From positions 3,990,501 through 4,054,500 of the forward strand of contig NZ_LT629751.1 of the NCBI RefSeq assembly GCF_900104805.1: DNA of 64,000 nt. Direction: 5' to 3'. Positions 1-64,000 of the stretch are shown piece after piece (within the stretch, counting starts at the first letter, position 1; each line of letters starts with the position of its first letter). Source of the DNA: Pseudomonas oryzae. Lineage in GTDB: Bacteria; Pseudomonadota; Gammaproteobacteria; Pseudomonadales; Pseudomonadaceae. The notes under the pieces were generated by a model. It was not told where the DNA came from. It saw nothing but the letters and a program-made list of their open reading frames with translations, and made no database searches. Position numbers and translations under genes: made by a program.

Positions 1-38
1 ACATGCTGATCCCGCAGTGGGAAATCTTCCGCTGGTAA
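1..38 (+). CDS. 3' end of an upstream gene, probably the DUF2782 protein before thrB
   Basis: Only the last dozen codons are visible; they end in IPQWEIFRW followed by TAA, 28 bases before the thrB start. In pseudomonads a small DUF2782 periplasmic protein commonly precedes thrB and ends in a tryptophan-rich tail of this kind, so that is the likely identity. The gene begins before the window, and with so few residues the assignment rests mainly on position. Confidence 0.45.
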   Translation, partial: MLIPQWEIFRW

Positions 39-66
39 GCCGCTAGACCTCGACACAGGAGACCCC

Positions 67-1017
67 ATGTCCGTTTTCACCCCCCTGGAACGCCACGAAC
101 TGGAAGCCTTCCTCGCGCCCTTCGGGCTCGGGCGTCTGCTGGAGTTCCAGGGCATCGCCGCCGGCACGGAGAACAGCAACTTCTTCGTCAGCCTGGAGAA
201 AGGCGAGTACGTGCTGACCCTGATCGAGCGCGGCCCGCGGGACGACATGGGGTTCTTCATCGCCCTGCTCGACGTGTTGCACGATGCCGGCCTGCCGGTG
301 CCCTATGCGGTGCGCACCACGGACGGCCGGGCGGTCGGCGAGCTGGCCGGGCTGCCGGCGCTGCTGCAGCCGCGCCTCGCCGGCCACCACGTCAGCCAGC
401 CCAACCCGCACCAGTGCCAGGCGGTCGGCGAGCTGCTGGCGCGCCTGCACCTGGCCACCCGCGAGCAGATGCTCGAGCGGCCGAGCGACCGCGGCTTCGA
501 CTGGATGCTCGCCGAGGGGCCGCTGCAGGCCCTGCGCCTGGACGACGCGGCCTGCAGCCTGCTCAAGGCCGCGCTGGCGGAGATCGCCCAGCTGCGCCCG
601 CGCCTCGACCTGCTGCCGCAGGCCAACCTGCACGGCGACCTGTTCCATGACAACGTGCTGTTCGACGGCAACTACCTCAGCGGCGTGATCGACTTCTACA
701 ACGCCTGCTCGGGACCGATGCTCTACGACCTGGCGATCGCCGCCAACGACTGGTGCTCGGAGCCGTGCGGCGAGTTCGATGGCCACCGCCTGAACGCCCT
801 GCTCGCCGGCTACGCGGCGCTGCGTCCGTTCACCGCCGCCGAGGCCGAGCTGTGGCCGGCCATGCTGCGCATCGCCTGCGTGCGCTTCTGGCTGTCGCGG
901 CTGATCGCCGCCGAGGCCTTCGCCGGCCAGGACGTGCTGATCAAGGATCCGGAGGAGTACCGCCGCCTGCTCGCGGCGCGGGCGGCGGTGAAGGTCGGCT
1001 TGCCGTTCGCCCTGTGA
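67..1017 (+). CDS. thrB: Homoserine kinase (ThrB, aminoglycoside-phosphotransferase fold)
   Basis: Phosphorylates L-homoserine with ATP in the threonine branch of the aspartate pathway; cytoplasmic. The 316-residue product has the phosphotransferase fold used by Pseudomonas ThrB rather than the GHMP-kinase fold of E. coli ThrB. The catalytic loop HGDLFHDNVLF lies near residue 190, followed by the metal-binding GVIDFYNA. The N-terminus (MSVFTPLERHELEAFL) is the family's usual start, and an AGGAG-like site precedes the ATG. It follows the probable DUF2782 gene on the same strand and converges with the hemerythrin gene downstream. Confidence 0.93.
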   Translation: MSVFTPLERHELEAFLAPFGLGRLLEFQGIAAGTENSNFFVSLEKGEYVLTLIERGPRDDMGFFIALLDVLHDAGLPVPYAVRTTDGRAVGELAGLPALLQPRLAGHHVSQPNPHQCQAVGELLARLHLATREQMLERPSDRGFDWMLAEGPLQALRLDDAACSLLKAALAEIAQLRPRLDLLPQANLHGDLFHDNVLFDGNYLSGVIDFYNACSGPMLYDLAIAANDWCSEPCGEFDGHRLNALLAGYAALRPFTAAEAELWPAMLRIACVRFWLSRLIAAEAFAGQDVLIKDPEEYRRLLAARAAVKVGLPFAL

Positions 1018-1027
1018 AGCCGCGCGC

Positions 1028-1567
1028 TCAGTCGAGGTAGCGGGATTCGAGCTGATGCAGCAGCGCATGCAGCTGCTCGTGGCGCCCCTGACCGATGACC
1101 TTGTCCTCGTGCTCGGCGAAGGCCCGGGCCAGCGCCTCCATGGCGGGGGCGTCGAGCAGCCGCTCGCTCATGGAGAACAGCGCGGCGTTCTCCTTGTCGA
1201 TGTGCGCGCGCAGGTGCGCGGCATAGGCCGTTGCGGCGCTGGCGAACTCGCTGGCGCGGATCGGCGGTGTGGCGGCCTCGGCCATGCGTCGGACCAGCTC
1301 GCGGCCCTGGACGTGCTCGGCGTGCAGCTCGTCGATGAAGCCGCCGTGCTCGGCGAGTCCGGCCCGGATCAGGGCCGGGAACAGCAGGCCTTCTTCCTTG
1401 CCATGGTGACAGCGGTCGACGAACTCGCGGAGGAAGTCGAGGAAGCCGCTCAGATCCTCGGCGGTGATCGTGCCACGGCCAGCGTGCTCGGCCATGCGCT
1501 CGAGGATCTGCAGGGCGAAGAGGATCGCTTCGTGTTCGTGGCGGAGATCGGCAATGGCCTGGCTCAT
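1028..1567 (-). CDS. Hemerythrin-domain protein
   Basis: A 179-residue, mostly helical protein with the spaced His/Glu pattern of HHE hemerythrin domains: RHEHEAI near the N-terminus, CHHGKEEGLLFPAL near residue 57, HAEHVQGRELV near 82 and HLRAHIDKENAALF near 123. Such domains bind a di-iron centre and serve in oxygen or NO sensing, storage or iron handling; the substrate cannot be told here. I chose the ATG at 1567, which has CAGGAG eight bases upstream, over the longer frame beginning at 1588. It is divergent from the VOC-family gene. Confidence 0.85.
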   Translation of the reverse strand: MSQAIADLRHEHEAILFALQILERMAEHAGRGTITAEDLSGFLDFLREFVDRCHHGKEEGLLFPALIRAGLAEHGGFIDELHAEHVQGRELVRRMAEAATPPIRASEFASAATAYAAHLRAHIDKENAALFSMSERLLDAPAMEALARAFAEHEDKVIGQGRHEQLHALLHQLESRYLD

Positions 1568-1730
1568 GGCGCGGCTCCTGCGTGGCAAGGGACTCTACTA
1601 GGCAGTCTAGGGGGCGTCCGGGGCTTGTCCAGCATGCCCCGGCCAGCCGATGACCGGCCAGGCGGCGCCCGGCAGCCCGCCTAGACTTGTCAGCCTCTGC
1701 CGCGGCCCGAGCCGCTTTACGGAGGTTGCC

Positions 1731-2129
1731 ATGAAAGTCGAACCCTACCTGTTCTTCTACGGGCGCTGCGAGGAGGCGCTGGGCTTCTACGTCCAGGCGC
1801 TCGGCGCCGAGATCACCTTACTTATGCGCTACCGGGAGTCGCCGGATCCGGCGCCGGTGCCCCCCGACTGGGGCGACAAGGTGATGCACGCCGGCCTGCG
1901 CATCGGCGATAGCACGCTGATGGCTTCCGACGGCTGCCCGGAGGGCACGGCCTTCGGCGGTTTCGCGCTGACGCTGGCGGCGCCTTCGCCGGAGCATGCC
2001 GCGGCCTGGTTCGCCGCGCTGGGCGAGGGCGGCAAGGTCGACATGCCGCTGCAGCAGACCTTCTGGGCGCGCGCGTTCGGCATGCTCACCGATCGCTTCG
2101 GGGTGAGCTGGATGGTCAACTGCGAGTAG
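1731..2129 (+). CDS. VOC-superfamily protein, PhnB/glyoxalase-like
   Basis: A 132-residue protein opening MKVEPYLFFYGRCEEALGFY, typical of the PhnB-like (3-demethylubiquinone-9 3-methyltransferase-like) branch of the vicinal oxygen chelate fold. The end, FGMLTDRFGVSWMVNCE, is equally typical. These proteins are single-domain beta-alpha-beta-beta-beta repeats, and most have no proven substrate. GGAGG lies five to ten bases before the ATG at 1731, which I prefer over the upstream in-frame ATG at 1650. It is convergent with ftnA. Confidence 0.82.
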   Translation: MKVEPYLFFYGRCEEALGFYVQALGAEITLLMRYRESPDPAPVPPDWGDKVMHAGLRIGDSTLMASDGCPEGTAFGGFALTLAAPSPEHAAAWFAALGEGGKVDMPLQQTFWARAFGMLTDRFGVSWMVNCE

Positions 2130-2249
2130 CCGTGAGGCCTGCGGCTGCTCGGCATCCGCAGGTCGTGCGCCGGCGTGCGGATTTGCACGGGCGGCAGCGC
2201 CGTCTGGCGGACAGTCGGGCTACCCGCCGCATGCCGCGTCGGCGAGGGG

Positions 2250-2714
2250 TTACATCTGCGACTGCAGGTAGTTCTGCAGGCCGAGCTTGTCGATCAGCCC
2301 CAGCTGGATCTCCAGCCAGTAGGCGTGGTCTTCCTCGGTGTCGTGCAGCTGCTTCTCGAGGATCTCGCGGGTCACGTAGTCCTTGTGCAGTTCGCACAGG
2401 GCGATGCCCCTGGCCAGCGCCTCGCGCACCTCGTATTCCAGCGCCAGGTCGGTCTTGAGCATCTCCGGCACGGTCTTGCCGACCCGCACGGCGTCGGGGG
2501 TCATGTCCGGCACGCCCTCGAGGAACAGGATGCGCTGCAGCAGGGCGTCGGCGTGCTCGGTTTCCTCGGCCATCTCGTGGTTGAGGCGCTCGTAGAGCTT
2601 GTGCAAGCCCCAGTCCAGGTACATCCGCGAGTGGATGAAGTACTGGTCGCGGGCGGCCAGCTCGCCCTTGAGCAGGGTCTTCAGGTAGTCGATGACGGCG
2701 GTCTGACCTTTCAT
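2250..2714 (-). CDS. ftnA: Ferritin of the FtnA ('BfrA') type
   Basis: A 154-residue four-helix iron-storage protein that assembles into 24-mers. The sequence ([15 protein letters not shown], then [15 protein letters not shown]) matches the Pseudomonas FtnA group once called BfrA. Ferroxidase ligands are visible: Glu18, Glu51 and His54 in EETEH, and later EEDHAYWLE. The residue aligned with the haem-ligating Met52 of true bacterioferritins is Thr52, which argues for a haem-free ferritin. The start at 2714 is preceded by an AGGA site. It is a single gene, transcribed away from the neighbouring MFS exporter gene. Confidence 0.9.
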
Positions 2715-2808
2715 GGTGGGCGTCCTGCAATGCGTAAAGGAGCCTATGTTCGTCCCGTCGCGGCGGGGGGTCAATTCACTATAGACGCTGCGCCGGCGTC
2801 GGCATGTC

Positions 2809-4092
2809 TCAGCCGCTCGCGGCCTCGTCCTGCGCGCGGGCGGCGTGCGCCGCGCCGACTGCCTGATCGAGCACCCGCTGGCGCGGCAGCAGCCACAGGC
2901 ACCAGGCCAGCAGCAGGGCGCCGGCGCCGCCCAGGGTGACGGGGGCGCCGAAGCGGGTGGCGAGCAGGCCGGCGCACAGGCCGCCGAGGGCCTCGAAGCC
3001 GAAGCGGCAGGCGATGTAGAAGGACACCACGCGACCGCGCAGGGCGTCCGGCGCCATGCTCTGCAGGAGGATGTTGGTGCCGACGTTGGCGCAGGTCAGG
3101 CCGAAGCCGAGCAGGACCATGGCGGCGAGCGCCAGGGGCAGCCGCGTGCTGTTGGCGAACAGCAGCAGGGCGCCGCCGCACAGCGCGCTGGTGACCAGGA
3201 TCAGCCACACCTGACCGTCGGTCGAGCGACGGCTGGCGAGGAACAGCGAGGCGGCCAGCGCGCCGCCGCCGGCCGCGCCCCACAACCAGCCGAGGGTGCT
3301 GGCGTCGCCGGCGAACACGTCCTTGGCGAACACCGGCAGCAGCACCACGTAGCAGGAGGCGCACAGGTTGAGCATCGCGACGCCGAGCATCAGCCGGCGC
3401 ATCGCCAGCTCGCCGCGCAGGTAGTCCAGGCCCTGGCGGAACACCGCCCCGACCGAGCCGCGCGCCGCCGGCGCCGCTTCGATGCGCATCAGGCGCAGGC
3501 CGGCGAACAGCGCCAGATAGGAGGCGGCGTTGAGGGCGAAGCAGAACGCCTCGCTGCTGACGCCGAGCAGCAGGCCGGCCAGCGGCGGGCCGACGAAGCG
3601 CGAGCTGTTGACCAGCATGGCGTTGAGCGCCAGGGCGTTGGGCAGGTCGGCGCGCGTGTCGATGAAGCGGCTCATCAGTGCCTGGCGGGTCGGTGTGTCG
3701 AAGGCGTTGAGCACGCCGAGCAGGGCGGCCATGGCCACCAGCAGGTGGGGCGTGACCCAGCCCAGCGCGGTGAGCGTGGCCAGCGTGGTGGCCTGCACGC
3801 AGAGCAGGCCCTGCACCTGTTGCAGCAGGCGGTGCTTGTTGCGGCGGTCGATCCAGGCGCCGATCAGCGGGCCGATCAGCAGCTGGGGGGCGAGGGCGAG
3901 GAAGCTGGTCAGGCCGAGCAGGGCGCTCGAACCGGTCAGCCGGTAGACCAGCCAGGCCAGCGCCACCTGCTGGATCCAGTTGCCGAGGATCGACACCAGC
4001 TGGCCGCCGAAGTACAGGCGGAAATTGCGATGGCGCAGTGCGCGCACGGCTTGGGGCCAGCGGCTGGCGCCGGCGGACGGGGTGGCACTCAC
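2809..4092 (-). CDS. MFS exporter, MFS_3 / EntS-like family
   Basis: An inner-membrane protein of about 427 residues with roughly twelve hydrophobic segments. The opening after a short cytoplasmic arm ([20 protein letters not shown], then [20 protein letters not shown]) is characteristic of the MFS_3 group, which includes enterobactin exporter EntS. The loop motif [14 protein letters not shown] fits MFS motif A. The substrate is unknown. The start is uncertain: the frame stays open to a TTG at 4107, and I chose the GTG at 4092. No siderophore genes are adjacent. Confidence 0.78.
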
Positions 4093-4180
4093 GAAGGCGA
4101 TCCGCAACCGGGAATTTCGGGCGGCACAGCTTACTGTCCGCCGCGGCGGCTGTCGCCCGCGGCGTGGCCCGCCCGCGCGC

Positions 4181-4660
4181 TCACTCCTTGTGCCGCAGTG
4201 CCTGCACCCCGCGGCTCTGCGGATCGAAGCCGTCCAGACGCATCTGTTCGGCGAAGGCGGGCAGCGCCGCGGCGGCGGAGAGAAACTGCGCGCGGGCCGC
4301 CGGCCAGTCGTCCGGACGCAGGCGCACCAGCCAGCCGGCGCCGTAGCAGTCGCGGTTGATCAGCCCCGGCTGTTCCGCCAGTACCGGGTTGCCGGTCAGC
4401 AGCTCGCCGGCCAGCGGACTGCGCGCCGAGCAGGCGGCCTTGGCGAACTCGACCACGCCGAAGCTGCGTTCGGCGTCGACGTGTAGGCCGGCGCGCTTGG
4501 CGGTGAAGGCGAAGATCTGCCCGTACAGCGCGCAGCCGTAGGCGGTCAGGCCGAGGGTCACGCTGCCATCGGCCTCCTCGCGCAGCCACAGGTTGTGCGC
4601 CGGCGCATACAGGCGGTCGGCGGGGAAGGGCAGGCCGTGCAGGTTGAGGGGCTCGCTCAT
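4181..4660 (-). CDS. GcvH-like lipoyl-carrier protein
   Basis: A 159-residue protein with the biotinyl/lipoyl hammerhead of glycine-cleavage H protein: SVTLGLTAYGCALYGQIFAF, FGVVEFAKAACSARSPLAGE, then PGLINRDCYGAGWLVRLRP. Lys74 in EFAKA occupies the lipoylation position, so it is probably lipoylated by LipB/LipM-type ligases. No gcvP or gcvT is nearby; instead a DsrE-family gene ends 15 bases upstream. That pairing resembles lipoate-binding proteins (LbpA) of sulfur metabolism more than the glycine-cleavage operon. ATG at 4660 has GGAG five bases upstream. Confidence 0.78.
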   Translation of the reverse strand: MSEPLNLHGLPFPADRLYAPAHNLWLREEADGSVTLGLTAYGCALYGQIFAFTAKRAGLHVDAERSFGVVEFAKAACSARSPLAGELLTGNPVLAEQPGLINRDCYGAGWLVRLRPDDWPAARAQFLSAAAALPAFAEQMRLDGFDPQSRGVQALRHKE

Positions 4661-4675
4661 CGGCACTCCAGGCGT

Positions 4676-5038
4676 TCAGAGGGTCAGCACGCGGTCGTAC
4701 TCGAGGATCATCTGCGCCAGCTCGCCGCCGCTGGCGCTGCTCTCCACCTCGTCGATCAGCCGGTACTCGTGCAGCGGCACGCCCGGCGCACGACACATCA
4801 GCAGGCGCGCGCCGGCGCTGCGCGCCTGACGGATGAAGTGGCGGATCGGCTCGCCGCCGTCGATGGCGCAAAGCGTGTCGGCGATTTCGCTGCGGGCCAG
4901 TTGCACGCCCTCGCCGGTGAGGAACAGGGTCACCTCGGCGTCCATGCAGGCGAGCAGGGTGGCGATGTGGAACGGCGCGGCGCAGCGCAGCGGCGTGCTC
5001 GGGCCGCTGGCGACCAGGATCAGGATGCGCTGGCCCAT
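4676..5038 (-). CDS. DsrE/DsrF-family small protein
   Basis: A 120-residue Rossmann-like protein (MGQRILILVASGPSTPLRC, ATLLACMDAEVTLFLTGEGV, ARLLMCRAPGVPLHEYRL). The architecture matches DsrE/TusD-like sulfur carriers, in which a cysteine after the fourth strand carries persulfide; here Cys82 in LLMCRAPG is the candidate, with Cys19, Cys31 and Cys57 as others. It starts five bases after the stop of the DUF4136 gene and lies just upstream of the GcvH-like gene, suggesting cotranscription. Family assignment is by pattern, and the function is inferred. Confidence 0.72.
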   Translation of the reverse strand: MGQRILILVASGPSTPLRCAAPFHIATLLACMDAEVTLFLTGEGVQLARSEIADTLCAIDGGEPIRHFIRQARSAGARLLMCRAPGVPLHEYRLIDEVESSASGGELAQMILEYDRVLTL

Positions 5039-5043
5039 GGCGC

Positions 5044-5610
5044 TCAGCGCCCCCGCGGCGGGTACTGGGCGAGGATCTTCGCCACACTGTCGTGGATCGC
5101 CCGGCTGCGCTCGGCCGGCGACTTCTGCCCGGAACGGAGGATCTGCGCTGCGCTGCCGCGCCAGATCAGCCGGCCGTCGCGATCGAGGAAGTCGAGCTGC
5201 AGGGTGCCCACCTGATAGTCGAGGGTGCGCACCTCTGTGTGGCCGGGGTAGCCCCACATGCCGCCCCAGTAGCCGCCGCCGTAGTAACCGCCGTAGTAGG
5301 TGGCGACCTGCTGCTGGCGCTGGTCGACGATCAGGAATGCCTGCACGAGGAAGTCGGCGGCCGCGGCGCTGGCAGCCTGGCGCAGGCCGCGTTGCTCGAG
5401 CTGCTGGCCGACCGCCTCGCGCAGCCGCTGGGCGGTGAGGTCGCTGCTCAGGCGCGGGTCGTTCGGTCGGTACTGCACGGCCGGCTCCTGCCAGGCCCAG
5501 CTCTGCAGGCTGGTGAAGTTGCGGTTGGGGTCGTAGTCGCTGTCGAGCTGCACGGTCTGGCAGGCGGGCAGGGCGAGCAGGGCGGCGACAAACAGCAGGC
5601 GGTGCAGCAT
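5044..5610 (-). CDS. DUF4136 lipoprotein
   Basis: A 188-residue lipoprotein: hydrophobic leader with lipobox LPAC at Cys16, then the DUF4136 core (YDPNRNFTSLQSWAWQEP, LREAVGQQLEQRGLRQ, ADFLVQAFLIV). A Gly/Tyr-rich insert (YYGGYYGGGYWGGMWGY) sits near residues 104-120, as often in this family. The C-terminal helix around SRAIHDSVAKIL is also typical. The role is unknown; localisation is probably outer or inner membrane facing the periplasm. A related lipoprotein gene lies immediately upstream. Confidence 0.8.
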   Translation of the reverse strand: MLHRLLFVAALLALPACQTVQLDSDYDPNRNFTSLQSWAWQEPAVQYRPNDPRLSSDLTAQRLREAVGQQLEQRGLRQAASAAAADFLVQAFLIVDQRQQQVATYYGGYYGGGYWGGMWGYPGHTEVRTLDYQVGTLQLDFLDRDGRLIWRGSAAQILRSGQKSPAERSRAIHDSVAKILAQYPPRGR

Positions 5611-5676
5611 GGTGGTGCTCCCGTCGGCGCTGAGGGCCGACTCTGTTGTTCCAGTGTGGCGCGCCGCCGGCCAGGG

Positions 5677-6261
5677 TCAAGGCGGCGGGAAGCTGCTCAG
5701 CGCCTCGGCCACCGCGCGGCGCAGGCTGTCGGCGATGCTGGCCGGGCCGTCGCCGGCGCGCACCGCTTCGCCGTTGCCGCTCCACACACGCACGCCGCTC
5801 TGCGCGTCGAACAGTTCGAGCCGCACCACCTCGACGGGGAAGCTGACGATGCGCACGATGGGCACCGGGGTGGTTCCCCAGTAGCCGGCGTGGCGGTCGT
5901 AGATGGCGAAGCCGTCGCCATAGGCCGGCTCGTCGAAGATCTGCCGCTGGTGGATGCTGGTGCGCTGCAGCACCCGGAGTTCCAGGGTGGCCGGTGCCTG
6001 CGCGGTGGCCGGGCGCAGGCCGCGCTGGTCGAGCGCGGCGCTGACGATGCCGGCCAGCGGCTCGTCGATCGCCATGCCCCATTGCCAGTTGCGGTAGCGA
6101 CCGAGGTCGAGTGGCGGCGGTGGATAGCTGCCGGGGTCGGCCCGCACCGCCGCCTGCGGATCGCTGGGTGTCGGCGGGTAGGGCAGGTGGCTCGCGCTGT
6201 AGGGATTGTCGCGGCAGCCGGCGAGACTGGCGACGAGCAGCAGGGCGAGGCAGCGACGCAT
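5677..6261 (-). CDS. Second DUF4136-like lipoprotein
   Basis: A 194-residue lipoprotein with lipobox LAGC (Cys16) and a proline-rich stretch after the mature N-terminus. The core (YRNWQWGMAIDEPLAGIVSAAL, then DQRGLRP, and SIADSLRRAVAEALSSFPPP at the end) parallels the neighbouring DUF4136 protein, so the two look like diverged tandem duplicates. It stands between cmoM and the first lipoprotein on the same strand. Function unknown. Confidence 0.72.
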   Translation of the reverse strand: MRRCLALLLVASLAGCRDNPYSASHLPYPPTPSDPQAAVRADPGSYPPPPLDLGRYRNWQWGMAIDEPLAGIVSAALDQRGLRPATAQAPATLELRVLQRTSIHQRQIFDEPAYGDGFAIYDRHAGYWGTTPVPIVRIVSFPVEVVRLELFDAQSGVRVWSGNGEAVRAGDGPASIADSLRRAVAEALSSFPPP

Positions 6262-6272
6262 GCTGGTGACTC

Positions 6273-7046
6273 TCAGCTACGTGGCCGGCACAGCCAGTGC
6301 AGGTAGCGACCGAGCCCGGCGAAGGCCGGATGGCGGCGGTAGGCCAGCTCCATCTCCAGCAGGTCGCCCAGTTCGGCGCGGCCCTGGAACTCGGCCGGCA
6401 TGTAGTCGTGGAACACCCGCACGCCGCTGCGCTGCTCGACGGCGAACCAGTCGTCGAGCTGGCCGGCCAGCTCGCGCGGATCGAGCGGGCGCTGCGGGGT
6501 CAGGCTCTGCCCCTCGCCGGCGAAGCGCTCCTTGCGCAGCTTGCGGAAGTGGCCCTTGAGCAGGTTGCGGTAGATCAGCGCGTCACGGTTGTAGAAGGCC
6601 AGCGACAGCCAGCCGCCTGCCGCGGTGAGCTGGTGCAGTACCGGCAGGATCGCCGGCGGCTCGGCCAGCCACTCCAGCACGGCATGGCACAGTACCAGGT
6701 CGAAGGGTTGCTCGAAGCGGCCGAGCAGCTCCTGCCAGGGCGCCTGGACGAAGGCGGCCTGCCGTCCGGCCGCGGCGAAGCGCGCACGGGCGCCGTCGAG
6801 CATCGGCGCGGCCGGCTCGGCGAGGGTCACCGCGTGACCGTGCTCGGCCAGCCACAGGCTCATGTGGCCGAGGCCGGCGCCGACGTCGAGCACACGCAGC
6901 GGGCGCTGCGGCAGCGCTTCCTTGAGGTCGGCCTGCAGCACGGCGAGGCGAATGGCGCCCTTGGCGCCGCCGTAGATCTTCTCGGCGAAGCGGGTGGCCA
7001 GCTCGTCGAAGTGGCGGTCGGGCAGAGGCATGTCGATCCCGCTCAT
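6273..7046 (-). CDS. cmoM: tRNA 5-carboxymethoxyuridine methyltransferase CmoM
   Basis: A 257-residue SAM-dependent methyltransferase. CmoM converts cmo5U34 to its methyl ester in tRNA anticodons. The SAM-binding motif I is VLDVGAGLGHMSLWLA near residue 50; the family signature FAEKIYGGAKGAIRLAVLQ lies near the N-terminus and SLAFYNRDALIYRNLLKG in the middle. The start at 7046 overlaps the stop of the MazG-like gene by four bases, so the two are translationally coupled. Confidence 0.88.
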   Translation of the reverse strand: MSGIDMPLPDRHFDELATRFAEKIYGGAKGAIRLAVLQADLKEALPQRPLRVLDVGAGLGHMSLWLAEHGHAVTLAEPAAPMLDGARARFAAAGRQAAFVQAPWQELLGRFEQPFDLVLCHAVLEWLAEPPAILPVLHQLTAAGGWLSLAFYNRDALIYRNLLKGHFRKLRKERFAGEGQSLTPQRPLDPRELAGQLDDWFAVEQRSGVRVFHDYMPAEFQGRAELGDLLEMELAYRRHPAFAGLGRYLHWLCRPRS

Positions 7047-7348
7047 CGCTTGTAGCGCCTTTCGGTGTCGGCCAATTTGGCGCGCACCACCTGGTCCAGG
7101 TCCAGACCGAGCTCGCCGCACAGCAGCAACAGGTAGAGCACCACGTCGCCGATCTCCTGACCGGCATGTTCCAGCTGCTCTGCCGGCAGGGCGCGTGCCT
7201 CGTCCTCGCTCAGCCACTGGAAGATCTCCACCAGCTCGGCCATTTCCACGCTGGCGGCCATGGTCAGGTTCTTCGGGCTGTGGAAGCGCCGCCAGTCGTT
7301 GTGGTCGCGGATGGCGTGCAGGCGGCGGGTCAGTTCGTCGATGTTCAT
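7043..7348 (-). CDS. MazG-like nucleotide pyrophosphohydrolase
   Basis: A 101-residue all-alpha NTP pyrophosphatase. The EMAELVEIFQWL and EIGDVVLYLLLL segments supply the E-x-x-E / E-x-x-D metal-binding residues of the MazG/RS21-C6 group, which hydrolyse (d)NTPs such as modified dCTP to monophosphates. AAGGAG stands seven bases before the ATG at 7348. The stop overlaps the cmoM start (ATGA). Confidence 0.87.
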   Translation of the reverse strand: MNIDELTRRLHAIRDHNDWRRFHSPKNLTMAASVEMAELVEIFQWLSEDEARALPAEQLEHAGQEIGDVVLYLLLLCGELGLDLDQVVRAKLADTERRYKR

Positions 7349-7406
7349 GGGCGCTCCTTGAATGGAGCATAGCTTCGACCGCTGGCGCTCGGCAGGCAAG
7401 TGGCGG

Positions 7407-7607
7407 TCAGTGGCGCGGGTTGTCCAGTTCGCCGCTGAACAGCTCGTCTTCCAGGTTGTCGCCCGGAATCGCGTGCTCCTCGGCGGCCCAGGCGCCGAGA
7501 TCGATCAGCTTGCAGCGCTCGCAGCAGAACGGGCGGAACGGGTTGTCGGCAGCCCATTCCACCTGCGCGCCGCAGGTCGGACAGGCGACGGTCAGCGGCT
7601 TCTTCAT
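7407..7607 (-). CDS. yacG: DNA gyrase inhibitor YacG (zinc-binding)
   Basis: A 66-residue protein with the four-cysteine zinc site CPTCG and CCERCK plus the family hallmark [16 protein letters not shown]. YacG binds GyrB and limits gyrase activity. Its ATG at 7607 overlaps the stop codon of coaE, the usual coaE-yacG arrangement in the pil locus of pseudomonads. Confidence 0.95.
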
Positions 7608-8215
7608 CAGCGGCCTCCTCGCAAGGTCAGGTAGTAGTCGTGCAGGCGCTCGACCTCGCGCTGCAGCCAGGCCAGGTCGCGATCGTTGACCAGCACGTCG
7701 TGGGCATGCCGCAGGCGCTCCTCGCGGCTGGCCTGGGCCTGCAGGATGGCGCGGACCTGTGCCTCGGGCACACGGTCGCGGGCGAGTGTACGCTCGACCT
7801 GCAGCTGTTCCGGCACGTCCACCACCAGCACGCGCTGGGTCATCTGCCGCTGCGGCACGGACTCGACCAGCAGCGGCGACACCAGGATGGCGTAGGGCGA
7901 GCGGGCCTCTTCCAGCACACTGCGGATTTCCTCGCGGATCAGCGGGTGCAACAGCTGCTCCAGCCACTGACGCTCCTCCGGCACCTGGAAGATCCGCGCA
8001 CGCAGGGCGGCGCGGTCGAGATGGCCGCTGTCCTGGAGGATCTGCTCGCCGAAGCGGTCGACGATATGGGTCAGCGCCGGGCGTCCCGGTTCCACGACCC
8101 AGCGCGCTGCCTGGTCGGCATCGACCTGATGCACGCCGAGGCTGGCGAAGTGGCTGGCCGCGGCGCTCTTGCCACTGCCGATGCCGCCGGTGAGGCCGAG
8201 AATCCAGGGTTTCAT
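7607..8215 (-). CDS. coaE: Dephospho-CoA kinase
   Basis: Last step of coenzyme A synthesis: ATP-dependent phosphorylation of the 3'-OH of dephospho-CoA. The 202-residue product has the P-loop [13 protein letters not shown] at the N-terminus, [14 protein letters not shown] and the lid region typical of the family. The ATG at 8215 gives the normal N-terminus [13 protein letters not shown]. It lies downstream of pilD, separated by a short palindrome, and overlaps yacG. Confidence 0.96.
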
Positions 8216-8305
8216 GGGGAAGAGAAGATCCGTTGCCGCGATGGGCGCATTATCGCCCGGTTGGCGGCGGGCCTCCACAGGAGGGTGAGTCACCGTTCGG
8301 AAGCA

Positions 8306-8324
8306 GGGTGCGCATGGCGCACCC
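8306..8324. repeat. Short inverted repeat (GGGTGCGC / GCGCACCC)
   Basis: Eight-base perfect arms around a 3-base loop, just past the pilD stop. It belongs to the GTAGGGTGCGC-type REP-like palindromes seen again at 43494. It may act as a transcript-end hairpin between pilD and coaE. Confidence 0.6.
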
Positions 8325-8329
8325 TACGT

Positions 8330-9202
8330 TCAACCCAGCCCGGCGAAGCGCAGGTAGCTGCCGGTGATCGCATCGCCCCACAGCAGGGCGATCCAGCCGG
8401 CGAGCGCCAGGTAGGGACCGAACGGCAGCGGCGTGCCGCTGTCGGCGCTGCGCAGGCGCAGGATGATGATGCCGAGCACCGCGCCGACCACCGAGGAGAG
8501 CAGGATGGTCAGCGGCAGGATCTGCCAGCCGCCCCAGGCGCCGAGCATGGCCAGCAGCTTGAAGTCGCCGTAGCCCATGCCCTCCTTGCCGGTCACCAGC
8601 TTGAACAGCCAGTACACCGACCACAGGCTGAGATAGCCGGCCACCGCACCCCAGAAGGCATCGCTCGGACTGGCCAGCAGCCCGGACTGGTTGACGATCA
8701 GCCCCAGCCACAGCAGCGGCAGTACCAGCACGTCGGGCAGCAGCTGGTGGTCTGCGTCGATCAGGCTCATCGCCAGCAGGCCCCAGGTCAGCAGCAGTAC
8801 CGCACCGGTGGCCCAGGAGAAACCGAACTGCCAGGCGACCACGGCAGACAGCACACCGCAGGTCAGCTCGACCAGCGGGTAGCGCAGGCTGATCGGCGCC
8901 TTGCAACCGGCGCAGCGTCCCCGCAGCAGCAGCCAGCTGAGGATTGGGATGTTCTCCCAGGCGCGGATCTGGTGCCCGCAGTGCGGGCAGTGCGAGTCCG
9001 GCAGCAGCAGGTTGAAACGCTCGGCCGGTTCGACCGACTGCAGTTCCAGTACCTCGCGCGCCTGCGCCTGCCAGTCGCGCTGCATCATCACCGGCAGGCG
9101 GTAGACCACCACGTTGAGGAAGCTGCCGACCAGCAGGCCGAGGATGGCGGTGCAGAAAACAAAGGCCAGCGCGTGGCTGGCCAGAAAGTCGAGAATGTTC
9201 AT
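8330..9202 (-). CDS. pilD: Prepilin peptidase / N-methyltransferase PilD
   Basis: Inner-membrane aspartyl peptidase that removes the leader from type IV prepilins and pseudopilins and N-methylates the new N-terminus. The 290-residue protein has the cytoplasmic two-CXXC zinc loop (CPHCGHQI and CAGCKAP), the catalytic aspartates in SLIDADHQLLPD and GYGDFKLLAMLGAWGG, and about eight membrane segments. It starts three bases after the pilC stop, consistent with a pilBCD operon. Confidence 0.96.
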   Translation of the reverse strand: MNILDFLASHALAFVFCTAILGLLVGSFLNVVVYRLPVMMQRDWQAQAREVLELQSVEPAERFNLLLPDSHCPHCGHQIRAWENIPILSWLLLRGRCAGCKAPISLRYPLVELTCGVLSAVVAWQFGFSWATGAVLLLTWGLLAMSLIDADHQLLPDVLVLPLLWLGLIVNQSGLLASPSDAFWGAVAGYLSLWSVYWLFKLVTGKEGMGYGDFKLLAMLGAWGGWQILPLTILLSSVVGAVLGIIILRLRSADSGTPLPFGPYLALAGWIALLWGDAITGSYLRFAGLG

Positions 9203-9205
9203 CGA

Positions 9206-10423
9206 TCAGACGACGGCACCCAGCTGGAAGATCGGCAGGTACATGGCGATGATCAGGCCGCCGACCAGTACGCCGAGCACGGCCATGATCATCGGCTCCA
9301 TCAGCGTGGTCAGGTTGTCGACCATGTTGTCCACCTCCGCCTCGTAGTATTCGGCAACCTTGTCCAGCATGCTGTCCAGCGAACCGGACTCCTCGCCGAT
9401 AGAGGCCATCTGCACGGCCATGGCCGGGAACACGCCAGTGGCGCGCATCGAGAAATTCAGTTGCATGCCGGTGGAAACGTCCTGCTTGATGCGGTTGACC
9501 GCTTCGCGGAACACCACGTTGCCGGCGGCGCCGGCGACCGAGTCGAGAGCTTCGACCAGTGGCACGCCGGCAGCGAAGGTGGTGGACAGGGTGCGCGCGT
9601 AGCGGGCCACGGCGCTCTTGTAGGTGATATCCCCGACGAGCGGCATTTTGAGCACGGTACGATCCACTTGATTACGGAATTTCTCCGAGCGCCTGTGGAC
9701 TTCCTTGAAGGCGTAACCAATAGCTATGATCGCGACCAGGACGATCAGCCACCATTCCTGCAGCATCTCCGAGAGATTGATCACCATCTGGGTGAAGGCC
9801 GGCAGCTCGGCGCCGAAATTGGCGAATACTTCCTGGAATTGCGGCACGACCTTGATAAGCAGAATGGCCGAGACGATCAGGGCGACCACGATGACCGCGA
9901 TCGGATAGGTCATTGCCTTCTTCACCTTGGCCTTGAGCGCCTCGGTCTTTTCCTTGTAGGTGGCAATGCGGTCGAGCAGGGTTTCCAAGGCGCCGGACTG
10001 TTCGCCCGACTCCACCAGATTGCAGTAGAGATCGTCGAAGTACAGCGGCTTCTTGCGCAATGAACTGGCCAGGCTGTTACCGGCGGCCACTTCCTGCTTG
10101 ATATCCAGCACCAGGGCACGCATGTTCTGGTTTTCCACGCCGTCGGCGATGATGTCGAACGACTGCAGGAGCGGAACGCCGGACTTCATCATGGTCGCCA
10201 TCTGCCGGGTGAACAGGGCAATATCGATGGGTTTGATCTTCTTGCCCTTGCCCAGTAACGAGCCGGTCTTCTTCTTCACCTTGAGCGGGTTGATACCCTG
10301 CTTGCGCAGTTGCGCCTTGGCCAGAGCCGGATCCTGGGCGCTGATCTCGCCCTTGACCTTGGCTCCTTTGCGGTCGGTGCCTTCCCAGACGAAGGTGCTG
10401 TTCTGTAACGCTTTTGCCGCCAT
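9206..10423 (-). CDS. pilC: Type IV pilus inner-membrane platform protein PilC
   Basis: A 405-residue polytopic protein with two T2SSF repeats. The first (ALFTRQMATMMKSGVPLLQS) begins near residue 70; the second (ARYARTLSTTFAAGVPLVEA) near residue 270. PilC is the platform on which PilB and PilT act. It starts two bases after the pilB stop. Local base composition is a little less GC-rich than the flanking genes, as is common for pil genes. Confidence 0.96.
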   Translation of the reverse strand: MAAKALQNSTFVWEGTDRKGAKVKGEISAQDPALAKAQLRKQGINPLKVKKKTGSLLGKGKKIKPIDIALFTRQMATMMKSGVPLLQSFDIIADGVENQNMRALVLDIKQEVAAGNSLASSLRKKPLYFDDLYCNLVESGEQSGALETLLDRIATYKEKTEALKAKVKKAMTYPIAVIVVALIVSAILLIKVVPQFQEVFANFGAELPAFTQMVINLSEMLQEWWLIVLVAIIAIGYAFKEVHRRSEKFRNQVDRTVLKMPLVGDITYKSAVARYARTLSTTFAAGVPLVEALDSVAGAAGNVVFREAVNRIKQDVSTGMQLNFSMRATGVFPAMAVQMASIGEESGSLDSMLDKVAEYYEAEVDNMVDNLTTLMEPMIMAVLGVLVGGLIIAMYLPIFQLGAVV

Positions 10424-10425
10424 GG

Positions 10426-12129
10426 TTAATCCTTGGTCACGCGGTTGACTTCCTCGAGGCTGGTCATGCCTTGCATGGCCTTGAGCAGGCCCGAGGTGCG
10501 CAGATCGTTGAAGCCTTCTTCGCGGGCCTTGGCCGCGATTTCGATGGAATTGCCTTCTTCCATGATAATGCGCTGCAATGCCGGCGTGATTTTAACCACT
10601 TCATAAATACCCACTCGGCCCTTGTAGCCGCCCTTGCAGACGTCACAGCCCACCGGCTGGTACAACTTGAACTTGCCGATCTGCTCCTCGGGGAAGCCTT
10701 CCTTGAGCAGCGTCTCGCGCGGTACGTCATGCACCTTCTTGCACGCCGGGCAGAGGCGGCGGGCCAGACGCTGGGCGATGATCAGGTTGACCGATGTCGC
10801 GATGTTGAATGCCGGTACGCCCATGTTGCGCAGGCGGGTGAGGGTTTCCGGGGCGCTGTTGGTGTGCAGGGTGGACATCACCATGTGGCCGGTCTGCGCG
10901 GCCTTGACGGCGATTTCGGCGGTTTCCAGGTCGCGGATCTCGCCGACCATGATCACGTCCGGGTCCTGACGCAGGAAGGCGCGCAGCGCCTGGGAGAAGT
11001 CCATACCCTGCTTGGGATTGACGTTGACCTGGTTGATACCTTCCAGGTTGATCTCCACCGGGTCTTCGGCGGTGGAGATGTTGATGTCCGGGGTGTTGAG
11101 GATATTCAGGCCGGTATAGAGGGAAACCGTCTTGCCCGAACCGGTGGGGCCGGTGACCAGGATCATGCCTTGCGGCTGGCTCAGTGCCTTGAGGTACAGC
11201 TCCTTCTGCTCTTCCTCGTAACCGAGGGCGTCGATACCCATCTGCGCGCTGGAGGGGTCGAGAATCCGCATCACGATCTTCTCGCCCCACAGGGTGGGCA
11301 GGGTGTTGACGCGGAAGTCGATGGCCTTGTTGGCGGAGATCTTCAGCTTGATTCGCCCATCCTGCGGCTTGCGCCGTTCGGAGATATCCATGGCAGCCAT
11401 CACCTTGAGGCGTGCGGCGATGCGACTGGCCAGCTGAATCGGTGGGCGAGCCACCTCGTGGAGCATGCCGTCGGTACGGAAGCGCACCCGGTAGGTCTTC
11501 TCGTAGGGCTCGAAGTGCAGGTCCGAGGAGCCGCCGCGGATGGCGTCCAGCAGCATCTTGTTGACGAACTTGACTACCGGCGCATCGTCGGCATCGCTGC
11601 CGGCCACTGCCTCTTCCTTTTTCTCACCGCTCTGGTCGATGTCTACGCCGTCGAGGTCGACATCGGCCAGGTCCTCCATGCCGCTGGTGCCGGTATCGAA
11701 GAACTTGTCGATGGCCTCGCCCAGCTTGTCGTCTTCCACCAACAAGGTTTCCACGGTCAGGCCGATGCTGAACTGGATGTCGCGGATCGCCTGCTGGTTG
11801 GTCGGGTCGGAGGCGCCGACGAACAGCAGGTTGCCGCGGCGCAGCAGCGGTAGCACGCGGTGTTCGCGGATCAGCTTCTCACTGACCAGCTCCTTGGGTT
11901 GCAGCTCCTTGTCCAGCGCCTTGAGGTCGAAGAGCGGCAGGCCGAACTGCTCGCTGGCCATCTCCGCCAGCGCCCGCGGCTTGACCAGCTTGTTCTGCAC
12001 CAGGTGGCTGACCAGCGGGACCTTGTTGCGCAGCGCTTCGGCCTGCGCCTGCTGTGCTGTTCTGGCATCCAGCAGCTCGGCGAACACCAGCTGGCGGGCC
12101 AGGCCGGTGAGGGCGATGGAGTCGTTCAT
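10426..12129 (-). CDS. pilB: Type IV pilus extension ATPase PilB
   Basis: A 567-residue secretion ATPase driving pilus extension. It has an N-terminal MshEN-like domain (residues 1-150), Walker A GPTGSGKTVSLY near 330, an Asp box and Walker B region around DPDVIMVGEIRDLETAEIAV, and a tetracysteine zinc site CPACKK / CDVCKG. ATG 12129 gives the normal start MNDSIALTGLARQL. It is transcribed divergently from pilA across a 232-bp intergenic region. Confidence 0.97.
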   Translation of the reverse strand: MNDSIALTGLARQLVFAELLDARTAQQAQAEALRNKVPLVSHLVQNKLVKPRALAEMASEQFGLPLFDLKALDKELQPKELVSEKLIREHRVLPLLRRGNLLFVGASDPTNQQAIRDIQFSIGLTVETLLVEDDKLGEAIDKFFDTGTSGMEDLADVDLDGVDIDQSGEKKEEAVAGSDADDAPVVKFVNKMLLDAIRGGSSDLHFEPYEKTYRVRFRTDGMLHEVARPPIQLASRIAARLKVMAAMDISERRKPQDGRIKLKISANKAIDFRVNTLPTLWGEKIVMRILDPSSAQMGIDALGYEEEQKELYLKALSQPQGMILVTGPTGSGKTVSLYTGLNILNTPDINISTAEDPVEINLEGINQVNVNPKQGMDFSQALRAFLRQDPDVIMVGEIRDLETAEIAVKAAQTGHMVMSTLHTNSAPETLTRLRNMGVPAFNIATSVNLIIAQRLARRLCPACKKVHDVPRETLLKEGFPEEQIGKFKLYQPVGCDVCKGGYKGRVGIYEVVKITPALQRIIMEEGNSIEIAAKAREEGFNDLRTSGLLKAMQGMTSLEEVNRVTKD

Positions 12130-12294
12130 GGGGGAGGCAACCTGTAAATCCGGTGGCTGCCTTATAGCGCAATGCCGTAGCGCTGCCAATTCCATACGAG
12201 CGGTGTGACAAAAAACGGCAGATCCTGGCGCGGATGGGGTTTCATGGGCGGGTGCATGGCCTGCAAACCCCGCAGAACAAGGCTTCTGCAAAGT

Positions 12295-12310
12295 TGGCAT
12301 GCGGTCTGCA
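12295..12310 (+). promoter_or_regulatory. Sigma-54 promoter of pilA
   Basis: TGGCATGCGGTCTGCA has GG at 12296-12297 and GC at 12308-12309, exactly ten bases apart, the -24/-12 signature. It lies about 50 bp upstream of the pilA ATG. In P. aeruginosa pilA is transcribed by RpoN with the response regulator PilR. TGTGACA-type sequence near 12204-12212 could be part of a PilR site, but I cannot place it firmly. Confidence 0.85.
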
Positions 12311-12361
12311 TTAACTCTGGCAGGTCCGCAAGACCTCCTCTCTCTACATGGAGTACTAGTG

Positions 12362-12895
12362 ATGAAAGCTCAACTGCAGAAAGGCTTTACCCTGATTGAA
12401 TTGATGATCGTGGTCGCGATCATCGGTATCCTGGCTGCCGTCGCCCTGCCGGCCTACCAGGACTACACCATCCGCTCCCGCGTGACCGAAGGCGTCGGCC
12501 TGGCCGCCAGTGCCAAGCAGATGATCGGCGAAGTCAATACCGCAGCTGAGCTGACCGCTACCGCTAATACCTGGAACGCCCAGGCCAACGGCACCGGTGC
12601 CACCAGTAAGTACGTCACCTCCGTGCAGGTCGATCCCGGCACTGGCGAGATCACCGTCACCTTCAACGAGGCCAACGTCGGTAACATCCCGGCCGCTTCC
12701 ACCCTGGTCTATACCCCCTACGTACAGACCGGCGTTGCTCCGGTGCAGCTGGCTGCCAACTTCGGTACCGGCAACACCGGCTCCGTCGACTGGGGCTGCG
12801 CTTCCGTCAACAACGCCGTCTCCACTGCTCGTAACCTGCCTGCTCTGAATGTCGGTACCCTGCCGCCGCAGTTCGCGCCGAGCGAGTGCCGCTAA
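12362..12895 (+). CDS. pilA: Major type IV pilin PilA
   Basis: A 177-residue prepilin with an eight-residue leader MKAQLQKG, cleavage before Phe9, and the class IVa N-terminus [20 protein letters not shown] including Glu5 of the mature form. The C-terminal disulfide loop is bounded by Cys146 and Cys176, a large D-region of 29 residues. That loop length and the downstream TfpX/TfpZ gene recall the accessory-gene-bearing pilin alleles of P. aeruginosa. A hairpin terminator follows. Confidence 0.95.
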
Positions 12896-12952
12896 GCAGA
12901 ACGGGTCGCGCCTGATCTGCTTAGCGCCTAGCGCGGCCCTTCTGTCTTGAGT

Positions 12953-12980
12953 AAAAGACCCCTGATCTAAGGGGTCTTTT
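12953..12980. terminator. Terminator after pilA
   Basis: A perfect stem, AAAAGACCCC / GGGGTCTTTT, with an eight-base loop, sits 57 bases after the pilA stop. The plus strand carries a T-run at its 3' side and so does the minus strand, so it can terminate either way. It separates the strongly expressed pilin from the accessory gene. Confidence 0.9.
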
Positions 12981-13006
12981 GCTTTGTGGGGGATTAAAGA
13001 TTCGAT

Positions 13007-13732
13007 ATGCAGCCGTTTGGAGTTTCGCTCGAGATGGGTATGACGAAGTCGGTGAGTCGTTGGGGCGCTTTTGCTGTCCATCTGCTGATCAGCTTGCTGG
13101 TCTTTACCGTGCTGGCCGCGCTGGTATTGTTCTGGCTGTTTCCAGGCAGCTTGTTTCTCTCTGCCGGTGGTTGGGAAGGACTGCGGATCATCGCCGCCGT
13201 CGATCTGGTGCTCGGTCCCTGTCTCACCCTGATCGTGTTTAATCCGCGCAAGCCGAGGGCGGAGCTGGTCAGGGACCTGTCGCTGATCGGCCTGGTCCAG
13301 GTGCTGGCGCTGGCCGGCGGCTGTTATGTCGTTGCCCAGGCCCGTCCGCTGGCCGTGGTGCACGTGTTCGACACCTTCTACGTGCTCAACCGCGAGGATT
13401 ACCGGCAGGCGGGACTCGATCCCAGGGTTGTGGACGAACTCGCCGGCTGGACGCCGAGATTTTTCTACCTCGAAGTGCCGGTCAACAAGGCCGACTTCCT
13501 GGTCCAGCATACCCAGGCGTTGCTCAATGGCGAGACGCCGCTGCAGCAGCGGGTGGAGCAGTACCGTGAACTGCCTGCCGACCTACAAGCGCTGAAGCAG
13601 GTTCTGCGTGTCGGTGACCAGACCGCCGGCGGCTCCTGCCTGCGCGTCGATCTCGAGAGCTCCTACCAGACCGGGTCGGTCTGTTTCGACCTGGAAGCAC
13701 GCAAGGTCACGGACTTTATCCCAGCCACCTGA
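13007..13732 (+). CDS. TfpX/TfpZ-type pilin accessory membrane protein
   Basis: A protein of about 241 residues with three N-terminal membrane segments (VHLLISLLVFTVLAALVLFW, IIAAVDLVLGPCLTLIVF, IGLVQVLALAGGCYVV) and a periplasmic C-terminal domain containing a possible Cys pair (GGSCLRVDL and TGSVCFDLE). This is the organisation of the TfpX/TfpZ proteins found downstream of certain pilA alleles, where they modulate pilin assembly. Alternative starts at 13034 and 13040 are possible because no strong ribosome site precedes 13007. Confidence 0.82.
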   Translation: MQPFGVSLEMGMTKSVSRWGAFAVHLLISLLVFTVLAALVLFWLFPGSLFLSAGGWEGLRIIAAVDLVLGPCLTLIVFNPRKPRAELVRDLSLIGLVQVLALAGGCYVVAQARPLAVVHVFDTFYVLNREDYRQAGLDPRVVDELAGWTPRFFYLEVPVNKADFLVQHTQALLNGETPLQQRVEQYRELPADLQALKQVLRVGDQTAGGSCLRVDLESSYQTGSVCFDLEARKVTDFIPAT

Positions 13733-13871
13733 GGCGGGGACGCCCGCCATGTGTCTTCTCCGCGCCCCGTTGCGGCACGGGTGTGTCGAGATGCCACCGG
13801 CCCGGCGGCTTGCCATTCCGCCAGCTGCTATGGCCTGATTCCCCCATCGAATTTTCAAGGGAATCAAGACC

Positions 13872-14354
13872 ATGAAACCACACCGCGCCGAACGCCTGCG
13901 CCACGCCATGCACCATCAGGCCGATGCCCTCGGCAATCTGCTGGTCGAGGGCTTCCACTATCTGGCGCTGTTCGCCATCGGCGGCACAGTGGCCTGGGCG
14001 GCGGCGGTGGCGTTCTGGGGGATGGTCGGCAAGGGTGCGGCGAGCATCGACGATATCCTGCTGCTGTTCATCTACCTCGAGCTGGGTGCCATGGTTGGCA
14101 TCTATTTCAAGACCAACCACATGCCCGTGCGCTTCCTCATCTATGTGGCGATCACCGCGCTGACCCGTCTGCTGATCGCCGATATCCAGCACGAGCACAA
14201 GCCGAGCATGGGCATCGTCATGGTCTGCGGGGCGATCCTGCTGCTGGCGGTGTCGACCCTGGTGGTGCGCTATGCCTCGGCGCGCTTCCCGGTGCCGCCG
14301 ACGGATGGCGGGCGCAAGGGGCTGGATCCGGCCAGTCTGGGCGACAAGCTCTGA
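13872..14354 (+). CDS. PsiE-like membrane protein
   Basis: A 160-residue protein with four hydrophobic segments: FHYLALFAIGGTVAWAAAVA, ILLLFIYLELGAMVGIYF, FLIYVAITALTRLLIADI and IVMVCGAILLLAVSTLVV. The sequence LEVGAM-like LELGAMVGIYFKTNHMPVRF is typical of phosphate-starvation-inducible PsiE proteins, whose biochemical role is unknown. AAGGGAATC precedes the ATG. No Pho box was evident. Confidence 0.8.
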   Translation: MKPHRAERLRHAMHHQADALGNLLVEGFHYLALFAIGGTVAWAAAVAFWGMVGKGAASIDDILLLFIYLELGAMVGIYFKTNHMPVRFLIYVAITALTRLLIADIQHEHKPSMGIVMVCGAILLLAVSTLVVRYASARFPVPPTDGGRKGLDPASLGDKL

Positions 14355-14369
14355 CGCTGGGGGCGAACC

Positions 14370-14831
14370 TCACTCGTCGAACCGCCCTTCCAGCCGCACG
14401 GCGCGGAACTCCAGGCCGGCGGCGCGATAGCCGGGGCGCAATGGTGGCAACGGCAGGCATTCCGTCCAGTCCCTGCCGGCCAGCACGGTGTGTGGGGCGC
14501 GGTAGTGCGGGCTGTCGTAGCGGCTGTCGGCGAGGTTGATGCTGTCGCCGCGCTGGTAGGCGCCGACCTGCCAGCGCAGGTCGTGCAAGGCGGCGTCGCT
14601 GCCGTTGTGCAGCCGCGCGCGCAGCGGGCGGTCGGCGGGGCAGACGGCGTCCAGCGCGAGGGTCAGTTCCAGGCGTTCGAGGCGTTGCCGCTGGCGCTGT
14701 TCCTGCCAGAGCAGCAGCAGCGCCACCAGACCGAGGGCGAACACCGCTGCCAGGCTGAGCGGCACCGCCCGCGCAGGGTAGCGGATCAGCAGAGCCAGCC
14801 AGCTGAGGGTGAGCAGGGCGCCGATCAGCAT
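14370..14831 (-). CDS. Membrane-anchored protein of unknown function
   Basis: A 153-residue protein with two N-terminal membrane segments (ALLTLSWLALLIRYP and PLSLAAVFALGLVALLLLW). A soluble domain follows in which LRARLHNGSDAALHDLRWQV suggests an FxLYD-like beta-sandwich (tail: RPGYRAAGLEFRAVRLEGRF). Homologues in pseudomonads are often labelled 'multidrug transporter', for which I see no basis. It is downstream of yaaA on the same strand, 20 bases after its stop. Confidence 0.6.
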   Translation of the reverse strand: MLIGALLTLSWLALLIRYPARAVPLSLAAVFALGLVALLLLWQEQRQRQRLERLELTLALDAVCPADRPLRARLHNGSDAALHDLRWQVGAYQRGDSINLADSRYDSPHYRAPHTVLAGRDWTECLPLPPLRPGYRAAGLEFRAVRLEGRFDE

Positions 14832-14851
14832 GCAGTCACCTCCCGTGGGTA

Positions 14852-15631
14852 TCAGTCCTCGGCGTGGTCGCGCAGGAACACCAGCTTGTCCGCGCTCGAG
14901 TGCTGTTCAGCGTAGTAGTAGCCGTCGAGATCGAAGCCCTTGAGCGCCTCGGGGTCGCGCAGGCGGTTCTTGATCACGTAGCGCGCCATCAGGCCGCGCG
15001 CCTTCTTGGCGTAGAAGCTGATGATCTTGTACTGGCCGTTCTTCAGGTCCTTGAACTCGGTGTCGATGACCCGCGCCTGCACCGCCTTGCGCTTGACCGC
15101 GCCGAAGTACTCGTTGGAGGCCAGGTTGAGCAGGATGGCGTCGCCCTGTGCGGCCAGTGCCTGGTTCAGCCAGCCGCTGATGCGCTCGCCCCAGAAGGCG
15201 TCGAGGTCCTTGCCGCGCGCGTTGGCCAGTTTGGTGCCCATCTCCAGGCGGTAGGGCTGCATCAGGTCGAGCGGGCGCAGCACGCCGTACAGCCCGGAGA
15301 GCATGCGCAGGTGCTGCTGGGCGAAGTCGAAGTCGTCCTCGTCGAAGCTGTCGGCATCCAGCCCGGTGTACACGTCGCCTTTGAAGGCGAGCAGCGCCTG
15401 CTTGGCGTTGGCCGGGGTGAACTCCGGCGTCCACTCGGCGAAGCGCGCGGCGTTGAGGCCGGCGAGCTTGTCGGAGAGATGCATCAGCTCGGCGATCTGC
15501 GCCGGGGTCAGTTCGCGCAGCTGGGCGATCAGCTCGGCGGAGTGGTCCAGATGCTCGGGCAAGGTGTAGCGCGCGGTGACCGGCGCGTTGCCGTAATCGA
15601 GCGTCTTGGCGGGGGAAATCACCATCAGCAT
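14852..15631 (-). CDS. yaaA: Peroxide stress protein YaaA (DUF328/UPF0246)
   Basis: A 259-residue protein beginning [15 protein letters not shown], the family signature. YaaA lowers intracellular free iron and protects DNA during peroxide stress, and binds DNA through a helix-hairpin-helix-like fold. [20 protein letters not shown] and [11 protein letters not shown] are conserved blocks. The start at 15631 is preceded by AGGAG. Confidence 0.93.
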
Positions 15632-15751
15632 GGCGGGGCTCCTCGGACTTTGGCCCGATTCTAGCAGCGCTTTTCCCGTGTGGCTGCGGGCTTGACCTTG
15701 CCCCGGGGCAAGGGCGCAAGCTAGTGGCAAAGGCCGACAGGAAGCGTATCG

Positions 15752-16807
<1,056 letters not shown>

Positions 16808-17045
16808 AAAAACAGGAGCAAAAAACTCCTGATGGCCGGCACACCGACGGACGGCCACCTAGACTGCAATCCAGGGGGAATCAACGCGGGGAGGAGGAAG
16901 TCAAACCCGGTAATCAATCGGTAAACGTTCAGGACGCAATTTGGCATGCAGGTCGCCACCACCGCATGACCCGGTGGCCGGGCGACCCCGAGGGCGGAGC
17001 GCCTGCGGGCATTCCGTCGCTGAGCAACGGGACCGGAGTACGAAC

Positions 17046-18434
17046 ATGGAAAAACACGCGGGCAAGACCACCCACCCCAGGCTGTATGTGCTCGATACCA
17101 ACGTCCTGATCCACGACCCCAATGCCCTGCTGAACTTCCAGGAGCACCAGGTGGCCATCCCGATGACCGTGCTCGAGGAGCTCGATCATCTGAAGACCGG
17201 CAAGCACAGCGTGGCGGCCGAGAGCCGTCAGGCCATCCGCCTGATCGACCACCTGCTCGGCGAGGCGACGCCGGCGCAGGTCGAACAGGGCGTGCCGATC
17301 CAGCGTGGCAAGGGTGCCCCGCGCGGCAGCCTATCGATCCTCATGAGCCGCCTGGACACCACCCTCAGCGGCCTGCCCGAACACCTCAACGACAACAAGA
17401 TCATCAACCAGCTGGTCGAGCTGCAGGGCCGTCGCCCGGACGTCGAGGTGGTGCTGGTCAGCAAGGACATCAACATGCGTCTGAAGGCGCGTGCCTGCGG
17501 GGTGGCTGCCGAGGACTACCACACCGACCAGCTGGTCGACGACGTTGCCCTGCTGCCGCGCGGCTACCACAGCGTGCCGGGCTCGTTCTGGCAGAAGGTC
17601 GGCAAGGTCGACACCCGCCAGGAGATCGGCCGCACCCTGCACCGCGTGCAGCTCAGCGACGCGCTGCCCAACGTCCACGTCAACGAGTTCATCGTCGACG
17701 AGCAAGGCTTCGTCGGCTGGGTCAAGGAAGTGCACAAGAGCCACCTGCTGCTGCTCGACCTGCACCAGGAGCCGCTGCTGCACCAGGAGGCCTGGGGCCT
17801 CAAGCCGCGCGACATCTACCAGGCGCTGGCGCTCTACGCGCTGCTCGACCCGGACATCCACCTGGTCAACCTGACCGGCGCGGCCGGCTCCGGCAAGACC
17901 ATCCTCGCCCTAGCTGCCGCCATCGAGCAGACCATGGTCAGCAAGCGCTACCGGCGCATCATCGCCACCCGCAGCGTGCAGGGCCTCGACGAGGACATCG
18001 GCTTCCTGCCCGGCACCGAGGCGGAGAAGATGGAGCCCTGGCTCGGCGCCATCACCGACAACCTCGAGGCGCTGCACATGGACGACGAGAGCACCCACGG
18101 CAGTGTCGACTACATCCTCCAGCGCGTGCCGCTGCAGTTCAAATCGCTCAACTACATCCGCGGGCGCAGCTTCCAGCAGAGCCTGATCCTCATCGACGAG
18201 TGCCAGAACCTCACCCCGCACCAGATGAAGACCATCATCACCCGCGCCGGCAACGGCTCCAAGGTGATCTGCCTGGGCAACCTGGCGCAGATCGATACCC
18301 CCTACCTGTCGGCCACCAGCTCGGGGCTGACCTACCTGACCGAACGCTTCAAGGACTTCCCCCACGGCGTGCACATCACCCTGCAGGGAGTGCCGCGCTC
18401 GCTGCTGGCCGAGTACGCAGAAGCGCACCTGTAA
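17046..18434 (+). CDS. PIN-PhoH family ATPase / ribonuclease
   Basis: A 462-residue protein with an N-terminal PIN domain (LYVLDTNVLIHDPNALLNF; acidic residues in LEELDHLK and VVLVSKDINMRLKA) and a C-terminal PhoH ATPase domain. Walker A is GAAGSGKTILALAAA near residue 282 and Walker B is SLILIDECQNL. PIN-PhoH fusions are thought to be ATP-driven RNA helicase-nucleases; in proteobacteria the role is not settled. ATG 17046 follows a GGGACCGGAG site. It is a single gene with about 240 bp of upstream leader. Confidence 0.9.
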   Translation: MEKHAGKTTHPRLYVLDTNVLIHDPNALLNFQEHQVAIPMTVLEELDHLKTGKHSVAAESRQAIRLIDHLLGEATPAQVEQGVPIQRGKGAPRGSLSILMSRLDTTLSGLPEHLNDNKIINQLVELQGRRPDVEVVLVSKDINMRLKARACGVAAEDYHTDQLVDDVALLPRGYHSVPGSFWQKVGKVDTRQEIGRTLHRVQLSDALPNVHVNEFIVDEQGFVGWVKEVHKSHLLLLDLHQEPLLHQEAWGLKPRDIYQALALYALLDPDIHLVNLTGAAGSGKTILALAAAIEQTMVSKRYRRIIATRSVQGLDEDIGFLPGTEAEKMEPWLGAITDNLEALHMDDESTHGSVDYILQRVPLQFKSLNYIRGRSFQQSLILIDECQNLTPHQMKTIITRAGNGSKVICLGNLAQIDTPYLSATSSGLTYLTERFKDFPHGVHITLQGVPRSLLAEYAEAHL

Positions 18435-18493
18435 GGACCGGCAGCGGCCTGCCCGGGATGGCGGGCCGCTGCACTCGGTCAATCCACAACTGC

Positions 18494-18521
18494 GGTAGGC
18501 GCCAGCAAGCTGGCGTCTACC
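18494..18521. repeat. REP-like inverted repeat
   Basis: GGTAGGCGCCAGC and GCTGGCGTCTACC face each other across a two-base loop with one mismatch, between the PhoH-type gene and the acylase gene. It probably serves as an RNA hairpin at the end of the PhoH transcript. Confidence 0.65.
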
Positions 18522-18586
18522 GGCGGTGATCCGCCGATCGGTCGCGCGGGTAGAATGGCGCTCCGTTTCCTGTCCGGAGCCCAGCC

Positions 18587-21004
18587 GTGGCCTTGTCGTC
18601 CTCTCCCGCCACCCGTCCGCCCCGCCTGCGCCGCGCGCTGCTCGTGCTGGGTGGCCTGCTGCTGCTCGGCGCCGGCGGGCTGGGCGTCTACCTCTACGGC
18701 AAGCAGCCACAGCGCGACGGCGAGCTGCACCTGGCCGGCCTCGCCGCGCCGGTCGGCGTGCGCTTCGATGCCCAGGGCGTGCCGCACATCCGTGCCGAGC
18801 ACGAGGCCGACCTGTACCGCGCGCTGGGCTACCTGCACGCCCAGGAACGCCTGTTCCAGATGGAGATGCTGCGCCGCCTGGCGCGCGGCGAGCTGGCCGA
18901 GATCCTCGGCGCCGGACTGCTCGACACCGACCGCCTGTTCCGCACCCTGCGCCTGCGCGAACGGGCCGCCGAGCAGGTGGCCCAGGCCGACCGCGCCAGC
19001 CCGGCCTGGCGCGCGCTGCAGGCCTACCTCGACGGCATCAACCAGTACCAGGCCAGCCGGCCGCTGCCGCTGGAGTTCGACCTGCTCGGCATCCGCCCGC
19101 GCCCGTTCAGCGCCGAGGACAGCTTCAGCGTGATCGGCTACATGGCCTACAGCTTCGCCGCCGCCCTGCGCACCGAACCGGTGCTGACCCATATCCGCGA
19201 CCAGCTGGGCGTCGACTACCTGGCGGTGTTCGGCCGTGACCTGCCACCGGCGCGGTCCGCGCCGGCGCTGGCCGGCGCCGACTGGCGCGGCTTGCACGCC
19301 CTCGCCCGGCTCGGCGAGGCGGCGCCGGGGCGCAGCGGCCTCAGCCAGTTCGAGGGCAGCAACGCCTGGGCGATCAGCGGTGCGCATACCGCCAGCGGCA
19401 AGCCGCTGCTGGCCGGCGACCCGCACATCCGCTTCAGCGTGCCGCAGGTGTGGTACAGCGCGCACCTGTCGGCGCCCGGCTTCGAGCTGTACGGCCAGCA
19501 CCACGCGCTGATCCCCTTCGCCCTGCTCGGCCACAACCGCGACTTCGGCTGGTCGCTGACCATGTTCCAGAACGACGACCTCGACCTGATCGCCGAGCGG
19601 GTCAATCCGGCGAACCCCGAGCAGGTCTGGTCGGGCGGACGCTGGGTGGCTCTGCAGAGCCGCACGGAGCGCATCGCGGTGAAGGACGCCGCGCCGGTGG
19701 AGCTGATCCTGCGCCGCTCGCCGCACGGCCCGCTGGTCAACGACGCCCTCGGCGCGCTGGCCGGGCCGACGCCGATCGCCCTGCGCTGGCTGCACCTGGA
19801 GGCCGATAACCCGATCCTCGACGCCTTCTACCGGCTCAACCGCGCCGACAGCCTGGCCGAGGGCCGCGCGGCGGCGGCCGAGATCGCCGCGCCGGGGCTG
19901 AACATCGTCTGGGCCTCGGCCCGCGGTGATATCGCCTGGTGGGCGGCGGGCCGCCTGCTCGAGCGTCCGCCCGGCGTCGATCCGGCCTTCGTCCTCGACG
20001 GCGCCAGCGCCGAGGCGGCGGCGCCGCGCCTGCTGCCGTTCTCCGCCAACCCGCGCGAGGAGAACCCGCCGCGCGGCTACGTGCTGTCGGCCAACCAGCG
20101 TCCGGCCGGCAGCGCGGTGCCCGGCTACTACAACCCGGTGGACCGCTACCGGCGCCTGCGCGAGCGCCTCGACGCCGCCAGCGGACACTGGGACGTGCAC
20201 AACAGCCAGGCGCTGCAGCTGGAGGCGGGCAACGGCTTTCCGCAGCGCATCCTCGCCCCGCTGCTCGGCGAGCTGCGCGCCGCCGCGGCGGCGGACGAGG
20301 AGGTGCTGCTCGCCGAGCTGGCCGCCTGGGACGGCGAGCACCGCATCGGCTCGCGCGCCGCGGTGCTGTTCAACCAGCTGCTCTACCAGCTGGCCCACGA
20401 GGCGATGGCCGACGAGCTGGGCGAGTCGTTCTTCGCCGCGCTGCTCGGCACCCGCGCGGTCAACGACGCCCTGCCGCGGCTCGCCGCCGCCGAGGCCGCG
20501 CCCTGGTGGGACGACCGCGCCACGGCGGCGCGCGAGAGCCGCGCGGCGATAGTGGCGCGCGCCTGGCAGGCCAGCCTGGCGCACCTGCGCGCCACCCTGG
20601 GCGCCGACCCGGCCACCTGGCAGTGGGGCGCGGCGCACACCCTCACCTTCGAGCACCCGCTGGGCAAGGTCGCGCCGCTGGACCGCCTGTTCAACGTCGG
20701 CGCCTTCGCCGCGCCCGGTACCCACGAAGCGCCCAACAACCTGGCGCAGAAGTTCGGCCCGGCGCCCTGGCCGGTCGGCTACGGCCCCTCGGTGCGCCGC
20801 CTGATCGACTTCGCCGCGCCGCAGCAGGCGCTGGCCAGCAGCCCGCTGGGGCAGAGCGGGGTGCCGTTCGACGAGCATTACGCCGACCAGGCCGCTGCCT
20901 ACCTCGCCGGCGACTACCGGCCGATGCTGCTGGACGAGGCGCAGATCGCCGCGCAGGCGCAGGGGGTGCTGTGGCTGCGCCCGCCGGGCGGCGCCGGGCG
21001 ATAA
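18587..21004 (+). CDS. Penicillin-acylase-family Ntn hydrolase (HacB/QuiP/PvdQ-like)
   Basis: An 805-residue precursor with a short cytoplasmic arm, a membrane-spanning or signal segment (residues 17-38) and the alpha/beta subunits of a penicillin amidase. The autocatalytic nucleophile is Ser258 in FEGSNAWAIS; maturation would cut before it. LAGDPHIRFSVPQVWYSAHL follows as in the family. In pseudomonads such enzymes deacylate acyl-homoserine lactones or pyoverdine precursors; the substrate here is not predictable. GTG start at 18587 has CCGGAG nine bases upstream. Confidence 0.88.
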   Translation: MALSSSPATRPPRLRRALLVLGGLLLLGAGGLGVYLYGKQPQRDGELHLAGLAAPVGVRFDAQGVPHIRAEHEADLYRALGYLHAQERLFQMEMLRRLARGELAEILGAGLLDTDRLFRTLRLRERAAEQVAQADRASPAWRALQAYLDGINQYQASRPLPLEFDLLGIRPRPFSAEDSFSVIGYMAYSFAAALRTEPVLTHIRDQLGVDYLAVFGRDLPPARSAPALAGADWRGLHALARLGEAAPGRSGLSQFEGSNAWAISGAHTASGKPLLAGDPHIRFSVPQVWYSAHLSAPGFELYGQHHALIPFALLGHNRDFGWSLTMFQNDDLDLIAERVNPANPEQVWSGGRWVALQSRTERIAVKDAAPVELILRRSPHGPLVNDALGALAGPTPIALRWLHLEADNPILDAFYRLNRADSLAEGRAAAAEIAAPGLNIVWASARGDIAWWAAGRLLERPPGVDPAFVLDGASAEAAAPRLLPFSANPREENPPRGYVLSANQRPAGSAVPGYYNPVDRYRRLRERLDAASGHWDVHNSQALQLEAGNGFPQRILAPLLGELRAAAAADEEVLLAELAAWDGEHRIGSRAAVLFNQLLYQLAHEAMADELGESFFAALLGTRAVNDALPRLAAAEAAPWWDDRATAARESRAAIVARAWQASLAHLRATLGADPATWQWGAAHTLTFEHPLGKVAPLDRLFNVGAFAAPGTHEAPNNLAQKFGPAPWPVGYGPSVRRLIDFAAPQQALASSPLGQSGVPFDEHYADQAAAYLAGDYRPMLLDEAQIAAQAQGVLWLRPPGGAGR

Positions 21005-21035
21005 TGCGATCCTGCCATTCACACCGAGGAGACCC

Positions 21036-21572
21036 GTGACCGCGATGTTCGAGATCAAGCCGATGAACCCGGAGCTGTACCGGCGGCAGACGCGCCGCAG
21101 CACCCTGACCATCATCCTCACCTTCGTGCCGCTGGCCATGCTGCTGTCCGGCCTGCTGGTCCTGCTGTTCGGCACGCCGGGCGGCGACAACTTCCGCTGG
21201 AACCTCGGCGGGGTGGTCGGCGGCCTGCTGCTCACCGTGCTGCTGGTGCGCAAGCTGTACTGGTCGCAGCCCTGGATGGCCGCGGCGGTCTACGGCTGGC
21301 AGCTCAAGCGCAGCCTGATGAGCGTCACCAACGTCATGCACCATGTCGAGAGCGGCGTCGCCGCGGGCCGGCCGGAGGCGCTCAGGCTGCTGCGCTTCTA
21401 CCACCTCGGGCTGACCCAGATGCACCAGCTGGACGGCAACTCCAGCGGCCTCAGCCAGATGGTGCGCGAGATCGACGCGCACCGGGCGCGCATGCAGGCG
21501 CTGGGCATGGACACCGAGCAGACCCGCCTGGATCCGGCCTGGCTGGAGGCGGTCAGGCGCGTCGACGGCTGA
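21036..21572 (+). CDS. DUF3087 membrane protein
   Basis: A 178-residue protein with two adjacent membrane segments (IILTFVPLAMLLSGLLVLLF and LGGVVGGLLLTVLLV) and a helical cytoplasmic C-terminus (LLRFYHLGLTQMHQLDGNS). This matches DUF3087, a family restricted mostly to gammaproteobacteria with no known function. GTG 21036 has GAGGAG upstream. It follows the acylase gene by 31 bases, so the two are probably cotranscribed, and converges on the EAL gene with a 3-base gap. Confidence 0.72.
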   Translation: MTAMFEIKPMNPELYRRQTRRSTLTIILTFVPLAMLLSGLLVLLFGTPGGDNFRWNLGGVVGGLLLTVLLVRKLYWSQPWMAAAVYGWQLKRSLMSVTNVMHHVESGVAAGRPEALRLLRFYHLGLTQMHQLDGNSSGLSQMVREIDAHRARMQALGMDTEQTRLDPAWLEAVRRVDG

Positions 21573-21575
21573 GGT

Positions 21576-24245
21576 TCAGGACGACACGGCCAGGCGCCGC
21601 CACGGTGCCTGCGTGCGCCACTGTTCGAGCCAGGTGGGCAGCTGCTCCGCCGCCATCGGCCGGGCGATGCCGTAGCCCTGGACGAGGCGGCAGCCGAGGC
21701 GCTGCAGGGCCTCGCCGTGCTCGAGGGTTTCCACGCCCTCGGCGATCACCCGGCGGTTGAAGGCGGAGGCCAGACGGATCACGCCGTCGACGATGGCGCG
21801 ATCGTCGGGGTCGACCAGCATGTCGCGCACGAAGCTCTGGTCGATCTTCAGGGTGTCGACCGGCAGCTTGCGCAGGTAGGTGAGCGAGGAGTAGCCGGTG
21901 CCGAAGTCGTCGAGGGCGAAACGCACGCCCAGGCGGCCGCAGCGCTGCATTACCGCGATGGCCTGCGGCATGTCGGCGATCGCCGCGGTTTCCAGGATTT
22001 CCAGCTCCAGGCACTGGCGCGGCACCGCCGGGTAGCGCGCCAGCAGGCTGTCCAGGCGCTCGACGAAGTCGCCGTGCATCAGGTGCTGGGCGCTGATGTT
22101 GACGCTCATGTCGAGCTGCAGGCCGCTCTCCAGCCAGTGGTCGAGCTGCGCCAGCGCGTTGTCGAGCACCCATTCGCCGAGGGCGCGCTCCAGCTGCTCG
22201 ACGCTGGCGACGTAGGGCAGGAACTCGCCCGGCGCGACCAGTCCGCGCCCCGGATCCTGCCAGCGCACCAGCGCCTCCACGCCGAGCACCCGGCCGTCGG
22301 CGAGGTCGACCTTGGGCTGGTAGTGGAGGACGAACTCGTCGCTCTCCAGGGCCAGGCGCAACTGCTCCAGGTACAGGCGGTGGCCCTGCGCCTTGCGGTG
22401 GCTGTCCGGGTCGAACAGGTGATAGCAGTTCTTGCCCGCCTCCTTGGCCATGAACATCGCCTGGTCGGCGTGGCGCAGCAGGGTGTCGCCGTCGACGTTG
22501 TCGTCGGGATACAGGCTGACGCCGATGCTCGCCGAGGTGCGCATCGGCCTGCCGGCGACCTTGACCGGCGTGGCGATGGCGGCCAGCACGCGGCTGAGGA
22601 TGTTGGCGCAGTCCTCCGGCGAGTCGATGTCGGCCAGCAGCAGGGCGAACTCGTCACCGCTCAGGCGCGCCAGGGTGTCCTCGGCGCGCAGCACGTGGCG
22701 GAGGTTGCCGGCCACCGCCTTGAGCAGCGCGTCGCCGCCGGCATGACCGTACTGCTCGTTGATCTGGCGGAAGCCGTCGAGGTCGAGCATGCACACCGCC
22801 AGCGACTTGCCCGAGCGTGCCGAGCGGGCGATGGCCTGCTCCAGACGGTCGGCCAGCAGGCGGCGGTTCGGCGTGCCGGTCAGCGGGTCGTAGTTGGCCA
22901 CCCGGTCCAGCTCGGCCTGGTGGTTCTTCAGCTGGCTGATGTCGGAGAACAGGCCGACGTACTGCTGCACGGTGCCGTCGGCGTCGCGCACCGCGGACAG
23001 CGACAGCAGCTGGGCGTAGCGCTCGCCGCCCTTGCGCCGGCTCCACACCTCGCCGCTCCAGAAGCCGCGCTCCTGCAGCGCCTGCCAGGGCGCGTCGGCG
23101 GGCTCCGAGTCGCCGGAGCCGGCGGCGTCCAGCCAGCGCGGCGGCCTGCCGAGCGCCTCGTCGGCGCTGTAGCCGGTGATGCGCACGAACGCCGGGTTGA
23201 CCCGCACGATGCGTCGCGCGCGGTCGAGGATCATGATGCCCTCGTAGCTCGACTCGAACACCGCCGCGGCCTCCTGCTGGGCCAGCTCGGTCTGCTTGCG
23301 CGCGGTGATGTCGCGGGCGATGCCGAACAGGCCGCTGACCGCGCCGTTCTCGTCGAGCAGCGGTCCCTTGCTGACCGAGAACACCAGTCGGCGGCCCGCG
23401 GCGGTCGCCACGTGCTCGTCGAAGGTGCGGGTGTGCCCGCCGGCGATCACCTCGTGGTCGTTGCGGGCGATCAGCGCGCTGGCCTCGGGGCTGAACAGCT
23501 GTGCGTCGCTGCTGCCGATCAGCGTGTCGAGCGGGCGGCCGACGAAGTCCGCGGTGGCCTGGTTGGCGAGCAGGTAGCGGCCCTCGCGGTCCTTGACGAA
23601 CAGGGCGTCGGAGGTGCCCGCGACCAGCGAGTCGAGCAGGCGGCGGTGGAAGCCCAGGCCCTCGCGGACACGCTTGAGCTGCTCGATGATCAGGCTGAGG
23701 GCGAGCCCGGTCAGCACGAAGCAGAACAGCTGGAAGCGCTCCACCCGCGAGGCGATCTCCAGGCTGCCGCTCGGCTCCAGGGCGAAGAGGCCGAGGCCCA
23801 GGGTGGCCAGCAGGGTGGCCAGCAGGCCCGGCAGCAGGCCGCCGAGCAGAGCGCTGAGGGTGACCGGCAGGACGAACAGGATCATCACCGGCCGCCCATC
23901 GATCACCCCGGCGAAGGTCTGCCGCACGCCGAGCACCACCAGGGTGATGGCCACGGCGAACAGCCAGGGCAGCCAGCCGTGCCGGCGCGGCGGCCCGGCA
24001 CCCACCGCCATGCGTTCGAGCAGCGAGCCCGTGCGTGCGTCGGGCACGGCGCGCAGGGCGAAGAAGAGCAGGGCGGAGGTGGCCAGCACGAACAGCGCGC
24101 CCTTCCAGGTCGAGGCGCGCAGCAGGGTGTCCTTGTCGGCGAACAGCTCCAGCAGGCGGTCGGAAAGCAGGATCCACGCCGAACCGAGCAGCAGGTAGGT
24201 GACCGTCACGAGGCGAATGAACTTCGTGCGCGACATCTTGGTCAT
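21576..24245 (-). CDS. Membrane-bound PAS-GGDEF-EAL cyclic-di-GMP signalling protein
   Basis: 889 residues. The N-terminal half has two groups of membrane segments, the second (ILFVLPVTLSALLGGLLPGL and on) resembling the DUF4118/KdpD-like four-helix sensor. Two PAS domains follow (about 205-320 and 325-450), the first ending FGIARDITARKQ. The GGDEF domain has SGDEF near 527-531, an altered but often tolerated signature. The EAL domain has VEALVRW near 655 and DDFGTGYSSLTYL, the residues needed for phosphodiesterase activity. I expect c-di-GMP hydrolysis to dominate. Confidence 0.9.
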   Translation of the reverse strand: MTKMSRTKFIRLVTVTYLLLGSAWILLSDRLLELFADKDTLLRASTWKGALFVLATSALLFFALRAVPDARTGSLLERMAVGAGPPRRHGWLPWLFAVAITLVVLGVRQTFAGVIDGRPVMILFVLPVTLSALLGGLLPGLLATLLATLGLGLFALEPSGSLEIASRVERFQLFCFVLTGLALSLIIEQLKRVREGLGFHRRLLDSLVAGTSDALFVKDREGRYLLANQATADFVGRPLDTLIGSSDAQLFSPEASALIARNDHEVIAGGHTRTFDEHVATAAGRRLVFSVSKGPLLDENGAVSGLFGIARDITARKQTELAQQEAAAVFESSYEGIMILDRARRIVRVNPAFVRITGYSADEALGRPPRWLDAAGSGDSEPADAPWQALQERGFWSGEVWSRRKGGERYAQLLSLSAVRDADGTVQQYVGLFSDISQLKNHQAELDRVANYDPLTGTPNRRLLADRLEQAIARSARSGKSLAVCMLDLDGFRQINEQYGHAGGDALLKAVAGNLRHVLRAEDTLARLSGDEFALLLADIDSPEDCANILSRVLAAIATPVKVAGRPMRTSASIGVSLYPDDNVDGDTLLRHADQAMFMAKEAGKNCYHLFDPDSHRKAQGHRLYLEQLRLALESDEFVLHYQPKVDLADGRVLGVEALVRWQDPGRGLVAPGEFLPYVASVEQLERALGEWVLDNALAQLDHWLESGLQLDMSVNISAQHLMHGDFVERLDSLLARYPAVPRQCLELEILETAAIADMPQAIAVMQRCGRLGVRFALDDFGTGYSSLTYLRKLPVDTLKIDQSFVRDMLVDPDDRAIVDGVIRLASAFNRRVIAEGVETLEHGEALQRLGCRLVQGYGIARPMAAEQLPTWLEQWRTQAPWRRLAVSS

Positions 24246-24335
24246 CTGCTGCTCCCACCCTGTTGTCCGGCGATGGTGCCACAGCGCCGGTGTCCCTCCA
24301 ATCGCCCGAACGAACGAGATGCCGCCCCCGTCCGC

Positions 24336-24932
24336 CTACTGCATGCGCACCGCCAGCCGGGCCACGTGCTCGCCCTGGAAACGCGCCAGGGTCAGCTCCT
24401 TGGCGCTCGGCTGGCGCGAGCCGTCGCCGCCGGCGATGGTCGCCGCGCCGTAGGGCGAACCGCCGCGCAGCTCGCTGGTGTCGGTCAGCTCCGCGGCGCT
24501 GTAGGGCAGGCCGACGATCAGCATGCCGTGGTGGGCCAGGGTGTGCCAGAACGAGGTGATGGTGGTTTCCCCGCCGCCACCGGTGCCGGTGGAGGTGAAC
24601 ACGCTGGCCAGCTTGCCGATCAGCGCGCCCTTGACCCACAGCCCGCCGGTCTGGTCGAGGAAGTTGCGCATCTGCGCGGTCATGTTGCCGAAGCGGGTCG
24701 GCGTGCCGAACAGGATGGCGTCGTAGTCGGCCAGCTCCTGCGGGCTGGCCACCGCTGCCCGCTGGTCGAGCTTGGCGCCGGCCTTGCGCGCGATGTCCTC
24801 GGGCATGGTTTCCGGCACCCGCTTGAGGGTCACCTCGACCCCCGCCACACTGGCGGCGCCGGCCGCCACCGCCTCGGCCATCTGCTCGATATGTCCGTAC
24901 ATCGAGTAGTACAGCACCAGAACCTTTTTCAT
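24336..24932 (-). CDS. wrbA: NAD(P)H:quinone oxidoreductase WrbA
   Basis: A 198-residue flavodoxin-fold protein, FMN-dependent, reducing quinones by two electrons. [19 protein letters not shown] is the FMN phosphate loop, [20 protein letters not shown] and [20 protein letters not shown] are WrbA signatures. GGAG lies upstream of the ATG at 24932. It is divergent from the SpmAB-like gene. Confidence 0.93.
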
Positions 24933-25054
24933 CGGCGTGACTCCAGTGGAAGGGGATGCCCGTTCAGCCTAGCAGCCGTGGCCGTGTCTGCCCGGATGAC
25001 CGGGGGCGCTGCTGGCCGCTATCATCCGCCGCCTGCTTGCAAGGGAGATTCACG

Positions 25055-26284
25055 ATGCTCAACGGCCTGTGGCTGGGATTCTTCGTCGTCGCGGCCATCG
25101 CCGCCGGCGGCCGCTGGCTGCTCGGCGACGACCCCGGCGTGTTCGCCGCCATGGTCGAGAGCCTGTTCGCCATGGCCAAGCTGTCGGTCGAGGTGATGAT
25201 CGTGCTGTTCGGCACCCTGACCCTGTGGCTAGGCTTCCTGCGCATCGCCGAGCGCGCCGGGCTGGTCGAGCGCCTCGCCGTGCTGCTGGCGCCGCTGTTC
25301 CGCCGGCTGATGCCCGAGGTGCCCAGCGGCCACCCGGCGCTGGGGCTGATCACCCTCAACTTCACCGCCAACGCCCTCGGCCTCGACAACGCGGCGACGC
25401 CGATCGGCCTCAAGGCCATGCGCGCGCTGCAGGATCTCAACCCCAGCCAGACCTCGGCGAGCAACGCGCAGATCCTGTTCCTGGTGCTCAACGCCTCGTC
25501 GCTGACCCTGCTGCCGGTGTCGATCTTCATGTACCGGGTGCAGCAGGGCGCCGCGGACCCGACCCTGGTGTTCCTGCCGATCCTCTTGGCCACCAGCGCC
25601 TCGACCCTCGCCGGCCTGCTGGCGGTGGCCTTCATGCAGCGCCTGCGTCTGCACGACCCGGTGGTGCTGGCCTGGCTGGGCACCGGCGCGCTAGCCCTCG
25701 GCGCGTTCATGGCCTTCCTCGCCGGGCTGTCGGCCACCGCGCTGGCGGCGCTGTCCTCGCTCTTGGGCAACCTCACCCTGTTCGGCCTGATCCTCGCCTT
25801 CCTGCTGTTCGGCGCGCTGAAGCGGGTGCCGGTGTACGAGGCGTTCGTCGAAGGAGCCAAGGAAGGCTTCGAGGTGGCCAGGAACCTGTTGCCCTACCTG
25901 GTCGCCATGCTCTGCGCGGTGGGCGTGCTGCGCGCCTCCGGGGCGCTGGAGTTCGGCCTCGACGGCATTCGCTGGCTGATCGAGGCGTTCGGCTGGGACA
26001 CCCGCTTCGTCGACGCGTTGCCCACCGCGCTGGTCAAGCCGTTCTCCGGCAGCGCGGCGCGCGCCATGCTGATCGAGACCATGCAGAGCCACGGCGTCGA
26101 CAGCTTCCCGGCGCTGGTCGCCGCGACCATGCAGGGCAGCACCGAGACCACCTTCTACGTGCTCGCCGTGTACTTCGGCGCGGTCGGCATCCAGCGCGCC
26201 CGCCACGCGGTGGGCTGCGCGCTGCTCGCCGACCTGGCCGGGGTGCTGGCGGCGATCGGCGTGTGCTACTGGTTCTTCGGCTGA
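25055..26284 (+). CDS. SpmA-SpmB fusion (nucleoside-recognition/Gate-domain membrane protein)
   Basis: A 409-residue polytopic protein in which two Gate domains, separate in Bacillus as spore maturation proteins SpmA and SpmB, are joined. The first half ends around LRLHDP; motifs NFTANALGLDNAATPIGLKA (SpmA-type) and KPFSGSAARAMLIETMQ with TMQGSTETTFYVLAVYFG (SpmB-type) are clear. In non-sporulating bacteria the function is unknown; transport of a small solute is a reasonable guess. GGGAG precedes the ATG at 25055. Confidence 0.87.
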   Translation: MLNGLWLGFFVVAAIAAGGRWLLGDDPGVFAAMVESLFAMAKLSVEVMIVLFGTLTLWLGFLRIAERAGLVERLAVLLAPLFRRLMPEVPSGHPALGLITLNFTANALGLDNAATPIGLKAMRALQDLNPSQTSASNAQILFLVLNASSLTLLPVSIFMYRVQQGAADPTLVFLPILLATSASTLAGLLAVAFMQRLRLHDPVVLAWLGTGALALGAFMAFLAGLSATALAALSSLLGNLTLFGLILAFLLFGALKRVPVYEAFVEGAKEGFEVARNLLPYLVAMLCAVGVLRASGALEFGLDGIRWLIEAFGWDTRFVDALPTALVKPFSGSAARAMLIETMQSHGVDSFPALVAATMQGSTETTFYVLAVYFGAVGIQRARHAVGCALLADLAGVLAAIGVCYWFFG

Positions 26285-26349
26285 CGCGCGCTGGCCGGCG
26301 CTTCGGCAGGGCACGCGCATGAATGGCTGCCGAGCCGGCCGGTTCCGCC

Positions 26350-26406
26350 GTAGGGGCGAATTCATTCGCCAAGACACCCCGCCAAGGCGAATGAATTCGC
26401 CCCTAC
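26350..26406. repeat. REP element: perfect 21-bp inverted repeat
   Basis: Arms at 26350-26370 (beginning GTAGGGGCGAATTCATTCGC) and 26386-26406 are exact reverse complements around a 15-base loop. The GTAGGGGCGAATTCATTCGC motif is a REP sequence I recognise from other Pseudomonas genomes. It sits between the SpmAB-like gene and the AraC regulator. Confidence 0.9.
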
Positions 26407-26506
26407 GGGCCGGGGAAATCGGCTTCATGCGATGGCCCCGGGCGACTTGGCACCTTTCGGGCTGCGTGCTAGAGATGGCAGGCACGTTTGCAGGAGTTCG
26501 CCGCCC

Positions 26507-27523
26507 ATGACGCCCCCCGCCGCTTCCCCGTTGCTTGCCGAGCTGGACAGCCTGAGCCAGCGCGCCGCGCAGCTGCGCGAGCAGGCGCAGTGGCGGCTGA
26601 GCACCCGCGATCCGGCGCAGGCCTCGAGCGGCCTGCACGAGAGCTACAGCCCGCACCGCATGCAGCTGCACGGCGACCCGGCGGCCTTCGAGATGCGCCT
26701 GGCGCGCCAGCCGCTGGGCAGCCTGGAGCTGAGCTGCCTGTCGTTCGGCACCGAGGTCGAGCTGGAGCAGGCCTGGACTACCGACTTCGTGCTGGTCACC
26801 ACCCAGCTGTGCGGCCACTCGCGGATCCGCACCCGCGGCGACGAGGTGGGCGGCGCCGCCGGGCTGATCGTCGTCGACTCGCCGGAGAGGCCGGTCACCA
26901 AGCGCTTCAGCCCGGACAGTTGGCGGCTCAACCTGCGCATCGAACGCCAGGCCATGGAGCGCCTGTTCGAACGGCTCTACGAGCGTCCGCTGCGCGGGCC
27001 GATGCAGTTCCACCCCGCCATTGCCCAGGACAGCGCCCTGCACGAGCGCTGGCTGGCGCTGCTGCGCCTGGTGTCCAGTCAACTGGGCATGCCCTCGGCG
27101 CCGGCCCTGCTCGGCCCGCTGGAGGAGATGGCGATGCTCCTGCTGCTCACCGAGCTGCCGCACAACCAGGCCGCTGGGGCCGTCGCACCACCCCTGCCGG
27201 CGCCGCGCCATGTGCGCCGCGCCGAGGAGTTCATGCGCGCCCATCTCGGCGAGCCGCTGACCCTCGCGGCCATCGCCGCGGCCAGTGGCACCAGCATCCG
27301 CAGCCTGACCGCCGGCTTTCGCCAGTTCCGCCAGACCACCCCGATGCGCTGGCTGCACGAGCAGCGCCTGCAGGCGGCGCGCGACCAGCTGCAGCAGGCC
27401 GCGAGCGACGCCAGCGTGTCGAGCATCGCCCTGCACTGCGGTTTCGGCCATCTCGGGCGTTTCGCCGGCGACTACCTGCGCCGCTTCGGCGAGGCGCCCT
27501 CGGCGACCCTGCGCCGTCGCTGA
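26507..27523 (+). CDS. AraC-family transcriptional regulator
   Basis: A 338-residue regulator with an N-terminal AraC-binding-like beta domain (residues 60-190) and a C-terminal pair of helix-turn-helix motifs (EPLTLAAIAAASGTSIRSL and SSIALHCGFGHLGRFAGDYL). FRQTTPMRWLHEQRLQAARD is the linker typical of the family. CAGGAG lies 11 bases upstream of the ATG at 26507. It precedes, on the same strand, the TRAP-aldolase-reductase genes and is their likely regulator, inferred from position only. Confidence 0.88.
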   Translation: MTPPAASPLLAELDSLSQRAAQLREQAQWRLSTRDPAQASSGLHESYSPHRMQLHGDPAAFEMRLARQPLGSLELSCLSFGTEVELEQAWTTDFVLVTTQLCGHSRIRTRGDEVGGAAGLIVVDSPERPVTKRFSPDSWRLNLRIERQAMERLFERLYERPLRGPMQFHPAIAQDSALHERWLALLRLVSSQLGMPSAPALLGPLEEMAMLLLLTELPHNQAAGAVAPPLPAPRHVRRAEEFMRAHLGEPLTLAAIAAASGTSIRSLTAGFRQFRQTTPMRWLHEQRLQAARDQLQQAASDASVSSIALHCGFGHLGRFAGDYLRRFGEAPSATLRRR

Positions 27524-27705
27524 GCCGTCCTCCCCGCTCTGCCTTTTAGCCTGGCTGGCGCGCGGCCGGGCGATTCCCGCCCGATGCGGACAGCCCTGGC
27601 CGGATGTGGATAGGCGCCGCTGGCCCCGCTGACTAAGGTTGACCTGCCTGACGTCCACGCTCCCCAGCGTGCCACCGACAAGAACAATAAATTTCCGAGG
27701 TTCCC

Positions 27706-28740
27706 ATGAAGCCGGTATTCACCCGCCTGGCCGCACCCTTGCTGCTCGCCTGCGCTGCAGGCTCCGCCCATGCCGCTCCGATCACCCTGAAGATCGCGCA
27801 TTTCCTGCCGGTCAACTCCAATGCCCAGCAGAACGTCATCCAGCCCTGGTGCGACGAGCTGAACCAGGCCTCGGCCGGCCGGCTGGTCTGCCAGATCTAC
27901 CCCTCCATGCAACTCGGCGGCACCCCGGCCAAGCTGGTCGACCAGGTCCGCCAGGGTGTCGCCGACGTGGTCTGGACGGCGCCCGGTTACTCCCCCGGTC
28001 GCTTCCCCAAGACCGAGGCCCTGGAGCTGCCGGGCGTCCTGCCGCAGGGCGGGGTCGCCGCCGGCCGGGTGATCTGGGCCTTCTACCAGCAGCAGCTGAC
28101 CGACGAGTACGCGCCCTACAAGGTGCTCGCCCTGTTCTCCGATGGCGGCATGAACCTGCACGCCACCCGCCATCCGCTGCGCACCTCGGCCGACCTGCAG
28201 GGCCTGCGCCTGCGCGTGCCCAACCGGACCATCTCGCGCACCCTCGAGGCGCTGGGCGTGGTGCCGGTGGCCATGCCGCCCGCGCTGGTCACCGAGTCGC
28301 TGTCCAAGGGCGTGGTGGATGGTGCCTCGGCGGTCTGGGAGGTGCTGGCGCCGACCAAGATGGACGAGATCACCCATCACCACCTGGAAACGCCGGCCGA
28401 CCAGCCGGTACTCGGCGCCACCGTGCTGACGATGCTGATGAACAAGCGCAAGTACGACAGCCTGCCGGCCGACCTGCGGGCGATCGTTGACCAGCACAGC
28501 GGCCGGGCCCTGGTCGAGCGCTTTGGCCAGGCTTGGGATGTGGCCATCGAGCAGACCCGCAACAAGGTGATCGCGGCGGGGCACGAGGTTCATCGCCTGA
28601 GCGACGACGACTACCGGCAGGTGCTCGAGCGCGTGCGTCCACTCGAGCAGCAGTGGATCGACGAGGTGAGCGCCAAGGGCATCGACGGCCGCGCGCTGGT
28701 CGACGCCGCCCGCGCCCAGGCCACCCAAGCCGCCCGCTGA
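27706..28740 (+). CDS. TRAP transporter solute-binding protein, DctP type
   Basis: A 344-residue periplasmic protein with a Sec signal ending SAHAA. The DctP fold is shown by IYPSMQLGGTPAKLVDQVRQ, GVADVVWTAPGYSPGRFPKT and DLQGLRLRVPNRT (Arg that binds substrate carboxylate). No DctQ/DctM membrane subunits are adjacent, so it is an orphan binding protein. A clear paralogue is encoded at 39325. It heads an apparent three-gene unit with a class II aldolase and a PanE-like reductase. Confidence 0.9.
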   Translation: MKPVFTRLAAPLLLACAAGSAHAAPITLKIAHFLPVNSNAQQNVIQPWCDELNQASAGRLVCQIYPSMQLGGTPAKLVDQVRQGVADVVWTAPGYSPGRFPKTEALELPGVLPQGGVAAGRVIWAFYQQQLTDEYAPYKVLALFSDGGMNLHATRHPLRTSADLQGLRLRVPNRTISRTLEALGVVPVAMPPALVTESLSKGVVDGASAVWEVLAPTKMDEITHHHLETPADQPVLGATVLTMLMNKRKYDSLPADLRAIVDQHSGRALVERFGQAWDVAIEQTRNKVIAAGHEVHRLSDDDYRQVLERVRPLEQQWIDEVSAKGIDGRALVDAARAQATQAAR

Positions 28741-28777
28741 ACAACCGATGGCCCTTATCCGGGCGGAGAGAGACGAG

Positions 28778-29542
28778 ATGAACAACAACTACTACGAACG
28801 ACCGCAACGCTTCAGCGAAGAGGAGTGGCAGGCCCGGGTCAAACTGGCCGCGGCCTACCGGATCTTCGACTACCTCGGCTGGTCCGAGCTGATCTACAAC
28901 CACATTTCCCTGCGCGTGCCCGGCCCGGACAAGCACTTCCTGACCAATCCCTTCGGCCTGCACTACTCCGAGGTGCGGGCCTCCAATCTGGTCAAGGTCG
29001 ACGTGGCCGGCAACGTGATCGGCGACTCGGACTGGCCGATCAACCCGGCCGGCTTCACCTTCCATGGCGCGATCCACGATCGCCTGCCGGAAGCCCACTG
29101 CGTGATGCACGTGCACACCACGCCGACCATGGGGGTCTGCTGCCTCGAGGACGGGCTGGAATTCAGCAACTTCTATGCGGCACAGTTGTACGGCAAGGTC
29201 GCCTACCATGACTTCGAGGGCATCACCGTGCACGCCGACGAGGGCGAGCGGATCCTGGCCAGCGCCGAGGACAAGCCGGTGCTGCTGCTGCGCAATCACG
29301 GCCCGGTGGTCATAGGCGCGACCCTGGCGCAGGCTTTCTCGTTGATGTTCCTGCTCCAGCGCGCTTGCGAGGTACAACTGGCGACCCGCACGATGGGTAC
29401 GCCGCGGCAGATTCCCGAGGCGGTGCTGCGCAAGTGCGTGGCCGACTCGCTGCCGCTCGATCCGAAGTACGGGGCGGGCGAGGATGCCTTCTGTGCGCTG
29501 ACGCGGCTGATCGATCGCATCGATCCCGACTACCGTCACTGA
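28778..29542 (+). CDS. Class II aldolase/adducin-domain protein
   Basis: A 254-residue protein of the fuculose-phosphate aldolase/adducin fold. LGWSELIYNHISLRVPG, LKVD-like LVKVDVAGNVIG and the zinc-ligand region CVMHVHTTPTMG are present, with a further ligand in LLLRNHGPVVIG. These enzymes act on hydroxy-acid or sugar-phosphate substrates; the substrate cannot be read from the sequence. ATG 28778 follows a purine-rich GGAGAGAGACGAG. It starts 37 bases after the TRAP binding protein gene. Confidence 0.87.
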   Translation: MNNNYYERPQRFSEEEWQARVKLAAAYRIFDYLGWSELIYNHISLRVPGPDKHFLTNPFGLHYSEVRASNLVKVDVAGNVIGDSDWPINPAGFTFHGAIHDRLPEAHCVMHVHTTPTMGVCCLEDGLEFSNFYAAQLYGKVAYHDFEGITVHADEGERILASAEDKPVLLLRNHGPVVIGATLAQAFSLMFLLQRACEVQLATRTMGTPRQIPEAVLRKCVADSLPLDPKYGAGEDAFCALTRLIDRIDPDYRH

Positions 29543-29630
29543 TCGCCGGCAGTCGCCTGTTCCGCCAATCACCAAGGTCCTGCCGGGCTGTGTCCGGCCG
29601 GGCCTTTCCGGTCTCAGCAGAGGGTTATCC

Positions 29631-30623
29631 ATGAAGGTCTGCATCGTCGGCGCCGGCGCCATCGGCGGTTTCCTCGGCAGCAAGCTCGCCGCGGCGGGAG
29701 CTACGGTCAGCGCCCTGGCGCGGGGCGCCACGCTGGATTCGCTGCGCCGCCACGGCTGGCGCCTGCAAACCGGCGAGGGCCTGCTGCAGGCGCCGCTGGC
29801 GGCGGCCGACGCCAGCGCCGGGGCGCTCGGCGAGCAGGATCTGCTGATCATCACGGTCAAGGGCCAGGCCCTGGCCGAGCTGGCGCCGCGTCTGGTGCCG
29901 CTGCTCGGGCCGGAAACCCTGGTGCTGCCGGCGATGAACGGCGTGCCCTGGTGGTTCTGCCACGGGCTGCCGGGCTTCGAGACACCGCTGGCCAGCGTCG
30001 ATCCGCGCGGCGCCATCGCGCGGACTATCCCGCTGGAGCGGGTCGTCGGCTGCGTGGTGCACGCCAGCTGCACCGCTCCGGAGCCGGGACTGGTGCGCCA
30101 CGTGATGGGCAACGGGCTGATCGTCGGCGAACCGGCCGGCGGCGCGTCCGCGCGGGTGCAGCAACTGGCCGGGCTGCTGGAGCGGGCCGGCTTCGCGGTC
30201 ACCGTCAGCGCCGATATCCGCTACGACATCTGGTACAAGCTGTGGGGCAACCTGACCATGAATCCGGTCTCGGCGATCACCGGCGCGACCATCGACCGCC
30301 TGCTCGACGACCAGCTGGTGCGCCAGTTCTGCTCGGCGGCGATGGGCGAGGCCGCCGCCATCGGCCGGCTGATCGGCTGCGACGTCACCCAGAGCCCCGA
30401 CGAGCGCCATGCGGTGACCCGCAAGCTGGGCGCGTTCAAGACCTCGATGCTGCAGGACGCCGAGGCGGGGCGCGCCATCGAGCTGGACGCCATCGTCGGC
30501 GCGGTGCAGGAGATCGGCCGGCGCGTGGGGGGCGAGACGCCGAACATCGACGCCCTGCTCGGCCTGACGCGGCTGTTCGCGCGGGTGCATGGCCTGTACC
30601 CGCAGGCCGGGGCGCAGGGCTGA
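29631..30623 (+). CDS. 2-dehydropantoate 2-reductase-like dehydrogenase (ApbA/PanE family)
   Basis: A 330-residue NAD(P)-dependent reductase. The Rossmann motif is GAGAIGGFLGSKLAAAGA at the N-terminus; the catalytic lysine region is DIWYKLWGNLTMNPVSAITG and the C-terminal KTSMLQDAEAGRAIELDAIVG is the substrate-binding helix. Genuine PanE makes pantoate, but a PanE-like protein beside an aldolase and TRAP binding protein is more likely catabolic, acting on a branched 2-keto acid. That is inference from context. Confidence 0.85.
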   Translation: MKVCIVGAGAIGGFLGSKLAAAGATVSALARGATLDSLRRHGWRLQTGEGLLQAPLAAADASAGALGEQDLLIITVKGQALAELAPRLVPLLGPETLVLPAMNGVPWWFCHGLPGFETPLASVDPRGAIARTIPLERVVGCVVHASCTAPEPGLVRHVMGNGLIVGEPAGGASARVQQLAGLLERAGFAVTVSADIRYDIWYKLWGNLTMNPVSAITGATIDRLLDDQLVRQFCSAAMGEAAAIGRLIGCDVTQSPDERHAVTRKLGAFKTSMLQDAEAGRAIELDAIVGAVQEIGRRVGGETPNIDALLGLTRLFARVHGLYPQAGAQG

Positions 30624-30719
30624 AGGCCCGCGCCGCGGTTTTCTGCCGATACCCCCAGTTGCTGGTCGGTGGGCAATCGCTGCGCGAGTAGCGCCACCCT
30701 ACGGACCAGGTGCCACAAA

Positions 30720-30750
30720 CACGAAGCCCCCGCATCGCGGGGGCTTCGTG
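30720..30750 (-). terminator. Terminator downstream of metQ
   Basis: A 14-bp perfect stem (CACGAAGCCCCCGC and its complement) with a three-base loop. Read on the minus strand it is followed by TTTGT, so it most likely ends the metNIQ transcript, and it can also stop read-through from the plus-strand reductase gene. Confidence 0.85.
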
Positions 30751-30769
30751 CATTGCAGCGAACTTGCAG

Positions 30770-30797
30770 GGTGGAAAACCGCGCAGCGTTTTCCACC
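30770..30797. repeat. REP-like palindrome GGTGGAAAAC / GTTTTCCACC
   Basis: Ten-base perfect arms around CGCGCAGC, between the metQ terminator and the metQ stop. It is the same design as the palindromes at 36978, 43603 and 43738 (GGTGG, A-rich step, GCGCAGC or GCTGCGC centre). Confidence 0.75.
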
Positions 30798-30817
30798 GGC
30801 TAGCCAAGCCCTCAGGA

Positions 30818-31594
30818 TCAGAACGCCGGCACCACCGCGCCCTGGTACTTGTCGGCGATGAAGGCCTTCACCTCGTCGCTGTGCAGGGCCTTGGCCAGCT
30901 TCTGCATGGCCTCGCTGTCCTTGTTGTCGGCGCGGCTGACCAGGATGTTGACGTAGGGCGAGTCGTTGCCCTCGATGGCCAGGGCGTCCTTGGTCGGGGT
31001 CAGGCCGGCTTCCAGGGCGTAGTTGGTGTTGATCAGCGCCAGGTCGACCTGCTTGAGCACGCGCGGCAGGGTGGCCGCTTCCAGTTCGCGCACCTGGATC
31101 TTCTTCGGATTGGCGGCGATGTCCTTCGGCGTGGCGGTGATGCCGGCGCCGTCCTTGAGGGTGATCACCCCGGCCTTGGCCAGCAGCAGCAGGGCGCGGC
31201 CGCCGTTGGTGGCGTCGTTGGGGATGGCCACGCTGGCGCCTTCGGGCAGCTCGTCGAGGCTCTTGATCTTGCTGGAGTAGGCGCCGAACGGCTCGATGTG
31301 CACGCCGGTCACGCTGACCAGCTCGGTCTTGCGGCTGGCGTTGAACTCGTCGAGGTAGGGCTGGTGCTGGAAGAAGTTGGCGTCGAGGTTCTTCTGCTGC
31401 ACCTGCAGGTTGGGTTGCACGTAGTCGGTGAACACGCGCACCTTCAGCTCCACGCCCTGCTTGGCCAGCAGCGGCTTGACCACTTCGAGGATCTCCGCGT
31501 GCGGCACCGGGGTGGCGGCCACGTTGAGGGTTTCCGCCTGGGCGGTGGCGGAGAAGGCGGCGAACAGGGTCGCGGCGGCCAGCAGTTTCTTCAT
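30818..31594 (-). CDS. metQ: D-methionine-binding protein MetQ (NlpA family)
   Basis: A 258-residue periplasmic binding protein with a Sec signal ending TAQAE and no obvious lipobox. TPVPHAEILEVVKPLLA, NLDANFFQHQPYLDEFN and VAIPNDATNGGRALLLLAKAG are NlpA/MetQ signatures. It works with MetN and MetI in high-affinity methionine import. AAGGAG precedes the ATG. It is the last gene of metN-metI-metQ. Confidence 0.93.
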   Translation of the reverse strand: MKKLLAAATLFAAFSATAQAETLNVAATPVPHAEILEVVKPLLAKQGVELKVRVFTDYVQPNLQVQQKNLDANFFQHQPYLDEFNASRKTELVSVTGVHIEPFGAYSSKIKSLDELPEGASVAIPNDATNGGRALLLLAKAGVITLKDGAGITATPKDIAANPKKIQVRELEAATLPRVLKQVDLALINTNYALEAGLTPTKDALAIEGNDSPYVNILVSRADNKDSEAMQKLAKALHSDEVKAFIADKYQGAVVPAF

Positions 31595-31652
31595 TGTCGA
31601 ACTCCTTGTGGGATGGAACGCCGGGGCGGCGGATGGCCGCGCCCGATCGGAT

Positions 31653-32321
31653 TCACTTGCGCGAGAAACGGATCACCAGGCGGTCGCCGACGCTCTGCAG
31701 CACCTGCACCAGCACCAGCAGGAGGACCACGGTGACCGCCATGACGTCGGGCTGGTAGCGCTGGTAACCATAGCGCACGGCGAGATCGCCGAGACCGCCG
31801 CCGCCGATCAGGCCGGACATGGCGGTATACGACACCAGGGTGATGGCGGTGACGGTGACCGCGGCGAGCAGGCCGGGGCGCGCCTCGGGCAGCAGCGCCG
31901 CGAGGATGATCTGCCGGGTGCTGGCGCCCATCGCCTGGGTCGCCTCGATGATGCCGCGGTCGACCTCGCGCAGCGCGGTCTCGGCCAGGCGGGCGAACAG
32001 CGGCGTGGCGCCGACCACCAGCGGCGGGATGGCGCCGATGGCGCCCAGCGAGGTGCCGACGATCAGCTCGGTGAGCGGGATCATCAGGATCAGCAGGATG
32101 ACGAAGGGCACCGAGCGCAGCACGTTGACCACCAGCGACAGCAGGCGGTAGACGGGCTTGTGGTCGAACAGCTGGCGCGGGCCGGTGAGGAACAGCAGCA
32201 CGCCGAGCGGCAGGCCGAACAGCACGGTGAACAGCAAGGATCCGCCGAGCATCGCCAGGGTGTCGAGGCTGGCCTGCCAGATTTCCGGCCAGAACACGTT
32301 GGGCAGCAGTTTCTCCAGCAT
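31653..32321 (-). CDS. metI: Methionine ABC transporter permease MetI
   Basis: A 222-residue inner-membrane permease with five hydrophobic segments and the coupling-helix EAA loop EATQAMGASTRQIILAALLP. VLRSVPFVILLILMIPLTE is a MetI hallmark. Its ATG shares one base with the metN stop (TGATG), indicating translational coupling. Confidence 0.94.
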   Translation of the reverse strand: MLEKLLPNVFWPEIWQASLDTLAMLGGSLLFTVLFGLPLGVLLFLTGPRQLFDHKPVYRLLSLVVNVLRSVPFVILLILMIPLTELIVGTSLGAIGAIPPLVVGATPLFARLAETALREVDRGIIEATQAMGASTRQIILAALLPEARPGLLAAVTVTAITLVSYTAMSGLIGGGGLGDLAVRYGYQRYQPDVMAVTVVLLLVLVQVLQSVGDRLVIRFSRK

Positions 32322-33328
32322 CAGCGCAGCACCTCCACGTGCACGTCGGCGGCGTCGAGGCGCGCCAGGGCGGCCTCCAGGTCGCCGCCGGTGAGGGCCA
32401 GGGTCAGCTGGCCGTAGGGGATGTCGCGGATGCGGTCGATGCGTCCGGCGAGGATGCTGTAGTCGACCCCGGTGTCGCGCGCCACCTGGCCGAGCAGCGG
32501 TGCGTAGGTCGCCTCGCCGCGGAAGGTCAGGCGCAGGATGCGCCCCGGCACGTGGGCGAAGTCGTCCTGCTGCTCGCTTTCGTCGACGTGCTCGGACTCC
32601 AGCACGAAGCGCCGGGTGGTCGGGTGCTGCGGATGCAGGAACACGTCGGCCACCGCGCCCTGTTCGACGATCACCCCGCCGTCCATCACCGCCACGCGGT
32701 CGCACACGCGGCGGATCACCTCCATCTCGTGGGTGATCAGCACGATGGTCAGCTGGAGTTCGCGGTTGATCTCGGCCAAGAGCTGCAGCACCTGACCGGT
32801 GGTCTGCGGGTCGAGGGCGCTGGTCGCCTCGTCGCAGAGCAGGATCTTCGGCTCCAGGGCCAGCGCGCGGGCGATGCCGACGCGCTGCTTCTGCCCGCCG
32901 GAGAGCTGCGCCGGGTACTTGTCGGCGTGCGCGGAGAGGCCGACGCGGGCGAGCAGCTCGGCGACGCGCGCGTCGATCGCCGCGCGCGGCAGCTCGCCGG
33001 CCAGCTTCAGCGGCAGGGCGACGTTGTCGGCGACGGTCTTCGAGGCCAGCAGGTTGAAGTGCTGGAAGATCATGCCGATGCGCTGGCGCAGGCGGCGCAG
33101 ACCGTCGGCGTCGAGGGCGGTGGCGTCGGCGCCGTCGATCAGGATGCGCCCGCCGGAGGGCTCCTCGAGGCGGTTGATCAGGCGCAGCAGGGTGCTCTTG
33201 CCGGCGCCGGAGTGGCCGATCAGGCCGAAGATCTCGCCGGCGCCGATCTGCAGCGACGTGGGCTGCAGGGCGGGTACGTCGCGGCCATTGACCCGGTACG
33301 CCTTGTGGACGTTGTCGAATTGGATCAC
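32321..33328 (-). CDS. metN: Methionine ABC transporter ATPase MetN
   Basis: A 335-residue ABC ATPase: Walker [21 protein letters not shown] near residue 38, ABC signature [19 protein letters not shown], Walker [14 protein letters not shown]. The C-terminal NIL domain (about residues 255-335), which senses methionine in E. coli MetN, is present. In P. aeruginosa a metN copy lies directly beside the znu locus in the same order, from memory. Confidence 0.95.
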
Positions 33329-33440
33329 GGGAAAACCTTGTGGGTGAGGGGACGGGCCCTGGCGGCAGAGTGTAGCGGCCCGTTTTTAGTGCGAAAAATG
33401 CTTTGAAAGACTATCGATATAGCTGATCGCGCGGAAAGGT

Positions 33441-33836
33441 CTACTCGGCGATCTCGCCGTCGACATCCGCCGCCGGCGCCGGCTGCAGCGCGCCACCCAG
33501 GCCGTTGGTCAGCGCCGGGGCCTTGGGCATCAGCGCGCGGGCGCGCGCCAGGGCGGTGGTGGCGGCGTTCAGGTCGCCGGCCTCGAGGGCCTGCTGGCTG
33601 CGCTGCAGCCAGGCGTCGGCGAGCAGGCGCTGGTAGGTCTCGGCCTGCGGATCGTCCTGTGCGCGCAGGTGGCCGAGGGTCAGCCCGGCCGCCTCCAGCT
33701 CGCCGGCGCTGAGCAGGCGCTCGAACTGCTGGCGCTCGCGGGCCTGTGCGCGACTCTCGGCACTCCACGGCAGGCTCTGGCAGGCAGCGAGCAGCAGCAG
33801 GCTCAGCAGCGGCAGGCAGCGAAGGGCACGGGTCAT
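33441..33836 (-). CDS. Small lipoprotein with TPR-like helices
   Basis: A 131-residue lipoprotein: leader with lipobox LAAC (Cys19), then helical pairs (FERLLSAGELEAAGLTLGHL and WLQRSQQALEAGDLNAATTA) resembling a tetratricopeptide unit. It lies between znuB and metN on the same strand, the place of the conserved hypothetical PA5502 in P. aeruginosa as I remember it. A role in the zinc or methionine system is not shown. Confidence 0.75.
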   Translation of the reverse strand: MTRALRCLPLLSLLLLAACQSLPWSAESRAQARERQQFERLLSAGELEAAGLTLGHLRAQDDPQAETYQRLLADAWLQRSQQALEAGDLNAATTALARARALMPKAPALTNGLGGALQPAPAADVDGEIAE

Positions 33837-33872
33837 GGCAAAAGCCTCGGACTGTTCACAAAGTAGGCAATT

Positions 33873-34661
33873 CTACACCGCCCGGCGCGGCAGCAGGAAG
33901 CTCAGCAGGAACAGGGCGGCGGCGCTGACCACGATGGACGGCCCGGCCGGGGTGTCCTGGTACCAGGACAGCGCCAGGCCGGCGCACACCGCCACCAGGC
34001 CGACCAGGCTGGCGCCGGCGGCCATCTGCTCGGGGCTTTTCGCGTGGCGCTGGGCGCTCGCGGCGGGAATGATCAGCAGCGAGGTGATCAGCAGCACGCC
34101 GACGATCTTCATCGCCACCGCGATCACCACGGCGATCAGCAGCATCAGCGCCAGGCGCAGGGCGCCGACCGGCAGGCCCTCGACCCGCGCCAGCTCCTCG
34201 TGCACGGTGAGCGCCAGCAGCGGGCGCCACAGCCAGGCCAGCACGCCGAGCACCAGCGCGCTGCCGGCGACGATCCACCACAGGTCGCCGGCGCCCACCG
34301 CCAGCAGGTCGCCGAACAGGTAGGCCATCAGGTCGACGCGCACCGCGTCGAGGAAGCTGACGGTGACCAGGCCTAGCGACAGGGTGCTGTGGGCGAGGAT
34401 GCCGAGCAGGGTGTCGGCGGCCAGCGGCTGGCGCTGCTGGAGGGTGACCAGCAGCACGGCGAGGATCACGCAGCCGACGGTCACCGCCAGGGTCGGGCTG
34501 ACGTCGAGCAGGAAGCCCAGCGCCACGCCGAGCAGCGCGGCGTGGGCGAGGGTGTCGCCGAAGTAGGCCATGCGCCGCCAGACCACGAAGGAGCCGAGCG
34601 GGCCGGCGACCAGGGCCAGGGCGAGCCCGGCGAGCAATGCGTTGAGCAGGAAGTCGGGCAT
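33873..34661 (-). CDS. znuB: Zinc ABC transporter permease ZnuB
   Basis: A 262-residue ABC-3 family membrane protein with about eight hydrophobic segments. GPLGSFVVWRRMAYFGDTLA and HAALLGVALGFLL at the N-terminus and LLITSLLIIPAASAQRHAKS near residue 195 are family signatures. Its ATG follows the znuC stop with one base between them. It imports zinc with ZnuA and ZnuC. Confidence 0.95.
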   Translation of the reverse strand: MPDFLLNALLAGLALALVAGPLGSFVVWRRMAYFGDTLAHAALLGVALGFLLDVSPTLAVTVGCVILAVLLVTLQQRQPLAADTLLGILAHSTLSLGLVTVSFLDAVRVDLMAYLFGDLLAVGAGDLWWIVAGSALVLGVLAWLWRPLLALTVHEELARVEGLPVGALRLALMLLIAVVIAVAMKIVGVLLITSLLIIPAASAQRHAKSPEQMAAGASLVGLVAVCAGLALSWYQDTPAGPSIVVSAAALFLLSFLLPRRAV

Positions 34662-34662
34662 G

Positions 34663-35436
34663 TCAGTGCTTGCAGTTCGGGCCGTGGACGTGGGGTTGGG
34701 GGCGCAGCACCACGCTGCCGTGCAGGTCGTGCTGGTGGTCGTGCTGGTGGTGGTAGATCGCCAGGCTGCGCGCGTCGTTGCCGAACAGCTCGCGGAACAC
34801 CGGGTCGCTGCTGACCTGTTCCGGATGGCCGGAGCAGCACACGTGGCGGTTCAGGCAGATCACCCGGTCGGTGGCGCTCATCACCAAGTGCAGGTCGTGG
34901 GAGACCATCAGCACGCCGCAGCCGTAGCGCTTGCGCAGGCGGCCGATCAGCCGGTACAGCTCGCTCTGCCCGGCGATGTCGACGCCCTGCACCGGCTCGT
35001 CGAGCACCAAGAGCTCCGGCTGGCGCAGCAGGGCGCGGGCCAGCAGTACGCGCTGCATCTCGCCGCCGGAGATCTTCTGCAGCGGGCTGTCGATCACCTT
35101 GGCCGCGCCCACCTCGCCGAGCGCCTCGAGGGCGCGGGCGCGGTCGACGCCGGGCACCAGGCGCAGGAAGCGCAGCACCGACAGCGGCAGGGTCGGCTCG
35201 ACATGCAGCTTCTGCGGCATGTAGCCGATGCGCAGGCGCTCGCGGCGCCACACGCTGCCGCTGTGCGGTTCGAGCAGGCCGAGCACCACGCGCACCAGGG
35301 TGGTCTTGCCGGCGCCGTTGGGGCCGATCAGGGTGACGATCTCGCCGGGCTTGAGTTCCAGCTGCACGTCCTGCAGCACCGGGCTGCCGGCGAAGCTGAC
35401 GCCGACGCCGTCGAGGCGGATCAGCGCGTCGCTCAT
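34663..35436 (-). CDS. znuC: Zinc ABC transporter ATPase ZnuC
   Basis: A 257-residue ABC ATPase: Walker [18 protein letters not shown], signature [19 protein letters not shown], Walker [13 protein letters not shown]. The C-terminal tail is His-rich ([12 protein letters not shown] and HVHGPNCKH), as usual in ZnuC, and may bind zinc. The ATG at 35436 overlaps the zur stop by four bases (ATGA). Confidence 0.95.
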
Positions 35437-35918
35437 GCTGCCTCCCGGCACTGCGCGCACAGGCCGACCACCTCGACCATCTGGCTCTCCACGGCGAAGC
35501 CGACCTCGGCGGCGGCGGCGTGGATGGCCGCGCCGATCGCCGGCTGCTCGACCTCGATGGCGGTGCTGCACTGACGACAGATGAAGAAGTGGCCCTGGTG
35601 GCTCTGCCCCGGATGGTTGCAGCCGATGAAGGCGTTCAGCGAGGCCAGGCGATGGATCAGGCCGTGCTCGAGGAGGAAGTCCAGCGCGCGGTACACGGTG
35701 GGCGGCGCGGCGCGGCGGCCGTCCTCGGCGCTGAGCACGCCGAGGATGTCGTAGGCGCCGAGCGGCCGATGACTCTGCCAGACCAGCTCCAGCACGCGCC
35801 GGCGCAGGGCGGTCAGGCGCGCGCCGGCGCGTGCGCACACGCTGTCGGCGGCGGCCAGCGCCGCGCTCACGCAGTGACTGTGGTCGTGGGGGTGACAGGC
35901 CAGCGGGGCGGTCGCCAT
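35433..35918 (-). CDS. zur: Zinc uptake regulator Zur (Fur family)
   Basis: A 161-residue Fur-family repressor. The N-terminal winged helix ([20 protein letters not shown]) is followed by a dimerisation domain with zinc ligands: [17 protein letters not shown] gives one CXXC and [12 protein letters not shown] the other, with HPGQSHQGH between. With zinc it represses znuA and zur-znuCB from the shared operator at 35941. A His-rich N-terminus (CHPHDHSHC) may also bind metal. GGAG precedes the ATG at 35918. Confidence 0.94.
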
Positions 35919-35940
35919 GGTGACACTCCGGAGCAAAGGG

Positions 35941-35957
35941 ATGTTATTGTATAACAA
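35941..35957. promoter_or_regulatory. Zur operator between zur and znuA
   Basis: ATGTTATTGTATAACAA is a near-perfect palindrome (GTTAT-N3-ATAAC) of the gammaproteobacterial Zur box type. It lies in the 64-bp divergent intergenic region, 26 bases upstream of znuA and 23 bases from the zur start, so one site can control both directions. Confidence 0.9.
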
Positions 35958-35982
35958 TTTATGACTCTGGAGAGCTGCCACC

Positions 35983-36960
35983 GTGCGCCGTCTGTTTTCC
36001 CTGCTGTCCTCCGCCCTGCTCGCCGCCGCGCTGACCGCGCCGGCGCATGCCGAGGTGCGCGTGCTGACCAGCATCAAGCCGCTGCAGCTGATCGCCGCCG
36101 CCGTGCAGGACGGCGCCGGCAGCCCCGAGGTGCTGCTGCCGCCGGGCGCCTCTCCGCACCACTACGCGCTGCGCCCCTCCGACGTGCGCCGGGTATCCGA
36201 GGCCGACCTGCTGTACTGGATCGGCCCCGACCTGGAGGGCTTCCTGCCGCGCGTGCTGGAGGGCCGCAAGGCGCCCAGCCTGGCCGTGCAGGAGCTGCCC
36301 GGCCTGCACCTGCGCCGCTTCGGCGAGGAGCACCACCACGAGGACGAGGGGCACGCCGATGCCCATGGGGAGCACGACGCGCCCGGCCACGACGCGCACG
36401 AGGCCGGCGAACACGAGCACGACCATGCCCATCGCCCCGGTCTGCTCGACGCCCACCTGTGGCTGCTGCCGGGCAACGCGCGGGTGATCGCCGCGCGCAT
36501 GGCCGCCGACCTGGCCCAGGCCGACCCGGCCAACGCGGCGCGCTACCAGGCCAACCTGGCCGCCTTCGAGCAGCGCCTCGCCGCCGCCGACGCCCGCCTC
36601 AAGGAGCGTCTGACTCCGCTGAAGAGCAAGCCGTTCTTCGTCTTCCACGAGGCCTTCGACTACTTCGAGGAGGCCTACGGCCTGCGCCATGCCGGGGTGT
36701 TCGCGGTCAGCGCCGAGGTGCAGCCGGGCGCCCGCCACGTCGCGGCGATGCGTCAGCAGCTCAAGGCCGCCGGACCGAGCTGCGTGTTCAGCGAGCCGCC
36801 GCTGCAGCCGCGCCTGGCGCAGACCCTCAGCGACGGCCTGCCGGTGCGCCTGGCCGAACTGGACGCGCTGGGCTTCGACCTCAAGGCCGAGGCCGGCGGC
36901 TACGAGCGCCTGCTGGAGAAGCTCGGCGACGGCCTGGCCGGGTGCCTGGAAAAGCTCTGA
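35983..36960 (+). CDS. znuA: Zinc-binding periplasmic protein ZnuA
   Basis: A 325-residue cluster A-I binding protein with a Sec signal ending PAHAE. Zinc ligands are His in GASPHHYALRPSD, His in LDAHLWLLPGNA and His in FFVFHEAFDYFEEAY. A His/Asp/Glu-rich loop (EEHHHEDEGHADAHGEHD and EHEHDHAH, about residues 110-150) is typical of ZnuA and may collect zinc. GTG start at 35983 with TGGAGAG upstream; an ATG at 35961 is in another frame. Confidence 0.95.
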   Translation: MRRLFSLLSSALLAAALTAPAHAEVRVLTSIKPLQLIAAAVQDGAGSPEVLLPPGASPHHYALRPSDVRRVSEADLLYWIGPDLEGFLPRVLEGRKAPSLAVQELPGLHLRRFGEEHHHEDEGHADAHGEHDAPGHDAHEAGEHEHDHAHRPGLLDAHLWLLPGNARVIAARMAADLAQADPANAARYQANLAAFEQRLAAADARLKERLTPLKSKPFFVFHEAFDYFEEAYGLRHAGVFAVSAEVQPGARHVAAMRQQLKAAGPSCVFSEPPLQPRLAQTLSDGLPVRLAELDALGFDLKAEAGGYERLLEKLGDGLAGCLEKL

Positions 36961-36977
36961 GGCGGGGGATGGCGCAG

Positions 36978-37005
36978 GGTGGGCAACCGCGTAGCGTTAC
37001 CCACC
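36978..37005. repeat. REP-like palindrome GGTGGGCAAC / GTTACCCACC
   Basis: Ten-base arms with one mismatch around CGCGTAGC, in the 247-bp gene-free stretch between znuA and the methyltransferase-like gene. A second degenerate unit (GGAAAATCGCTGCGCGAGTTTTCCACC) lies near 37036-37062, and GTAGGG / CCGTAACCC-type pieces fill 37100-37205. I see no gene in this stretch. Confidence 0.7.
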
Positions 37006-37207
37006 AGCGCACGCGGGGTGGCCACTCCACGGTGAGGAAAATCGCTGCGCGAGTTTTCCACCCTACGGGCTGGAGCAGCTCCGAGGCAGGTGGATAGGTA
37101 GGGTAGGGCAGGCCGTAGGCCGTAACCCACCGACCGGCCGCCAGGCCGGCAACGGGGATGCCTGGCGGCATCCCGGGCGGGTTACGCCGCGGCGCGGCTG
37201 ACCCGCC

Positions 37208-37660
37208 CTACAGCCAGCGCCTGACCCGCGCGCAGTAGGCGCGATACTCGTCGCCGAACAGGCGCTGCAGCGCGTGCTCCTCGGCGCGGATCTGGAAGCG
37301 GCCGATGAACCACACGAACAGCGGCAGCAGCAGGAAGTTGGCGGCGTTGCCGAAGCCGATCGCCAGCGCCAGCAGGATCAGCGCATCGCCGAGGTAGATC
37401 GGGTTGCGCGAGTAGGCGAACACCCCGGAAGTCACCAGCTGGCTGGCCCGCTCGGGCCTGAGCGGATTGACCGTGGTGCGCGCCCGGAACAGGCTCCAGG
37501 CCGCCGCCGCCATCAGCGCCAGCGCGGCCAGCAGCACCAGACCCGCCAGCGGACGCTGGCCGGCGAAGGCGAAGCCGCCCAGCGGCAGGTGCCCGGCCAG
37601 CAGCCACATGGCGTAGCCGAACAGCGCGACCAGCAGCGGCGGGGGGATCAGCAGCGGCAT
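37208..37660 (-). CDS. Isoprenylcysteine carboxyl methyltransferase-family membrane protein
   Basis: A 150-residue protein with four hydrophobic segments and the ICMT/PEMT signature SGVFAYSRNPIYLGDALILL, ending with RAEEHALQRLFGDEYRAYC. In bacteria these proteins methylate unknown lipids or small acceptors. GGAG is placed six bases before the ATG at 37660. It follows the thioredoxin-like gene by ten bases. Confidence 0.85.
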   Translation of the reverse strand: MPLLIPPPLLVALFGYAMWLLAGHLPLGGFAFAGQRPLAGLVLLAALALMAAAAWSLFRARTTVNPLRPERASQLVTSGVFAYSRNPIYLGDALILLALAIGFGNAANFLLLPLFVWFIGRFQIRAEEHALQRLFGDEYRAYCARVRRWL

Positions 37661-37670
37661 CGGTGGCTCC

Positions 37671-38237
37671 TCACTGCGCGTCGGTCCACGAACAGTAGCA
37701 GCCCAGCGCCAGGCTGCCGGTGCTGTGCACCGGGCGGCCGGCGAGCAGCGCCTCGAGCACCGGTTCGATGAAGCTGTTGGCCGAGGTGCAGGTGGCGCCC
37801 TCGCTGTACGGGCCGACGTAGGCCAGCGTGCCGTCCGCGGCCCAGATCGCCACCGCCGGGCTGGCCGGCAGCTGTTCCGCGCCGGGCAGCTCGGCCAGCG
37901 GCTGCAGCGCCTTGAGGGTGTCGGGCAGGTGGCCGCGGCTGCCGGGCTTCTGCCAGACATGGAAGCTCACCCGGTCGCCGAAGCGCGCGAGCAGTTCGGC
38001 CAGGTGCTGCTGGTTGCCGACGTTGCACGGGCAGGGCGGATCCCACAGGTGCACCACGCGGATCCGGCCCGACCCGGCCAGCTCGGCGGGCAGGCGCAGA
38101 GCGGCGCCGTCGAACAGCACGGTGGTCTCGCTGAACGGGCGGATGTAGCGCGCCTGGTACCACTGGTAGAGGCTCCACAGCACGGCGGCGCAGACGACGG
38201 CGAGCAGGGCGAGGACGAGGGACTGGCGGCGGGGCAT
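37671..38237 (-). CDS. Thioredoxin-fold membrane-anchored protein (DUF6436-like)
   Basis: A 188-residue protein with one N-terminal membrane helix (LVLALLAVVCAAVLWSLYQW) and a periplasmic thioredoxin-like domain. VVHLWDPPCPCNVGNQQHLA supplies a C-x-C pair in place of the usual CxxC, and SPAVAIWAADGTLAYVGPYS is the cis-Pro strand region. Two further cysteines sit in GCYCSW near the C-terminus. The function is unknown; a redox role is plausible. ATG 38237 fits the leader better than the longer frame. Confidence 0.72.
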   Translation of the reverse strand: MPRRQSLVLALLAVVCAAVLWSLYQWYQARYIRPFSETTVLFDGAALRLPAELAGSGRIRVVHLWDPPCPCNVGNQQHLAELLARFGDRVSFHVWQKPGSRGHLPDTLKALQPLAELPGAEQLPASPAVAIWAADGTLAYVGPYSEGATCTSANSFIEPVLEALLAGRPVHSTGSLALGCYCSWTDAQ

Positions 38238-38345
38238 GGGGCGACCTGCGGAAAATGACGGCCAAGCTTGCCATGTCGCGTCGCCGGTCTGAAGATCGAC
38301 CATAGCAATCCATCAGCCCAAGCCGCCGTCCGGGCGGCCGAGTCC

Positions 38346-39278
38346 ATGAGCGAAAACTTCGATCCCCACAGCCTGCGCCGGCAACTGCCGCCGCTGTCCG
38401 CTGCCGCGGCCGAGCACGGTCCGCAGGTGCAGGCCTACCGGCGCTACTACGGCCTGCAGCACCGCCCCGACATCCACAGTCGGCTCGGCTGGGTGGCGGT
38501 CGCGGGGCGGCGGGTCGCCGTGCAGGGCTGGTGGCGCGACGACGCGCGGGCGACCGTGCTGCTGCTGCACGGCTACTACGACCACATGGGCCTGTACCGC
38601 CACGTGTTCGACTGGGCGCTGCGCATGAACTTCGCCGTGCTGTCCTGCGACCTGCCCGGCCACGGCCTGTCCGAGGGCGCGCCGGCGAGCATCGGCGACT
38701 TCGCCGAGTACCAGGCCGTGCTCGCCGCGCTGTTCCAGGCCGCCGAGCTGCTGCACCTGCCGCAGCCCTGGCACCTGTTCGGGCAGAGCACCGGCGGCGC
38801 CATCCTGCTCGACTACCTGCTCACCGGCGCGCCGCGCCCGGACCTCGGCCAGACCGTGCTGCTCGCGCCGCTGGTGCGCCCGCGCGCCTGGCTGCGCTCC
38901 AAGCTCAGCTATCACCTGCTCAACCCCTTCGTCAGCCAGATCGCCCGGCGCTTCACCGACAACTCCGGCGATCCCGCCTTCCTCGACTTCGTGCGCCGCG
39001 ATCCGCTGCAGGCGCAGATCCTGCCCACCGCCTGGGTCGGCGCACTGGCGCGCTGGATCCCGCGCATCGAGGACGCGCCGGCCTCGGCGCAGCGCCCGCT
39101 GATCATCCAGGGCGACGCCGACATGACGGTGGACTGGCAGCACAACCTCGAGATCCTGCAGGACAAGTTCCAGCGCGCCGAGCAGCTGATCCTGCCTGGC
39201 GCCCGCCATCACCTGGTCAACGAGGAAGAGGGGCAGCGCGAGAAGCTGTTCGAGCTGCTCGGCGAGCGCTTCGCCTGA
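38346..39278 (+). CDS. Alpha/beta hydrolase, monoacylglycerol-lipase-like
   Basis: A 310-residue serine hydrolase (Hydrolase_4 type). The oxyanion region is VLLLHGYYDHMGLYRHVF, the nucleophile elbow is LFGQSTGGAILLDYLL, the acid is in IIQGDADMTVDW and the histidine in GARHHLVNEEEG. No signal peptide, so probably cytoplasmic. ATG 38346 is chosen because it begins the conserved part; the ribosome site is weak. Convergent with the TRAP binding protein gene. Confidence 0.85.
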   Translation: MSENFDPHSLRRQLPPLSAAAAEHGPQVQAYRRYYGLQHRPDIHSRLGWVAVAGRRVAVQGWWRDDARATVLLLHGYYDHMGLYRHVFDWALRMNFAVLSCDLPGHGLSEGAPASIGDFAEYQAVLAALFQAAELLHLPQPWHLFGQSTGGAILLDYLLTGAPRPDLGQTVLLAPLVRPRAWLRSKLSYHLLNPFVSQIARRFTDNSGDPAFLDFVRRDPLQAQILPTAWVGALARWIPRIEDAPASAQRPLIIQGDADMTVDWQHNLEILQDKFQRAEQLILPGARHHLVNEEEGQREKLFELLGERFA

Positions 39279-39324
39279 AGCGCGGCCGGGGCCGGGCCGG
39301 CCTGGCGCCGGCCCGGCAGCGGCG

Positions 39325-40377
39325 TCAGCGCGCCGCCTGGCCGTTGTATTTGGCCACCAGCTGGCGCGCCTCCCGGAGCAGGGCGGCGCCGTCGGCGTAG
39401 CCCTGGCCCTCGACCTCGGCCACCCAGTCGGCGTCCAGGCGGCGGGCGGCCTCCATCCAGCGCTGCTGCTCGGCGGGCTCGAGCACGTGGATCTGGTTGT
39501 CGTGCTCGCGCGCCAGGCGGTGGCTGGTCTCCATGCCGTAGGCATCCCACAGGCGTCCGGCCTGGGCGGACAGGGCGCGTCCGCTGTTGGCGTCGATGAT
39601 CTGCCGCAGGTCGGCCGGCAGGCTGTCGTAGCGCGCCTGGTTCATCGCCAGTACCAGCGCCGCGTGCATCAGCTTGGGCATGCCGGGGGCGGTTTCGGTG
39701 TGGTGCCTGACCCGCTCCTGCAGCCGGACCGAGGTGGCCACGTCCCAGGGCGCGGCGGCGCCGTCGAGCAGGCCGCGCGCCAGCGCGGCGGGCACCGGGT
39801 TGATCGGCATGGCCTGCGGCACGCCGCCGAACAGGGCGATCAGCCGGCTCTGCACCGGGTTGGCGCTGCGCAGGCGCAGGCCGGCGAAGTCGGCCATGCT
39901 GCGGATCGGCTGCTTGCGGGTGTGCAGCACCACGCTGTCGGTGAGATGGGTGGCGAGCAGCTGCACGCCCTGGTATTCGCGCTGGCCGTGCTTCTGCAGG
40001 AAGTCCCACAGCGCCTGGCTGCCGGCCTCGGCGCTGCGGTTCATGAACGGCTGCTCGAAGGCCGCGGTCAGCGGGAAGCTGCCGCTGTTGTAGCCAGGCA
40101 GCGCCCAGACCACGTCGGCGGTGCCGACCCGCGCCTGGTCGATCAGCTGGGTCGGCTTGCCGCCGAGCTGCATCGCCGGGAAGAAGTGGAAGCGGATGCG
40201 CCCGCCGGACTCGCGGCTGATCTTGTCCGCCCAGGGCTGGATGAACTGGCGCTGGGTGAACGAGTCGTGGGGCATGAAGTGGTGCACCTTGAGGGTGACC
40301 GTGTTTTCCGCGGCGGCAGTGGCCGCCAGGCTGGTGCTCAGGCTGAGCGCCGCCAGGGTTGAGCGCAGGTATTTCAC
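39325..40377 (-). CDS. Second orphan TRAP solute-binding protein, DctP type
   Basis: A 350-residue periplasmic protein with a Sec signal ending TAAAE. FFPAMQLGGKPTQLIDQARV and GTADVVWALPGYNSGSFPLT align closely with the protein encoded at 27706, so they are paralogues. LRLRSANPVQSRL holds the substrate-carboxylate Arg. No DctQ/DctM or catabolic gene is adjacent. GTG start at 40377 with AAAGGA upstream. Confidence 0.87.
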   Translation of the reverse strand: MKYLRSTLAALSLSTSLAATAAAENTVTLKVHHFMPHDSFTQRQFIQPWADKISRESGGRIRFHFFPAMQLGGKPTQLIDQARVGTADVVWALPGYNSGSFPLTAAFEQPFMNRSAEAGSQALWDFLQKHGQREYQGVQLLATHLTDSVVLHTRKQPIRSMADFAGLRLRSANPVQSRLIALFGGVPQAMPINPVPAALARGLLDGAAAPWDVATSVRLQERVRHHTETAPGMPKLMHAALVLAMNQARYDSLPADLRQIIDANSGRALSAQAGRLWDAYGMETSHRLAREHDNQIHVLEPAEQQRWMEAARRLDADWVAEVEGQGYADGAALLREARQLVAKYNGQAAR

Positions 40378-40544
40378 CGTGACTGTCCTTTGTTCTTGTG
40401 GTCTTGGTGGGGTCGACTGCCCGCTGGGCAGCGGCGCTATGCTGGTGCGCACACGGGCCGCGCAACAATCCGGGCAAGCCAGCTTGTGTGCGATAGGCGC
40501 ACGGAAAGTGAGGGCAAGCCGGCGGCAGGATGCCCAGCCGCCGC

Positions 40545-41975
40545 TCAGCCCTTGACGCACACCAGCGGCCGCAGCCGCGCCACCCGCCGCGCCAGGCCGG
40601 CCTGCTCGGCGGCCTCGACCACCGCGCCGACGTCCTTGTAGGCCAGCGGCGCTTCCTCGGCGACGCCGCGCAGGCTCGGGCTGCGGATCAGGATGCCGCG
40701 CCGCGCCAGCTCCTCGACCACGCTACGGCCCTGCCAGCGGCGCAGCGCCTCGTGGCGGCTCATCGCCCGCCCGGCGCCGTGGCAGGCCGAGGCGAAGGCA
40801 TGGCTCTGGCTGCCGCCACTGCCGGCCAGCACCCAGGAGCCGGTGCCCATGCTGCCGCCGATCAGCACCGGCTGGCCGACCGCGCGGTACTCGGCCGGCA
40901 GCTCCGGATGGCCGGGGCCGAAGGCGCGGGTGGCGCCCTTGCGGTGGACGAACAGGCGGCGGCGCACGCCGCCGACGACGTGGCTTTCCTCCTTGCAGGT
41001 GTTGTGCGACACGTCGTAGAGCAGCGGCATGGCGATGCCGGGGAACAGCTCGGCGAACGCCGCGCGCGCCAGCTGGGTGAGGATCTGCCGGTTGGCCAGC
41101 GCGCAGTTGATCGCCGCACGCATGGCGCCCAGGTAGCTCTGCCCCAGCTCGGATTTCAGCGGCGCGCAGGCCAGCTCGCGGTCGGTGAGCTGGATGCCGG
41201 CGCGCGGCGCGGCGATCACCATCTCGCGCAAAAAATCCGTGCCGATCTGGTGGCCCATGCCGCGCGAGCCGCAGTGGATGGTGGTCAGCACGTCGCCGAC
41301 GTGCAGGCCGTAGGCCTGCGCCGCCTTGAGGTCGAACAGTTCGTCGACCACCTGCAGCTCCAGGTAGTGGTTGCCCGAGCCGAGGGTGCCCATCTCGTCG
41401 CGCTGGCGGTGCCTGGCCTCGGCCGACACCGCGGCCGGCAGCGCGCCGGCCATGCAGCCGCCTTCCTCGATGCGCGCCAGATCCTCCGGGCTGCCGAAGC
41501 CCTGCTCGACCGCCCATCTGGCGCCGCCGCGCAGCATCGCGCCCATCTCCTTGCCGGTCAGGCGCAGCGCGCCGGTGCTGCCCAGACCCGCCGGGATGCG
41601 GCGGAACAGCAGGTCGGCGAGGCGTTCCCTGACCGCCGCGATGTCGGCTTCCTTCAAGCCGGTATGCAGGCTGCGCACCCCGCAGGAGATGTCGAAGCCG
41701 ACCCCGCCGGCCGACACCACGCCGCCCGCGTCGGCGTCGAAGGCCGCCACCCCGCCGATCGGGAAGCCGTAGCCCCAGTGGGCGTCGGGCATGGCGTAGG
41801 CGGCGTCGACGATGCCCGGCAGGGCGGCGACGTTGGCCAGCTGTTCGCCGACCTTGGCGTCCATCGCCTCGAGCAGCTCGCGCGAGGCGAAGATCACCCC
41901 CGGCACGCGCATGGCGCCGTACCGGGGCATCTCCCATTCGAAGGGGCCGCGCTGGCGGAATTGGGCAAGGTCCAT
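40545..41975 (-). CDS. rtcB: RtcB RNA ligase
   Basis: A 476-residue GTP- and Mn-dependent ligase that joins RNA 2',3'-cyclic phosphate or 3'-phosphate ends to 5'-OH. Metal-binding features: MPDAHWGYGFPIGG, the cysteine in GGVGFDISCGVRSL, GSGNHYLELQ, IHCGSRGMGHQIG and DVSHNTCKEE. The guanylylated histidine is in ACHGAGRAMSR near residue 399. ATG 41975 has GGAGAG upstream. It is the last gene of a minus-strand cluster whose far end encodes archease, its cofactor; no rtcA or rtcR is present. Confidence 0.95.
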   Translation of the reverse strand: MDLAQFRQRGPFEWEMPRYGAMRVPGVIFASRELLEAMDAKVGEQLANVAALPGIVDAAYAMPDAHWGYGFPIGGVAAFDADAGGVVSAGGVGFDISCGVRSLHTGLKEADIAAVRERLADLLFRRIPAGLGSTGALRLTGKEMGAMLRGGARWAVEQGFGSPEDLARIEEGGCMAGALPAAVSAEARHRQRDEMGTLGSGNHYLELQVVDELFDLKAAQAYGLHVGDVLTTIHCGSRGMGHQIGTDFLREMVIAAPRAGIQLTDRELACAPLKSELGQSYLGAMRAAINCALANRQILTQLARAAFAELFPGIAMPLLYDVSHNTCKEESHVVGGVRRRLFVHRKGATRAFGPGHPELPAEYRAVGQPVLIGGSMGTGSWVLAGSGGSQSHAFASACHGAGRAMSRHEALRRWQGRSVVEELARRGILIRSPSLRGVAEEAPLAYKDVGAVVEAAEQAGLARRVARLRPLVCVKG

Positions 41976-42041
41976 CGACGCTCTCCAGTGGGGAAGCCGT
42001 CGCCTGACTATAGGCGAGCGCCCCCGACCGGGGAGGCCCGG

Positions 42042-42293
42042 TCATCCGCCGGCCAGGCACCGGCGCAGATAGGCCAGCAGCACGTCCAGGGTGGTGAGTT
42101 GCTGGTAGTCGGCCTCGGGGATGTTCACCCCCAGGCGCTGGTGCAGGGCGGCGAGGAAGCGCAGCCAGTCCATCGAGTCGAGGTCGACCTCGTCGCGCAG
42201 CGGGCGGTCGCCGCGCAGGGTCTCGGGCTCGACCTCCGGGGCGATGCCCTGCAGGGCGGCGAACACTTCGTGGCGCAGTTGCGCGTCATCCAT
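42042..42293 (-). CDS. Acyl carrier protein
   Basis: An 83-residue acidic carrier. The phosphopantetheine attachment serine is in EVDLDSMDWLRFLAAL near residue 40. It is not in a fatty-acid or polyketide cluster; it starts 13 bases after the E2 stop and 66 bases before rtcB. The neighbouring acyl-CoA-synthetase-like ligase or E2 could supply its acyl group, but this is conjecture. Confidence 0.88.
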   Translation of the reverse strand: MDDAQLRHEVFAALQGIAPEVEPETLRGDRPLRDEVDLDSMDWLRFLAALHQRLGVNIPEADYQQLTTLDVLLAYLRRCLAGG

Positions 42294-42306
42294 CGGGTTT
42301 TCCTCC

Positions 42307-43482
42307 TCACAGACGGTCGGGGTCCTGCAGGCGGCGGCGCAGCTCGGCGAGAAAGCGCGCGCCGTAGTGGCCGTCGCTGGCGCGGTGGTCGGCGGCCAGG
42401 CTGAACTGCGCAGTGGTCAGCGCGCAGACTTGGCCTTCGACCACCCAGGGGCGCTCGGCGATGCGGCCGACGCCGACCAGCGCCACCTGCGGCGGGTAGA
42501 TCACGCCGAACACGCCGTCCACGCCCTGGTCGCCGAGCTGGGTGACGGTGAGGGTGGCCTCGCTCAGCTCCGAGCTGCGCAGCGAGTAGCTGCGCGCGCG
42601 CTGCACCAGGTCGCCCAGTTCGGCCATCAGCTGCGCCAGCGGCTTGTCGGCGACGTCGTGCAGCGCCGGGGCGATCAGCCCGCCCTGGCGCAGCGCCACC
42701 GCCACGCCGAGGTGGATGCCGGGGCCCGGCCGGAAGGCGTCGTCGCTCCAGAAGCCGTTGAGCTGCGGGTAGTCGCGCAGGGCCAGGGCCACCGCCTTGA
42801 GCACCAGCACGCCGGGCAGCAGGCGCCGCTCGGGCGGCAGCTCGGCGTTGTGCGCGGCGAGCCAGGCCAGCGCGGCGGCCATCGGCACCGTCTCGCTCAG
42901 GTAGTAGTGCGGGATCTCGTGCTTGGAACGGCTCATCGCCGTGGCGATGGCCTGGCGCATGGCGGCGTGGCGCTCCAGCGGCGTGGCCGGTTGCGCGGCC
43001 GGTCTGCTCGCGGCGGCGGCCTCGACGTCGGCCAGGCTGACCGAACCCTGCGGACCGGTGCCGGCCAGCGCGGCGGGATCGAGACCCAGCTCGGCGGCGC
43101 GCCGGCGTGCGGCGGGGGTGATGCGCGGGCGGCTGGCCGGCGCTGTGCCAAGCGTTGCTGCTGTCAGGGCTGGCGCCGGCTGGGCGGGTTTCGGCGCGGC
43201 GGTGCTGAGCGGGCGCGGGGTGCGCGGCGCCGTCTCCGCCGACTCACCGGCCTCCAGCAGGGTGGCGATGGGCGTGCCCACCGCCACCTTGGCGCCGGGC
43301 TGGATCAGCAGCTCGAACACCGTGCCGTCCTGCCAGCACTCGATCTCCACCGCCGCCTTGGCGGTGTCGACCACCGCGACCACCTGGCCGCGCGTGACCG
43401 CCTGGCCCGGTTCGACCTGCCATTCGAGCAGCGTGCCCGCGTCCATGTCGGCGCCGAGGGCGGGCATCCTGAATTCGATCAT
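42307..43482 (-). CDS. 2-oxoacid dehydrogenase E2 (dihydrolipoamide acyltransferase)
   Basis: A 391-residue E2 with one N-terminal lipoyl domain (lipoyl Lys42 in VDTAKAAVEIE), an Ala/Pro linker, a peripheral-subunit-binding domain (about 119-156) and a catalytic domain (about 168-391). The active-site motif is DHRASDG at 365-371, retaining the His and Asp of the usual DHRxxDG. It is shorter than housekeeping AceF of pseudomonads. AAGG precedes the ATG at 43482. It is separated from E1 beta by a 290-bp REP-rich gap. No E3 gene is present in the cluster. Confidence 0.92.
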   Translation of the reverse strand: MIEFRMPALGADMDAGTLLEWQVEPGQAVTRGQVVAVVDTAKAAVEIECWQDGTVFELLIQPGAKVAVGTPIATLLEAGESAETAPRTPRPLSTAAPKPAQPAPALTAATLGTAPASRPRITPAARRRAAELGLDPAALAGTGPQGSVSLADVEAAAASRPAAQPATPLERHAAMRQAIATAMSRSKHEIPHYYLSETVPMAAALAWLAAHNAELPPERRLLPGVLVLKAVALALRDYPQLNGFWSDDAFRPGPGIHLGVAVALRQGGLIAPALHDVADKPLAQLMAELGDLVQRARSYSLRSSELSEATLTVTQLGDQGVDGVFGVIYPPQVALVGVGRIAERPWVVEGQVCALTTAQFSLAADHRASDGHYGARFLAELRRRLQDPDRL

Positions 43483-43493
43483 GCGTACCTTCC

Positions 43494-43549
43494 CGTAGGG
43501 TGCGCCGTGCGCACCATCGATCCTCGCGGTGCGCACGGCGCACCCTACG
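43494..43549. repeat. Perfect 22-bp inverted repeat
   Basis: Arms at 43494-43515 and 43528-43549 (outer sequence CGTAGGGTGCGCCGTGCGCA) are exact complements across a 12-base spacer, immediately upstream of the E2 gene. It is the largest palindrome in the E1 beta-E2 gap and carries the GTAGGGTGCGC motif also seen at 8306. Confidence 0.92.
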
Positions 43550-43602
43550 CCCGCAACCGCTTCGCGCCGGTCTGCGGCACTGCACCGGCTTGCAGCGCCG
43601 GT

Positions 43603-43630
43603 GGTGGGTAACGCTGCGCGGTTACCCATC
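43603..43630. repeat. REP-like palindrome, copy 1
   Basis: GGTGGGTAAC facing GTTACCCATC around GCTGCGCG. The same unit recurs exactly 135 bases to the right at 43738, with the sequence on both sides also conserved. Confidence 0.85.
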
Positions 43631-43637
43631 CTACGTT

Positions 43638-43680
43638 TCAGGCCCGGCCGGGCAGATGCTTGGCCGCCGCGACGATGGTT
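43638..43680 (-). pseudogene. Remnant duplicate of an E1-beta 3' end
   Basis: Read on the minus strand this stretch encodes TTIVAAAKHLPGRA then TGA. The intact E1 beta gene ends [13 protein letters not shown] then TGA, and the bases after both stops (CGTAGGRTGGGTAACC) are the same. It is therefore a diverged copy of the last 14 or so codons of E1 beta plus its trailing palindrome, left by duplication or by deletion of a second E1 beta gene. Upstream the frame runs into another palindrome with no further similarity. Confidence 0.75.
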
Positions 43681-43691
43681 GTAGCGCGTAG

Positions 43692-43721
43692 GGTGGGAAA
43701 CTGCCGCAGGCATTTCCCACC
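43692..43721. repeat. REP-like palindrome GGTGGGAAA / TTTCCCACC
   Basis: Nine-base perfect arms around CTGCCGCAGGCA. It is placed between the E1 beta tail remnant and the second copy of the GGTGGGTAAC unit. Confidence 0.75.
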
Positions 43722-43737
43722 AACACACACCGCCGGT

Positions 43738-43765
43738 GGTGGGTAACGCTGCGCGGTTACCCACC
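43738..43765. repeat. REP-like palindrome, copy 2
   Basis: GGTGGGTAAC / GTTACCCACC around GCTGCGCG, seven bases downstream of the E1 beta stop codon on the minus strand. It can form an RNA hairpin at that gene's 3' end and may weaken or shape read-through into E2. Confidence 0.85.
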
Positions 43766-43772
43766 CTACGCT

Positions 43773-44750
43773 TCAGGTCCGGCCGAGCAGGCCCTTCGCC
43801 GCCGCCACGATGGCCGGCACCTGCGGCAGCGCCGCGTCTTCCAGGTGCTTGGCGTAGGGCGTCGGCACCTCGGCGCTGCACACTCGCGCCGGCGGCGCGT
43901 CGAGGTCGAAGAACGCCTGCTCGACGATGCGCGCCATCACCTCGGCGGCCAGGCTGCCGCTGCGCCAGCCCTCGTCGACCACCAGCGCGCGGCGGGTGCG
44001 GCGCACCGATTCCATGATGGTGACGTCGTCCAGCGGGCGCAGCACGCGCAGGTCGAGCACCTCGGCGGCGATGCCGTCGCCGGCCAGCTGCTCGGCGGCC
44101 TCCAGCGCCTTGCCCAGGGTACCGCCGTAGGCGATCAGGGTCAGGTCGCTGCCGGCGCGGCGCACCCGCGCCGAGCGGATGTCGACCACCTCCGTCTCGT
44201 CCAGCTCGCCCTCGAGGTTGTACAGCGCACCCTGCTCGAACAGCAGCACCGGGTCGGGGTCATGCAGCGCCGGCCAGAGCATGCCGCGGGCGTCCTCCAG
44301 GGTGGCCGGGGCGAGGATCCTCAGGCCGGGGATGTGCGCCAGCCAGCCCTCCAGGCTGTGCGAGTGCTGCGCGGCGAGCTGGCGCCCGGCGCCGGTGGTC
44401 ATGCGCACCACCAGCGGCACCGAGAACTGCCCGCCGGACATGTGGCGCAGGGTGGCGGCGGTGTTCACCAGCTGGTCGAGGGCGAGCAGGCTGAAGTTCA
44501 CCGTCATCACCTCGACGATCGGCCGCAGGCCGCCGAGCGCCGCGCCGATGCCGGCGCCGACGAAGGCCAGCTCGGACAGCGGGGTGTCGCGCACCCGCTC
44601 CTCGCCGAACTCGTCGAGCAGGCCCTTGCTCACCGCGAAGGTGCCGCCGTAACGGCCGACGTCCTCGCCCATCAGGAACACCCGCGGGTCGCGCGCCAGC
44701 GCCTCGCGCAGCCCCTGGCGCAGCGCCTCGCGGTAGCTGATGCGGCTCAT
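43773..44750 (-). CDS. 2-oxoacid dehydrogenase E1 component, beta subunit
   Basis: A 325-residue transketolase-like subunit. [19 protein letters not shown] and [20 protein letters not shown] open the pyrimidine-binding domain with its catalytic Glu region ([20 protein letters not shown]); the C-terminal domain contains [18 protein letters not shown]. It resembles PdhB/AcoB-type subunits. Its ATG overlaps the E1 alpha stop by four bases. A diverged copy of its last codons lies 135 bases downstream. Confidence 0.93.
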
Positions 44751-45726
44751 GGCTGCGGCTCCGGCGTATGGAGGTCGCGCGCCAGATCCGCGACCGGCTC
44801 CAGGCTGCCGGCCTCGGCGAAGGCCACCGCCGCTTCCACCTCGGCGGCCGCCTCGGCTTCCAGCGCCGCCGCGCCGGCCGCGTCGAGCAGGCCGTCGGCG
44901 AGCAGCCGCGCGCGGTAGCCGGCGATCGGGTCGCGCTGCTTCCACGCCTCGACCTCGGCCTTGTCGCGGTAAAGCTCGGGGTCGAACATCGAGTGGGCGC
45001 GGAAGCGGTAGGTCTGGTACTCGAGGAACACCGGGCCGTGGCCGGCGCGCACCTGCTTGGCGGCCAGGCGGGTGGCCTGCTGCACGGCGACCACGTCCAT
45101 GCCGTCCACCGCGCGGACCGGCACCTTGAACGCCTCGGCCTTGGCGCACAGGTCGGTCTGCGCCTGCGAGCGGGCCAGCGCAGTGCCCATGGCGTAGAGG
45201 TTGTTCTCGCAGCAGAACAGCACCGGCAGTTGCCACAGCGCGGCGAGGTTCAGCGACTCGGCGGCGGCGCCCTCGGCCAGCGCGCCCTCGCCGAAGAAGC
45301 AGGCGGTGATGCGCTTGCCGCCCTGCAGGCGCTCGGCCAGCGCCAGGCCCACCGCCAGCGGGATGCCGCCGCCGACGATGGCGTTGCCGCCGAAGAAGCG
45401 CCGGGCGGCGTCGAACAGGTGCATGGAGCCGCCGCGGCCGCGGCAGCAGCCCTCCCGCCGGCCGTACATCTCGGCCATGATCGCGTTCATCGGTGTGCCG
45501 CGCAGCAGGGCGTGGCCGTGCTCGCGGTAGGTGGCGACCACCGCGTCGCCGGCCTCCAGGGCGTGCAGCGCGCCGGTGGCCACCGCCTCCTCGCCGATGT
45601 ACAGGTGCAGGAAGCCGCGGATCTTGCCCGCGCCATACAGCTCGGCGCAGCGCTCTTCCATCCGGCGGATGCGCAGCATGTCGCGCAGCAGGGTCACGGC
45701 GAACTCGGCCGGGTAGGGCACCGAAC

Positions 45727-45730
<4 letters not shown>
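44747..45730 (-). CDS. 2-oxoacid dehydrogenase E1 component, alpha subunit (PdhA-like)
   Basis: A 327-residue thiamine-diphosphate-binding subunit. [20 protein letters not shown] and [19 protein letters not shown] are signatures of pyruvate-type E1 alpha rather than the branched-chain type. The TPP/Mg motif normally GDG...NN reads GEG (147-149) ... ENN (175-177), so the Asp that usually binds Mg is Glu. Start and stop overlap those of its neighbours (ATGA at both ends), placing it in a tightly coupled acs-E1 alpha-E1 beta unit. Confidence 0.92.
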
Positions 45731-47487
<1,757 letters not shown>

Positions 47488-47556
47488 CGGCGGCTCCTGT
47501 GCGCTTGGCTCCCTTCGCCCGCTGGCGAGAGGGACCGGGGAGAGGGAAAGCCGGCG

Positions 47557-49182
<1,626 letters not shown>

Positions 49183-49342
49183 CGGGGGTGCCTCCTTCGT
49201 CATTGAGCGGCGGCGGGATCGGCTCGTCGCCGGAGTCCTTTCAGCGTAGCGAGGGGATGGAGAGTTCGCCGGGCCGGCCGGCTTGACGGATCGTTCACGT
49301 CGCCCCGGCCATACTGGGGCTCTCATTCCAGGAGGATTCAGC

Positions 49343-49867
49343 ATGTTTGGCAGACGGACAGGTTCGCTCGCCAGCGTCGCCCTGGCGCTGCTGGTCGCCG
49401 TGCCCATGGCGCAGGCGGGAACGCCGGAGATCTACGGCTGGGTCGAGGAGAGCCGCCTGCTCCCGGAGAACGTCACGGTGAAGAGCAAGCTCGACACCGG
49501 CGCGCTCACCTCGTCGCTGGATGCCAAGGAACTCGAGCGCTTCGACAAGAACGGCGAGAAGTGGGTGCGCTTCAAGGTCGAGGTGAAGGACAGCGACACC
49601 GGCAAGCAGGTGAGCATCCCCTTCGAGCGGCGCCTCGAGCGCGACGTCAAGGTGCGCGGCGCCGGCGGTGCCGAACGGCGCCCGGTGGTAATGATGCAGA
49701 TGTGCATCGGCAGCCATCTACTCGACGAGCAGTTCTCCCTCAACGACCGCGGCGACATGCTCTACCCGGTGCTGATCGGCCGGCGCACCCTGGAGCACCT
49801 CGGCGCTGTGGACGTCTCGCGCACCTTCACCCACAAGCCCAGCTGTCCGGGCGGCAAGGCCCGATAA
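49343..49867 (+). CDS. Retropepsin-like putative ATP-dependent zinc protease family protein
   Basis: A 174-residue protein with a Sec signal ([18 protein letters not shown]) and the RimK-associated retropepsin-like domain (DUF785). The aspartic signature is [38 protein letters not shown] is the second conserved block. These proteins are exported or periplasmic here, and true protease activity is unproven. CAGGAGG precedes the ATG. It is oriented opposite to the GroEL and archease genes that flank it. Confidence 0.85.
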
Positions 49868-49939
49868 CCGGCCCGGCCCAGCCAGACTCATCGCGCCGCA
49901 CCCCGGCAGCGCCAGCCGGAGCATGACGGCGCGCGCTGT

Positions 49940-50353
49940 TCAGACGTCGACCACCGCCTGTGCCAGCCAGCTGCCGTCCGCCTGCTGACAGACCTTCAGC
50001 TCGCAGAACGACACCCCCTTGGCCTCCGCCGCCGGCTGATGCCGCGCCACGTCCACCGCCTCGCCCCAGGCGCTGGCGTGCAGGCGGGTGCCGTCGATCC
50101 TTATCTCGAAGCGCGAGAACAGCAGGTGGCGGGTGGCCATGCGGTAGATCAGCGCGTTCAGCCAGTCGACCAGCAGCAGCTCCAGGTCGGGCGCGGCGCA
50201 GTCGATGGTCAGTGACTGCTTCGGCATCACCGAGGCCGGATCGCAGATCGCGGCGGTCAGCGCCAGCGCCGCGCCGGCGAACGCCTCCTCCAGCGTGGCA
50301 CCGCTGCCGCGTACGCCGATGTCGGCTTCGTGGGGGAAGGTTTGCCAGGGCAT
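49940..50353 (-). CDS. Archease
   Basis: A 137-residue protein of the archease family, which accelerates RtcB guanylylation and permits multiple turnover. FPHEADIGVRGSGATLEEAF, LLLVDWLNALIYRM and KGVSFCELKVCQQ are conserved blocks, and the C-terminal VVDV supplies the acidic metal-binding residue. Its partner RtcB is encoded about 8 kb away at the other end of the same cluster, same strand. Confidence 0.93.
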   Translation of the reverse strand: MPWQTFPHEADIGVRGSGATLEEAFAGAALALTAAICDPASVMPKQSLTIDCAAPDLELLLVDWLNALIYRMATRHLLFSRFEIRIDGTRLHASAWGEAVDVARHQPAAEAKGVSFCELKVCQQADGSWLAQAVVDV

Positions 50354-50588
50354 GGGGGCTCCGGGGCTGGAAGTCGACGCAACCTCATACAAGCTGTAAC
50401 CGGCGTGGCGCCTTTTTTCCAGTCATGCGGCAGCCGCTTCGGTAGATCCGTCTGATGCCTCAATTGCCGCCTACTGTAGATCAGCCTGCTAGTAGACGTG
50501 ACAGGCGGTGAGCGCCAATGATCGCTCATCTCGCAATGGTGTGGTGTGCTCCTGGCTGCTATAGAGTTGGCTTGCTGCAGTTTTACTT
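50354..50588. other. Gene-free, AT-richer junction
   Basis: Between archease and the GIY-YIG gene the sequence changes visibly from GC-rich to mixed composition (for example CTGCAGTTTTACTTTTAGTT at 50573-50592). I see no ORF with a convincing start, no tRNA and no integrase. It probably marks the left edge of a small inserted segment. Confidence 0.5.
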
Positions 50589-51410
50589 TTAGTTGCTGTT
50601 GAAGCCATGCATGCGAGTCATCAGTATCTCTTTCCAATGGCTCTCACGCTTACGCATGTTTTCCGGGCTTTCGCTGACGTCTGCGATTTCAAGGATTGAG
50701 TAACGAAACCCTGTGAGTCTGTCTGTTCCGCCGGCGTTCATTAAATCAATCAACTCCACATTTCCGCCATGCCCCGTATCAGCATATTGCACCCAGCGCT
50801 GCCAGATTCCTGCTCCACCAGTAGCACTGCCCACATAGAGTTTTCCTGAAACAGTGTCGGAAATCAGGTAGACCCCCGCGACGCTTGATAATGCTGTGCG
50901 CCAAGACTCTGGAGCGCTTCGGACCATGACCTGGAGGTCCTGGCGAGAAAGCAGTACCTTCTTGAACCCGGGGAACTCACCGATGCTGACTGCTTCACCC
51001 TTCCACTCGACTGCCTCGAACAGATCTTCCCATTTGTCCATGAGTAGGTATGACTGACGACCAGGGCGAGAAAACTTGACCACCAGCCGAGCTTTAAAGT
51101 CGCGAAATTCTTCAAGCTCTTCCAAGTCATAGAAAAATAAGTCTGGCCTGTTCTCCCTGATGACAGGTTTGCACGATTGGTATACGCCGGCGAATAGCCA
51201 GTGGTTTGGCTTTTTGAGTTTGATCAGGGAGACGACGAATTTCCGCTCGAAGTTTTTCTGTGACTGCCATTTTTGCCAGCGCTCGAAATTACCGCTGAGC
51301 AATTCGTCGTAAGGGTCTTCTCCCTCTTCATTTGGGACTGCGAGATGGACCTTGGCTGCTTTGGAAGAGAAGGTGGGTGACAACGTTCTGAGCAGGTCGA
51401 TAAGGAGCAT
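50589..51410 (-). CDS. GIY-YIG-domain protein with unknown N-terminal domain
   Basis: A 273-residue protein. The C-terminal third carries a GIY-YIG-type nuclease core: VAGVYLISDTVSGKLYVGSA, then IWQRWVQYADTGH, with KRESHWKEIL supplying the Glu-rich end. The N-terminal 150 residues (FERWQKWQSQKNFERKFVVS, RPDLFFYDLEELEEF) match nothing I recognise but resemble the extra domain of phage- or defence-associated GIY-YIG proteins. Codon usage is much less GC-rich than in all neighbouring genes, suggesting acquisition. The target is unknown. Confidence 0.75.
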   Translation of the reverse strand: MLLIDLLRTLSPTFSSKAAKVHLAVPNEEGEDPYDELLSGNFERWQKWQSQKNFERKFVVSLIKLKKPNHWLFAGVYQSCKPVIRENRPDLFFYDLEELEEFRDFKARLVVKFSRPGRQSYLLMDKWEDLFEAVEWKGEAVSIGEFPGFKKVLLSRQDLQVMVRSAPESWRTALSSVAGVYLISDTVSGKLYVGSATGGAGIWQRWVQYADTGHGGNVELIDLMNAGGTDRLTGFRYSILEIADVSESPENMRKRESHWKEILMTRMHGFNSN

Positions 51411-51485
51411 AAGACTTCCTTGCGTATGCCGGGAAAGGGGGGATTCATTCTTGATGGCGTCGATAGTCGCCCCAAGCTTACCAAC

Positions 51486-51767
51486 TCAACGCTTCCCCGC
51501 CTCCCGATAAACCTCCCCGCGCTCCCGCTTGCCCACGGCGATCACCGCCACGGTGATTTCCTGCTCGCGGACTTCGTAGACCAGCCGGTAGCCGGCCGAG
51601 CGCAGCTTGATCTTGTAGCGGTTGTGGCTACCGCTGAGGCGGTCGCCCGGCACTACCGGGTTTTCCAGGCGCTCGGCCAGTTTCTTCTTGAACTGCTCGC
51701 GGACGGTGTCGCCGAGCCGGCGCCATTCCTTGAGGGCTTCTTCCTTGAAGACCAGCTTATAGGTCAT
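51486..51767 (-). CDS. RelE/ParE-family toxin
   Basis: A 93-residue basic protein (MTYKLVFKEEALKEWRRLGD, KIKLRSAGYRLVYEVREQEI, VIAVGKRERGEVY) of the RelE type, which cleaves mRNA on the ribosome. The basic/aromatic C-terminal catalytic residues (Arg61-like, Tyr87-like) appear in RSAGYRLVY and GEVYREA. It overlaps the antitoxin gene by 11 bases, the standard layout. Confidence 0.9.
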   Translation of the reverse strand: MTYKLVFKEEALKEWRRLGDTVREQFKKKLAERLENPVVPGDRLSGSHNRYKIKLRSAGYRLVYEVREQEITVAVIAVGKRERGEVYREAGKR

Positions 51768-52005
51768 CCAGCGAGACCTCGACTTCCGGCGAGTGCTGGC
51801 GGCTGTCGGCCAGGGCGTTGAGCTCCAGGTCTTCCAGGCGCGCCAGCAGGGCCTCGTAGGCTGGAGCGGGCACGCAGTAGAACGCCGGTTCGTTGCGATT
51901 GAGGATGGCCACCGCGCCGCCTTCGCCGGCCGCGACCGTACCCATGGGGTTGCGCTTGAGCTCGGAAATGCTGGCGGCAACGTCGGACAGCACCAAGTGA
52001 GTCAT
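51757..52005 (-). CDS. Phd/YefM-type antitoxin
   Basis: An 82-residue antitoxin: LSDVAASISELKRNPMGTVA is the N-terminal DNA-binding/dimerisation part, NRNEPAFYCVPAPAYEALLA the Phd/YefM signature, and the acidic tail (SPEVEVSLDDL) the toxin-binding end. CAGGAG is eight bases before the ATG. It precedes and overlaps the toxin gene, and the pair is presumably autoregulated. Confidence 0.9.
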   Translation of the reverse strand: MTHLVLSDVAASISELKRNPMGTVAAGEGGAVAILNRNEPAFYCVPAPAYEALLARLEDLELNALADSRQHSPEVEVSLDDL

Positions 52006-52068
52006 CGGCTTTGCTCCTGCTTGGGGGAATCGTTGGAGAGCCATTATAGGTGCTTTCAATGGTGCTGT

Positions 52069-53880
52069 TCAGCGTGCTCCAGGTCCGGAGGTGTCGGGTG
52101 GCTCCCCTCCAGCCTCGCCACCAGCAGAGCCGTCCCGGGGCGGCGCAGTCGATGATGACTCTGGCGGTGCGCTCACGTTTCCCTGATGCCCCTCCACAAA
52201 CGCCTTCACCGCCTTGCGCATGGTCGGGAAGTACAGGGTGTCGTCGTCCTCGAGGGCGTGCGCCTTGCGCCAGTCCAGGATCTCCTTGCGCCGTCCGGCG
52301 ACGACCAGCTGGATACCCTTCTGGCGCAGGGAAGCCTTCAGGTCCTCGACCACCAGGTAGCCTGTGACGTCCATCTGTGTGATCGGCAGGGCATCGAGGA
52401 CTAGCCAGCGCAGGTCGGTGCCGGTATGCGCGACGGCGCGCTCGACCTGCTGCTTGAAGTAGTTGACGTTGAAGAACACCAGCGGCGCGTTGAAGCGCAG
52501 CAGCAGCAGGCCGGGCCAGGTGGTGGCCTCGGGGTGGTTGGCCAGCGGATGGAACCCGGAGATGCCTGCCACCTTGCCCAGTACATCAAAGCGCGGCCGC
52601 GAGGAGAGCATGACGAAGCGGATCAGCGAGAGGACCAGCACCACCAGGATCGCCTTGATGGCGCCCACCCAGATCACGCCCGTGGTGGCCAGCATCGCCA
52701 GGGCGAACTCGATCCGGCTGAAGTGCAGCAGCAGGACCAGGCCGCGCACGTCCAGCAGGGATATCGACGCCATGACCAGCACCGCGGCCAGCGCGGCGAT
52801 CGGTACGTAGCGCAGGGGGTCGCTGAGGAACAGCAGCACCACGGCAATCGACAGCGCGGCGATCACCCCGGTCAGCTGGGTGCGGCCGCCGGCGGCGTCG
52901 CTCACCGCGGTGCGCGAGTCGGCGCCACTGATGGCGAAGCTCTGGGTCAGCGCGGCGGCGAGGTTGGCCGCGCCGAGGGCGGCGAATTCGCGGTCGGCAT
53001 CGATCTCGTAGTGGTTCTTGGCGGCGAAGCTGCGCGCCGTCAGCATCATGCTGGAGAAACTGACCAGCGCCACGCCCAGCGCGGCCGCCATCAGTTCGTC
53101 GATCAGATGCCAGGGCACGTTCGGCAACTTCAGCTCCGGCAACCCCGCGGGCACCGCACCGACGACCGCCACGCCGCGCTGGTCGAGATCGAAGGCGGCG
53201 ACCAGCGCGGCGGCGACCACCAGCGCCAGCAGGGCCGCCGGCAGGCGCGGCAACAGGCGCGGGGCGAGCAACAGCACGGCAAACGCGACCAGCCCGACCA
53301 GCAGGGTCGGCCAGTGGTAGTCGGCGTACTGCTCGAGCAGTTGCACCGTCGCCGGCACCACGCCGGGCGCATCGATGGATACCCCGGCCAGCTTGCCCAG
53401 CTGCCCGGCGAGGATGTGCACGGACACGCCGTTGAGGAAGCCGACCAGGATCGGCTTGGAGAGGAAGTCGGCCAGCGCGCCGAGGCGGATGAAGCTGGCC
53501 AGGATGCAGCACAGCCCGGCCAGCGCGGCGAGGGCGACCGACAGCGACAGGTAGAGCGCGGCATCGCCAGCGGCCAGCGGCACGAGCGCCGAAGCCACCA
53601 GCGCGCAGGTCGCCGCGTCCGGGCCGACGATCAGCTGGCGCGAGGTGCCGAACAGGGCATAGACCAGCAGCGGCAGGATGCTGGCGTACAGGCCGACCAC
53701 CGGGCTGAAGCCGGCGAGCTGGGCATAGGCGACGCCGACCGGCAGGGCCACCGCGGCCACCGACACGCCGGCGACCAGGTCGCCGGGCAGATCGCGGCGC
53801 CGGTAGGCGAGCAGCGCCGCCAGGCCGGGGGCCAGGCGCGTGAGCCAGCGGGAGGAACGGCCGTGCTGCACTTTGCCCAT
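52069..53880 (-). CDS. SulP-family anion transporter with STAS domain
   Basis: A 603-residue inner-membrane protein with about twelve hydrophobic segments and a C-terminal STAS domain (about 440-560; LDALPITQMDVTGYLVVEDL). YRRRDLPGDLVAGVSVAAVA and LPVGVAYAQLAGFSPVVGLY are SulP signatures. Substrates in the family include sulfate, bicarbonate and dicarboxylates; there is no carbonic anhydrase or sulfur gene adjacent to decide. The tail is Pro/Ser-rich and disordered. Confidence 0.92.
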   Translation of the reverse strand: MGKVQHGRSSRWLTRLAPGLAALLAYRRRDLPGDLVAGVSVAAVALPVGVAYAQLAGFSPVVGLYASILPLLVYALFGTSRQLIVGPDAATCALVASALVPLAAGDAALYLSLSVALAALAGLCCILASFIRLGALADFLSKPILVGFLNGVSVHILAGQLGKLAGVSIDAPGVVPATVQLLEQYADYHWPTLLVGLVAFAVLLLAPRLLPRLPAALLALVVAAALVAAFDLDQRGVAVVGAVPAGLPELKLPNVPWHLIDELMAAALGVALVSFSSMMLTARSFAAKNHYEIDADREFAALGAANLAAALTQSFAISGADSRTAVSDAAGGRTQLTGVIAALSIAVVLLFLSDPLRYVPIAALAAVLVMASISLLDVRGLVLLLHFSRIEFALAMLATTGVIWVGAIKAILVVLVLSLIRFVMLSSRPRFDVLGKVAGISGFHPLANHPEATTWPGLLLLRFNAPLVFFNVNYFKQQVERAVAHTGTDLRWLVLDALPITQMDVTGYLVVEDLKASLRQKGIQLVVAGRRKEILDWRKAHALEDDDTLYFPTMRKAVKAFVEGHQGNVSAPPESSSTAPPRDGSAGGEAGGEPPDTSGPGAR

Positions 53881-54147
53881 GCTGGAGTCCTTGGCCGGAG
53901 GGCGGAAGGGGGAACATTGCCGGCAAGGCCCGGCGCCCTTCCGCCGTGCCGGTAGGCGCGGAGGGGCGAGCGCCGGGTGCCCATCCCTTCAGCGTAGCGG
54001 GGGCAGGGGAGTTCGCTGCTGCCCAGGTGGGGCGCTCTCTGCTGCACCGGGGGCTTGCGCGCGGCAGGCTACACTGCGGCTGTCGGTCGTCAGGATGGCG
54101 GAGCCGCCGCCTTGCGACGCAGGTCAATCGGACGTCGAGGGCTGCGC

Positions 54148-55494
54148 ATGTGGTGCATCCGGAGAGCGGGCTGTGTGCTGCTGGCCCTGCTGAGCCTGCC
54201 GGCTCAGGCGGAACTGCCGGCCGGCGTGGTGAAGATCGCGCTGGATGTGCGAAGCGAAAGCCCGGCGCTCGCCCTCACCCATGATGGCCGGCTGCTGGTC
54301 TCCGCGGCGGTCTCCCGGGGGTGCTCGACGGAGGCCTGGTTGCTGCGCCTGCTCCCCGACGGGCGTCCGGACCCGGCGTTCGGCCAGGCTGGCGTGGTGG
54401 TGGTGAAGGGCGGCGCCGGCGACGCCTCGCTGGTGCCGGAGGCTCTGGCGCTGCAGGCGGACGGCCGGGTCGTCCTCGCCGGGAGCGCCTATCCGGCGCA
54501 GCGCCAGGATGGCGACTTCCTGTTGATGCGTTTCCTGCCCGATGGCCGTCCGGATCCCGGCCTGGACGGTCGGGGCTGGCTGGCGACCGGAATCGGCAGA
54601 AGCCACGACATGGCGCGCGGCGTGACGGTCCTGGCCGACGGCCGGATCATTGCGGCAGGGGGCAGCCTGCAGCGCCAGATGCTGATCAGCGCGCGCTACG
54701 ACTTCGCGGTGGTGGCGTACCAGGCCGATGGCCGGCTGGATCGGCGGTTCTCCGGCAAGGGCAAGGCGCTGTTCCGGGTTGGCACGGTTTCCGAGGACTT
54801 TGCCGAAGCGGTGCTGGCGGACCGCCAGGGCCGCATCCTGGTCGCCGGCATGATGCATAGCCGTGGCAACCCGGACCTGGCGCTGCTGCGCCTGCAGGCC
54901 GATGGTCGGCCGGACCGTGCGTTCGCCCGCGGCGGCACCCTCGTCAGGTCGTTCGGGGACGCCACCTCCACGGTCGCCAAGGCCATCGCCGTGCAGGCTG
55001 ACGGCAGGATCCTGCTGGCCGGGACGACCCACCAGAGGATATCCCGCGATGACGGCAGTACCGGCCTGGACTCGGCTGGCGTGCTGTTGCGCCATGACGA
55101 CGCCGGCCAGCCGGACCCGACTTTCGGGCAGGCGGGCGTGGTGCGCTTGCCCATGGTTTCCGGGCTGGCGGCCATCCAGCTCCAGGACGATGGCCGGATA
55201 GTGCTCCTGGGAACCCGCAGCACCACGAGGCAGCAGTGGGCGGCCATGCGGGTGATGCGCCTGCATCCCGACGGCACGCCGGACACCGGCTTCGGGGAGG
55301 ACGGGGTCGCCAGCGTCGAACTGGGCAGCCACCTCACCGCCACGGGCCTGGCGCTGGCCGCCAATGGCACGATCTTCGTCTGCGGCTCGGCGAGCACGCG
55401 CTTCCAGGATCCGGCGACCCGCCAGGACAACGGTCTGGTCCTGTTCGCCCTGACCCCGCAGGGCCGCCTCGACACGACCTTTGGCGCCCGCTGA
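54148..55494 (+). CDS. Secreted delta-60 repeat protein
   Basis: A 448-residue exported protein: Sec signal AGCVLLALLSLPAQAE, then six to seven copies of the delta-60 repeat. The unit has the form 'DGRPDPAFGQAGVV ... ALALQADGRVVLAG', recurring about every 55-60 residues up to the C-terminal GRLDTTFGAR. The fold is expected to be a beta-propeller-like or solenoid structure. The function is unknown. GAGGG precedes the ATG at 54148. Confidence 0.8.
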   Translation: MWCIRRAGCVLLALLSLPAQAELPAGVVKIALDVRSESPALALTHDGRLLVSAAVSRGCSTEAWLLRLLPDGRPDPAFGQAGVVVVKGGAGDASLVPEALALQADGRVVLAGSAYPAQRQDGDFLLMRFLPDGRPDPGLDGRGWLATGIGRSHDMARGVTVLADGRIIAAGGSLQRQMLISARYDFAVVAYQADGRLDRRFSGKGKALFRVGTVSEDFAEAVLADRQGRILVAGMMHSRGNPDLALLRLQADGRPDRAFARGGTLVRSFGDATSTVAKAIAVQADGRILLAGTTHQRISRDDGSTGLDSAGVLLRHDDAGQPDPTFGQAGVVRLPMVSGLAAIQLQDDGRIVLLGTRSTTRQQWAAMRVMRLHPDGTPDTGFGEDGVASVELGSHLTATGLALAANGTIFVCGSASTRFQDPATRQDNGLVLFALTPQGRLDTTFGAR

Positions 55495-55613
55495 GCGACT
55501 GCGGTCTGCCGGGGCGGGGCGCCAACCGGCGGCGCATCCGCGTCACGGCGGGCCTGGCGCTGGCGGGATACAGGCCCGCGCGCCGTCAGCGCCGGGAGTG
55601 GAGCGGGGTAATT

Positions 55614-55631
55614 GTTTAGTTCAGGCTAAAC
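55614..55631. promoter_or_regulatory. Possible operator upstream of bauA
   Basis: GTTTAG-N6-CTAAAC, a perfect dyad about 140 bp upstream of the bauA start in an otherwise gene-free 275-bp region. Its shape suits a dimeric regulator, but no regulator gene is adjacent, so the identity is open. Confidence 0.4.
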
Positions 55632-55769
55632 CATGCATCTGAAATGCTGGATTTTTGCGAAGCGAGCCCTGTGCCACCTTGTGTCCATCCGCTCCCCGCT
55701 GCGCCCGGGAGCCAACCCGACCAGGTCCCGCGGGGCCGGCACACAACACGCACGCAGGAGAGCACGCCC

Positions 55770-57092
55770 ATGTCGCTGGCAGAGCAACTCAAGCTGGATG
55801 CCCACTGGATGCCATTTTCGGCCAACCGCAACTTCCAGCGCGACCCGCGGCTGATCGTCGGCGCGGAGGGCAGCTGGCTGGTCGACAGCGACGGACGCAG
55901 GGTCTACGACAGCCTGTCCGGGTTGTGGACCTGTGGCGCCGGCCACTCGCGCAAGGAGATCCAGGAGGCGGTGGCCCGCCAGCTCGGCACCCTCGACTAC
56001 TCGCCGGGCTTCCAGTACGGCCATCCGCTGTCGTTCCGGCTGGCCGAGCAGATCGCCGAGCTGACTCCGGGCGAGCTGAACCACGTGTTCTTCACCGGCT
56101 CCGGCTCCGAGTGCTGCGATACGGCAGTGAAGATGGCCAAGGCCTACTGGCGCCTGAAGGGCCAGCCGAGCAAGACCAGGTTCATCGGCCGCGCGCGCGG
56201 CTACCACGGCGTGAACATCGCCGGCACCAGCCTCGGCGGCATCGGCGGCAACCGCAAGATGTACGGCCAGCTGATGGACGCCGACCACCTGCCGCACACC
56301 CTGCAGGCGGAACTGGCCTTCACCAGGGGCGCGGCGGAAACCGGCGGCGTGGCGCTGGCCAACGAGCTGCTCAAGCTGATCGAGCTGCACGACGCCTCCA
56401 ACATCGCCGCGGTGATCGTCGAGCCGATGTCCGGCTCGGCCGGGGTCATCGTGCCGCCCCAGGGCTACCTGCAGCGCCTGCGCGAGATCTGCGATCAGCA
56501 CAACATCCTGCTGATCTTCGACGAGGTGATCACCGCCTTCGGCCGCATGGGCAAGTGGACCGGCGCCGAGTACTTCGGCGTGACCCCGGACCTGATGAAC
56601 GTCGCCAAGCAGATCACCAACGGCGCCATCCCGATGGGCGCGGTGGTCGCCAGCCGCGAGATCTACGCCACCTTCATGCAGCAGGCCAGCCCCGAGTACG
56701 CGGTGGAGTTCACCCACGGCTACACCTACTCGGCGCACCCGGTGGCCTGCGCCGCCGGCCTCGCCACCCTGGAGCTGCTGAAGAAGGAACACCTGGTCGA
56801 GCAGGCCGCCGAACTGGCGCCCTACTTCGAACAGGCGCTGCACGGCCTGAAGGGCGCCAGGCACGTCATCGACATCCGCAACTGCGGCCTGGCCGGCGCC
56901 CTGCAGCTCGCCCCGCGCGACGGCGACGCCATCGTCCGTCCGTTCGAGGCCGGCATGGCGCTGTGGAAGGCCGGTTTCTACGTGCGCTTCGGCGGCGACA
57001 CCCTGCAGTTCGGCCCGACCTTCAACGCCAGGCCGGAAGACCTCGACCGCCTGTTCGATGCGGTCGGCCAGGCCCTCAACGGCGTCGCCTGA
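55770..57092 (+). CDS. bauA: Beta-alanine--pyruvate transaminase
   Basis: A 440-residue class III (omega) PLP aminotransferase that converts beta-alanine and pyruvate to malonate semialdehyde and alanine. HWMPFSANRNFQRDPRLIVG, SLSGLWTCGAGHSRKEIQEA and HVFFTGSGSECCDTAVKMAK follow Pseudomonas BauA closely. The PLP lysine is in LMNVAKQITNGAIPMGAVVA, preceded by LLIFDEVITAFGRMG. CAGGAG precedes the ATG. It is followed 75 bases on by the semialdehyde dehydrogenase that uses its product. Confidence 0.93.
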   Translation: MSLAEQLKLDAHWMPFSANRNFQRDPRLIVGAEGSWLVDSDGRRVYDSLSGLWTCGAGHSRKEIQEAVARQLGTLDYSPGFQYGHPLSFRLAEQIAELTPGELNHVFFTGSGSECCDTAVKMAKAYWRLKGQPSKTRFIGRARGYHGVNIAGTSLGGIGGNRKMYGQLMDADHLPHTLQAELAFTRGAAETGGVALANELLKLIELHDASNIAAVIVEPMSGSAGVIVPPQGYLQRLREICDQHNILLIFDEVITAFGRMGKWTGAEYFGVTPDLMNVAKQITNGAIPMGAVVASREIYATFMQQASPEYAVEFTHGYTYSAHPVACAAGLATLELLKKEHLVEQAAELAPYFEQALHGLKGARHVIDIRNCGLAGALQLAPRDGDAIVRPFEAGMALWKAGFYVRFGGDTLQFGPTFNARPEDLDRLFDAVGQALNGVA

Positions 57093-57167
57093 TCGCCGCG
57101 CGTCCCGACACCCCAATCCCTTTCGTCCCGCCTGCGCGGCGGGGCATGTCGAGCCAAGGAAAACCAG

Positions 57168-58664
57168 ATGAGCCTGATCCCCCACCTGATCAACGGCGAG
57201 CGCACCGCCAGCCAGGGCCGCGCGGCCGACGTGTTCAACCCCTCCACCGGCAGCGTCAGCGGCCAGGTCGCCCTCGCCGACCGCGCCACCGTGCAGCTCG
57301 CCATCGACGCGGCCAGGGCCGCCTTCCCGGCCTGGCGCAACACCCCGCCGGCCAAGCGCGCCCAGGTGATGTTCCGCTTCAAGCAGCTGCTCGAGCAGCA
57401 CGAGGCCGAGATCGCGGCGCTGATCAGCGCCGAGCACGGCAAGACCCTCGAGGACGCCGCCGGCGAGCTCAGGCGCGGCATCGAGAACGTCGAGTTCGCC
57501 TGCGCCGCTCCGGAAATCCTCAAGGGCGAGTACAACCGCAATGTCGGCCCGAACATCGACGCCTGGAGCGACTTCCAGCCGCTGGGCGTGGTCGCCGGCA
57601 TCACCCCGTTCAACTTCCCGGCCATGGTGCCGCTGTGGATGTATCCGCTGGCCATCGTCTGCGGCAACTGCTTCATCCTCAAGCCCTCCGAGCGCGACCC
57701 GAGCTCCACCCTGTTCATTGCCGAGCTGCTGCAGCAGGCCGGCCTGCCGAGCGGCGTGCTCAACGTGGTGCACGGCGACAAGGAGGCGGTGGACGCGCTG
57801 ATCGAGGCGCCGGAAGTCAAGGCGCTGAGCTTCGTCGGCTCGACGCCGATCGCCGAGTACATCTATGCCGAAGGCAGCAAGCGCGGCAAGCGCGTGCAGG
57901 CGCTCGGCGGGGCGAAGAACCACGCGGTGCTGATGCCCGACGCCGATCTCGACAACGCGGTCAGCGCGCTGATGGGCGCCGCCTACGGTTCCTGCGGCGA
58001 GCGCTGCATGGCCATCTCGGTGGCTGTGTGCGTGGGCGACCAGGTCGCCGATGCGCTGATCGACAAGCTGGTGCCGCAGATCCAGGCGTTGAAGATCGGC
58101 GCCGGCACCAGCTGCGGCCTGGACATGGGCCCGCTGGTCACCGCCGCGGCGCGCGACAAGGTGGTCGGCTACATCGACGACGGCGTGGCCGCCGGCGCCG
58201 AGCTGGTGGTGGACGGCCGCGGCTACCGGGTGGCCGGGAACGAGGACGGCTACTTCGTCGGCGGCACCCTGTTCGACCGGGTGACCCCGGACATGCGCAT
58301 CTACCAGGAAGAGATCTTCGGCCCGGTGCTGTGCGTGGTGCGGGTGAACAGCCTGGAACAAGCCATGCAGCTGATCAACGACCACGAGTACGGCAACGGC
58401 ACCTGCATCTTCACCCGCGACGGCGAGGCGGCGCGGCTGTTCTGCGACGAGATCGAGGTGGGCATGGTCGGCGTCAACGTGCCGCTGCCGGTACCGGCGG
58501 CCTACCACAGCTTCGGCGGCTGGAAGCGCTCGCTGTTCGGCGACCTGCACGCCTACGGCCCGGACGGCGTGCGCTTCTACACCCGGCGCAAGGCCATCAC
58601 CCAGCGCTGGCCGCAACGCGCCAGCCACGAGGCGGCGCAGTTCGCCTTCCCGAGCAACGGCTGA
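57168..58664 (+). CDS. mmsA: CoA-acylating (methyl)malonate-semialdehyde dehydrogenase
   Basis: A 498-residue aldehyde dehydrogenase of the MmsA/IolA/BauC type, yielding acetyl- or propionyl-CoA with loss of CO2. [40 protein letters not shown] and the catalytic cysteine in [12 protein letters not shown] are diagnostic. Downstream of bauA it oxidises malonate semialdehyde. Could equally serve valine catabolism, but no mmsB is adjacent. Confidence 0.92.
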
Positions 58665-58696
58665 TGGCCGCAGGGCCAGCAGCCTGAGCCGCCCGC

Positions 58697-58727
58697 AACG
58701 CCGCTTTCCTTCGGGGGGCGGCGTTTT
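58697..58727 (+). terminator. Terminator after mmsA
   Basis: AACGCCGC pairs with GCGGCGTT followed by TT, 33 bases after the mmsA stop; a pyrimidine-rich loop with a G-run lies between. Confidence 0.75.
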
Positions 58728-58762
58728 GCTGCGTGCGGCTCCCTTTCAGATCCGGCAACAAA

Positions 58763-58797
58763 AACGCCCCGGACCCAGTTGGCGGGTCCGGGGCGTT
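58763..58797 (-). terminator. Terminator after the cupin gene
   Basis: A 14-bp perfect stem (AACGCCCCGGACCC) with a seven-base loop. On the minus strand a T5 run follows, so it ends the cupin transcript; it may also back up the mmsA terminator. Confidence 0.9.
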
Positions 58798-58816
58798 GTG
58801 CAGGCTGGCGTGCGGG

Positions 58817-59179
58817 TCAGGCTTTCGCCTCGAAGATCACGTACACCTTGCGGCACGGCTCCAGCACTTCCCAGGTGCCGGAGAAGCCGGCCGGGATGAC
58901 GAAGCGGTCGCCGGCGCGCAGGGTCTTGGCGTTGCCGTCCCGGTCGCGTAGCACCGACACGCCCTGGAGGATCTCGCAGTATTCGTGCTCGGTGTAGTTG
59001 ACCTGCCACTGGCCGACCGCGCCCTCCCAGACGCCGGCATTGAACTGGCCGCAGGGGCTGGCGTAGTGGTTGCGCACGCTCTGCTCGGGGTCGCCGGCGA
59101 GCACCTTGTCCGCCGCCGGGCGGTAGTGCTCGGTGGCGGTGCTGGCCTGGGCGAAGTCGACGATCTCGCGGATGGACAT
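58817..59179 (-). CDS. Cupin-domain protein
   Basis: A 120-residue single-domain cupin of the DUF861/cupin_3 type: NYTEHEYCEILQGVSVLRDR is cupin motif 1, and LRAGDRFVIPAGFSGTWEVL is motif 2. Metal ligands His and Glu are only partly kept. Such proteins accompany amine and ureide catabolic genes; the bau locus of P. aeruginosa includes a small protein of uncertain role (BauB) that may be the counterpart, from memory. It lies between mmsA and the PuuB-like gene. Confidence 0.82.
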   Translation of the reverse strand: MSIREIVDFAQASTATEHYRPAADKVLAGDPEQSVRNHYASPCGQFNAGVWEGAVGQWQVNYTEHEYCEILQGVSVLRDRDGNAKTLRAGDRFVIPAGFSGTWEVLEPCRKVYVIFEAKA

Positions 59180-59270
59180 GGGGGCTCTCCCGGTTGTTTG
59201 GCCGAACGGGATGGGGGTCGGTCTGTTGGTTATAGCCTGCCGGCGCACCGCGCCGGCAGGGCAGCAGGCG

Positions 59271-60581
59271 TCAGCGCAGCTTCTCCAGCAGCTGGTAGTA
59301 CCACATGCCGGCCATCAGCAGCGGGTTGCCGAGGGCGTCGCCGAACGGCACGCGGATGTGCTTGCAGCTGGCGAAGGTGTCGAACTTGCCGAGGTCGCCG
59401 CTGATCGCTTCGGCCAGGATCTCGCCCATCACGTGGCTGGTGGCCACGCCGTGGCCGGAGTAGCCCTGGCAGTACCAGACGTTGTCCGACAGTTTGCCGA
59501 GCTGCGGGATGCGGTTGATCACGATGCCCATCGCGCAGCTCCACTGGTAGTCGATGCGCACGCCCCTGAGCGCGGGGAAGGTGCGCTCGATGCACGGGCG
59601 CAGCTCGCCGGCGATGTCGCGCGAGTCGCGCCCCGAGTAGTTGGCGCCGCCGCCGAACAGCAGGCGGCCGTCGGCGGTCAGCCGGTAGTAGTCGAGGACG
59701 AAGCGGCAGTCGTAGACCGCCAGATCCTGCGGGTTGATCTGCCGGGCCAGCGCGCCGAGCGGCTCGGTGGCGACGATGCCGCCCATCGCCGGGAAGATCA
59801 TGCCCTTGAGCCGCTGCCGCTCGAGCTTGTGGTAGACGTCGCCGGCCAGCAGCACCTGGCGGGCGCGGATGCGCCCCTCGGCGGTGACCACCACGGGCTG
59901 CGCGCCGTGGACGATGTCCAGCACCGGCGAGTGCTCGAAGATCAGCGCGCCGAGGCTCTGCGCCGCGCGGGCCTCGCCGATGCACAGGTTGAGCGGGTGC
60001 AGGTGCAGGTTGCGGGTGTTCTTCAGTGCGCCCAGGTAGAGGTCGCTGGCCAGGTGCTCGCGCACCCCGGCGGCGTCGAGCAGGCTGACCTCGTCGGCCA
60101 TGCCGCGGCGCTGGGCTTCCTCCCAGGAAGCGCGCAGTTCGGCGAGGTGCGCCGGGGTCATCGCCGCGTGCAGGTGGCCGCGCTTGAGGTCGCAGGCGAT
60201 GGCGTACGTGTCCACCCGCGCCTCGATGATCTGCTGGCCGCGCCAGCGCAGCCACCAGATGAAGTCGTCCACCTCGGCGCCGAGGCGGGCGCGCATCTGC
60301 TTGCGCATGGCGCCCTCGCCGGACAGGCTGCCGGTGACCTGGCCGCCGTTGCGGCCGCTGGCGCCCCAGCCGATCTTGTGGGTCTCGACGATGGCGACCC
60401 TGAGGCCGCGCTCGGCCAGCTCCACGGCGCTGGCCACGCCGGTGAAGCCGCCGCCGATGATGGCGACGTCGACGCTGACCTCGCCCTGCAGGCGGGGGCA
60501 GTCGGTTTCCTGGTGGATGGTCGCGCTGTAGTAGGACGGCGCGCGCTCGGCGGCGGCGCGCATGGGCATTGCGATGGTCAT
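59271..60581 (-). CDS. puuB: Gamma-glutamylputrescine oxidase-like FAD oxidoreductase (PuuB-like)
   Basis: A 436-residue DAO-family flavoenzyme. The FAD-binding motif is VAIIGGGFTGVASAVELAER near residue 40, followed by HKIGWGASGRNGGQVTGSLS, characteristic of PuuB. QWSCAMGIVINRIPQLGKLS and YCQGYSGHGVATSHVMGEIL close the substrate domain. It oxidises gamma-glutamylated amines to aldehydes. Located downstream of the gamma-glutamylamine synthetase gene on the same strand. Confidence 0.9.
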   Translation of the reverse strand: MTIAMPMRAAAERAPSYYSATIHQETDCPRLQGEVSVDVAIIGGGFTGVASAVELAERGLRVAIVETHKIGWGASGRNGGQVTGSLSGEGAMRKQMRARLGAEVDDFIWWLRWRGQQIIEARVDTYAIACDLKRGHLHAAMTPAHLAELRASWEEAQRRGMADEVSLLDAAGVREHLASDLYLGALKNTRNLHLHPLNLCIGEARAAQSLGALIFEHSPVLDIVHGAQPVVVTAEGRIRARQVLLAGDVYHKLERQRLKGMIFPAMGGIVATEPLGALARQINPQDLAVYDCRFVLDYYRLTADGRLLFGGGANYSGRDSRDIAGELRPCIERTFPALRGVRIDYQWSCAMGIVINRIPQLGKLSDNVWYCQGYSGHGVATSHVMGEILAEAISGDLGKFDTFASCKHIRVPFGDALGNPLLMAGMWYYQLLEKLR

Positions 60582-60656
60582 GGCGTTTCCTCGAATTGCG
60601 GGAACAGGCGCGCCGCGTCCGGCGGCGCGCGCTGGATGGCAAGGCCGGGCGGCGGT

Positions 60657-62021
60657 TCAGACCTGGTTCAGGTACCAGCGCCAGTCCTGCTCGCCGACCT
60701 CGCTCATGAACTGGCGGTATTCGGCGCGCTTGACCGCCAGGTAGACGCGCAGGAACTCGGCGCCGAAGGCGTCGCGCGCCCAGTCGGAGCGCTCCAGGGC
60801 GTCGATTGCGGCGAGCCAGTCGGTGGGCAGCAGGCCGCTGGCCTGGGCGTAGCCGTTGCCTTGCACCGGATCGCCCGGATCGAGCTGATCGCGCACGCCG
60901 CGGTGCACGCCGGCGAGGATCGCCGCGGCGGCCAGGTAGGGGTTGGCGTCGGCGCCGCAGATGCGGTGCTCGACGTGCCGCGTGCAGGCCGGGCCGCCCG
61001 GCACGCGCAGGCTGACGGTGCGGTTGTCGACGCCCCAGTTCAGCGCCAGCGGCGCGTAGCTGTGGGCCTGGAAGCGCCGGTAGGAGTTGGCGTTGGGGCA
61101 GAACAGCAGCAGCGAGTCGAGCAGGCTGGCGAGCATGCCGCCGACCGCCTGGCGCAACAGCGGGGTGCCGGCAGCGTCCTCCGCGGCGAACAGGTTGTTG
61201 CCGGCGGCGTCGGCCAGGCTGACGTGCATGTGCAGGCCGGTGCCGGCGATTGCGGCGAACGGCTTGGCCATGAAGCAGGCGCGCATGCCGTGGGCATGGG
61301 CGACGCCCTTGACCAGGCGCTTGTAGCGCACCGCCTGGTCCATGGCCTGCAGTGCCGGGCCGTGCTCCAGGGTGATCTCCACCTGGCCGGGGGCGTACTC
61401 GGAGATCGCCGTGCGCGCCGGGATGCCCTGCGCCTTGCAGGCGGCGTAGAGGTCGGCGAGGAACGGCTCGATCTGCTCCAGCTCGCGCAGGCCGTAGACC
61501 TGGGTCTGGGTCGGCCGGCCGCCGTCGGCGTCCAGCGCTGGTTGCGGCCGGCCGTGGGCGTCGGGGCGCTCGTCGAGCAGGTAGAACTCCAGCTCGCAGG
61601 CCATCACCGGGTGCAGGCCCTCGGCGGCCAGCTGGTCGATCATGCGGATCAGCAGGTGGCGCGGGTCGGCGACGCTGGCCGGCAGGCCCTCCAGCGGGTG
61701 CATGCTGACCTGCAGCGCGCCGGTCGGCACCTTGCGCCAGGGCAGGCGCACCAGGCTGCCGGGCAGCGGGTAGGCGCGGCAGTCGATGTCGCCGACGTCC
61801 CACACCAGGCCGCTGTCTTCCACGTCCTCGCCGGCCAGGCTGAGGCCGAGGATGGTGCTGGGCAGCGGGCGGCCGCTGCGGTACACGGCGAGCAGTTCCT
61901 CGCGGTGCAGCAGTTTGCCGCGCGGCACGCCGTTGGCGTCGAGGATGAACAGTTCGAAGAGGTCGATGTCGGGGTTCTGGGCCAGGAAATCCTGGGCTTC
62001 CTGCTCATGGGCGAAATGCAT
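60657..62021 (-). CDS. puuA: Gamma-glutamylpolyamine synthetase (glutamine-synthetase family, PuuA-like)
   Basis: A 454-residue GS-family enzyme that glutamylates putrescine or other polyamines with ATP. Conserved blocks: MACELEFYLLDERPDAHGRP, GQVEITLEHGPALQAMDQAV, GTGLHMHVSLADAAGNNLFA, and NSYRRFQAHSYAPLALNWGV with RHVEHRICGADANPYL. The N-terminal beta-grasp is of the PuuA type (DIDLFELFILDANGVPRGKL). ATG 62021 is preceded by GAGAGCG. It forms a two-gene unit with puuB. Confidence 0.92.
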   Translation of the reverse strand: MHFAHEQEAQDFLAQNPDIDLFELFILDANGVPRGKLLHREELLAVYRSGRPLPSTILGLSLAGEDVEDSGLVWDVGDIDCRAYPLPGSLVRLPWRKVPTGALQVSMHPLEGLPASVADPRHLLIRMIDQLAAEGLHPVMACELEFYLLDERPDAHGRPQPALDADGGRPTQTQVYGLRELEQIEPFLADLYAACKAQGIPARTAISEYAPGQVEITLEHGPALQAMDQAVRYKRLVKGVAHAHGMRACFMAKPFAAIAGTGLHMHVSLADAAGNNLFAAEDAAGTPLLRQAVGGMLASLLDSLLLFCPNANSYRRFQAHSYAPLALNWGVDNRTVSLRVPGGPACTRHVEHRICGADANPYLAAAAILAGVHRGVRDQLDPGDPVQGNGYAQASGLLPTDWLAAIDALERSDWARDAFGAEFLRVYLAVKRAEYRQFMSEVGEQDWRWYLNQV

Positions 62022-62104
62022 GGTCGCTCTCGTCTGCGCCGGGGCGCACGGGCTCCTCCCGCCGGGTGGGGGGAAGCGTTCATCGGTTGCCGCACGGGGC
62101 GGCG

Positions 62105-62287
62105 TCAGTGGGTGGCGATGAAACGGCGACGAGACGCGGGAGGCCGGGCGTGGCGGCAGTGAAACAGCGCCCAGAAGGCGAGGATGGCGTTGAGGAAGGG
62201 GTTGAGCCACGCCGCCACGAACACGGCCCGGCGCCGCAGGGTGGCGGCGAGACGGAGCGGGCTGAGGTTTAGCGTGGTCAGGGACAT
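62105..62287 (-). CDS. Possible small basic membrane protein
   Basis: A 60-codon frame encoding MSLTTLNLSPLRLAATLRRR, then a hydrophobic stretch VFVAAWLNPFLNAILAFWAL and an Arg-rich tail. It sits upstream of puuA on the same strand. I do not recognise it, and the ribosome site is poor. It may be only a leader region. Confidence 0.35.
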   Translation of the reverse strand: MSLTTLNLSPLRLAATLRRRAVFVAAWLNPFLNAILAFWALFHCRHARPPASRRRFIATH

Positions 62288-62545
62288 GAGCTGGCTGAAG
62301 GACCGGGATGCATTGAATCTAGGTGGGTTCGGGCTTGCCCGCAATAGCGCATGTGCATTTTGTTGCACAGCCTGCCCGGGTTTCCGCCACGCCTGCCTCT
62401 CCGGCTTGCGAGCGGAGCCCGCCCGGCGGCGTGGCCACAGGTTATGCTCCCCGTGCTGCCGGCCGGCTCTTGTGCCAGGTACCGGAAAGCCCCGGGCGAC
62501 TCTGGGGCGCGTCCGGCAGGGACAGTCCCCTTTTCAGGAGAAAGC
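62288..62545. other. Gene-free region upstream of the CigR-like gene
   Basis: No coding frame or strong hairpin was seen apart from the CAGGAG ribosome site of the next gene. The puuA and CigR-like promoters, transcribed in opposite directions, should both lie within 62022-62545. Confidence 0.4.
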
Positions 62546-63055
62546 ATGGATATCTTCAAGTCGCGTTCCGCGGTCGTGCTGCTCACCGGCCTGGTGCTGG
62601 CGGCCGGCTCGCCGGCCCTGCTGGCCGAGCCCAGGGGCAAGGACGAGCACCCGCAGCAGATGCACTCGCCGCAACAGGGCAAGGGCAACCAGGGGCAGAA
62701 AGGCGCCGCGCCCCAGGGGCACCAGCCGCAGAACGGCAAGCCGGCCAGCGGCGGGCCGTCCCGCCATGACGGCCATGGCGATTTCCGGGTCGACAGCGAG
62801 CGCATCCGTGTGACCATCGGCGACAACCGCGCGTACTGGAATCCGGGCAAGCCGTTGCCGCCGGGCATCCGCAACAACCTGCAGCGCGGCAAGCCGCTGC
62901 CGCCGGGGATCGCCAGGCAGCAGCTGGACCGTCGCCTAGTCAGCCGTCTGCCCTACCACGAGGGGCACGAGTGGGTGCGGGTGGGGACCGACCTGGTGCA
63001 GGTGTCGATTTCCACCGGGCTGATCAACGCGGTGCTGAACGACATGTTCAACTGA
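62546..63055 (+). CDS. CigR/RcnB-family exported protein
   Basis: A 169-residue protein with a Sec signal (VVLLTGLVLAAGSPALLAEP), a low-complexity Gln/Gly/His-rich stretch (residues 30-75), and the family core: two copies of GKPLPPGI (GKPLPPGIRNNLQRGKPLPP) and a C-terminal WVRVGTDLVQVSISTGLINA. RcnB-type members bind nickel/cobalt in the periplasm; CigR is an anti-virulence protein in Salmonella. Role here unknown. CAGGAG precedes the ATG. Confidence 0.82.
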   Translation: MDIFKSRSAVVLLTGLVLAAGSPALLAEPRGKDEHPQQMHSPQQGKGNQGQKGAAPQGHQPQNGKPASGGPSRHDGHGDFRVDSERIRVTIGDNRAYWNPGKPLPPGIRNNLQRGKPLPPGIARQQLDRRLVSRLPYHEGHEWVRVGTDLVQVSISTGLINAVLNDMFN

Positions 63056-63064
63056 CGCGCACAG

Positions 63065-63091
63065 GCCGGGGTCTGCGTGCCCCGGCTTTTT
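63065..63091 (+). terminator. Terminator after the CigR-like gene
   Basis: GCCGGGG / CCCCGGC stem, eight-base loop and a T5 run, ten bases after the stop codon. Confidence 0.9.
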
Positions 63092-63154
63092 GCTGCCGGT
63101 CGCGGTGCCGGTGGCTACCCTTGCATGACAGGAGTCAGGCGAAGGAGGCGGGGG

Positions 63155-63511
63155 ATGAAGGGACAGCCGTTCATCAGGCGCGTGGGTTTTGCCCTGCACG
63201 GGCTGCGCCTGGCGGTGCAGCGCGAAGGCAGCCTGCGCACCCATCTGCTGGCCACCACGGCGGTGCTGGTTCTGCTGCTGGCGACGCGGCCGGCGCCGCT
63301 GTGGTGGGCGCTGCTGGCGCTGGCGGTCGGGCTGGTGCTGGTGGCCGAGCTGGTCAACAGCGCGCTGGAGGCGCTGATCGACCACCTGCATCCCGAGCGT
63401 CATCCGGAGATCGGCGCGGCCAAGGACATCGCCGCCGGCGCGGCGCTGGTGGCCAGCGGCATCGCCGTGGTGGTGGGAGTGGCCTTCGGGCTGGACTGGC
63501 TGGCGGGCTGA
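63155..63511 (+). CDS. dgkA: Diacylglycerol kinase
   Basis: A 118-residue integral membrane kinase with three membrane helices. VAELVNSALEALIDHL and EIGAAKDIAAGAALVA are the catalytic and ATP-binding signatures. It phosphorylates diacylglycerol (or undecaprenol in some members) in the inner membrane, recycling lipid from envelope synthesis. GAAGGAGG precedes the ATG at 63155. Confidence 0.9.
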   Translation: MKGQPFIRRVGFALHGLRLAVQREGSLRTHLLATTAVLVLLLATRPAPLWWALLALAVGLVLVAELVNSALEALIDHLHPERHPEIGAAKDIAAGAALVASGIAVVVGVAFGLDWLAG

Positions 63512-63574
63512 GGCGCGCGTGCAGAGACGCCTGAATTCAGAAAGCCGAACAAGGTGTCGGGCTGGCGGCGCGGA

Positions 63575-63601
63575 CAAAAAGACGCCGGCTTGTGGCCGGC
63601 G
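63575..63601 (-). terminator. Terminator of the paaZ-like gene
   Basis: On the minus strand CGCCGGC-CACAA-GCCGGCG is followed by TCTTTTT, about 175 bases past the stop codon. The rest of the 63512-63774 gap shows no gene. Confidence 0.75.
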
Positions 63602-63774
63602 CGGAGAGACAGATCTGGAGTCCAACCGAAACGCTGCCGGGAGGCAGCGCGAGGGGCTTGGGGCGGGCCGAGGAACGGGCCCCGCTTGTGGCGGAACGCC
63701 GGCCCTGGGCCGCGCCGCAAACCGTCCTGGGGTGACGCCGCGCCGGTGGGGCGCGGCGAAGTCTTGCGAAGGGC

Positions 63775-64000
63775 TCAGCCGCGCTTGGCCACCAGGGTCA
63801 GGATGTCGTAGCTGGCCACCAACTCGCCGTTCTGGTTGGTGACTTCCACGTCCCAGGCCACCACGCCCTGCGGGGTGCCGAGGCTGGACTGCTTGCCCTG
63901 GTCGATCTTGCGCTTGCAGGTCAGGCGCGCCTGGATGGTGTCGCCGATGCCCACCGGGCTGACGAAGCGCAGGGTGTCGAGGCCGTAGTTGGCCAGCACC
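63775..64000 (-). CDS. 3' end of a paaZ-like (MaoC hydratase domain) gene
   Basis: The last 74 or so codons of a gene that continues past the right edge. [30 protein letters not shown] and [20 protein letters not shown] are the end of a MaoC-like hot-dog hydratase, and the wording matches the C-terminus of PaaZ, the bifunctional ring-opening enzyme of phenylacetate catabolism. Whether the aldehyde dehydrogenase half is present cannot be seen. Confidence 0.78.

Follow-up and report, generated by a model that had tools for sequence, protein, structure and literature searches.

A conserved acetate ligase-dehydrogenase-acyl carrier protein cassette lies between the archease and RtcB genes of Pseudomonas oryzae

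In Pseudomonas oryzae, the genes for RtcB and archease, a predicted RNA ligase and its helper that are usually neighbors, are separated by genes for a chaperonin, an acyl ligase, a 2-oxoacid dehydrogenase, and an acyl carrier protein (ACP), which raises the question of whether all of these genes belong together. The original prediction, made from the sequence alone, proposed a single functional unit of eight genes on the minus strand and knew of no standard description of the combination; our literature search likewise retrieved no paper describing it. Profile searches of the window, namely, the whole stretch of 64,000 nucleotides that was analyzed, detected all eight genes on the minus strand, together with a ninth, on the plus strand, that splits archease from the GroEL gene. 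Their positions in the window are as follows.

40545-41975, minus strand: RtcB RNA ligase, long archaeal/eukaryotic-like form, 476 aa (PF01139, 553 bits)
42042-42293, minus strand: dedicated ACP, cassette gene 5 (PF00550, 36.9 bits; cut-off 20.8)
42307-43482, minus strand: E2 with lipoyl domain, E3-binding domain, and acyltransferase core (three Pfam domains)
43483-43772, minus strand: E1beta/E2 gap of 290 bp, mostly a repeat element (repeat comparison)
43773-44750, minus strand: E1beta (NF006667, 387.8 bits; cut-off 321)
44747-45730, minus strand: E1alpha (TIGR03182, 437.4 bits; cut-off 393.85)
45727-47487, minus strand: AMP-forming acetate--CoA ligase (ACS), cassette gene 1 (NF003313, 846.8 bits; cut-off 729)
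47557-49182, minus strand: GroEL paralog, optional member (TIGR02348, 744.6 bits; cut-off 582.1)
49241-49267, minus strand: block upstream of groEL, GAACTC-N16-GCTGA, ECF sigma promoter-like (core kept across four loci)
49343 (ATG) to 49867 (stop), plus strand: RloA3-type retropepsin-like peptidase between archease and groEL (NF052264, 241.9 bits; cut-off 210)
49940-50353, minus strand: archease (PF01951, 134.7 bits; matches solved archeases)

The spacing is as tight as had been claimed: the ACS and E1alpha genes, as well as the E1alpha and E1beta genes, overlap by 4 bp (ATGA), 69 bp separate GroEL from ACS, and a second tight block is formed by E2, ACP, and RtcB, with gaps of 13 bp (E2-ACP) and 66 bp (ACP-RtcB). 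The repeat in the E1beta-E2 gap consists of two 86-nt copies that are 88% alike, and an inverted copy was found at 36972. Since RloA lies on the opposite strand between archease and GroEL, a co-transcript of archease with the other genes is unlikely in the window. At the corresponding locus of a congener (G003, L118), RloA is not located between archease and groEL, and these two genes are ~110 bp apart. PADLOC placed neither the eight named genes nor RloA in a defense family.

RtcB gave long matches to the solved RtcB proteins from Thermus, Pyrococcus, and human, and the alignments with the Pyrococcus and Thermus structures revealed that the His, Cys, and Asp motifs are retained. That RtcB and archease belong together was borne out by a set of 80 RtcB loci, many of them shorter than 20 kb, of which 76 contained a near full-length archease gene at most 1 kb upstream of RtcB. 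At locus L022, the archease match is a 36-residue remnant, and the same genome (G004) has a full archease ~10 kb from RtcB. Archease was encoded in all 11 Pseudomonadaceae genomes with a long-form RtcB; the RtcB relatives in most other Pseudomonadaceae matched at only roughly 28-41% identity. The RtcB RNA ligase is common to this locus and to the bacterial rtcBA/RtcR RNA repair system of E. coli, whereas the window has the long archaeal-like RtcB plus archease. In Pseudomonas and Azotobacter, a cassette of metabolic genes sits between archease and RtcB, in part accompanied by a GroEL paralog. Archease and RtcB appear to be an ancient pair of genes that was pulled apart in the window, and we infer that it was opened by insertion.

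The intervening genes from ACS to ACP represent the best conserved unit in the region. The order ACS-E1alpha-E1beta-E2-ACP, on one strand, was identical in the window and in 40 fetched loci, which include some close relatives of one another. The hosts comprise Alpha-, Beta-, and Gammaproteobacteria and Rhodococcus, and the cassette is often plasmid-borne near universal stress proteins. In a class sample of 274 genomes, each of the 10 genomes with an E1alpha of at least 62% identity had all five genes, and the same was observed for 12 of the 13 cassette-bearing Pseudomonadaceae genomes, the remaining one (G353) having lost E2 and ACP. Plasmid ACP matches were found in 26 records, from which 16 stretches were fetched; 14 of these harbored the full cassette and the other two were remnants. 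In L066 and L082, the contig ends before the cassette does, and two of the 41 copies (L178 and L182) have an ACS that matches in two frames, so that they could be disrupted or misread. The ACP serine, the lipoyl lysine, and the E2 histidine are present in 41 of 41 copies and the AMP-ligase lysine of ACS in 40, with one gap. In a tree of E1alpha plus E1beta, a 100% branch split the 42 cassette rows from the only 4 other pyruvate dehydrogenases (PDHs) included; this and the RtcB tree below were made by a quick method, with labels that we assigned. Our confidence in the cassette architecture is high.

The surroundings of the cassette make a role on stress islands likely. Universal stress proteins were present in six of the eight annotated full-cassette plasmid stretches, and Rhodococcus pDK1 additionally encodes two KAS-III-like proteins, ppsA, and a GAF histidine kinase together with a response regulator. 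No stress neighbors were seen around several of the chromosomal cassettes in the class sample when truncated translations were judged by eye.

The original prediction had considered that the grouping would be accidental if the genes were co-located only in close relatives of this strain and showed unrelated expression. Of the 80 RtcB loci, 13 contained cassette genes, in four arrangements across Pseudomonas/Azotobacter, Aromatoleum and other Rhodocyclales, and Burkholderiales, and by this measure the grouping is not accidental. All eight families were encoded on one strand in three fetched loci, namely, L118 (Pseudomonas) and L027 and L029, two MAGs near Thauera by RtcB; GroEL was absent, however, from most loci at which RtcB and the cassette are linked. 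The GroELs of L118 and L027/L029 share 53-54% identity and are therefore not close relatives, indicating that the chaperonin joined twice. The cassette was searched genome-wide in 39 genomes in rank order (L024-L062) and in six that were hand-picked (L066, L075, L077, L082, L087, and L098), three of them for an E2-ACP that had been noticed beforehand, with L063-L065 and most of L067-L100 outside the search. Among L024-L062, 14 genomes had the cassette, in 8 cases within ~10 kb of RtcB, and in 7 of the 8 Pseudomonadaceae genomes that encode RtcB as well as the cassette, the two lie no more than 15 kb apart. On the RtcB tree, the label linked/unlinked needs 10 changes, at least 7 of which are forced by well supported branches.

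These data speak for one functional unit, bracketed by RtcB and archease, in which this pair would repair RNA and the chaperonin would protect the acyl-generating complex, and the three loci with all eight families, their GroELs recruited separately, raised the weight that we give to this proposal. The linkage is nevertheless recurrent rather than obligate. Seven of the 10 cassette genomes in the class sample were without a long RtcB (threshold 1e-120), leaving 3 with both as compared to 2.2 expected, and in the two of these other than that of the window, both drafts, the cassette and RtcB are on different contigs. Five of the 13 cassette-bearing Pseudomonadaceae genomes were without long RtcB, and among plasmid records, chromosomes excluded, a close E1alpha was found in 8 plasmids and a close RtcB in 4, with zero overlap. 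Furthermore, a congener (G001) has archease-RloA-GroEL-RtcB in a natural locus without the cassette, and the opposite-strand gene cuts off archease in the window. We regard a single eight-gene unit as improbable; the sequences show the cassette, its gene order, spread, active-site motifs, and neighbors, and also that it is separable from RtcB.

We consider it rather probable that no more than a regulon is shared, with RtcB-archease, GroEL, and the cassette as distinct tools against stress on a co-regulated island that moved as a block, which is compatible with the explanation that we prefer below. In support of this, RtcB has other frequent neighbors, namely, an NAPRTase family (20 of 80 loci), an isochorismatase-type hydrolase (15), and LonB (13), where families are protein clusters named from one representative each. 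The RtcB tree placed the Pseudomonadaceae proteins inside a 99% set with those of Rhodocyclales, consistent with transfer. The core of the block upstream of groEL was found in the window, L022, L117, and L118, with an altered -35-like half in L117, and a related promoter-like block is present upstream of a SulP gene as well. A third close match falls within a reading frame of L138 and was discarded as a chance match. Against a common regulon it has to be considered that the likeness of the block to an ECF sigma promoter, judged by the AlgU/ECF consensus, is a resemblance only, and that the eight families came together repeatedly, which suggests more than coincidence. Scans of the window for FNR/Anr-type sites (TTGAY-N4-RTCAA and TTGA-N6-TCAA) gave no match, and those for sigma-54 gave no strict match and seven loose matches between 36000 and 52500. 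Between 40400 and 50700, zero sigma-70 sites and one terminator-like site (2.3 expected) were found.

The original prediction had also emphasized a chaperonin without GroES and a dehydrogenase without E3. Both hold for the locus but not for the genome. The GroEL paralog, 52% identical to the other GroEL of the genome, has no adjacent groES and ends in PPMPGME instead of a GGM tail; a groES-groEL pair with the GGM tail is present elsewhere in the same genome (G000), at ~168 kb. Similarly, no E3 was found at the locus, and one lipoamide dehydrogenase exceeded its cut-off in the genome (G000:C1:2016635). The absence of E3 and GroES from the locus is ordinary, and we rejected it as a meaningful feature. 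The genome also encodes an AceE-type PDH, so that the alpha/beta-type enzyme of the locus is its second PDH. Like known alpha/beta PDH complexes, the latter has E1alpha, E1beta, and an E2 with lipoyl, E3-binding (PF02817, 43.2 bits; cut-off 23.7), and acyltransferase domains; unlike them, it is without an E3 of its own and is joined by an acetate ligase and a dedicated ACP. Both E1 subunits passed curated cut-offs, although E1beta missed the equivalog NF008854 (376.4 versus 454), and E2 passed no NCBIfam equivalog, the best pyruvate-E2 score being 213.6 versus 445 (TIGR01349). The E1alpha motif reads GEG in 34 of the 41 cassette copies and GDG in the other 7. Pyruvate would be the presumable substrate of E1.

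The ligase was correctly recognized as AMP-forming, and its specificity could be narrowed from general acyl-CoA, which we rejected, to the acetate type: it scored above the acetate--CoA ligase equivalog NF003313, though below TIGR02188 (451 versus 724.95). The arginines aligned with the CoA-binding Arg191, Arg194, and Arg584 of Salmonella Acs are retained; this speaks against exclusive use of ACP, and ACS probably still uses CoA. The dedicated ACP was confirmed in every full cassette. It missed the NCBIfam ACP equivalog cut-offs (best 25.8 bits versus 84) by which a housekeeping AcpP would be recognized. Cassette ACPs scored 114-130 bits against a profile whose 12 rows all come from cassettes, so that they score high by construction, followed by five more matches at 76-100 and the next best at 46.4; by this gap, the cassette ACP is a separate subfamily. 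No relatives were found in a phage collection at 1e-6. We considered and rejected the ACP as a chance neighbor.

What the ACP does is central to the main alternative for the cassette, according to which it encodes a second, stress-expressed PDH and an acetate scavenger with ordinary acetyl-CoA as product, the ACP being an aid in E2 assembly, such as an octanoyl donor for lipoylation, or a structural subunit. E1alpha and ACS pass acetyl-CoA-directed equivalog cut-offs, and the retained ACS arginines point in the same direction. Asp precedes the invariant lipoyl lysine in only 2 of 41 E2s, which could require special lipoylation, and a cassette-less ACP of intermediate score (G123, L173) has lipB ~6 kb away, with unrelated genes between. 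Two genomes of one genus (G139 and G262), the only genus in which such an arrangement was seen, speak against this alternative. In both, the ACP gene directly follows an ACS ortholog that scores 862.7 and 862.8 bits, respectively, with NF003313, the stretch is devoid of E1/E2, and no E1alpha was found genome-wide at 1e-90; a ligase-ACP pairing thus occurs by itself there. The gene divergent from these pairs encodes a CoA-ligase+GNAT protein, which is 898 aa long in L171 and truncated by the end of the contig in L170; a 64% homolog of that protein is found in G175, ~0.9 kb from a second copy of the ACP. We judge this alternative rather unlikely. A precedent for ligase-ACP pairing is AasR-AcpR of sphingolipid synthesis, where an AMP-forming enzyme annotated as an acyl-CoA synthetase is described as acylating only its own specialized ACP (PMC9386255). 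AasR-AcpR uses fatty acids, whereas the window ligase is of the acetate type and coupled to a PDH.

Our preferred explanation, to which we give an even chance, is that two units meet at this locus: archease and RtcB, an RNA ligase with its helper that now stand apart, and a mobile ACS-E1alpha-E1beta-E2-ACP cassette, often among stress or dormancy genes, that would generate acetyl groups and load its own ACP. In this lineage, the cassette is located between archease and RtcB, together with the GroEL paralog. E1 would decarboxylate pyruvate for transfer to the lipoyl arm of E2, which the host E3 would reoxidize via the E3-binding domain, and ACS would convert acetate to acetyl-AMP. The phosphopantetheine arm of the ACP would take acetyl from ACS and probably from E2 too, possibly with CoA used alongside; the ACP as acetyl acceptor is a tentative assignment from sequence that falls a little short of even. 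The outcome would be an acetyl-ACP pool of its own, from which lipids or polyketide-type products could be made or the cell maintained during stress, dormancy, or oxygen limitation; no single candidate user of acetyl-ACP recurs among the loci inspected. The substrates, the acetyl-ACP product, and the induction by stress are what we infer. The broader proposition of a mobile dormancy cassette, spanning Pseudomonadota to Actinomycetota, whose PDH and acetate ligase deliver acetyl to ACP instead of, or before, CoA, is doubtful.

The low-oxygen-activated (lxa) locus of Burkholderia cenocepacia, the subject of a 2013 study by Sass et al., may serve as a comparison. This island combines universal stress proteins with a heat-shock protein and genes of metabolism, a phosphofructokinase among them (PMC6127331). 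The main text of that article has 0 occurrences of RtcB, acetoin, chaperonin, or acyl carrier, and no PDH was seen in passages of it. The likeness to lxa or a DosR-type dormancy regulon would be one of neighborhood only.

The locus shows an RNA-repair pair whose two genes are now parted by a cassette, with a chaperonin recruited beside the same genes in two lineages. Even if its product were plain acetyl-CoA, the cassette would be a well bounded and widespread module, with an ACP for which we found no explanation. If the ACP takes acetyl from E2 or ACS, PDH output would bypass the CoA pool, among stress genes, on plasmids, and in two phyla. The way in which such cells retain acetyl units for storage or lipids once CoA-linked metabolism comes to a halt would then become directly testable.

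All eight genes named in the original prediction, encoding archease, a GroEL paralogue, an AMP-forming acetate--CoA ligase (ACS), the pyruvate dehydrogenase (PDH) parts E1alpha, E1beta and E2, an acyl carrier protein (ACP) and RtcB, were found, placed as described, in the window (3990501-4054500), which sits in a 4.64-Mb single-contig genome. A RloA3-type peptidase gene on the opposite strand stands between archease and groEL, and the genome has E3, a groES-groEL pair and an AceE-type PDH at other sites. The proposal that all eight form one functional unit held only in part: the linkage recurs in some lineages, but the cassette (ACS-E1alpha-E1beta-E2-ACP) and RtcB-archease each occur without the other. 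We redraw the unit as a mobile cassette for acetyl generation, with its own dedicated ACP, that adjoins a separated RNA-repair pair.

The five cassette genes lie in order on a single strand in the window and in 40 fetched loci. In an even sample of the class, E1alpha matches at 1e-90 were obtained in 16 of 274 genomes. Identity was at least 62% in 10 of them, all with the five genes in order, and 52 to 56% in the remaining six, four of which were placed in the tree and are separated by a 100% branch. Among 148 Pseudomonadaceae genomes, 13 had an E1alpha match and 12 all five genes; the 13th (G353) has lost E2 and ACP. The decayed cassette of this Azotobacter-group genome (locus L177) comprises E1alpha and E1beta next to RtcB and an ACS fragment, without E2 or ACP. 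The ACP was matched at 1e-8 in 26 plasmid records, and 14 of the 16 stretches fetched carried all five genes (Cupriavidus, Paraburkholderia, Rhodococcus, Sinorhizobium, Methylocystis, Leisingera, Tropicibacter, Ciceribacter, Azospirillum and Photobacterium), the other two being Rhodococcus remnants. These remnants, on pDK2 and pLPS8 (L186, L199), consist of an E1beta piece, an E2 piece and ACP, with Hsp20, ClpB and thioredoxin on the same island. The ACS match falls in two frames in loci L178 and L182, and E1alpha and E1beta share one annotated 1998-base reading frame, and so form an E1 fusion, on Leisingera/Tropicibacter plasmids (L189, L190, L198). In the window, a dispersed repeat element occupies most of the E1beta-E2 gap:

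43593-43678, direct copy
43728-43813, second direct copy, extending into the E1beta end
36972-37009, inverted copy, away from the gap

Universal stress proteins were encoded near plasmid cassettes in 6 of 8 annotated stretches, some of which also had Hsp20, FtsH, Lon, a BON-domain protein and ppsA. Further neighbours on Rhodococcus pDK1 were a GAF histidine kinase with a response regulator, a phosphofructokinase-type kinase, a trehalose-phosphatase, CBS proteins and two KAS-III-like proteins. A multidomain protein (ACP, AMP-ligase and acyltransferase) is encoded near the cassette or RtcB in loci L028, L066 and L184.

Across the 41 cassettes, the ACP serine, lipoyl lysine and E2 histidine were invariant, the E2 aspartate was conserved in 38 and the ACS lysine in 40 (one gap). 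At the E1alpha GDG position, 34 cassettes have Glu and 7 have Asp, and the residue preceding the lipoyl lysine is Asp in just two. ACS retains arginines aligned with those that we take to be CoA-binding, which counts against exclusive ACP use. With an ACP profile whose every row was a cassette ACP, cassette ACPs scored 114-130 bits and five others 76-100 bits, the next best in the 274 genomes being 46.4. In genomes G139 and G262, an ACS orthologue unaccompanied by E1/E2 precedes the ACP, and an ATP-grasp CoA-ligase+GNAT protein is encoded next to them; the second ACP of G175 is ~0.9 kb from a 64% homologue of this protein. G123 and G253 have ACPs located apart from all cassette genes, with lipB ~6 kb from the ACP in G123. 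An ADP-forming-type acyl-CoA ligase fused to a GNAT acetyltransferase lies near PDH-less ACP at L171:4784-7480 and L172:1416-4100. Ligase-GNAT fusion proteins can acetylate ACS-type enzymes, so a regulatory role of the fusion protein near the ACP is possible. The ACS-ACP pair of G139 and G262 links the ACP to the ligase, a parallel to AasR-AcpR, whose ligase acylates its cognate ACP alone (PMC9386255). We hypothesize that in the cassette the ACP serves as acetyl acceptor.

The RNA-repair pair is usually compact. Among the best 80 loci of the matches listed in an RtcB scan of the species-genome collection, near full-length archease was encoded at most 1 kb upstream of RtcB on the same strand in 76, and archease lay within 300 bp in 74; the median distance between alignment ends was 27 bp (77 archease hits, including the L022 remnant). 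No archease was found in the RtcB loci L021, L023 and L088. Other frequent neighbours in these 80 loci were the NAPRTase family (20), an isochorismatase-type hydrolase (15) and a LonB-type protease (13). All 11 Pseudomonadaceae genomes with long RtcB encode archease, at 3-15 kb in seven, at ~35 kb in G005, G006 and G007 and on another contig in G023; the pair is thus wide open in this family. The G005 archease match (C246:27287-27686) falls in two overlapping frames, and L022 (genome G004) has a 36-residue archease remnant before groEL (L022:2893-3000), with a full archease elsewhere on the same contig. By RtcB, the near relatives of the window genome include Pseudomonas sagittaria and P. linyingensis. 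The Pseudomonadaceae RtcB grouped at 99% with those of Rhodocyclales and unclassified proteobacterial MAGs, a tree position consistent with acquisition from the Rhodocyclales/MAG side.

The GroEL paralogue is without a GGM tail and shares 52% identity with the other GroEL of the genome, whose apical motif segments, presumably GroES-binding, it retains. Close copies (94-97%) go with the locus in L022, L117, L118 and L178, and L075 has a 65% relative near archease on the other strand. The archease-side GroELs of the MAG loci L027 and L029 are 53-54% identical to the paralogue and 60-61% to ordinary GroEL. Distinct GroELs at linked loci indicate that membership of a chaperonin is optional and that its recruitment took place on more than one occasion.

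Further features of the window were as follows:

49241-49267, minus strand, GAACTC-N15/16-GCTGA block, ECF-sigma-promoter-like, upstream of groEL
50589-51410, minus strand, protein of 273 aa, weak GIY-YIG domain (PADLOC UzuA models, 206.6 and 158 bits)
51486-52059, minus strand, ParE-type toxin (PF05016) and Phd/YefM-like antitoxin, the latter below the Pfam cut-off
53989-54014, minus strand, GAACTC-N15/16-GCTGA block, ECF-sigma-promoter-like, upstream of a SulP-type transporter gene

With at most 2 mismatches, the block core occurs at only 3 genome sites, one within a coding frame. The gene at 50589-51410, directly next to archease, is a candidate anti-phage gene by its model matches. The 50-52 kb patch holding the toxin has 59% GC versus ~70% on both sides, and the toxin-antitoxin pair is perhaps a recent arrival.

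In the class sample (274 genomes), the cassette was present in 10 genomes, long RtcB in 61 and both in 3, versus 2.2 expected under independence; apart from the window, class genomes with both carry them on separate contigs of drafts. Among the 148 Pseudomonadaceae genomes, 13 had the cassette, 11 RtcB and 8 both, within 15 kb of each other in 7 of the 8 and ~30 kb apart in G006. If the two were placed at random, such proximity would be expected with a probability below 1% in each genome (a 30-kb span in 4.6 Mb). In the rank-ordered loci L024-L062, 14 of 39 genomes had the cassette, 8 of them at most ~10 kb from RtcB. The arrangements differed:

just upstream of RtcB, Pseudomonas/Azotobacter
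just downstream of RtcB, Aromatoleum, L027 and L029
on the strand opposite RtcB, L034 and L048
some kb upstream of RtcB, L066, L082 and L087

All eight families were present on a single strand in L118, L027 and L029. G001 (L117) has archease-RloA-GroEL-RtcB with the cassette absent. On the RtcB tree, the linked state requires 10 changes, at least 7 of them forced by well supported branches. Taken together, the co-location counts, arrangements and tree changes indicate that the linkage is real and recurrent in some lineages and that neither unit requires the other; all eight families may still share a looser functional tie.
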